Shown: piece by piece, positions 1-34,649 of the stretch
Position numbering within the stretch: the first letter of the stretch is position 1
How the letters are laid out: each line of letters opens with the position of its first letter
Source of the DNA: Litorivicinus sp.
GTDB lineage: Bacteria > Pseudomonadota > Gammaproteobacteria > Pseudomonadales > Litorivicinaceae
NCBI GenBank assembly: GCA_009886945.1
Contig: QXYM01000049.1
Span: forward strand, 1,553 to 36,201
Direction of reading: 5' to 3'
Length of the DNA stretch: 34,649 bases
Program-made: the position numbers and the translations under genes
The notes under the pieces: model-generated
Told to the model about the DNA's origin: nothing
Seen by the model: only the letters and a program-made list of their open reading frames with translations
The model's database searches: none

Positions 1-260
1 GGTGATTGTTTGTTGAGCGGGTAGGCGAGCATCGCGAGCGCGAACGCGAACGCAAGATGAATTTGCCGAACTTCTTGATTGTTGAATACCAGACTGAGCC
101 CAGTCCACTCGGTCAAGACGAAGGGAACGACACTTGCCACGTAGAGCTGAAACACGGACCACATAAAGCAGAGTGTGAGGATCAGCGAACGGGCACTCCG
201 ATAGGGCGGATGGCGCCGATCGTCAGCCACCGGAAAGGGTTGGTTATCGCTTGTATTCAT
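1..260 (-). CDS. TRAP transporter permease, TAXI-type 4TM/12TM fusion (N-terminal part only)
   Basis: The reading frame starts at the ATG complementary to 258-260 and runs off the left edge, so only about 86 residues are present. The N-terminus is hydrophilic (MNTSDNQPFPV...), followed by a long hydrophobic stretch from about residue 28 and then a motif (NNQEVRQIHLAFAF) typical of the start of fused DctQ-DctM permeases that serve TAXI-type TRAP systems. These are inner-membrane Na+-coupled secondary importers that work with a periplasmic binding protein. The gene lies just downstream of the TAXI binding-protein gene on the same strand, 57 bp away, which supports the call. The substrate cannot be read from this fragment. 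Confidence 0.8.
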   Translation of the reverse strand, partial: MNTSDNQPFPVADDRRHPPYRSARSLILTLCFMWSVFQLYVASVVPFVLTEWTGLSLVFNNQEVRQIHLAFAFALAMLAYPLNKQS

Positions 261-283
261 CGTTTTTCGGTCAGGTGAGAGTT

Positions 284-303
284 GAGGGGGCAATTGCCCC
301 CTC
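284..303 (-). promoter_or_regulatory. Intercistronic perfect hairpin between TRAP binding-protein and permease genes
   Basis: GAGGGGGCAATTGCCCCCTC is a perfect 20-base palindrome: an 8-bp GC-rich stem around an AATT loop. It lies between the stop of the binding-protein gene and the start of the permease gene. No T-run follows on the minus strand, so it is not a standard intrinsic terminator. A likely role is to protect the 3' end of the upstream message or partly attenuate readthrough, giving more binding protein than permease. Confidence 0.65.
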
Positions 304-317
304 GATGATGGCCTGAA

Positions 318-1286
318 TTATTTCCAGCCACGCTCTTTGTAGTACTTCATCGCACCTGGGTGAATTGGCGCTGAGAGTCCATCGCTGATCATCTGCTCTT
401 CGTTGAGATTGGCAAATGCTGGGTGGAGCTTTTTAAAGTCTGCGAAGTTGTCGAACACTGCTTTCACCACCGTGTACACGACATCGTCAGAAATTTTTGC
501 TGAAGTGACAAAGGTTGCACCGACACCAAAGGTCGTTGTGTCGTTTGGATTGTCTTTATACATTCCGCCAGGAACTGTTGCGACACGGTAGAACGAGTTA
601 TCGGCAACGAGCTTGTCGATCGGCGCGCCTTTGACAGACACGAGACGGACATCACAGCTATTTGTTGCTTCAGTGATTGCAGCAGCAGGGTGACCGATGG
701 TGTAAATCATTGCGTCGATTTTTCCGTCACACAATGCCTGCGCCATCTCTGAACCTTTCAGTTCGGCAGCAACCGCGAAATCGCTCATCTTCATGCCAAA
801 GGCATCCATGACCACTTCCATCGTTGCGCGTTGGCCAGACCCAGGGTTACCCACGTTGACTTTCATGCCCTTGAGATCTTCGAACTTGGTGACATTGTTA
901 AATGACTTGCCGCGAACCAACAGTGTGAAGGGTTCAGGGTGAACAGAGAACACAGCGCGAAGGTCTGTGAAGGCGCCTTGATCCTTAAATTTTGATGTAC
1001 CGTTGTAGGCATGATACTGCCAGTCTGACTGCGCAACACCGAACTCGAGCTCACCTGCGCGGATCGTATTGATGTTGTAAACGGATCCACCTGTGGATTC
1101 AGCAGAACAACGGATACCGTGCGTCTTACGATCTTTGTTGACAAGACGACAGATAGCACCACCTGTTGGATAGTAGACGCCAGTCACGCCACCTGTGCCA
1201 ATTGAGATAAATTGTTGTGCCTGTACAGCCCCGGCTGTCAGACCGAAGGCAGCAACAGATGCGAGGGCGAAGTGTTTAATCTTCAT
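318..1286 (-). CDS. TAXI family TRAP transporter solute-binding protein
   Basis: A 322-residue periplasmic binding protein of the TAXI (TRAP-associated extracytoplasmic immunogenic) family. The ATG at 1286 is preferred over an in-frame upstream start because it has an AAGGAG Shine-Dalgarno (complement of 1294-1299) and begins a clean signal peptide, [23 protein letters not shown], with cleavage expected after AQA. The mature protein opens with the family hallmark [16 protein letters not shown], followed by an alternation typical of type II periplasmic binding proteins and an [19 protein letters not shown] segment. It captures a small, usually anionic, solute and delivers it to the fused permease encoded downstream. 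TAXI ligands are often glutamate-like or other carboxylates, but this one is unknown. It is divergent from an RpiR-type regulator. Confidence 0.93.
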
Positions 1287-1335
1287 AGATGTACTCCTTA
1301 TTGTTGTACTTTGGTGTCCTAACAAGACATCGCAA

Positions 1336-1364
1336 ACTATCACCGACTGGAGCAGCCTTCGCAA
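1336..1364 (-). promoter_or_regulatory. Predicted sigma-70 promoter of the TRAP operon
   Basis: Reading the minus strand, TTGCGA (1364-1359) and GATAGT (1341-1336) are separated by exactly 17 bp and would start transcription near 1329, about 43 bases before the binding-protein ATG. The -35 matches four of six consensus positions and the -10 is moderate. This is inferred from sequence only. Confidence 0.4.
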
Positions 1365-1374
1365 ACTTTGTGGT

Positions 1375-1422
1375 ACGTTTGTATCGAAACTTAAAGTTTT
1401 TCCCTATTTTCGGAACAAACGT
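1375..1422. promoter_or_regulatory. Operator-like inverted repeats between the TRAP operon and rpiR-type gene
   Basis: A perfect dyad AAACTTAAAGTTT lies at 1387-1399. A second perfect pair of 8-base arms, ACGTTTGT at 1375-1382 and ACAAACGT at 1415-1422, brackets it. The pairs are not concentric (centres 1393 and 1398.5). They lie upstream of the predicted TRAP promoter and just ahead of the divergent regulator start at 1437, where an RpiR-family protein would be expected to bind. The direct repeat CGCAAACT also occurs at 1331-1338 and 1360-1367, in the predicted TRAP promoter. Confidence 0.5.
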
Positions 1423-1436
1423 GTTGTGAGCTACTC

Positions 1437-2294
1437 ATGAATATCCACGCCATCAAGGCCAAAATTGAAAGTTGTCCGCCGACGCAGCAGCGAGTTGGTC
1501 GATATCTATTGCGTCATGGCGCTGAAATTCCGTTTTTGAGTGTTCGAGAGTTGGCAGCCCGATCTGGCGTCACCCCCTCAACTGTCATGCGGTTAATGAA
1601 GTCGCTTCGATTCGCCGGCTATAGCGATCTTCAAACTGTATTTCGCAGGGAGTACCTCGGTCCATCCGAAGCCATCACAACAGCGAAAGAAAACGAACAT
1701 GAACGATCGTTCCGAGTGGCGTTGGCGAGCGTGTTTGCCCCAGAGAAACGCGAGCAACTCGATCGAATTGCTCGATTGATCTTTGAGTCGCCGTGCCATG
1801 TCGCAGGGTTTCGAAGTGCCTACAGCCTGTCACATTATTTGGCGTATCTGTTGAATATGATCCAGCACAATGTGTTTTTGGTGCCCAATTCCGAGTCGGC
1901 TGCTTATGACCACTTGATGCTTGCGAGACCTGACCATGTGTTGGTGGTGTTCTCAACACATCCTTATGCATCGCAGTCGATCAAGGTCGCGAGATTAGCG
2001 AAAGAGAGTGATTTGAGGATCATTGCGGTCACTGACAGCTCAGAATCCCCCTTGTGTGTGCTGGCTCACGAAGTGGTGGTGATGGATCAAATCTTGATGG
2101 ATTACATTCCCAGCAGAATTTCGTTTTTTGCTCTGATCGAATATTTGGTTGAGAGCGGTTGTAGTCTTCAGGATCGAAAATCCCGACGAGAATTGAAACA
2201 ATTTCGCCACCAAATGGAAAAACTGTCAGGATATTGGTCACCGGAATCTAGTGATCCATTCGCAGATCGTGAGCAAGAAGGATCATCGCCATGA
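1437..2294 (+). CDS. MurR/RpiR family transcriptional regulator (HTH + SIS domain)
   Basis: A 285-residue regulator. The N-terminal helix-turn-helix of the RpiR type spans about residues 1-75 (LSVRELAARSGVTPSTVMRL, then SLRFAGYSDLQ). A sugar-isomerase (SIS) effector domain spans about residues 115-245, with the VVFSTHPYASQSIKVARLAK and IIAVTDSSESPL elements expected of that fold. Members bind phosphorylated sugars or other small metabolites and repress or activate adjacent uptake and catabolic genes. The gene is divergent from the TAXI-TRAP genes across a 150-bp spacer rich in dyads, so it is the probable regulator of that transporter. Its stop overlaps the start of the SMR gene (ATGA), so the two are probably co-translated. 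The effector is unknown. Confidence 0.9.
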   Translation: MNIHAIKAKIESCPPTQQRVGRYLLRHGAEIPFLSVRELAARSGVTPSTVMRLMKSLRFAGYSDLQTVFRREYLGPSEAITTAKENEHERSFRVALASVFAPEKREQLDRIARLIFESPCHVAGFRSAYSLSHYLAYLLNMIQHNVFLVPNSESAAYDHLMLARPDHVLVVFSTHPYASQSIKVARLAKESDLRIIAVTDSSESPLCVLAHEVVVMDQILMDYIPSRISFFALIEYLVESGCSLQDRKSRRELKQFRHQMEKLSGYWSPESSDPFADREQEGSSP

Positions 2295-2620
2295 GTTACG
2301 TCTTTCTTGCCGGTGCGATTCTGTTCGAAGTGATCGGCACTTTGCTACTTCCGGTGACTCAAAATTTCACTCGGGCCATGCCAACGGTGATCATGATCAC
2401 ATGTTATGCCGTGGCTTTTTATTGTCTGACATTCGCTATCCGAGATATCCCGATTGCCATTGTGTATGCCATTTGGAGTGGCATCGGAGTCTTTTTGATT
2501 GCTGTCTTCAGTGCCTTTGTTTACAAACAGATGCTCGAGTGGCAGGCGATTGTGGGGCTCGCGTTAATTATCTCGGGTGTTGCCTTGGTGAATGTGTTCA
2601 GCGCATCGCATCCTGGCTAA
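2291..2620 (+). CDS. Small multidrug resistance (SMR/EmrE-like) transporter
   Basis: A 109-residue four-helix inner-membrane protein of the SMR family, of normal family length. Glu13 in the first helix (GAILFEVIGT) aligns with the essential Glu14 of EmrE, and the YAIWSGIG motif in helix 3 is the classic EmrE/Qac-subtype signature. These proteins work as dual-topology dimers that exchange protons for hydrophobic or cationic compounds. It overlaps the rpiR-type stop codon by 4 bp, which suggests that its expression is tied to the regulator. It also overlaps the end of the convergent aminotransferase gene by 4 bp (2617-2620). Whether it exports drugs, an amine or quaternary ammonium metabolite, or a by-product linked to the TRAP substrate is not visible. 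Confidence 0.9.
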   Translation: MSYVFLAGAILFEVIGTLLLPVTQNFTRAMPTVIMITCYAVAFYCLTFAIRDIPIAIVYAIWSGIGVFLIAVFSAFVYKQMLEWQAIVGLALIISGVALVNVFSASHPG

Positions 2621-3744
2621 ACCAGTTGTTTAAGCGCATCGTCGAGAAGAGAAACGGTGCGATCAATGTGCATCAGCTTATCGATACCAAACAGGCCAAG
2701 TCGAAACGTCTGGAATTCGGCGGATTCTCCACATTCGAGTGGAACCCCCGCAGCGATTTGCAGGCCAACTGAGGCAAACGCGCTGCCATTTTTGAAATCA
2801 CTGCGATCGGTATGTGAAACCACAACGGTTGGCGATTGAAATCCGTCGGCAGCTAAGCTCTTGAAACCATAACCTTCTGTCAGCGCTCTCACCTGGCGCC
2901 CAAGCTCGATTTGCCTCGTTTTTAACGCATCGAAACCGATGCCAGCCATCTCTTGGTAGGTATCATAAAATCCTGCAAGGCCGTCGGTTGGAAGAGTGGC
3001 ATGATAGGCATGCCCGCCGCCAAGATACGACCCCATGATGTTGTGCCATTTGTTTAAATCCAAGGCAAAACTGTCTGAAGTGGTCGTCTCAAGCCGATCC
3101 AGTGCCCGTTGCGATAACATCACTACGCCAGCACATGGTGTTGATGTCCAACCTTTTTGTGGGGCGGTGATGAGCACATCAATGCCCAGCGCGTCCATGT
3201 TGGCCCAAAGCGCACCCGCGGCAACGCAATCGAGAACAAACAACGCACCCACCTCGTGTGCAGCAGTGGTCAGTGCTTGCAAATAATGATCAGGCAACAG
3301 CATTCCCGCTGACGTTTCGACATGCGGTGCGACCACGAGATTCGGGCGTTCTGCTCGGATTTGAGCGCAAACTTCTTCAACTGGCACGGGGGCAAATTGT
3401 TGATCGGCCCGATCGCTATCCGGACGGGCCTTTGCGACTTCGGCATGCGATGGAGTGACACCCTGATCGAAAATCTGCGTCCATCGGTAGCTGAACCACC
3501 CATTCCTGACAACGAGAACATGTTGATCTTTGGCAAATTGTCGGGCGACCGCTTCCATAGCAAAGGTGCCGCCCCCGGGAACAAGAACACAAGCCGATGC
3601 GTTGTAGACCGACGTGAGACCATCATGCAGACCGCACATCACGTCCTGAAATGCTCGAGACATGTGGTTCATCGAACGATCAGTGAACACGACTGAGTAT
3701 TCAAGAAGACCGTTGGGGTCGATCGATGGGTATATTGTCGACAT
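2617..3744 (-). CDS. Class V PLP-dependent aminotransferase (alanine/serine--glyoxylate aminotransferase-like)
   Basis: A 375-residue PLP enzyme of fold type I, class V. The probable Schiff-base lysine is Lys197 in ITAPQKGWTSTPCAG, and Asp172 (FVLDCVAAG) is placed to contact the pyridine nitrogen. A glycine-rich phosphate-binding segment, VPGGGTFAMEAVARQFA, lies near residues 55-71, and NGWFSYRWTQIF is highly characteristic of a proteobacterial subgroup usually annotated as alanine--glyoxylate aminotransferase. The expected activity is transfer of an amino group from alanine or serine to glyoxylate or a similar keto acid in the cytoplasm; the exact substrate is uncertain. AGGA lies 9 bases before the ATG. 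The gene is divergent from tadA and converges on the SMR gene. Confidence 0.85.
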   Translation of the reverse strand: MSTIYPSIDPNGLLEYSVVFTDRSMNHMSRAFQDVMCGLHDGLTSVYNASACVLVPGGGTFAMEAVARQFAKDQHVLVVRNGWFSYRWTQIFDQGVTPSHAEVAKARPDSDRADQQFAPVPVEEVCAQIRAERPNLVVAPHVETSAGMLLPDHYLQALTTAAHEVGALFVLDCVAAGALWANMDALGIDVLITAPQKGWTSTPCAGVVMLSQRALDRLETTTSDSFALDLNKWHNIMGSYLGGGHAYHATLPTDGLAGFYDTYQEMAGIGFDALKTRQIELGRQVRALTEGYGFKSLAADGFQSPTVVVSHTDRSDFKNGSAFASVGLQIAAGVPLECGESAEFQTFRLGLFGIDKLMHIDRTVSLLDDALKQLV

Positions 3745-3836
3745 CGTTTGTTATCCTGTGGTTTGCACGAATAGACAGAAGTGCAGGAAACCCCATTCGA
3801 CGGAGATCGTCAACCAATCGGTCATCGAGGAGTGTC

Positions 3837-4328
3837 ATGACAGACTGCACATTTACTGAAGATGATGCGCGCTGGATGCGCCAGGCGCTCGACTTAGCGC
3901 ATCATTCAGCCTCACTCAATGAAGTGCCTGTGGGAGCAGTGATCGTGCGTGATCAGCAGCTTCTCGGGCAAGGCTGGAATGCACCGATTAGCACTTGTGA
4001 TTCCACTCATCATGCGGAGATCGCAGCAATCCGCTCCGCGGGGGAGTCGGTGCAGAATTACCGGCTTCCGGGGTCAACGCTTTACGTGACACTCGAGCCT
4101 TGTACGATGTGTTTTGGGGCCATGATTCATGCTCGAATTGAACGCGTTGTCTATGCCACACGAGAGCCAAGGGCTGGTGTCTTGGTCTCACAATTAAAGC
4201 TCCCAGACGCAACATTTTACAATCACCAAATTGCAGTCGAAGGTGGCTTATTGGCTGATCAATCGGCACAGCTCCTGACGCAATTTTTCCGGGCGCGTCG
4301 ATCCCCGAATCCGGCAGGATCTGCGTAA
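3837..4328 (+). CDS. tadA: tRNA-specific adenosine(34) deaminase TadA
   Basis: A 163-residue zinc deaminase that converts A34 to inosine in tRNA-Arg(ACG), allowing one tRNA to read CGU, CGC and CGA. The cytidine-deaminase-fold motifs are intact: His59 and Glu61 in the HAE motif (zinc ligand and proton shuttle) and Cys89/Cys92 in PCTMC (the other zinc ligands). [10 protein letters not shown] near residue 28 is the standard N-terminal strand. The ATG at 3837 is chosen because GAGGAG sits at 3827-3832 and because the longer in-frame extension has no family similarity. The next gene is purL, 86 bp downstream; from memory the two are also near neighbours in Pseudomonas. Confidence 0.95.
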
Positions 4329-4365
4329 AAAATTCCACGGAATCCCCCGGCGTCGAGGCCGGCTC

Positions 4366-4374
4366 TGCTAAACT
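4366..4374 (+). promoter_or_regulatory. Possible extended -10 promoter element for purL
   Basis: TGCTAAACT fits an extended -10 (TGn followed by TAAACT) about 40 bases ahead of the purL ATG, with no recognisable -35. A small GC-rich hairpin (CCGGC/GCCGG, 4347-4351 and 4358-4362) lies just upstream. I see no good match to a PurR box. Weak call. Confidence 0.25.
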
Positions 4375-4414
4375 CCCGTTTTTGATTTTTCGATCGTATC
4401 AAGGACCGATTGAC

Positions 4415-7400
4415 ATGCTCATTTTGCAGGGAGGCCAAGCCCTCTCGTCGTTTCGTATTCAATCACTGATTTCTCGGGCGAATGCCGCTGGAATTGCGCT
4501 TGAAAACCTTACCTGTACGTATCTTTTCTTTGTGACAGGTGTGGTGCATGACTCTGCAAAGCTGGAACAGCTCCTCGATGCATCACCGCTCTCCGTGGGT
4601 TCAGGGTTGGTCGCATTGCCTCGTTCTGGGACGACCTCACCATGGAGTTCAAAGGCGACAGAGATCGCGAAAAACTGTGGATTTGAAACAGTCAACCGGG
4701 TCGAGCGCGGGATGCACATTGTGGTCGAAGGCCAAGTATCAGCGGCAGACCAGGTATTGTTGAATGGACTCCTTGCCGATCCGATGATGGAAGATGTGCT
4801 GGACGGGCTCCCGACAGAGGCATTTTTTACTCCAGGTGAGCCACAGCCGCTGGGTATTGTGACATTGGGTGGCGATCCAATTTCCGCGCTCAATGAGGCT
4901 AACCAAGTACATGGGTTGGCGTTGTCTGATGACGAAATTGACTACCTCGCGCATGCCTATGACAAGTTAGGCCGCGATCCAACCGACGTCGAGTTGATGA
5001 TGTTCGCCCAGGCAAACTCGGAACATTGTCGGCACAAAATCTTTAACGCATCCTGGACTCTGGATGGCAAAGACCAACCCAAGACATTGTTTCAGTGGAT
5101 TCGGAATACGCATGAGATCGCTCCAGGTGGTGTGCTCTCCGCCTATGCCGACAACGCGGCTGTCGTTGAAGGTCCAACCGCTGGTCGTTTTTTGGTCAAC
5201 CCCATCTCCCACAGTTATGAAACTGTGGTTGAGCCTGTGCATCTGGTGATGAAGGTTGAAACCCATAATCACCCAACTGCCGTCTCGCCAAATCCGGGTG
5301 CGGCAACTGGTGCTGGTGGCGAGATTCGGGACGAAGGAGCAACCGGTCGAGGTGCCAAGCCGAAAGCTGGACTGACTGGGTTTAGTGTGAATTATCTGCG
5401 GATTCCTGGCCTTGAAATGCCTTGGGAGCATGATCTTCCAATGCCCAGTCGGTTGGCATCTGCGTTACAAATTATGCTCGAAGGGCCGATTGGCGGTGCC
5501 GCATTTAACAACGAGTTCGGTCGGCCAAACGTCAACGGCTATTTTAGAGCCTATGAGGCCTTTGAAAAGACCGATTCCGGGGAGCGTCGCCGAGGGTATG
5601 TCAAACCCATCATGATAGCGGGTGGCATCGGATCGATCGCTGATGGACAAGTGGATAAAAAACCCTTTTCGGAAGGTACACCGCTGGTGGTGCTGGGCGG
5701 TCCAGCGATGTTGATTGGGCTCGGCGGCGGAGCAGCCAGTTCGGCCGGTGAAGGCACATCAGGCAGTGATCTTGATTATGCATCCGTACAACGGGCGAAC
5801 CCTGAAATGGAGCGTCGCTGTCAGGAAGTGATCGACCGATGTTGGTTACGTGGGTCTGAGAACCCGATTGTGTTTATCCACGATGTTGGTGCCGGCGGCC
5901 TATCCAACGCACTTCCTGAGTTGGTCAAGGACGGTGGTGTTGGGGCAGATTTTTCGATGGATTGGATTCCCTCAGCTGATCCCTCACTGTCACCACTGGC
6001 TCTCTGGTGCAATGAAGCGCAAGAGCGATACGTGCTTGCCGTGGATCCTTTGAAGCTTCAAGAGTTTGAAGCCATTTGTGAGCGTGAGCGTTGTCCCTAT
6101 GCGGTCGTCGGCCATGCGCATGATCGACCACACTTGTCGGTGACGAAAACCGATGAGTCGAGGCCTCCTGTGGATTTACCAGTCGATGTCTTATTTGGTA
6201 AACCGCCGAAAATGCACCGGGAAGCGGCAACCTTGACGGTCCGTTGTCAGCCAGCGGATTTTTCAGCGATTGGGTTTTCGGAGCTTGCACATCGAGTTCT
6301 GAGTCATCCCACAGTGGCCTCGAAAAACTTCCTGATCACGATCGGTGACCGCACAGTATCCGGCTTGGTGCATCAGGATCAGATGGTCGGCCCGTGGCAA
6401 GTGCCGGTGGCAGATTGTGCGGTGACGCATTCAGCGATCGGTTCGGTCACGGGTGAAGCCATGGCGATGGGCGAACGGACCCCACTTGCGCTCCTCAATG
6501 CGGGAGCATCAGCGCGGATGGCGGTGGCTGAGACCATCATGAATATGGCGGGCACGGCGATCGGCAATGTTGCTCAAATCAAGCTGTCAGCAAACTGGAT
6601 GTGTGCTGCTGGAACCGAGGGCGAAGATGCTCGGCTGTATGAGGCAGTCCAAGCGATCGGTGGAGAATTTTGTCCAGCACTTGGTGTCTGTATTCCTGTC
6701 GGTAAAGATTCCATGTCGATGAAAACCCGTTGGTCTGACTCAGCGGGTACACATGAGGTCATCGGCCCAATGTCGCTGATTTGTTCGGGTTTTGCGCCAG
6801 TGACGGATGTGGAAAAAACCACAACACCGCTGTTACATGGCGAACAGACGTCGCTGATTGTGATCGATTTAGGCGCTCAGCGATTGGCCGGCTCGATTGC
6901 CTGCGAGGTGACCTCGCAATTGGGTGATGTGGCACCGGATGTGGCTCCTCTAGCCCTAAAAGCCTGTTTTGACCTGATTCAAGGTCTGCTTGATGATGGC
7001 CGTTTGTTGGCGTATCACGATCGTTCTGACGGTGGGTTGTTGGCGACCATTGCAGAAATGCTGTTTGCCTCAAGGCTTGGTCTGCGTGCCCAGACGCCTC
7101 AAGGGATGGATCCGGTGGCTTTTTGGTTCAACGAAGAAATCGGTTGCGTCATTGAAGTTGCGAACACCGACGTCGATGAGGTGATGGCACTGTGCGCGGA
7201 GCGTGATTTGATTGCCCACGTGCTCGGTGAACCGGATCAGTCCGAAGACCTCATTCTCATTGCGGATGATGCGCTGTTAATGAGCGAGACACGTGTTGCT
7301 TTGGAACAATCCTGGACGGCTGTGAGTTTTGCGATGGCAAGACTTCGCGATCGCCCCGAGTGTGTGGATCAAGAGTCACAGAATATCGCCCGATCAACTC

Positions 7401-8245
7401 AAGGACTGGCCAGCGTCCACATACCGCCGATGGCACAGGTCCCTGAAGTGCGACGAGTGGCAGCTCAACGTCCTCGCGTGGCGATTTTGCGAGAGCAGGG
7501 TGTTAACGGTCACATAGAAATGGCGCATGCCTTCGATCACTGTGGATTTGAGGCTGTCGATGTACATATGTCTGATTTGATGACTGGCCGGCAAACACTT
7601 GAGTCATTTGAGGCGCTAGCCGCTTGTGGCGGATTCAGTTATGGAGATGTTCTGGGTGCCGGGGCGGGTTGGGCGCGTTCGATTCTCTTCAACGAGGCCC
7701 TCAGTGAGATGTTTGAGGCGTTTTTTGCGCGTGAAGACACGATATCACTCGGAATTTGTAACGGGTGTCAGATGATGGCGCAGTTAGCTCCCCTGATCCC
7801 TGGGGCGGGTCACTTCAAACCAATGGCACGCAATCAATCACAACAGTTTGAGGCTCGATTAACGCTTGCGACCTTGCCAGAGAGCCGTTCGGTGCTGCTT
7901 CGTGATTTGCAAGGAACACGATTCCCGATTGCCGTTGCCCACGGCGAAGGGCGTTTTCAGCACTCAGAGTCAGAAATTCGGGCACTGACGTCCTCAAACT
8001 TAACAAGCCTTGTCTATACAGACGATCAAGGCCATCCCGAAACCCGTTATCCGGGGAACCCGAACGGATCTGCGTGCGGGCTGGCTGGACTCTGCTCTGA
8101 GGATGGGCGTGTGACCATCATGATGCCGCATCCTGAGCGAGTGGTGTTGCGATCTCAACTCTCGTTCGCGCCGACGGGAACATCATCAGTGACGCCATGG
8201 ATGGGCCTATTTGATAACGCCTGGCGTTTTGTGACCGGACACTGA
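4415..8245 (+). CDS. purL: Phosphoribosylformylglycinamidine synthase (FGAM synthase, large single-chain type)
   Basis: A 1276-residue single-chain enzyme of purine synthesis that converts FGAR, glutamine and ATP to FGAM. The length and layout match the gammaproteobacterial large PurL: an N-terminal PurS-like domain ([15 protein letters not shown]), a linker with the [14 protein letters not shown] motif, two AIRS-like ATP-binding halves ([13 protein letters not shown] and [14 protein letters not shown]), and a C-terminal class I glutamine amidotransferase from about residue 1019. The glutaminase triad is present: Cys1115 in GICNGCQMM, His1239 and Glu1241 in MPHPERV. The ATG at 4415 follows AAGGA at 4401-4405 and matches the family N-terminus, so eleven upstream in-frame residues are excluded. 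rsmJ follows within a few bases. Confidence 0.97.
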
Positions 8246-8252
8246 GGTGATG

Positions 8253-9038
8253 ATGGATTGGGTTGGCGTCGATCCACTCCATCAAGTGGTGAGTCGGGAT
8301 GAGGCCATGCTGAGATCCCCCTGGTTACAAGTCGACTGGCAGTCAGCTCCGCCTGAGTCAGGACATTATTTTTGGTGGGATGAGCAGGGATTGGCACTGA
8401 AGTCGGCAGACTTTGACTCACGCTCGAGTGTTCACATTGATTTTGTCGGTGGGGCACAGGCTCGGCGCGTCAAAGCCGTCACCGGCGAAGCGCTGACTCG
8501 CGCACTCGGGTGTCAGAAAGGTTTGCGCCCTGCAATTGTCGATACCACAGCCGGACTTGGTGGCGATTTGAGTGTGCTGGCCAATATTGGCTGCCACGTG
8601 TTGGCTATGGAGCGCCATCCTGTGATCGCAGCATTATTCAATGATGCCTTCAGGCGCGCACAGGAGGCTGAAATCCCTTGGTGTGATCGCGTGAACTTCC
8701 AACAGACGGATAGTACCGAGGTGGTCTCGAGAGTGTCGCATGGTGTGATCTATTTGGACCCAATGTTCCCGAAAGAGCGAAAAGCAGCACCGTCATTGTC
8801 GATGCAAGTCTTGCATGCGCTCTTGGATGCGGCCGAACCTGCCGACCGATTGTTAGAAGCCGCACTGGATTCTCAAGCCGCACGGGTGGTCGTCAAGCGC
8901 CCGCTGAAAGCAGAGTATCTTGGTGGAAAAGTCCCGTCTTCACAGGTCAAAGGCAAGACGGTCCGGTTTGATTTGTATCCGAAACGCAAGCTGAGCGAAT
9001 CCGATTGCGGTCCTCATCATGAGGTGGCTTTCTCATGA
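8253..9038 (+). CDS. rsmJ: 16S rRNA (guanine(1516)-N(2))-methyltransferase RsmJ
   Basis: A class I SAM-dependent methyltransferase of about 261 residues that methylates G1516 of 16S rRNA. Visible motifs are the SAM-binding segment DTTAGLGGDLSVLANIG, the acidic end of strand 2 in VLAMERHP, the catalytic-loop segment YLDPMFP followed by an ERKAAPS element, and the C-terminal VVVKRPLKAEYLGG...KGKTVRFDLYP typical of YhiQ/RsmJ. Three starts are possible: GTG 8247, ATG 8250 and ATG 8253. The last has the best spacing to GAGG at 8244-8247. It begins 7 bp after the purL stop and its own stop overlaps the dgt start (ATGA), so it lies in a purL-rsmJ-dgt transcription unit. Confidence 0.9.
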   Translation: MDWVGVDPLHQVVSRDEAMLRSPWLQVDWQSAPPESGHYFWWDEQGLALKSADFDSRSSVHIDFVGGAQARRVKAVTGEALTRALGCQKGLRPAIVDTTAGLGGDLSVLANIGCHVLAMERHPVIAALFNDAFRRAQEAEIPWCDRVNFQQTDSTEVVSRVSHGVIYLDPMFPKERKAAPSLSMQVLHALLDAAEPADRLLEAALDSQAARVVVKRPLKAEYLGGKVPSSQVKGKTVRFDLYPKRKLSESDCGPHHEVAFS

Positions 9039-10390
9039 TGGATTGGAATCAACTGTTATCAACTGCACGGATTGATCATCAACGTCAGTGGGTGTCGGAA
9101 GCCTCAGGTGATGAGCGGAGTCAGTGGCAACGAGACCATGATCGTCTGATTTTTTCAGGGGCATTTCGTCGATTGGCTGTGAAAACGCAGGTGCATCCAT
9201 TGTCGGACAATGACCACGTGCATACGCGGCTATCGCATTCTCTTGAAGTGGCCTCTGTGGGGCGATCCTTGGGCGCTCGCCTAGGTCAGTGGATGCGTCA
9301 TGAAGGCTTGTTGTCTGAAGCGCATTCGGCGTCTGGATTGGGCGCTTTGGTCCAATCTGCCTGCCTCGCTCATGACATCGGAAATCCACCCTTTGGTCAT
9401 GCCGGTGAGCGTGCCATTCGGCAGTTTTTTGAATCGCATCCTGAATATCTGACAGGCCTTTCGAGCGCTGAGCGCGCTGATCTGACCGGGTTTGAAGGGA
9501 ATGCCCAAGGGTTTCGGGTGATCACCTGTCTTGAGCGTCATTGGTTCGATGGTGGGATGCGGTTAACCGCCGCGACACTTGGCACCTTTGTGAAGTATCC
9601 CTTTGCAGCGAATTCGGCCTTTGGCCAAACCAAGCGGAAACATGGTGTCAATCAAACAGAATTGCCGTTGATGCGTGAACTAGCCTCCCATTTGGGAATG
9701 ATCGAATTGATGCCTGATGTTTGGGCCAGGCATCCGATGGTGTATGCCGTCGAGGCTGCTGATGATATTTGCTACGCCCTGATTGATTTGGAAGATGCGG
9801 TTGAGCTCGGTCATTTAGATTATGAGGAGGTCTCATCGCTCATGAAAGAGCTGGTGGACCGAGGTGCACGCCGGAATTTGTATGAGCAGTTATTGGATGA
9901 TTCTGAAGCGAAGCTCGAGCTTCTCCGTTCGGCTGCGATCGATGCCTTAGTGCACGAGGCTGAAGAACGGTTTCAGCTCCACTATGACGCCATCATCCAA
10001 GGAACCTTCGATGAAGACCTCTTGGATTGGCGAGTGGCATCGGCTGGAGAAGTGATTCAGCGGGCCAAGGCGTTGGCCCGTGAACGGGTGTATGTTGATT
10101 TAACGAAGCAATCCTATGAGGGTCGAAGTGGGCGATTACTGCGTGGTGTTTTATCGCACTTGATCGAAGGTGCTGAAGCCCTTGCGAGCGCTGGCGGTGA
10201 TGGGACCTATATCAGTTCAAAAGCCCGCGATGCCGTCGCTCGGCTTGGCAAATTCAGACCGCGGCCGAACGATTCCAAATATCAACGACTCATGCGAGTC
10301 ACGGATTATGTCTCGGCCATGACCGATCGCTATTTGATTCGGTTGGTGGACGATTTGACTCGACTGGGTTATTTCAACAGTGACTCTTGA
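9035..10390 (+). CDS. dgt: Deoxyguanosinetriphosphate triphosphohydrolase (dGTPase) family HD enzyme
   Basis: A 451-residue HD-domain dNTP triphosphohydrolase that splits a dNTP to deoxynucleoside and tripolyphosphate, controlling dNTP pools. Metal-binding residues are visible as His63 in HTRLSHSLEV and His113-Asp114 in LAHDIGNPPFGHAGE. The N-terminal RDHDRLIFSGAFRRLAVKTQV and late MRVTDYVSAMTDRY segments are typical of the family. The protein is shorter than the roughly 500-residue E. coli enzyme, so substrate range could differ. GAGG at 9021-9024 lies 10 bases before the ATG. Its 3' end overlaps the convergent tesA by 22 bp (10369-10390). Confidence 0.9.
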   Translation: MMDWNQLLSTARIDHQRQWVSEASGDERSQWQRDHDRLIFSGAFRRLAVKTQVHPLSDNDHVHTRLSHSLEVASVGRSLGARLGQWMRHEGLLSEAHSASGLGALVQSACLAHDIGNPPFGHAGERAIRQFFESHPEYLTGLSSAERADLTGFEGNAQGFRVITCLERHWFDGGMRLTAATLGTFVKYPFAANSAFGQTKRKHGVNQTELPLMRELASHLGMIELMPDVWARHPMVYAVEAADDICYALIDLEDAVELGHLDYEEVSSLMKELVDRGARRNLYEQLLDDSEAKLELLRSAAIDALVHEAEERFQLHYDAIIQGTFDEDLLDWRVASAGEVIQRAKALARERVYVDLTKQSYEGRSGRLLRGVLSHLIEGAEALASAGGDGTYISSKARDAVARLGKFRPRPNDSKYQRLMRVTDYVSAMTDRYLIRLVDDLTRLGYFNSDS

Positions 10391-10980
10391 ATGAAGCGTC
10401 CGACGTAGTCCGCGATCAGTGGTTGCGCTTCTTCGGTTGGATGCAACCCATCGTCTTGAAATAGTGTGCGTTCAAGTGCGACGGGTTCCAGGAAAAATGG
10501 CAGGTATGGAATCCCTGTTTGCGCTGCGACCGCGTCTTGGGCCTGACGAAATGCTCGGGTAAAAGGACCGCCATAGTTCCGGGGGAGTTCGATGCCGGCG
10601 TAGAACACCTGAGCGCCTGACGCCTCGACGAGGCTGAACATCGCTTTCAGATTCTCTTGCATGGTGTCCAATGGTAGACCTCTCAATCCATCGTTGGCGC
10701 CCAGAGCAATCAAGACAGAACTTGGGTGGTGTCGATCCAACAACCCAGGGAGACGAGAGAGTCCACCGGTGGTTGTTTCACCAGAGATCGAAGCGTTTAA
10801 AACTTGTACATCCGCCCCCAGTAATTCTTCGGGAGATGCGGCGAGTAGATCGACCCAACTGAGGCCGCGATCAAGCCCATAGCCTGCGCTTAAACTGTCC
10901 CCGACGACCAGCAGTGTCGGGCCGGCAAGAGCAGGCGTTACCAAACTCAACCAAAGGAATACCACTCGTAATGTCTGCAC
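10369..10980 (-). CDS. tesA: Periplasmic GDSL lysophospholipase/thioesterase I/protease I (TesA-like arylesterase)
   Basis: A 203-residue SGNH/GDSL hydrolase. The start is placed at GTG 10980 because AAGGA precedes it by 7 bases and it gives a clean signal peptide ([19 protein letters not shown], cleavage after ALA). An in-frame ATG at 11010 would add ten polar residues. The four SGNH blocks are present: Ser29 in GDSLSAGYG, Gly in ASISGETTTGG, Asn in GANDGLRG, and Asp/His in DGLHPT. The enzyme hydrolyses acyl esters and thioesters in the periplasm. As in E. coli it is divergent from ybbA-ybbP; here the coding starts actually overlap (10971-10980). Confidence 0.92.
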   Translation of the reverse strand: MQTLRVVFLWLSLVTPALAGPTLLVVGDSLSAGYGLDRGLSWVDLLAASPEELLGADVQVLNASISGETTTGGLSRLPGLLDRHHPSSVLIALGANDGLRGLPLDTMQENLKAMFSLVEASGAQVFYAGIELPRNYGGPFTRAFRQAQDAVAAQTGIPYLPFFLEPVALERTLFQDDGLHPTEEAQPLIADYVGRFIQESLLK

Positions 10981-11663
10981 AACCAGTCCTTGATGTTCGC
11001 AATGTGTCACATGGGTTCAACGACCAAAGCGGTCATCGTTTGTCTGTTTTGGAGTCGTTGGACTTGAGAATCAACCCAGGGGACAGTGTAGCGATTATTG
11101 GTCCTTCCGGAGCAGGAAAGAGTACGTTGCTGTCGTTGCTGGCGGGACTAGATATCCCCGAAAGTGGTGAAATCCTGTTTCAAGGCGAGGCATTCAGTGG
11201 CCTCTCTGAAGATCAGCGCGCAGCGGTTCGGCGCGGACGAATCGGGTTTGTCTTCCAAAGTTTTCAACTACTCCAAGGGTTAACAGCGGTTGAAAACGTG
11301 ATGTTACCGTTAGAGTTAACCGGCATGTCTGTGGCGCAGGCGAAACAACGCGCGATGAAGTGGCTAGAACGCGTCGGTTTGGGTGCGCGAACCCATCATC
11401 GACCGCGCATGCTGTCAGGAGGAGAACAGCAGCGAGTTGCCTTGGCTCGGGCCTTTGTGAACGAACCTGCATTGTTGTTTGCTGATGAACCCACTGGAAA
11501 CTTAGACCGAAGAACGGGCGAATCGGTCTCTGAACTCTTATTTGAATTGAATCAGGAAACCGGCACAACATTGATTTTAGTGACACACGATGAGCGCTTG
11601 GCGAGTCGATGTCAGCGAATCTTAAGCCTGGAAGACGGGACATTGAACGAGGTCGCCGCATGA
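10971..11663 (+). CDS. ybbA: ABC transporter ATP-binding protein YbbA
   Basis: A 230-residue ABC ATPase of the MacB/LolD type. Walker A is GPSGAGKST with Lys50. The Q-loop region contains [10 protein letters not shown], the signature is [15 protein letters not shown], Walker B is [16 protein letters not shown], and the H-loop is LVTHDERL. The wording is close to E. coli YbbA. The ATG at 10971 has AAAGGAA upstream (10953-10959). It powers the YbbP permease encoded next, with an ATGA overlap. YbbA-YbbP is a mechanotransmission-type exporter linked genetically, and in recent work physically, with TesA; it is thought to lift hydrophobic molecules from the inner membrane for hydrolysis. Confidence 0.93.
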
Positions 11664-14125
11664 TTGCGCTGCGCCTTCTGTGGCGTGAGTTTGTCAGCGG
11701 TCAATTGACGCTATTAGCGCTCGCGATTGTGGTGTCGGTGGCTGCTATGACAACCACCGAAGTGCTCACGGATCGTATTGACCGAGCCATGCGAGCTGAT
11801 GCTGCTGCACTCCTCGGTGGCGATCTCAAGCTTCGGGGACCGAGACCGATCGATCCGCTGTGGCTTGAAAAAGCCAATGCCTTAGGCGTTGCTTCGACCG
11901 AGACCATTGAGTTTCCATCGGTCATCGGTAGTGGGTCCAAGTTTGAACTGACCGGCGTGAAAATCATCACCGATGGATATCCCTTAAAAGGTCAGCTCGA
12001 AATCGCAGATACTCGTGCAGGCGTTGGATATCCGACATCAAGCATTCCGACATCTGGCACTGCCTGGGCAGACCCACAATTGGCATCTAAGCTTGATATT
12101 GACGTGGGTGATCGGGTTTCCGTTGGTGAAACCGAACTTCAAATCACACAGATTTTGGTGTTTGAGCCAGATCGTGGTGGGTCGTTTGTCTCACTGACCC
12201 CGAGACTGCTCATGAATCAAGCAGATCTTGAAGCATCGCAGCTGATTCAGCCCGGCAGTCGAGTCCGGTATATCACGTTGTTCGCCGACGGTGACCTCGA
12301 ACAATTCAAAGCGTTCGTCGAGCCGAAGCTGGACATTAGCCAACGGCTTCGAGGGGTTGTCGATGGTCGACCTGAGGTCGGTAATGCACTGACCCGAGCG
12401 ACAACGTATTTATCGCTTGCGGGTTTGTTAACGGTCTTATTGTCCGGCGCGGCGATCGCAATGACAGCCAATCGATGGGCGACTGACCACATTGCAGACA
12501 GTGCGTTATTTCGAACCTTTGGTTTGAGTGGTCGCGAAGCGCTCGGAATTTTCACCACAGAACTGGTTGTTCTTGGTGGTGTGGCGAGTCTATTGGGGGT
12601 TGTGATTGGCTACGGTTTGCAACTGGTCTTGGTGGATACCATTGCTGGGTTATTGACGATCAGTTTGCCAGAGCCGAGTGCGCGGCCAGCGTTCCTTGGT
12701 GTGTTAACCGGGTTTGTGATCCTCTTTGGATTTGCAGCACCTGCTTTAATTTTGTTGGCCAACGTGCCACCGATTCGGGTCTTCAAGCGCGACTATCAGG
12801 TGTCAGGGGTTGGTCAGGCAGGCCGTTATGGATTTGCGTTAGTCGCGATCGGTCTTCTGGGTTATCTCTACAGTGATGATTGGTTATTAACCGGTTGGGT
12901 TTTACTCGCGGTGATCATCTTGGTGGCACTTGTGAGCCTGATTGGTCAGTTGGTGATTCGGAGTTTAGGTCCTTTGGAACGTGTGGGCCCTGCTTGGCGG
13001 TTTGGGATTCAACAGCTGATTCGGGATCCTGGATCCTCCGGTGGTCAATTGATGGCGTTTGCTCTGACAGCACTGGCCATCGCGATGGTGGCTCTGATTC
13101 GTTTTGATCTCATCGCGACCTGGGAAACCCAAGTTCCGACCGATGCTCCGAATACTTTCGCCTTGAATATTACCGATGACGATCAAGTGGCTTTTATCGA
13201 GGCCGTGACCTCAAGAGGTGGTGACTTAGCACCCCTGTATCCGATTGTTCGTGGACGGCTGGAAACGGTCAACGAGATTCCGTTGATTGAGCATTTGCAG
13301 GGCATTGAACCGCCGGGGTCGGTGCGTCGTGAACTGAGTCTGACTGAGTCTGGTGTCCTTGGGCGCGACAACCAAGTCGATCGTGGCCGATTTTTCACCG
13401 ATGCAGATGGTCCTGGGCTTGTCACGGTGGAATCGAAATTATTTGATGAGCTCGACTTACAGTTGGGTGACATCATTCATTACACCGTCGGGCCAGACCG
13501 AATTTCGGCAGAGGTGATAGGGTCTCGCGTGGTGCAGTGGGATTCCATGCTTCCCAATTTCTTTATGATTTTCTCGCCGGGCACACTGGCGCCGTTTGAA
13601 TCCACGCGATTAACCAGTTTGCGGCTTCTGAATCCAGCAAAAGACACCGCTGCGATCAGTGGCGAGTTTCGGCAGGTGACACTCTTGTCAGTGGATGCGA
13701 TTCTCAACCAGATTCGTGGCATTTTAGATCGGGTATCACAAGCGGTCAGTGTCGTGCTGTATTTCGTGCTCGTCGGTGGTGTCTTGGTTTTAGCTGCTAG
13801 TATCCAAACCTCGTTGCCTGAGCGTCGCAAGGAATCCGCGATTCTGCGAAGTCTTGGCGGTTCTGACCGCTTGTTATCGCAATCCCAGTGGGCTGAATTT
13901 CTCACGCTAGGAGTGATCAGTGGACTGTTGGCGGCTGTTGGAACCGAACTCTTGGGTTGGCTCGTTTACACCAAGATCTTTAATCTTGAGTGGTCATCAA
14001 AGTGGCTGATATGGGTGCTTGCACCGCTTGCGACAGGTACCATTGTCGGAGTGATCGGGCGATGGTCGGCGAAACAAGCACGCCAGATGCCACCGGCTCA
14101 GTTATTGAAAATTGCAGATACGTAA
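11660..14125 (+). CDS. ybbP: FtsX-like ABC permease YbbP
   Basis: An 821-residue inner-membrane permease with the duplicated FtsX/MacB layout. There is a first membrane helix near residues 14-32, a large periplasmic domain, a helix bundle from about residues 247-450 (including LSLAGLLTVLLSGAAIAMTA), a second periplasmic domain, and a C-terminal bundle from about residue 695 (VVLYFVLVGGVLVLAASIQ, then ERRKESAILRSLGGSD, the typical cytoplasmic coupling segment). The ATG at 11660 overlaps the ybbA stop; an upstream in-frame ATG inside ybbA is rejected. It pairs with YbbA and probably with periplasmic TesA. Confidence 0.92.
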   Translation: MIALRLLWREFVSGQLTLLALAIVVSVAAMTTTEVLTDRIDRAMRADAAALLGGDLKLRGPRPIDPLWLEKANALGVASTETIEFPSVIGSGSKFELTGVKIITDGYPLKGQLEIADTRAGVGYPTSSIPTSGTAWADPQLASKLDIDVGDRVSVGETELQITQILVFEPDRGGSFVSLTPRLLMNQADLEASQLIQPGSRVRYITLFADGDLEQFKAFVEPKLDISQRLRGVVDGRPEVGNALTRATTYLSLAGLLTVLLSGAAIAMTANRWATDHIADSALFRTFGLSGREALGIFTTELVVLGGVASLLGVVIGYGLQLVLVDTIAGLLTISLPEPSARPAFLGVLTGFVILFGFAAPALILLANVPPIRVFKRDYQVSGVGQAGRYGFALVAIGLLGYLYSDDWLLTGWVLLAVIILVALVSLIGQLVIRSLGPLERVGPAWRFGIQQLIRDPGSSGGQLMAFALTALAIAMVALIRFDLIATWETQVPTDAPNTFALNITDDDQVAFIEAVTSRGGDLAPLYPIVRGRLETVNEIPLIEHLQGIEPPGSVRRELSLTESGVLGRDNQVDRGRFFTDADGPGLVTVESKLFDELDLQLGDIIHYTVGPDRISAEVIGSRVVQWDSMLPNFFMIFSPGTLAPFESTRLTSLRLLNPAKDTAAISGEFRQVTLLSVDAILNQIRGILDRVSQAVSVVLYFVLVGGVLVLAASIQTSLPERRKESAILRSLGGSDRLLSQSQWAEFLTLGVISGLLAAVGTELLGWLVYTKIFNLEWSSKWLIWVLAPLATGTIVGVIGRWSAKQARQMPPAQLLKIADT

Positions 14126-14139
14126 TAAAGGTTGATTTT

Positions 14140-14715
14140 GTGAGACGTTATGCCCCGCTTCTTGTTGCCTGTTTATTAGCAGGTTTAGTCGCTTTTCCAT
14201 TTATCCGGAATCTAACCACCGGTGAGCGAGGGATGCCTGGCGCTCAGATTGGTGGCCATTTTACCTTGCAGACAGTGGAAGGGCCTTTGGATACCGCAAC
14301 CCTCGGCGGTGATTTGATGCTCATTTATTTCGGTTATACATACTGCCCGGATGTCTGTCCGACTGAGCTGGCTCGGATGGCAGCCATTGTTGAAGGATTA
14401 GGTGATGAACGTGAGCGTGTGTCGGGCCTTTTTGTCACTGTGGATCCAGAACGGGATACGGTAGCGGCAGTTGCTGAATATGCGGCGGTATTTGATCCGA
14501 CATTTTACGGTCTCTCCGGTGATCGTCAGTCGATTGAGCAAGTAATGCGGCAGTATCAGGTCTATGCTCAACGGGTGGGAGATGATCCGAAAAGCTATAC
14601 GGTTGATCACTCCTCACGCATCTATCTGATGGATCGTGATGCGACGTTGATGGCGTTGTTTTCGATGGATACCGAAATTCCGGTGATCATCGATCAGGTT
14701 CAAACATTTCTGTAA
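14140..14715 (+). CDS. SCO1/SenC family copper chaperone, membrane anchored
   Basis: A 191-residue thioredoxin-fold protein of the SCO1/SenC/PrrC family, which delivers copper to or reduces the CuA site of cytochrome c oxidase. Copper ligands are Cys69 and Cys73 in YCPDVCP and His157 in VDHSSRIYL. A single N-terminal membrane helix (about residues 5-22) anchors it in the inner membrane facing the periplasm. The start is placed at GTG 14140, preceded by AAAGG at 14127-14131; upstream in-frame codons lie within ybbP and show no similarity. It begins 14 bp after ybbP, so it may be read from the same message. No cytochrome oxidase genes are present in the window. Confidence 0.88.
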   Translation: MRRYAPLLVACLLAGLVAFPFIRNLTTGERGMPGAQIGGHFTLQTVEGPLDTATLGGDLMLIYFGYTYCPDVCPTELARMAAIVEGLGDERERVSGLFVTVDPERDTVAAVAEYAAVFDPTFYGLSGDRQSIEQVMRQYQVYAQRVGDDPKSYTVDHSSRIYLMDRDATLMALFSMDTEIPVIIDQVQTFL

Positions 14716-14815
14716 TTGAAACCTCTCTTTAGTTGAGTCGAGACGATTGTCGTATTGGGTCTTGTCGCGTTAGGCATAACACTTTGCGGATAACTTTAAC
14801 CAGTAAGGAGTTTTC

Positions 14816-16759
14816 ATGACTGATTCCAAGGTGTATCCAGTTGATCCTGCAGTTGCAGCGAACGCCTGGGCAGACGAGGCAACCTATGAGGCGATGTATC
14901 GTCAATCCATTGAAGATCCAGAAGCGTTCTGGGCCGAGCAAGCCAAGCGTCTCGATTGGATTCAGTTCCCCACCAAGATCAAAAACACATCGTTCGCTCC
15001 TGGAAACATTGATATTCGTTGGTATGAAGACGGCATTCTGAACGTGTCCGCCAACTGTCTGGACCGTCATCTAGCGACTCGCGGTGACCAAACTGCGATT
15101 ATCTGGGAAGGCGATGATCCAAACTCTGATGAGCATATTACCTACCGCGACCTGTATGAACGAGTCTGTCGATTTGCCAATGGATTGCGTGCTCAAGGCG
15201 TGAAAAAGGGTGACGTTGTCACGCTGTACATGCCGATGATTCCTGAAGCCGCGGTTGCGATGCTGGCCTGTACGCGAATCGGTGCAGTGCATTCGATTGT
15301 CTTTGGTGGATTCTCTCCTGACGCCTTGGGCGTTCGTGTGGAAGAGTCAGGGTCGAAGGTCATCATCACAGCGGATGAAGGTCGTCGCGGTGGTCGCGCT
15401 GTGGCATTGAAGACAAATGTCGACAAAGCGGTCGCTTCTGAAGCCTGTCAGGGCGTTGAGACAGTCGTGGTGGTGAAGTGCACAGGTGGCGACGTCGAGA
15501 TGGGTCCAAAAGACGTTTGGTACCACGATGTGTGCGCGAATCAGTCGACAGAGTGTGAGCCTGAGCCGATGAATGCGGAAGATCCGCTCTTCATTCTTTA
15601 CACCTCAGGATCCACAGGGAAGCCAAAGGGTCTAAAGCACACCACCGGCGGTTATCTCGTGTATACCTCACTGACCCATCAATATGTCTTTGACTACAAA
15701 GATGGCGATATTTATTGGTGTACAGCTGATGTGGGCTGGATCACGGGTCACTCATACATCGTGTATGGACCGCTTGCGAACGGTGCAACCACCTTGATGT
15801 TCGAGGGTGTTCCGACCTATCCGGATTCGTCTCGTTTCGGTCGCGTGATTGAAAAGCACAAAGTCAATCAGTTCTATACAGCACCAACAGCAATTCGTTC
15901 GTTGATGGTGAAGGGCGAAGATGTCTTGGGTGATTCGGATTTGTCTTCATTGCGGATTCTTGGATCCGTTGGTGAGCCGATTAATCCAGAAGCTTGGGAG
16001 TGGTACCACCGTGTGATTGGTCAAGGGAAGTGCCCAATCGTTGATACTTGGTGGCAGACAGAAACAGGTGGAATCATGATCGTTCCATTGCCAGGGGCGA
16101 CTGCAGCCAAGCCGGGATCAGCAGCACGCCCATTCTTCGGTGTCCAGCCTGCATTGGTTGATAACGAAGGAAACATCTTGGAAGGTGCGACGGATGGTAA
16201 CTTGGTTCTGCTGGATTCCTGGCCATCGTCTGGTCGGAGTTGCTGGGGCGATCACGAGCGCTTTGAGCAAACCTACTTCTCAACATTTGCGAATCGATAT
16301 TTCACGGGCGATGGCGCCCGTCGCGATGACGATGGGTACTACTGGATTACCGGACGTGTTGATGACGTCTTAAATGTGTCGGGCCACCGGATGGGAACCG
16401 CTGAAATCGAGTCAGCCATGGTCGCGCATGATGCTGTCGCCGAAGCTGCTGTGGTTGGATATCCGCACGACATCAAAGGTGAAGGGATTTATGTGTATGT
16501 CACGCTTCAAGAAGGCTTAGAGCCGACTGAAGAGTTGCGTGCAGAGCTTCGGAATCACGTTCGCTCTGAAATTGGTCCGATTGCATCACCTGACTTCATT
16601 CAGTGGGCACCGAGTCTGCCGAAGACACGTTCAGGGAAAATCATGCGTCGCATCTTGAGAAAGATCGCTGCCAATGATTATGGCGCGTTAGGCGATACCT
16701 CGACACTGGCAGATCCATCTGTGGTGGATGACCTGATCGATAATCGAATGAATCGTTAA
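14816..16759 (+). CDS. acs: Acetyl-coenzyme A synthetase
   Basis: A 647-residue AMP-forming acetate--CoA ligase, normal length for the family. It activates acetate through acetyl-AMP to acetyl-CoA. Visible motifs are the P-loop [11 protein letters not shown], the core segments [10 protein letters not shown] and WWQTETGG, the hinge region [18 protein letters not shown], and the C-terminal [11 protein letters not shown] with the catalytic lysine that is a known acetylation switch in this family. A strong AAGGAG precedes the ATG. The 100-bp leader shows no convincing promoter. A clear intrinsic terminator follows, then a response-regulator gene similar to known acs regulators. Confidence 0.97.
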
Positions 16760-16778
16760 TCGATGATGTGACTCAAAG

Positions 16779-16811
16779 CACCCACCGGGCGAGGCTCTGT
16801 GGGTGTTTTTT
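16779..16811 (+). terminator. Rho-independent terminator of acs
   Basis: CACCCAC (16779-16785) pairs with GTGGGTG (16799-16805) around a 13-base loop, followed at once by TTTTTT. It lies 20 bp after the acs stop codon. The T-run is the left half of a 16-base palindrome TTTTTTGTACAAAAAA (16806-16821). Confidence 0.9.
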
Positions 16812-16841
16812 GTACAAAAAACGCACAAAAGTGTAGTTATT

Positions 16842-16870
16842 TTCGCAAACTTCCAAAAGTTTGTTATCTT
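16842..16870 (+). promoter_or_regulatory. Predicted promoter of the response-regulator gene with an operator-like dyad in its spacer
   Basis: TTCGCA (16842-16847) and TATCTT (16865-16870) are spaced 17 bp apart, each matching sigma-70 hexamers at four of six positions. Between them lies a perfect dyad, CAAACTT-CCAA-AAGTTTG (16846-16863), that almost fills the spacer. A protein bound there would block RNA polymerase, so autoregulation or repression is plausible. Inference from sequence only. Confidence 0.4.
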
Positions 16871-16900
16871 TGGATCATCTATTGGAAAGGGATTTACCTT

Positions 16901-17554
16901 ATGCATCACTGTAAAATTGTGATCGCGGATGATCACCCTCTATTTCGAGCCGCACTCAAGCAGGCTGTCTCAAAAGCAGCGAAGCAAGTCGATATTGTTG
17001 AAGTGTCGACCATGGCGGAATTACAGGATGCGGCTTCTGAACACAACGACGCAGATTTGGTGCTGCTGGATCTCACGATGCCTGGAGCCAGTGGATTCTC
17101 CAGTTTGGTCTATCTGAAAGGGCAAAGCCCTGAAATGCCAGTGGTGGTGGTTTCTGGGAATGAAGATCATCACGTGATCCGACGCTCGATCGAGTATGGT
17201 GCTCTCGGGTTTATTCCGAAGAGCGTGGCCTTAGAGACCATGGTCGAAGCGGTTCAGGCTGCACTTGAGGGTGATGCCTGGATTCCTGAAGACGTCAATC
17301 TGGATGCGCCTGTGGTCGATGATCGCGAAGCGAAGATTGCCGAGGGAATTGCTTCTCTGACACCACAGCAGTTCCGAGTGCTGATCATGCTCATGCAGGG
17401 ATTGCTGAATAAGCAGATCGCCTATGAATTGGATGTGAGCGAAGCGACGGTCAAAGCCCACGTCACTGCAATTCTTCGGAAGTTAAAAGTGCATTCACGA
17501 ACGCAAGCAGTCATTGCTGCTCGCTCTTTGGATTTGGAATCACTGTCCAGCTGA
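16901..17554 (+). CDS. LuxR/NarL-type response regulator, probable acetate-use regulator (CrbR/ErdR-like)
   Basis: A 217-residue two-domain response regulator. The receiver domain (residues 1-120) has the acidic pair Asp10-Asp11, phospho-acceptor Asp57 in VLLDLTMPG, and Lys107 in GFIPKS. The C-terminal LuxR helix-turn-helix (about residues 150-210) contains LTPQQFRVLIMLMQGLLNKQIAYELDVSEATVKAHV, given here only as landmarks, with the invariant NKQIAYEL and TVKAHV pieces. The ATG at 16901 has a GAAAGGGA site upstream. Its position right after acs, and its close wording to CrbR/ErdR regulators that control acs in Vibrio and Pseudomonas, suggest it responds to a CrbS-like sensor kinase, which is not in the window. 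Its stop overlaps the rnt stop by 15 bp. Confidence 0.85.
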   Translation: MHHCKIVIADDHPLFRAALKQAVSKAAKQVDIVEVSTMAELQDAASEHNDADLVLLDLTMPGASGFSSLVYLKGQSPEMPVVVVSGNEDHHVIRRSIEYGALGFIPKSVALETMVEAVQAALEGDAWIPEDVNLDAPVVDDREAKIAEGIASLTPQQFRVLIMLMQGLLNKQIAYELDVSEATVKAHVTAILRKLKVHSRTQAVIAARSLDLESLSS

Positions 17555-18235
17555 ATCTTGGTGAGGGTTCCACCCTCCCAAATCTCGCCAACGATTCACG
17601 ATTTCACAAAATAACTGTGCTGTGAGGTCTGCGTCATAGCGGGCCGAGTGCGCCTCTTCATGATCAAATTTCAATCCTGCAGCATCACAGGCACGAGCCA
17701 GCACTGTTTGGCCAAATGCGAGGCCACCGAGCGTTGCCGTATCGAAGCATGAAAATGGATGGAAGGGCGCGCGCTTGACGCCTGATCGCTTGATGGCCTG
17801 GTTGAGAAATCCAAGGTCGAAGTGAGCGTTATGTCCCACTAAGACAGCACGATTGCAGCCATGGTGTTTGATAGAATCCCGCACCGGCTTGAACATCCGG
17901 GTGAGTGCGTCTTTTTCGGTTTCCGCCATGCGCAGTGGGTGAAATGGGTCAATGCCCGTAAATTCGAGTGCAGCTGGTTCAAGATTCGCGCCTTCGAAGG
18001 GTTCAATATGGGCATGCACCTGATCGTGAATGAAGAGCGTTCCATCCTCATCCATATTGAGAATCACCATGGAGAGCTCGAGCAGCGCGTCGGTTTCGGC
18101 ATTAAATCCACCGGTTTCTAAATCCACAACCACTGGCAGAAATCCACGGAAGCGTTCCCCTAAACGGGTCTTCTTCTTGGGTTTATTGATCTCACCAGGA
18201 TTATGACTGTCTGAGACCACGTCCGGTTCAATCAT
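17540..18235 (-). CDS. rnt: Ribonuclease T
   Basis: A 231-residue DEDDh 3'-5' exoribonuclease that trims the 3' ends of tRNA and other stable RNAs. The acidic residues are in [10 protein letters not shown] (Asp, Glu), [10 protein letters not shown] (Asp) and [14 protein letters not shown] (His, Asp). The C-terminal [14 protein letters not shown] is nearly identical to E. coli RNase T. The ATG at 18235 has GGAG upstream and overlaps the pyrC stop as ATGA; a TTG four codons earlier is less likely. Compared with E. coli the N-terminus carries a few extra polar, basic residues before [13 protein letters not shown]. It forms a translationally coupled pair with pyrC. Confidence 0.96.
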
Positions 18236-19257
18236 GCGAGGCTCCAAGCGATGGATTCACCACCTCGAAGCAGGCGAACCTGGCTTTGACCCAACGGTCG
18301 CGTCAGTGGCACTGGCGTTTCCGCCCGGGTCAGCGTGATGGTCTCGGTATTTCTCGGGAGACCATAGAAATCAGCGCCATTGAAACTGGCAAAGGCCTCA
18401 AGTTGGTCCAGTCGATCTTGGGCCTCGAACACTTCTGCGTATAATTCGAGGGCCACAGGTGCGGTGTAGCATCCCGCGCAACCACAGTCTGATTCCTTGT
18501 CACCAACAGCATGAGGGGCCGAGTCAGTCCCTAAGAAAAATTGAGGATCTCCAGAGGTCGCTGCTTCAAGGAGCGCATCGCGATGCAGGCTTCGCTTGAG
18601 AATGGGCAAACAGTACAGATGGGGGCGGATACCGCCTGCCAGCATGTCGTTACGCTCGTATAACAGGTGGTGAGCGGTAATTGTCGCCCCCATTTCTGGA
18701 TGTGCCCTGACGAACTCCACTGAATTTTTGGTGGTGATGTGTTCGAGCACGACTTTGAGCGTTGGGAGGCGCTGCATGAGTGGTCCGAGGGTCCGCTCAA
18801 GGAATACCGCCTCACGATCAAAAATATCGATCGAACGGTCGGTCACTTCACCATGAATCAGTAGCGGTAAACCCAGTTCAGCCATGGTCTCGAGGGTGGT
18901 CATCACGCCATCGAGACTCGCAACTCCAGCGTCTGAATTCGTTGTAGCTCCTTGCGGATAGAGTTTGACTGCGTAGACCGACGGTGAGGCCACCGCTTCC
19001 TGAATGATGCTTGGGCTGACATTCGGTGTCAGATAGAGGGTCATCAGTGGGTCAAATGACATGCCTTCAGGGACCGCTGCAAGAATCCGCTCACGGTAAT
19101 TGAGGGCAGCCTCAACGGTTTCGACCGCAGGCTTTAAGTTTGGCATCACAATGGCGCGATGGAATGTCCGCGCGGTATCTGGGACAGTGGTGGTTAATGC
19201 GGCACCATCGCGTAAGTGCAGATGCCAGTCATCGGGCCGTGTGAGAGTGAGTTGCAC
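18232..19257 (-). CDS. pyrC: Dihydroorotase (type II, E. coli PyrC-like)
   Basis: A 341-residue binuclear zinc amidohydrolase that interconverts carbamoyl-aspartate and dihydroorotate in pyrimidine synthesis. Metal ligands are visible: His12 and His14 in [10 protein letters not shown], the carbamylated lysine in [11 protein letters not shown], histidines in LIHGEVTD and LEHITTK, and Asp in [19 protein letters not shown] segment follows, as in other PyrC proteins. I place the start at GTG 19257, which has AAGGA 8 bases upstream, rather than the TTG six codons earlier. It is upstream of and coupled to rnt, and divergent from argG. Confidence 0.95.
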
Positions 19258-19289
19258 GAAAAGATCCTTATCCAATCGCTCCTAGGGTA

Positions 19290-19313
19290 GATGAAAACGC
19301 AATTGCATTCATC
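19290..19313. promoter_or_regulatory. Nested dyad in the pyrC-argG divergent spacer
   Basis: GATGAA (19290-19295) and TTCATC (19308-19313) are perfect inverted arms around a palindromic core GCAATTGC (19299-19306). The right half contains ATTCAT, which matches an ArgR half-site, but arm spacing is longer than a standard ARG box. It could bind a regulator of argG or pyrC; this is a guess. Confidence 0.3.
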
Positions 19314-19353
19314 CGTTTCAACGGAAAGCTTCTGCAAGTTTCACCTGCTCTGG

Positions 19354-19359
19354 TATCAT
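19354..19359 (+). promoter_or_regulatory. Possible argG -10 element
   Basis: TATCAT lies 37 bases before the argG ATG and matches four of six -10 positions; the corresponding -35 region (around 19331-19336, TCTGCA) is poor, so an activator or alternative promoter is possible. Confidence 0.25.
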
Positions 19360-19396
19360 TTGCGGCCTTTATTTTGACGATTGCTAGGATTATTCG

Positions 19397-20614
19397 ATGT
19401 CAGACATTAACAAGGTCGTTTTGGCGTACTCCGGTGGATTGGATACCAGCGTCATTGTGCGTTGGCTTCAGGAAACCTACCAATGCGAAGTGGTGACGTT
19501 TACTGCCGATCTTGGGCAAGGCGAAGAAGTGGAGCCGGCTCGTGCAAAGGCTGAAGCCTTGGGCGTTAAAGAGATCTACATTGAAGATCTTCGTGAAGAG
19601 TTCGTCTCGGATTATGTCTTCCCGATGTTTCGCGCCAATACCATCTACGAAGGCGAGTATTTGCTTGGAACCTCGATTGCACGTCCATTAATTGCCAAGC
19701 GCTTGGTTGAAATCGCAGAAGAAACAGGTGCTGATGCGATCAGTCACGGAGCGACAGGGAAGGGTAACGATCAGGTGCGTTTTGAGTTAGGCGCCTACGC
19801 GCTGAACCCAGCCGTGCAGGTCATTGCTCCCTGGCGCGAATGGGATCTGACCTCACGGGAAACGCTGCTGGCCTATTGCGACACGCACAAGATTCCGGTC
19901 GAACAAAAACGCGGGAAAAAATCTCCCTACTCGATGGATGCCAACTTATTACATATCAGCTATGAAGGCGCTGTACTTGAGGACCCATGGGCGGAACCTG
20001 AGGAAGACATGTGGCGCTGGTCAGTCTCTCCGGAAGCGGCACCGGATCGAGCCGAAGAGATCATTCTTGGCTACCAAAACGGTGATCCAGTCAGTATTAA
20101 CGGTCAGTCGATGTCTCCTGCGACTTTGTTGGCTGAGCTCAATGCCATTGGTGGTCGCCATGGTATCGGCCGATTGGATATCGTTGAAAACCGTTATGTC
20201 GGCATGAAGTCGCGGGGATGTTATGAAACCCCGGGTGGAACGATCATGCTGAAGGCGCACCGTGCGCTCGAGTCGATTACTTTAGATCGTGAAGTTGCGC
20301 ATTTCAAAGACAGCTTGATCGCGAAATATGCCGATCTCGTTTACAACGGCTATTGGTGGTCGCCTGAGCGTTTAATGATGCAGGCGGCAATCAATGAATC
20401 TCAAGCAGTCGTCAATGGCGAGGTCCGACTGAAATTGTACAAGGGCTCGGTAGCCGTCACCGGTCGGCGCTCTGATCAATCCTTGTTTGACGAAGCAATC
20501 GCCACCTTTGAAGACGATGCGGGCGCGTATGATCAGAAAGATGCCGAGGGTTTTATCAAGTTGAACGCGTTGCGTCTGAGAACTGCCGCGAAAAAAGGTC
20601 GTTCGCTGCGCTAG
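19397..20614 (+). CDS. argG: Argininosuccinate synthase
   Basis: A 405-residue ATP-dependent ligase joining citrulline and aspartate to argininosuccinate in arginine synthesis. The N-terminal nucleotide-binding loop [15 protein letters not shown] is characteristic. [12 protein letters not shown] (citrulline/aspartate region), the [13 protein letters not shown] segment and [14 protein letters not shown] are also present. It is the roughly 400-residue form common in most bacteria, not the longer E. coli form. AGGA lies 9 bases before the ATG. It stands alone on the plus strand between pyrC (divergent) and nth (convergent, with only 4 bp between their stops). Confidence 0.97.
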
Positions 20615-20618
20615 ATCG

Positions 20619-21254
20619 TCAAAGGCTTGGTTTGCCTTTGTATTCGCACAAATCGGAAATCAGGCAATTTGCACAGTCTGGTTTCCGAGCTTTGCACACA
20701 TAACGTCCATGCAGAATCAGCCAATGGTGTGCGTCTTTCAGAAACTCTTTGGGGATGACGCGGACTAACCGATCCTCGACTGCTCTGACATCTTTCCCCG
20801 GTGCGATGCGCGTGCGATTTGAGACCCGAAAGATATGCGTGTCCACTGCCATCGTCGGTTCGCCAAACGCAGTATTTAACACCACATTCGCAGTTTTACG
20901 ACCAACACCTGGCAACGCCTCTAATGCCTCCCGTGTTGTGGGGATTTCTCCGTTGTGTTTCTCCAGCAAGAGCGCGCAGGTCTTCATCACGTTTTCTGCT
21001 TTGGAATGATACAGTCCAATGGTTTTAATGCAGTCTTTAACCCCGTCAATCCCGAGTGCCAGGATTGCATTGGGTGTGTTGGCCTTGGGGTAGAGCTTCT
21101 GGGTCGCCCGATTCACTGATACGTCAGTTGCTTGAGCAGAGAGCAACACGGCAATGAGTAGTTCAAAAGGGGTGGTCCACTCGAGTTCTGTAGTGGGGTT
21201 CGGGTTTTGATCCCTGAGTCGTGTGAAGATTGCTGTTCGAATCGCTTGATTCAC
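20619..21254 (-). CDS. nth: Endonuclease III
   Basis: A 211-residue DNA glycosylase/AP lyase that removes oxidised pyrimidines. The helix-hairpin-helix [14 protein letters not shown] holds the catalytic lysine, and [12 protein letters not shown] holds the catalytic aspartate. The C-terminal Cys-x6-Cys-x2-Cys-x5-Cys loop ([17 protein letters not shown]) binds the 4Fe-4S cluster. The start is GTG 21254, overlapping the rsxE stop as GTGA, with a GGGGA site upstream; this gives the family-standard start ([17 protein letters not shown]). A much longer in-frame extension lies entirely within rsxE and is not used. Coupling of nth to rsx genes is conserved in gammaproteobacteria. Confidence 0.97.
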
Positions 21255-21868
21255 GAAATGTCCCCAGTCGTGCGAACACGGCGATTTGTCTGATCCATCG
21301 ATTGCTCGGTTGGCTTCTGTTTGAGCTTGCCTTGAATCCACTGATGTATTGCAACCAACAGTCCAAGTGCGATGAAGGCTCCAGGAGGCAAGGCTGCAAG
21401 AATCAACGTACCCGACATCCATTCGCGTAACGCACCAAGGCTGACTAAGACAAGGAAAAATCCGAGCCCTTGTGCAAGGCCATCGATGGTACTCATCACG
21501 ATAGTCTCTCGTTTAGCGAGTGCTTCAGCGCGGCCAAGAATCAGGCAGTTGGTGACAATCAAGGGCAGAAAAATCCCGAGCGATTGATACAGTTGGTAAT
21601 CCAGTGCCTGCACCAAAAGTTCTGCACACGTCGTCAGGGCAGCAATGACCAAGACGAAGATGGGTAAGCGAATCGCATCGTCGACTAGCGTGCGTATGAG
21701 GCTGATCGATGCATTCGACAGCACCAGCACAAACAAGGTCGCAAGGCCAAGTCCGATGGCATTTTCAAGGGTGTTGGAGACCGCAAGTAAAGGACAGAGT
21801 CCTAACAGTTGAATCAGTCCCGGATTGCGATCCCATAATCCATCAAGCCAAACGGTGCTGAGTTTCAT
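21251..21868 (-). CDS. rsxE: Electron transport complex subunit RsxE (RnfE)
   Basis: A 205-residue multi-helix inner-membrane subunit of the Rsx/Rnf complex, which moves electrons between NADH-level carriers and ferredoxin-like partners and, in E. coli, keeps SoxR reduced. It shares with RsxA the [21 protein letters not shown] start and the [17 protein letters not shown] motif; the conserved Cys residues in these two half-membrane segments are thought to hold an intramembrane Fe-S centre with RsxA. The charged C-terminal tail overlaps the nth start. It starts at ATG 21868 with an ATGA overlap to rsxG. Confidence 0.95.
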
Positions 21869-22461
21869 GGGCTGGCCTCGAGTATGACAGGGTGCCGAGC
21901 CAGATAGGCAAGCGTCTCTTTCAACGCATCAACCACGGCTCTGGGAGTGATGGTCGCACCGGTGAAACTATCAAACTGGCCTCCGTCGTTTTGCACGGCC
22001 CAGTCGTCAGGTGCCAGATCGTCGTATCTCAACCCATTGAAGGCCAACATCCAATCGCTCTTTCGCGTTTCAATGCGGTCGCCAAGTCCGGGTGTTTCCC
22101 GATGTTCGATGGCCCTGACCCCAACGATTCGCTGTTGTTGATCCAATGCCAGTAACAACTGAATTGGGCCACTGTAACCCTGAAGAGCAGTGATCGGGAG
22201 AACCACCCCTAGTTGTTCGGCATCTGTGACGATCGGTGTGATCGACAACGGATGCTCGAAGGATGCTGGTGCATCATCGGGAAGTTCCCGCTGAACGGGG
22301 CTTGCAATCCGCCCGTTGGCGAGTAGAGGTGCTGCTAGCAGATACAGTTTTTCCTGCCGTGCCTGTTCTTTGGCTTCAATGATCACCGGTTTGGTCATGA
22401 CGTAAACGAGTCCAACAAAGAGACTCGTTATCAGTCCAAAGAGCGTGAGACGAACCGTCAT
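21865..22461 (-). CDS. rsxG: Electron transport complex subunit RsxG (RnfG)
   Basis: A 198-residue subunit with one N-terminal membrane helix ([20 protein letters not shown]) and a periplasmic FMN-binding domain. [13 protein letters not shown] near residue 165 is the flavinylation motif in which the last threonine of TGAT carries covalent FMN. The preceding [33 protein letters not shown] region, seen here in pieces, is standard for RnfG. ATGA overlaps link it to rsxD upstream and rsxE downstream. A matching ApbE flavin transferase is needed for maturation and is not present in the window. Confidence 0.95.
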
Positions 22462-23477
22462 GATTGTCCTCCCGGTCCTTTGATACTGGCTTCTCGGCCC
22501 ATGATTCGTGGCCGGGTGTAGTGGTCAATCATGGGCGCGGCGAAATTCATCATGAGCACTGAAAAAGCGATGGCATCAGGATACTGGCCGTAGGTGCGGA
22601 TGATGTAAGTGAGAACGCCAACGCCAATCGCAAACCAGAGTCGTCCTTTGGGGCTAGTCGCACCAGAGACAGGATCAGTCAGGATAAAGAACGCGGCAAA
22701 GATGCTAGCGCCGGCAATCAGATGGACCCACACCGGCGTGGCTGTGTCTGGGTCAACGCTGAAAAATGCAGAGATGACCAATAATGTGGCGAGTAATCCA
22801 ACTGGCGTATGCCAGGAAATCACGCGTTGGTACAGGAGCCACAAACCACCGATGAGATAAGCCAATGCAACCCACTCATACCCATAGATGAAGCCCAGTT
22901 GCGCATTGGCAAACAGCGGATGTTGTTTCGCCTCTAATGCTGTCAGCGCAGAAAATTCTGATTGGTAAAGTTCTAATGTGGTGGCGCCAGTGTAGGCATC
23001 ACTGGGATTGCCAATAAAGGCCATCCAAGCCGCTTCAACATCGGGCGGATTCAGTGGATTGATCCAAAGCGTGGTCATTGCCACTGGCGCAGAGATGAGT
23101 ATCAGTGCATAGCCGAGCATCGCAGGATTGACAGGGTTTTGGCCGAGGCCGCCGTAGAGGTGCTTGCCCAATATGACAGCAGATGCAGTCGCAGCAATGG
23201 TGAGCCACCAAGGGGCGGCTTGTGGCAGCGACAGTGCGATCAATACTCCGGTCAGGACGACAGACCAATCAGACAAACGCGGCTGAATGCTGCGATGTCG
23301 TAATTTCAGGCACAAAGCCTCTGACAGGAGGGCAGTGACAATGGCGGTGGCTAGATTCAATAAGACCCCAGCACCAAAAAAGAGACTCATGGCCACGATG
23401 CCGGGAAGCAAAGCGATCAGCACAGATCGCATGACCAAACGGGTCTCTCTGGGCGGATAGGCGGGTCGATGTATCAT
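22458..23477 (-). CDS. rsxD: Electron transport complex subunit RsxD (RnfD)
   Basis: A 339-residue inner-membrane subunit with about ten hydrophobic helices. The flavinylation motif DAYTGATTLE near residue 166 is present, as is the KHLYGGLGQNPVNPAMLGYA signature shared with NqrB. FFILTDPVSGATSPKGRL near the C-terminus is typical of the family. It binds covalent FMN and forms part of the membrane electron path of the Rsx/Rnf complex. It starts at ATG 23477 and overlaps rsxC and rsxG by 4 bp each. Confidence 0.95.
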   Translation of the reverse strand: MIHRPAYPPRETRLVMRSVLIALLPGIVAMSLFFGAGVLLNLATAIVTALLSEALCLKLRHRSIQPRLSDWSVVLTGVLIALSLPQAAPWWLTIAATASAVILGKHLYGGLGQNPVNPAMLGYALILISAPVAMTTLWINPLNPPDVEAAWMAFIGNPSDAYTGATTLELYQSEFSALTALEAKQHPLFANAQLGFIYGYEWVALAYLIGGLWLLYQRVISWHTPVGLLATLLVISAFFSVDPDTATPVWVHLIAGASIFAAFFILTDPVSGATSPKGRLWFAIGVGVLTYIIRTYGQYPDAIAFSVLMMNFAAPMIDHYTRPRIMGREASIKGPGGQS

Positions 23478-24943
23478 GAGATCTCTTCCCGCGCCTTTCG
23501 CGCTTTATTCAACGCATCCGCGCTTTTCGCTTTTCTGGCAGCGCGTTTTGCCTCTTGCTCTTGAGCCAAGCGCTCGAGACGAGTATTCCTTGCTTCGAAT
23601 CGGTCACGAGCATCCGATGCCTGTTGGTGTTCGCGTGCGCGCTCTTTCATCTCAAAGCGGCCTCGGCGAAACCACTCAGCCAGTGGGATGTTGCTTGGGC
23701 AAACTGCATTGCAGGCTGCGCATTCGATACAGTCACCGAGGCCTTCATGGATTGCTCGGTTCAGTGCATCACCTTTCAGTGCGGCGACCATTTGTTGTGG
23801 TTGGAGCCTCACTGGACAAGCGGTTGCACAGGCACCGCAGCGGATACAGGGCGATTCTGGTTGAACTTCAACCTCTCGCGCTAACAGACAATTGGTCGTC
23901 TTTGTGATTCCTGCACTGAAGTCTGTGACTCGATAACCCATCATTGGACCACCGATAATCACCGAGTGCAGAGATTGAGGATTGGTGTCAGTTGCTGCAA
24001 TTAAGTGGCTAATGGGTGTGCCGATGGGTGCGATCACATTCTTTGGTCGAGTGAAGGACTCCCCAGTCAAGGTGACAATACGATCGGTGATCGGTTTGCC
24101 GTCGATGGCCCGAGACAGAGCGGCAAGTGTTCCAGGGTTGTGCACAATCACACCTGCTTCGACAGAACGTGATCCGGTGGGAACTTCAATGCCGAGGGTC
24201 AACCACACCAATTGTCTGGCTGATCCTGATGGGTATTTTGTGTCGAGTAGAACGATGTCAAAAAAACAATCCGACCGAGATTCTTTGAGAGCACATTCGA
24301 TGGCTTGTAATGCCTCAGGTTTGTTGTCTTCGATGCCAATCACAATCGTCTGGATATCAAGCGTTCGTGACAACAGGCAAGCGCCCCGAATCATGGAGTG
24401 CGTATCAATACGGATGAGGGTGTCGTCAGCTGTGAGATAAGGTTCGCATTCTGCGGCATTAATGATCAACGTTTGTGTTCTGTTCGACCATTTTTTGAAG
24501 CTTGGAAAACCGGCTCCGCCAAGGCCTAGGATGCCGGCTTCGATGGCTCGCTCTCGCAACGTCTCGGCGTCAAAAGGCCAATTTATTGGACTGAGATAAT
24601 CCTGACGATCCAAGCCATCAGGTTCGATCACGATGCAAGCACTCCGTTCTGATGACGGATGTGCCATCGCGTGGTCTGTCACTTCGAGAACCGTACCCGC
24701 TCGCGATGCCACATGCACAATTCCACTTTGACATCGGATGATGGGGGTCCCTTTGGCCACGGGATCCCCAACGCGAACCAATGCTTCTCCGGGTCCACCT
24801 CCAGAAAAATGAATGGGGAACAGCAATCGTGTCGGAGTCTCAACAAATACGCAGGGTTCGGCAGTTGATAACTGTTTATGGGTTTCTGGGTGAATACCGC
24901 CTGTCAGATGGCGGTCACAGCGTCGGATCTGATACTCAGCCAT
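23474..24943 (-). CDS. rsxC: Electron transport complex subunit RsxC (RnfC)
   Basis: A 489-residue peripheral subunit with an NADH/FMN-binding Nqo1-like core ([13 protein letters not shown] near residue 140, then [14 protein letters not shown]) and two 4Fe-4S ferredoxin motifs, [12 protein letters not shown] (about 362) and [12 protein letters not shown] (about 403). The C-terminal tail after residue about 420 is strongly charged and Ala/Arg/Glu/Lys rich, a probable helix or coiled coil, and much shorter than the long repeat tail of E. coli RsxC. The ATG at 24943 starts the family-standard N-terminus; a 49-residue upstream extension lies inside rsxB and is rejected. It overlaps rsxB by 8 bp. 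Confidence 0.95.
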
Positions 24944-25529
24944 GCTGCATCTCGATCTGTCCGAAGCGATCCGTTGAAATGACTTTTGGATGGATCGGAG
25001 TCCAGTAGTCTGGGGCTTTTGGGCGTTCGACCATGTCAATGCAATCCACTGGACAGGGGTCGATACAGAGATCGCAACCGGTACAATCATCGACGATCAC
25101 CGTATGCATGAGTTTAGCGGCACCGACAATGGCATCGACCGGGCATGCCTGAATGCACTTGGTGCAGCCAATGCATTCTTCCTCAATGATGAGTGCTACC
25201 AAATCCTGATCAGCAGCAGCTGTGTCGGCATCAAGAGGGAGCGATTCCACACCCAATAACGACGCAATTCGATCGACAGTGGTCTGGCCACCTGGTGGGC
25301 AACGATTGATGGATTCTCCATGTGCAATGGCCTCTGCGTAGGGTTTGCACCCAGGATGTCCACATTGGCCACACTGTGTTTGTGGGAGTAGTTCATCAAT
25401 CGATTCGACTAAGGGATTTCCTTCAACTTTGAAGGCCTTGGATGCATATTGAAGCAGTGCACCTCCTGCGAAACCAATCACTGTTAGACCGATGACACCG
25501 GAGCCCACTGTGACAAGAACGTCGATCAC
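24936..25529 (-). CDS. rsxB: Electron transport complex subunit RsxB (RnfB)
   Basis: A 197-residue iron-sulfur subunit. One N-terminal membrane helix ([20 protein letters not shown]) is followed by a Fe-S domain with CGQCGHPGC and a fourth Cys in NRCPPGG, then two ferredoxin-type 4Fe-4S motifs, [16 protein letters not shown] and [16 protein letters not shown]. It passes electrons between RsxC and the membrane subunits or soluble partners. I use GTG 25529, which overlaps the rsxA stop as GTGA. The longer in-frame stretch upstream lies within rsxA in another frame and has a Cys-rich composition unlike any RsxB. Confidence 0.95.
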
Positions 25530-26107
25530 AGCCGAATCATCCCGGTAAAGCCCATCAATGCCAGTGCCATAAATCCTGCAGTGATCAGGGCGATTGATGC
25601 GCCCTGAAAGGGTTGTGGGATATCTGACAGTTGTAGACGTTCTCGAATCCCTGCAAACACAATGAGAACCAAAGAAAACCCGAGCGCAGCACCGACCCCG
25701 TAAAATGCGCTTTCGGCCAACGTGTGTGCCCGGTTGGTATTGAGCAAGGCAACACCCAACACCGCACAGTTTGTTGTGATCAATGGGAGGTAAATGCCAA
25801 GTACGCTGTGCAAGAGTGGCGATGTCTTTTTGATTGCGAGCTCTGTGAACTGAACTGCAACAGCAATCGCCACAATAAACGCCAATGTCCGGAGCCACAT
25901 GGCATCGAGTGGGATCAGGAGTAACGTTTGGAGGAGATAAGCGACAACCGATGACAGGGTTAGCACAAATGTCGTTGCAAGAGACATCCCGAGGGCGCTA
26001 TCGATGCGAGAGGAGACGCCCATGAACGGACACAGACCCAAGAATTGGACCAACACAAAGTTGTTGACCAAGGCTGCTGAAACGATGATCAGCAATAAAT
26101 CGGTCAA
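25526..26107 (-). CDS. rsxA: Electron transport complex subunit RsxA (RnfA)
   Basis: A 193-residue inner-membrane subunit of six predicted helices, close in length and wording to E. coli RsxA ([21 protein letters not shown], then [20 protein letters not shown]). The two Cys-containing half-helices mirror those of RsxE. The only start that gives the normal N-terminus is TTG 26107 ([16 protein letters not shown]), with GGGAGAGG just upstream and its codon overlapping the upstream osmC-family stop as TTGA. A rare start for a highly conserved gene, but well supported by alignment in memory. Confidence 0.93.
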
Positions 26108-26514
26108 GCGACCTCTCCCGAGAGCTCCGAGGTCACCGCCGCACCAGACACTAGCAATTGATGCACGGGGCACTTATTGGCAATCTCCAGGAGACGTTGT
26201 TTTTGTGTATCTGTCAGTGCGCCGGTGAGTGTGATGATGCGTTGAAAGTGGTGTCCTTCTGCCGAGGGACTATGTGTGACTTCAGTGTCCACTTCATCCA
26301 AGGGTAGTTGTTTCAAATCCGCATACATACGAAGCGTCATATTGGTGCACGCCCCAAGCGCTGCTGCGATGAGACTAAAGGGTGCAGGCCCAATGTTGGT
26401 TCCGCCCATCGATTCCGGCTCATCCATGACAAAGGTATGACCTTCCGTTTCGACGGCATTGTAAAACGTTGAGGTCCCTGCTTCTCGAACAACTGCTGTA
26501 CTGATGTGTCCCAT
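26104..26514 (-). CDS. OsmC family protein
   Basis: A 136-residue OsmC/Ohr-superfamily protein. Two cysteines occur in the expected places, [15 protein letters not shown] (about residue 57) and [12 protein letters not shown] (about residue 117), consistent with the thiol pair that reduces organic hydroperoxides in Ohr/OsmC. The [27 protein letters not shown] segment (landmark pieces only) is typical of the YhfA/SACOL1771-like branch, whose role is less defined. GAGGG precedes ATG 26514. It begins 10 bp after metG and its stop overlaps the rsxA start, placing it inside a metG-osmC-rsx-nth unit. Peroxidase activity is inference. Confidence 0.88.
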
Positions 26515-26524
26515 CAATCCCTCA

Positions 26525-28549
26525 CTAGCGAATACGTTGTCCCGCGTTTGCTCCCTGATCAGGTTCTAACAGATAAATCTCCGATCCACCGGGGCCTGCC
26601 GCGAGTACCATCCCTTCGGATAACCCGAACTTCATTTTTCGTGGCGCCAAATTGGCGATCATGACGGTTTGTCGTCCAACCAAATCTTCCGCTCGATAGG
26701 CTGCTTTGATTCCACTGAACACCTGCCGTTGTTCACCACCGAGATCGAGTGTCAGTTTGAGAAGTTTATCGGCACCTTCAACTGCTTCCGCCGACACAAT
26801 GGTTGCCACCCGTAGATCGACCTTAGCAAAGTCATCAATCGTACACTCGGCCTCAATGGGTTCAATCGCGCCTGACGTTGAAGTTTCTGTTGTTTCTTTG
26901 ATCTCTGTCACCTCAGGTTGGATCATGGCTTCGACATCCTTCATTTCAATCCGTGTGATCAAAGGCGTGAATGCCTCAATTTGGTGATCGAGTAAGGTGT
27001 GATTGAGACTCTCGTAGTCGAGACGATCAACTTGTAAAAAGTGCTGAACTTTGTCCGAGAGCGTTGGCATCACAGGTTTGAGATACAACACCAATAAACG
27101 GAAGGCGTTGATTGCTGTGGTGCAAATGGGTTGCACATCAGGAAGTGTGGCCTCATTTTTGGCAAGCTGCCAGGGAGCCATTTCAGCAATCCAGGCGTTG
27201 ACGTCATCGGCAAGCGCCATGATCTCGCGAGTCGCTTTCGAGAATTCTCGATTTTCGAAAGCCTCCTGGATATCAGGGCCCTTTGCTCGAATCGCTTCAA
27301 CCAGATCAGGATTGGCAAGCTCTGAGGACAGTCGTCCAGAAAATTTCTTGCTGATAAAGCCTGCCGTCCGACTTGCGATATTCACGAGTTTTCCTACCAG
27401 ATCTGAATTGACTTTCTGGACAAAGTCCTCGAGCGACAAGTCAATATCCTCAACCCGCGCTGAGAGTTTGGTTGCAAAGTAGTACCGCAAATATTCTGGA
27501 TCCAAATGATCCAGATAGGTGCGAGCCTTGATAAAGGTTCCGCGAGATTTGGACATTTTGCGACCGTCGACGGTCACGAACCCATGCACATTCACTCCAG
27601 TCGGAGTTCGGAAATTGGCTTGATGCAACATGGCTGGCCAAAACAGGCAGTGGAAGTTGACAATATCCTTACCAATGAAATGATAAACCTCCGCGTCGCT
27701 CTCGGGACTCCAGACCGAGTCGAAATCGAAGTCATGGGCATCGCACCATTCTTTAAATGCACCCATGTAACCAATGGGTGCATCCAGCCAGACATAGAAA
27801 TAGGTACCAGGGTGATCTGGGACCTCAAACCCGAAATAGGGTGCATCACGCGAGATATCCCAGCTTTTCAAACCCCCATCGATCCATTCCGCGAGTTTGT
27901 TCGCCACTTCCGGTTGGAGTCGGCCCGATCGCGTCCACTCTTTGAGAAAATCCGTGTGTTGGCCAAGCTCAAAGAACAAGTGCTGAGAGTCTTTGAGGAC
28001 CGGTGTCTCTCCTGATAGTGTGGATTTTGGATTCTTCAATTCCGACGCTTGGTAGGTTGCGCCACAGGCTTCACAATTATCGCCGTATTGATCATCGACC
28101 CCGCATTTTGGACAGACACCTTTGACGTAGCGATCGGCGAGAAATAACTCTTTTTCTGGGTCAAACAGCTGTGAAATGGTGCGAACGGCAATGCCACCGG
28201 CGTCACGGACTCGGGTGTAAATGAGTTCGGAGTAGTACCGATTCGCTTCTGTATGGGTCGATGAATAGTGATCAAAACCGATATGGAATCCGCTAAAATC
28301 TGCTTCGTGTTCTGCTTTGACGTCAGCGATTAACTCCTCGGGTGTCATTCCGAGTGTTTGTGCGCGAAGCATGATCGCTGTACCGTGCGCATCATCGGCG
28401 CAAACATAGACGCAACGGTTCCCTGATTGCTTTTGGTAGCGAACCCAGATGTCAGTTTGGATATACTCAAGCATGTGGCCTAAATGAATGGATCCGTTGG
28501 CATAGGGCAGGGCGCTGGTGACTAAGATGGTGCGTCTGTCTGTCGGCAC
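26525..28549 (-). CDS. metG: Methionyl-tRNA synthetase
   Basis: A 674-residue class I aminoacyl-tRNA synthetase with an E. coli-type layout. ATP-binding motifs are HLGH (residues 22-25, in [14 protein letters not shown]) and KMSKS (about 328). A zinc knuckle of two CxxC pairs lies around residues 143-161 (CPKC, CEAC). The anticodon-binding helical domain follows, then a C-terminal EMAPII/Arc1-like tRNA-binding dimerisation domain from about residue 570 ([16 protein letters not shown]). The start is set at GTG 28549, which has AAGGA 9 bases upstream; a TTG seven codons earlier lacks a good site. It is the first gene of the minus-strand unit and is divergent from mrp. Confidence 0.96.
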
Positions 28550-28636
28550 AGAGTAAATTCCTTGTTGCAATGCAAGTGAATCCCCAAGTATACCGGTACT
28601 GACCGTACTTTTGGCCGCCTGTTAACGAAAACGGAG

Positions 28637-29743
28637 ATGAATTTGTCGACTTCCATTCATGATCGCGTCATAGCTATTCTTTCTGAGCACGATGACCCTT
28701 ACCGTGAGAGTAATTTGGGCCGCAGTGGTGTGTTGACCCGCTGCGAGCTGAAAGAGGGTGAGCTTGATATCGAGCTCACATTTAAATATCCGCTTGCCGG
28801 TATGACGCGGTCGCTGGTGAAGCAGTTGAAACCCAAATTGGAGGGGATCAAGGAGGTTCGAGAGGCCTTTATTCGTGTTCGGCACGAAGTTCCTATGGTT
28901 GCCGCACGTGAGGGCACTGAGTCGATTCCTGGGGTTCGCCAGGTCATTTGCGTGGCCTCTGGTAAGGGTGGAGTGGGGAAATCGACAACGGCTGTCAATC
29001 TGACGTTAGCGCTTCAGGCGGAGGGTGCGCGTGTTGGCCTGTTGGATGCGGATATCTATGGACCATCGCAGGCACTGATGCTGGGTGTTCAAGGCCAGAG
29101 GCCAGAAACTCCAGATGGAAAGTCGTTCAATCCGGTCATTGCCCACGGTATTCCGGTGATGTCCATGGCGTTTTTATTGACCGAACGGTCGCCGACGATC
29201 TGGCGTGGACCGATGGTCAGTGGTGCGTTCACTCAAATGCTCAGGCAAACGAACTGGGGCAACCTCGATTATTTGGTGATCGACTTGCCGCCAGGGACGG
29301 GCGATATTCAGCTCACTCTGAGCCAGCAAGTTCCCGTCAATGGTGCAGTTGTCGTCACTACCCCTCAGGACATTGCACTGCTTGATGCTCGCCGAGGGAT
29401 CGAGATGTTCCGGCGCGTTGAAGTGCCTGTTCTTGGTGTGATTGAGAATATGTCGCTGCACCGCTGCTCGAAATGTGGTCACACCGAACATTTATTTGGG
29501 GAAGGCGGTGGCGATCGAATTGCGGCAGAATATGACACTGAATTGTTGGGTGCGCTGCCGTTGGATCTCAGTATCCGGCAGCAGACCGACATCGGTAAGC
29601 CATCGGTGATCAGTGACCCTGACGGAATGATCGCTCAGTCTTACCGCGACATCGCGCGTCGAACAGCTGCGCGTTTGGCGCTTTTTGCGGAACGCAATGG
29701 CTCTAGCAACCTAATTACCAAAACCCAAGGGACTGACGAGTAA
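28637..29743 (+). CDS. mrp: Mrp/ApbC family iron-sulfur cluster carrier ATPase
   Basis: A 368-residue P-loop protein. An N-terminal DUF59/MIP18-like region (about residues 5-85) precedes a deviant Walker A, SGKGGVGKSTT (residues 108-118), and DADIYGPSQALMLG. A CSKCGH pair near residue 277 is the expected Cys-x2-Cys bridge that holds a 4Fe-4S cluster at the dimer interface. It carries Fe-S clusters to apoproteins. The start is unsure: ATG 28637 sits directly after CGGAG, whereas TTG 28643 has ideal 6-base spacing to the same GGAG; the products differ by two residues. It is followed 3 bp later by dcd. Confidence 0.95.
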   Translation: MNLSTSIHDRVIAILSEHDDPYRESNLGRSGVLTRCELKEGELDIELTFKYPLAGMTRSLVKQLKPKLEGIKEVREAFIRVRHEVPMVAAREGTESIPGVRQVICVASGKGGVGKSTTAVNLTLALQAEGARVGLLDADIYGPSQALMLGVQGQRPETPDGKSFNPVIAHGIPVMSMAFLLTERSPTIWRGPMVSGAFTQMLRQTNWGNLDYLVIDLPPGTGDIQLTLSQQVPVNGAVVVTTPQDIALLDARRGIEMFRRVEVPVLGVIENMSLHRCSKCGHTEHLFGEGGGDRIAAEYDTELLGALPLDLSIRQQTDIGKPSVISDPDGMIAQSYRDIARRTAARLALFAERNGSSNLITKTQGTDE

Positions 29744-29746
29744 TCC

Positions 29747-30313
29747 ATGACTATTAAATCCGACCGCTGGATTCAGCAAATGGCTGAAACCCAATCGATG
29801 ATTTCGCCATTTGAAGCCGGACAGATTCGTGACCGAGACGGTGAGAAATTGATTTCTTATGGAACATCAAGTTACGGCTATGATGTCCGTTGCGCCGATG
29901 AATTTAAGGTATTCACCAATATTCACTCAGCCATTGTTGATCCGAAGAACTTCGATGAGAAGAGCTTTGTTGATATCAAATCGGATGTTTGCATTATTCC
30001 CCCGAACTCGTTTGCACTCGCGCGCACGGTTGAGTATTTCAAAATACCGGAAGATGTTTTAACGATTTGCTTAGGCAAATCCACTTACGCCCGCTGTGGA
30101 ATTATTGTGAATGTCACGCCTCTCGAACCGGAATGGGAGGGACATGTCACTCTTGAGTTTTCCAACACGACAAATCTGCCGGCAAAAATCTATGCCAATG
30201 AAGGCGTCGCACAAATGCTCTTTTTCCAGTCCGATGAGCGATGTCTGACCACTTACCGTGACCGTGGTGGTAAGTATCAAGGTCAAACTGGAGTGACGCT
30301 TCCCAAAGCCTAA
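29747..30313 (+). CDS. dcd: dCTP deaminase
   Basis: A 188-residue homotrimeric enzyme that deaminates dCTP to dUTP, the main route to thymidylate in many gammaproteobacteria. Active-site landmarks are GKSTYARCG (triphosphate binding, in place of the RSSLAR-type motif of E. coli), [20 protein letters not shown] with the catalytic glutamate, and [11 protein letters not shown]. The C-terminal [14 protein letters not shown] closes over substrate. Length and motif are those of the Pseudomonas-like group. ATG 29747 lies 3 bp after the mrp stop, and purU follows 8 bp downstream. Confidence 0.97.
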
Positions 30314-30321
30314 GGATCGGA

Positions 30322-31191
30322 ATGAAGAATACAGCTCGTTATTTGCTACGGATTACCTGTCCGGGACGGACTGGTCTCGTTGCGGCCATCACTGGGTTTT
30401 TGGCGGATCAGGAATGTTTTATTACAGAACTGTCTCAGTTTGATGATATTCAGACTGGGCGTTTTTTCTGTCGAGCCGAGTTTTTTAAGCCGGACTCTGG
30501 GTTGAGTCCTAATCAGCTTTCGGAGATGTTTTCCGAGATTGGCGCACGCTTCGAAATGAGTTGGAAGTTTATTGATCCATCGATTCCGCATCGAACGCTG
30601 ATGTTAGTCTCGAAGTTTGATCATTGTTTGAATGATCTGCTGTATCGCAAGCAGACCGGCGAACTCAACATTGCTGTCACAACCGTCGCTTCCAACCATC
30701 CCGACTTGGAACCTTTGGCACGGTTTCATCAGGCACCTTTTGAAGTGTTGCCAGCGGGTCAATCCAAACTTGCAACGAAGGCCGCTCAGGAAGATCGAAT
30801 TCGCGATTTGATCGATGCACACGATGTTGAATTGGTTGTTCTTGCGCGATACATGCAAGTGTTATCGGATGAACTCTGTCAGGAATTGGCGGGTCGCTGT
30901 ATCAATATTCACCACTCGTTCTTGCCAAGTTTTAAAGGCGCACGTCCGTATCATCAAGCCTTTGAGCGAGGCGTGAAGGCGATCGGTGCGACAGCGCATT
31001 ATGTGACAGCAGATTTGGATGAGGGTCCGATCATCGATCAAGAGGTGGCTCGGGTGGATCACACTTTTGGTCCGGATCAATTATTAGCAACAGGCCGAAA
31101 CATGGAAAACTACGCGCTCTCCCGTGCCGTGAAAGCGCACAGTGAACATCGTGTGTTTTTAAATGGTCATAAGACGGTGGTATTAAAATGA
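30322..31191 (+). CDS. purU: Formyltetrahydrofolate deformylase
   Basis: A 289-residue enzyme that hydrolyses 10-formyl-THF to formate and THF, balancing one-carbon pools and supplying formate for purine synthesis. The N-terminal ACT domain (about residues 5-80, [17 protein letters not shown]) is the likely glycine/methionine-sensing part. The C-terminal formyltransferase-fold domain has catalytic Asn195/His197 in [12 protein letters not shown] and Asp233 in [15 protein letters not shown] precedes ATG 30322. Its stop overlaps the folD start (ATGA), so it is translationally coupled to the enzyme that makes its substrate. Confidence 0.96.
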
Positions 31192-32054
31192 CGGCTCTTC
31201 GCATTGATGGCAAAGCCTTCGCCGAACAGGTTCGCCAGGAAGTCGCCGAGGGGGTAAGTGCGCTGAAAGCATCGCATGGTGTGACTCCTGGGTTGGCTGT
31301 GGTTCTCGTCGGGGAAGATCCCGCCAGCCAGGTCTATGTGAGAAACAAGGTAAAACAAACAGAAGCCTGTGGCATGCGTTCGTTTCACCATGTACTTGAT
31401 GTCGATACTTCGCGCGAATCATTGATGTCGCTGATTCAATCCTTAAATGCGGATCCTGCCGTTCATGGCATTCTCGTTCAATTGCCGTTGCCCGCGCACC
31501 TCGATTCCAAAGATGTGATTGAGGCCATTGATCCAGCAAAAGATGTTGATGGATTCCATACAAGCAACGTGGGTCAACTCTGGACGGGCGGGAATCCGTT
31601 TGTCCCCTGCACACCCCTTGGGTGCATGAAATTGTTGAAGTCAATCGAGCCAAATATTGCTGGCAAGAACGCGGTTGTTATCGGTCGTTCAAATATCGTT
31701 GGGCGTCCGATGGCTGCGCTTTTGTTAAATGAGTCAGCAACCGTCACGATTGCGCACTCTAAAACACACAATCTACCCGCGGTTTGTCGAGAGGCAGATA
31801 TTCTGGTAGCAGCCGTTGGTCGTCCTCAGATGGTGAAGGCGGACTGGATCAAGCCTGGTGCGATCGTTTTGGATGTTGGGATTAACCGCATTGAAACCGA
31901 AGATGGGAAAGGTCGACTTGTTGGTGACGTAGATTTTGATGACGTGTCGACTGTGGCTAGGGCAATCACCCCCGTACCCGGTGGCCCTGGTCCGATGACA
32001 ATTGCCTGTCTTTTAGCCAATACGCTAGAAGCAGCAAAGCGCTCAGTATCTTAA
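31188..32054 (+). CDS. folD: Bifunctional methylene-THF dehydrogenase/methenyl-THF cyclohydrolase
   Basis: A 288-residue cytoplasmic enzyme that oxidises 5,10-methylene-THF with NADP+ and hydrolyses methenyl-THF to 10-formyl-THF. Tyr50 and Lys54 in [17 protein letters not shown] are the catalytic pair; [24 protein letters not shown] and the Rossmann segment [14 protein letters not shown] are standard. [16 protein letters not shown] near the C-terminus closes the active site. It overlaps purU by 4 bp and is the last gene of mrp-dcd-purU-folD. Only 40 bp separate its stop from the convergent btuM-like stop, with no clear terminator. Confidence 0.97.
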
Positions 32055-32094
32055 GCGACTCAATAATACATCCAGCCCAAAGAAGAGCAAAAAG

Positions 32095-32652
32095 TCAGTG
32101 GGATAGCGCTTCCGGTGACTTTACTTGCGAATACAGGCGATACAAAGCACTTACCACAATAAATGCGACCGCCCAATAGGCTGAGCTTGCAAACACGGCT
32201 GGCGCATATTGAAGTTCACGGGTTATGAACTCAACCATGGTTGGCTGAAAGTTTCCAGACCACAAGTAGAAGCTGCCGCTTGAGATCAATTCGCAGATCA
32301 GTGTTCCACCCATAGCGAAACCGAAAAAGACAGCGGACCCAGAGAATCGGCTAGAAAGATACGGCTTGGCGAGACGTCCTGCCATCCACATCGAGAAGTA
32401 AGCAGGGATGAGCATTCCGTAAGCTACAGAAAAGCATGTGCCTGGCACGCCCCCGAAGGTGAACGCATAGGCGTCAATGCCGACTGCTAGAGACATAAAC
32501 CAAGCGAATGACCAAACAGGTAAAAGAGTTCCGGCTACCATGAAGATCATCCAAGATGCTTCTGGTAGGGCGTTTATGCCTGAAAAATGCGACCCTCTTG
32601 TCAGAAGCATAATTAAGCTCAGCGATATAAGAAGCGCAGATTTGATTTGCAT
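32095..32652 (-). CDS. btuM: Probable cobalamin ECF-type S component BtuM
   Basis: A 185-residue inner-membrane protein with about six hydrophobic helices. I read it as BtuM, the solitary vitamin B12 S component of proteobacteria, for three reasons: it lies directly downstream of a TonB receptor that has a cobalamin riboswitch; its size fits; and the patterns LTRGSHFSGINALPEAS near residue 17, GTCFSVAYGMLIPAY with Cys73, MAGR, and SSGSFYLWSGNF match my memory of that family, where a conserved cysteine at about this place binds and decyanates cobalamin. ATG 32652 has CGGAG 9 bases upstream; an in-frame TTG two codons earlier is less likely. It begins 6 bp after the receptor stop. No ECF ATPase or T component is nearby, as expected for BtuM. 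Alternative: an unrelated B12-regulated membrane protein. Confidence 0.65.
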   Translation of the reverse strand: MQIKSALLISLSLIMLLTRGSHFSGINALPEASWMIFMVAGTLLPVWSFAWFMSLAVGIDAYAFTFGGVPGTCFSVAYGMLIPAYFSMWMAGRLAKPYLSSRFSGSAVFFGFAMGGTLICELISSGSFYLWSGNFQPTMVEFITRELQYAPAVFASSAYWAVAFIVVSALYRLYSQVKSPEALSH

Positions 32653-32658
32653 GATCAA

Positions 32659-34545
32659 TCACTCCGGAGTGTATTTAAAAGTTAGCCAAAATGAGGTCGG
32701 CTCAGCAGGTGTCCGCTTTAGCGTACCATATGAGTCGTAGACGTAGGAGTCGTGTGTAACGTCAAATAAGTTTTTCACACTTAATCCAAATAGCCATTCT
32801 GGTTGGACAAATGTGATTGAAGCAGCAGTAGTCGTGTAGCTGTTATGTTTTCCCAAATCGTTTTCATAATCAGTGATAGCGTAAGCGCTAGAGTACCAAC
32901 GGTGGGAAAGGTTCATCTTGAAGCTATCTGATAACTTGGTATTCACGGTCATATTCGCCTGCATTTTGCTTACGCCGGGAATTTGAGAGCCAGAAAAACT
33001 TCCTGCATTAATCTTGGTGTCGACATAACTAATTTTGCTGATTACATCGGTCCCAGGCAAAGGACTGATCGTTAGGTCAAAGTCTGCTCCCAATCGACGT
33101 GTTTTATCGACGTTGATGTTTGAACCGAAGATTGACTGTGATGTGTCGTTTGCGTCAAACAAAATCTCGTCTTTGTTCCAAATGGCGAATATGCGTGATG
33201 AAAAATTCGAAGCTCTTAGCCCTAACTCCAACCCCTCTCCGTGCTGAGGCTTTAATGCCGTTCCAGAAGAAGATTGCTCGTCGAGAGTGGCGAATCTGAA
33301 CGTTTGGTCAGCTCTGGCGAAAACATCGAGTTCCCCAAATGATTGAGTGATTCCCAAGTCAAAAGCCGTCAAATTTGCTGTCGCCTCAAAACCGTTTTCC
33401 ATCGTGTCCGAGACTGATTGCAATCTTCCCCCAACAGTCGCTGAAAGAGAATTCAACCGTTTGGTCACCTGAGTAAAAATTGCTGCGCTGGCTTGTTTGC
33501 GATAAGGGGTGATGTACAGCGAACTATATTTGCCGTTCGTAAGTTCTACCCCTGCCAAGTAATCAAATGTTGAATCTCGGGCGGGTAAATTACTGATTTC
33601 AAATCGGCCATTCAGTAAGTCTAAATTCTGCTGAATGTTCCCATAGGATGGATTCTCATATTTTCCATTTTGATCGCTTTGCCGGTGAGATAGTGTTCCT
33701 CTGTAATGAGACTGTCGATGGTTGAAGCCTACTTTCAAATCCGTAATCGCTTGGCGATAATCGATCGCCGACCTATCGTTCAGACTAGAATCTCTCCGGT
33801 CCAAAGCCAAAACAGCTTCAGTTGAGGCTCCTGCAGCGTTCCTTTGATCAAGGGAGCGCAGATGAGACAGAGAAAAATCGAAGCTGCGATCGATGCGATA
33901 TTCTAACCGTCCCGAGGTTAAGTCACTGTCGTTGAAATGCCGATAGCCATCTGAACTTTGTATGACAACATCACCAGAAATCGCATAATCAGAGCCAACC
34001 AAGCTATGTTTGGCCGCTATTTCTGCAAAACCAAAACTTCCACCATTCAGTTCATAGGAAGGCCTATAAATCCTATTCTGATTTTTAGTGCTTATCTCTA
34101 TGACGCCTCCAACAGCACCATTACCAAATAAGACGCTACCACCACTTGGAATCAGACGAATTTCTGTAACTTGAGAGAGCGGTATTAGTGCTAGATTTGG
34201 CGCTTCTAGTGTTGGGTTGTTAAGTGGTACACCGTCCAGAACGATCGCAATATTTCTTGCGGCTGTTTCTCCAAATCCGCGGAGATCGATTGCACTGGAC
34301 CTTTTTGCTCCGGTGCTATCAGTACTTGCCCTGAAACTAGAGTTACGCTCTAACACATCGATAATTGACGAGTATCCGCCCTCTGCAATATCACTTTCAG
34401 TAATCAGAGTGAAGTTTGAAGCAGTGGGGTGTATCGGCAACGTCAAATCGTCGATAGTGATAATAATGTCGGCATCTTGCGCGTTTGCCCACGAGCAAAC
34501 GAATGAGAATACCAGGATGGCAGCCAGTTGGACTGTCGATTTCAT
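32659..34545 (-). CDS. btuB: BtuB-like TonB-dependent outer-membrane receptor (vitamin B12)
   Basis: A 628-residue outer-membrane transporter. The signal peptide is MKSTVQLAAILVFSFVCSWANA, cleaved before QDAD. Residues after it (DIIITIDDLTLP) resemble a TonB box, followed by a plug domain with IDLRGFGETAARNIAIVLDGVPLN and PSGGSVLFGNGAVGGVIEI. The rest is a beta barrel ending NLFDVTHDSYVYDSYGT and FWLTFKYTPE; the end is not the usual terminal Phe. Length is close to E. coli BtuB. The cobalamin riboswitch in its leader identifies B12 or a corrinoid as the likely cargo. Base composition is lower in GC than the housekeeping genes and the protein is rich in Ser and Asn, hinting at transfer or relaxed selection. 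Confidence 0.88.
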   Translation of the reverse strand: MKSTVQLAAILVFSFVCSWANAQDADIIITIDDLTLPIHPTASNFTLITESDIAEGGYSSIIDVLERNSSFRASTDSTGAKRSSAIDLRGFGETAARNIAIVLDGVPLNNPTLEAPNLALIPLSQVTEIRLIPSGGSVLFGNGAVGGVIEISTKNQNRIYRPSYELNGGSFGFAEIAAKHSLVGSDYAISGDVVIQSSDGYRHFNDSDLTSGRLEYRIDRSFDFSLSHLRSLDQRNAAGASTEAVLALDRRDSSLNDRSAIDYRQAITDLKVGFNHRQSHYRGTLSHRQSDQNGKYENPSYGNIQQNLDLLNGRFEISNLPARDSTFDYLAGVELTNGKYSSLYITPYRKQASAAIFTQVTKRLNSLSATVGGRLQSVSDTMENGFEATANLTAFDLGITQSFGELDVFARADQTFRFATLDEQSSSGTALKPQHGEGLELGLRASNFSSRIFAIWNKDEILFDANDTSQSIFGSNINVDKTRRLGADFDLTISPLPGTDVISKISYVDTKINAGSFSGSQIPGVSKMQANMTVNTKLSDSFKMNLSHRWYSSAYAITDYENDLGKHNSYTTTAASITFVQPEWLFGLSVKNLFDVTHDSYVYDSYGTLKRTPAEPTSFWLTFKYTPE

Positions 34546-34574
34546 CTGAGTTCCATCAACGCGCCCACCGCACG

Positions 34575-34649
34575 CCTTAAGTTCGTGACACGCCAGGTAG
34601 GTCTCCGGGCTGGTTCAGGGCAATTCCATTTGCCGAATCACTCGCACCT
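34575..34649 (-). promoter_or_regulatory. Cobalamin riboswitch (3' part, cut by window end)
   Basis: Read on the minus strand, the leader contains AGCCCGGAGACCTACCTGGC (complement of 34592-34611), a good match to the B12 box that ends cobalamin riboswitches; E. coli btuB has AGCCCGAAGACCTGCC at the same point. GGTGCGAGTGATTCGG upstream resembles the region preceding it in the btuB leader. The 5' half lies beyond the window. No T-run lies between the B12 box and the receptor ATG, so control at translation initiation is more likely than termination. Confidence 0.85.

Follow-up and report, generated by a model that had tools for sequence, protein, structure and literature searches.

A probable riboswitch-controlled vitamin B12 uptake operon with an exchangeable receptor slot in Litorivicinus and its relatives

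At one end of a 34,649-nt stretch of DNA from Litorivicinus sp., which was analysed as a whole and is referred to here as the window, we detected what is very probably a riboswitch-controlled B12 uptake operon whose receptor gene is an exchangeable slot within the genus. The operon lies on the minus strand of positions 32095-34649 and comprises a leader, a 628-aa receptor ORF (32659..34545) and, after a gap of 6 nt, a 185-aa membrane-protein ORF, btuM (32095..32652; 187 aa if an upstream TTG is used as the start instead of the ATG), and both ORFs are where an earlier, sequence-only reading of this DNA had placed them. The downstream flank is formed by folD (31188..32054, plus strand), which is convergent with btuM, was recognised as an ORF and by synteny, and was named by its sequence, without a family scan.

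The leader of this operon is interrupted by a contig break. The window ends where its contig, C89, ends, and the leader begins with 55 nt (34595..34649, minus strand) that are identical to the end of contig C126, so that the riboswitch is split over two contigs. The end of C126 matches the Cobalamin model RF00174 over positions 1-173 of 189 with 87.1 bits and an E-value of 7.3e-21 (gathering score 31.5). This score is that of the C126 part; the 3' end of the riboswitch on the window side (34579..34649, minus strand) yields by itself a truncated match of 9.2 bits (E 4.3). Because the contig ends inside the riboswitch, an Rfam scan of the whole window returned no matches at the gathering score, and since the fragment scores below that cut-off, the riboswitch is unprovable from the window alone. 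The sequence-only reading had called a riboswitch here, and this call rises above the cut-off with the 5' part from C126 and stays below it on the window alone; the B12 box that it saw at the end of the leader, AGCCCGGAGACCTACC, is present at 34611-34596 on the minus strand. The join of C89 and C126 is sound, because LSUCC0096 carries cobD, riboswitch, receptor, btuM and folD in identical order on one contig. The riboswitch on C126 is the sole cobalamin riboswitch found in the draft genome to which the window belongs.

Across the genus, six receptor types occupy this locus in the 13 genomes in which the whole receptor is readable. Type A is known here from two genomes only, that of the window and G015 (84% identity), type B from G001, type C from G021, G012, G011, G007, G004 and G017 (79-92% identity), type C2 from G008 (42-44% identity to type C), type D from G019, and type E from G006 and G020 (67% identity). 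The remaining identities between types are 25-32%, with comparisons to type B spanning just 106-214 residues; a further receptor, in G010, is partly assembled. When the window receptor was used as a query against the other 21 genus genomes, 13 gave one match each and 8 gave none, and the match was always at the btuM locus, that of G010 being on a fragment beside a riboswitch. A binning artefact is not expected for types B, C and C2, because they come from the cultures LSUCC0096 and HIMB30 and from AG-900-B21, which we take to be a single cell. G001, G008, G021 and G009 appear to be LSUCC0096, HIMB30, AG-900-B21 and the MAG Ww246, respectively, and these genomes are placed in OM252 / 'Ca. Halomarinus' / Litoricola by their record titles and by the accessible text of PMC8269220, where LSUCC0096 and HIMB30 are described as cultures.

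The DNA flanking the receptor is still alignable, with 64-78% identity to the window and as much as 94% among the nearest relatives. In blastn comparisons of the window locus with 12 genomes, G015 aligned straight across the locus; the other 11 comparisons, all between types, lost the alignment 6-15 nt before the receptor start and regained it 24-165 nt inside btuM, with the btuM side readable in 10 of the 11. An aligned stretch inside the receptor was seen in G008 alone (188 nt at 67%). The edge of homology falls just 3' of the riboswitch and of a conserved GCGTGCGG(T/A)GGGC(G/T)CG-like block, located between the B12 box and the receptor start (34560..34575, minus strand) by the leader alignment and the blastn edges, which is probably the expression platform; several of the 16 leaders compared have a base change in this block and one leader is cut. 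A complete riboswitch is found in 15 genus genomes besides the window's, BtuM was detected in 15 of the 22 genus genomes, and 18 of the 22 have the cobD-like gene from upstream of the operon. Of the 40 ORFs of at least 150 aa in the window and C126, 39 match syntenic stretches of LSUCC0096 with a median identity of 85%, the lowest (38%) being an overlapping ORF that may be no gene, and the receptor is the sole ORF without a match in these stretches. These alignments show that the receptor gene has been replaced at this locus.

The distribution of the types over the species points in the same direction. On a tree built from lolCE and cobD DNA, with G004 and G010 left out and a long branch to G002 flagged, approximately unbiased (AU) tests rejected type A as a clade with p 2.4e-37 and type C with p 1.8e-4. 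Parsimony speaks rather against exchange, since it required six type changes where the minimum for six types is five, with G009, G002 and G013, whose receptors are unreadable, uncounted. G008, G021 and G019 form one close flank group, and each has a receptor type of its own. Identity between G021 and G019 is 93.8% up to and including the riboswitch, after which the receptors differ and btuM is at 71%; G021 and G008, which likewise differ in the receptor, are 93.6% identical from ∼40-50 nt inside btuM onward. The receptor therefore moves either alone or together with btuM.

A recombination event could be mapped in G009, the sister of the window's genome, to which it is 92% identical in lolCE and cobD and 96% in purU and 357 nt of dcd. 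The end of btuM and the 3' part of folD in G009 are 93% identical to LSUCC0096 and 79-81% to the window, and accordingly the folD tree groups G009 with G001, while the purU-dcd tree groups it with the window. The switch lies at the site corresponding to window positions 31367..31377 in folD (a site without strand), where the ratio of LSUCC0096-like to window-like sites goes from 191:34 on one side to 17:220 on the other, a split that none of 2000 shuffles reached. Recombination is demonstrated here for btuM and folD in this one species, these being the clear recombinant part in a genome whose receptor is unassembled; transfer of the G009 receptor, and recombination as the route by which receptors in general are replaced, would follow the same pattern. 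All of these exchange comparisons are between species, with one genome per species. Of the 17 genomes that remain when the 5 of 22 without a usable locus are left out, 8 have a contig break there, where 2.8 would be expected (chance 0.0013). This count was made by hand after the pattern had been noticed and with rounded genome sizes, and it is only a hint of strain-level variation within species. No transfer vehicle was seen, since exact peptide patterns of the type A receptor found none in viral contigs and its plasmid matches are distant (26 records, all below 60% identity, of which the single one covering at least 80% is 25.8% identical).

In aquatic prokaryotes, replacement flexible genomic islands carry different genes of similar role in the same place and are exchanged by homologous recombination through their flanks (accessible text of PMC4033161). 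The present locus resembles them in having different genes for the same role in the same place and a recombination footprint at its border, the G009 breakpoint in folD. It differs in that those islands, as described in the same text, are whole surface-structure clusters that vary within species, whereas the present unit is a single receptor gene, either alone or together with btuM, that varies between species inside a riboswitch operon. A second parallel is HmbR of Neisseria meningitidis, likewise a TonB-dependent receptor diversified by horizontal exchange according to the accessible part of PMC3068627; HmbR, however, comprises two families of one receptor, and the genes in the slot described here are mutually unalignable as DNA. 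A literature search on B12-receptor exchange at the btuM locus, from whose reach subscription journals mostly fell outside, found no paper.

We lean towards a view of the B12 operon as a docking site framed by two recombination arms, the fixed riboswitch with the ribosome-binding region and, opposite it, btuM-folD. Unrelated TonB-dependent receptors would have been swapped repeatedly between species at this site, probably because phages use the receptor as a door, while the vitamin route stayed constant. BtuB of enteric bacteria is a receptor for phages and colicins, and the title of PDB entry 1ujw (BtuB with a colicin) agrees with the latter role. Escape from phages or bacteriocins is in our analysis the most likely driver of receptor exchange, and phage escape has also been proposed as the driver for replacement islands (PMC4033161, accessible text). 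A possible, though clearly less probable, driver is specificity for particular cobamides or their carriers; only the exchanged gene has a product that meets the ligand outside the cell, and btuM sometimes moves along with it, but at least one pair combines different receptors with a btuM that is still 94% identical, which speaks against such a driver.

The second gene of the operon encodes BtuM, a solitary S-component-type B12 transporter that was reportedly predicted in a comparative-genomics study of 2003. Pfam and NCBIfam scans of the 185-aa protein returned no model matches, and its membership of the family therefore rests on PDB sequences and on the fold. A phmmer search of solved structures gave a sole strong match, to the BtuM entries 8c7p and 8ovv (E 6.2e-23), and a profile of 49 homologues matches BtuM at E 3.8e-61. 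The comparison of a predicted structure with the solved BtuM fold, which had been set beforehand as a test, gave for an AlphaFold model (pLDDT 89.6) a Z of 20.9 to 8c7p with an rmsd of 2.2 over 172 residues, against Z 9.1-11.3 for ECF S-components, and the predicted model has the six-helix S-component fold. Together these results uphold the family assignment made in the sequence-only reading, and they do so as well for Cys73 as the conserved cobalt-binding cysteine: it aligns with the cobalt-ligating Cys80 of the BtuM chain 8c7p and is invariant in 15 aligned sequences and again in the 49, among which Asp60 is also invariant. Cys73 would thus ligate cobalt. In the Thiobacillus denitrificans BtuM, Cys80 is the cobalt ligand and its change to Ser abolishes growth rescue (PMC6072759, accessible text). 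That protein shares with the window BtuM the fold, the aligned cysteine and a genome in which no EcfT was found, but the two are only 32-34% identical. In most hosts btuM adjoins btuR, according to the accessible text of PMC6072759, unlike in the present genome, where BtuR was not found and a PduO-type adenosyltransferase (194.9 bits, cut-off 108.45) is encoded on a different contig from btuM.

Among the importers searched, BtuM is the sole inner-membrane B12 route found in this genome, a draft of 144 contigs that is 96.79% complete, so that absences from it are not final. The expectation that the window holds neither BtuCDF nor an ECF module held among its ORFs, judged by eye from the ORF list, and genome-level searches agree: EcfT/CbiQ (PF02361) gave no matches, and the best match to FecCD, the BtuC-type permease, reached 18.5 bits, below the cut-off of 26.5. 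This lone sub-cut-off FecCD match was rejected as BtuC, the gene being an ABC-3 / ZnuB-like permease. Strong FecCD matches in seven relatives may be FhuB, because fhuDBC is reported for 2 of 25 OM252 genomes in a statement that mentions HIMB30 and LSUCC0096 (PMC8269220, accessible text). Of the B12-dependent enzymes, MetH (2037 bits, cut-off 1497) and methylmalonyl-CoA mutase (1266 bits, cut-off 876) are present in the window's genome, and a MerR regulator with B12-binding domains scores 112.1 bits, under the CarH cut-off of 400. CobS had no match in this genome and was found in none of the 22 genus genomes. MetE had no match in the window's genome, and MetE-domain matches over the cut-off occur in 3 of the 22, so that the need for B12 may differ within the genus. 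It is unlikely that BtuM draws its energy from an unrecognised partner and hence is not solitary. Its energy source is described as unresolved in the accessible text of PMC11109136, and a single Pfam search leaves room for ECF ATPases and distant EcfT forms; against this stand the lack of any CbiQ/EcfT match in the genome and the activity of the T. denitrificans BtuM in E. coli, which its authors state to be without an ECF module (PMC6072759, accessible text).

The receptor itself carries a TonB-dependent plug (PF07715, 57.3 bits, cut-off 23.9), as the sequence-only reading had proposed, but the BtuB likeness claimed with it does not extend to the curated models, the scores being 50.9 bits against a cut-off of 599.7 for the BtuB equivalog TIGR01779 and 56.8 against 836 for NF007926. 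It resembles BtuB in being TonB-dependent and under a cobalamin riboswitch, and differs in falling far under the curated cut-off; the assignment of a B12 substrate therefore rests on context, which points to B12 as its ligand. In G043, a relative from another family, a canonical BtuB (678.3 bits) is found beside BtuM. Receptor G+C (43.9-51.6%) is under that of the neighbouring genes in each of the 12 genomes listed; barrel composition may explain this, and we give it little weight.

A scan of species genomes confirmed at least 330 BtuM relatives, so that BtuM proteins are not few, as had been thought from the sequence alone. In 66 of the best 80 of these loci, riboswitch, TonB-dependent receptor and btuM occur in this order; in five a riboswitch is present with no receptor found between by profile, two have a receptor without a riboswitch match, three are cut by contig edges and four are arranged otherwise. 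The layout of the window operon is standard for BtuM. It is quite improbable that the window receptor imports a ligand other than B12, such as another metal chelate or a PQQ-like cofactor, and owes its place in the operon to chance or to a changed function. The score far below the BtuB cut-off would fit this, as would a fold search with the receptor model (pLDDT 74.7), which puts PqqU, the best solved match, and FecA ahead of BtuB, first seen at rank 11, although such ranks have no power to tell the ligands of TonB-dependent receptors apart. However, the receptor stands between a cobalamin riboswitch and btuM, as do all six types of the genus and the receptors of the 66 loci above, and no second cobalamin riboswitch was found in the genome.

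Pairwise comparison of these loci, in which pairs are not independent, sets the genus apart. Nine genus loci were used, L070 (partial receptor) and L077 (contig edge) being left out, and from other taxa those loci in which a receptor was found beside btuM. At a BtuM identity of at least 70%, receptor identity is below 40% in 13 of 28 genus pairs and in none of 177 pairs elsewhere (minimum 53%), and replacement of the receptor between close relatives is therefore unusual among the taxa kept; at 60-70% BtuM identity the corresponding figures are 6 of 6 genus pairs and 10% of 291 pairs elsewhere. That a single receptor gene diverged very fast in place, by drift or diversifying selection and without exchange, would agree with the similar length and alignable plug domains of the types, all TonB-dependent receptors, but is very improbable given that cobD of G015 is as distant from the window as that of others (78% DNA identity) while its receptor is 84% identical, that types A and C are not clades, that three types occur in the close flank group of G008, G021 and G019, and that a recombination breakpoint maps nearby.

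On this basis one may propose how an exchangeable-receptor operon would work. Shortage of cobalamin would lead the riboswitch to permit expression, as expected of an RF00174 element; the TonB-dependent receptor, judging from its context, would carry B12 over the outer membrane, and BtuM would bind it base-off via Cys73 and move it over the inner membrane without an ECF module. By analogy with T. denitrificans BtuM this step is probably facilitated diffusion with PduO-type adenosylation as a trap, a scheme proposed for BtuM in the accessible text of PMC6072759. The vitamin would serve MetH and methylmalonyl-CoA mutase in a cell for which no MetE was found in the draft genome. Homologous recombination in the conserved arms (lolCE-cobD-riboswitch on one side, btuM-folD-purU-dcd on the other) would swap the receptor with or without btuM, and each incoming receptor would thereby come under the same riboswitch, with escape from phages or bacteriocins as the presumed driver.

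OM252 / 'Ca. Halomarinus' is a cosmopolitan marine clade described as B12-auxotrophic, for which btuB was predicted in LSUCC0096 only (PMC8269220, accessible text). The locus of BtuM and its receptor would supply the missing B12 route of this clade, and annotation would have overlooked the receptors because they score far under the BtuB cut-offs. As regards BtuM, our findings add a lineage where neither an ECF module nor BtuCDF nor MetE was found, and where the solitary transporter looks indispensable. For evolution, they describe a very small replacement locus, of one gene, in two genomes linked to cultured strains, at which escape from phages and specialisation for substrate may be distinguished by experiment.

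Between the B12 box and the start of the receptor gene, the leader contains a GCGTGCGG(T/A)GGGC(G/T)CG-like block (window positions 34560-34575, minus strand), which was present across the 16 genus leaders compared, with a base change in a few and one leader cut. This block is probably the expression platform of the riboswitch. Immediately 5' of the riboswitch, on the contig of the same genome that carries its 5' part (C126), lies a gene of the CobD/CbiB family (L004:10372-11223, plus strand; PF03186, 92.3 bits). Despite the presence of this gene before the riboswitch, CobS was not found in any of the 22 genus genomes.

Receptors of types A, C, C2 and E have in common an ADI(V/I)(I/V) stretch shortly after the signal peptide (34459-34476, minus strand, in the type A receptor of the window), which is possibly a TonB box common to these types. 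Contig ends cluster at the receptor, occurring there in 8 of 17 genomes (the window's own, G002, G004, G009, G010, G013, G015 and G017) against 2.8 expected, a hint that several receptor alleles exist within populations. Separately, in three relatives (L045, L049 and L052) the matches to purU were split or partial, perhaps reflecting frameshifts or assembly errors.

Among B12-related genes elsewhere, a BtuR-type adenosyltransferase was found in only one of the 22 genomes, G016 (contig C18, 43855-44364), which also encodes one of the PduO type. Contig C96 of the window's genome encodes a MerR regulator that contains two B12-binding domains (L162:980-1984, minus strand), CarH-like but with a score below the CarH cut-off; it is possibly a B12 light sensor of a marine bacterium.
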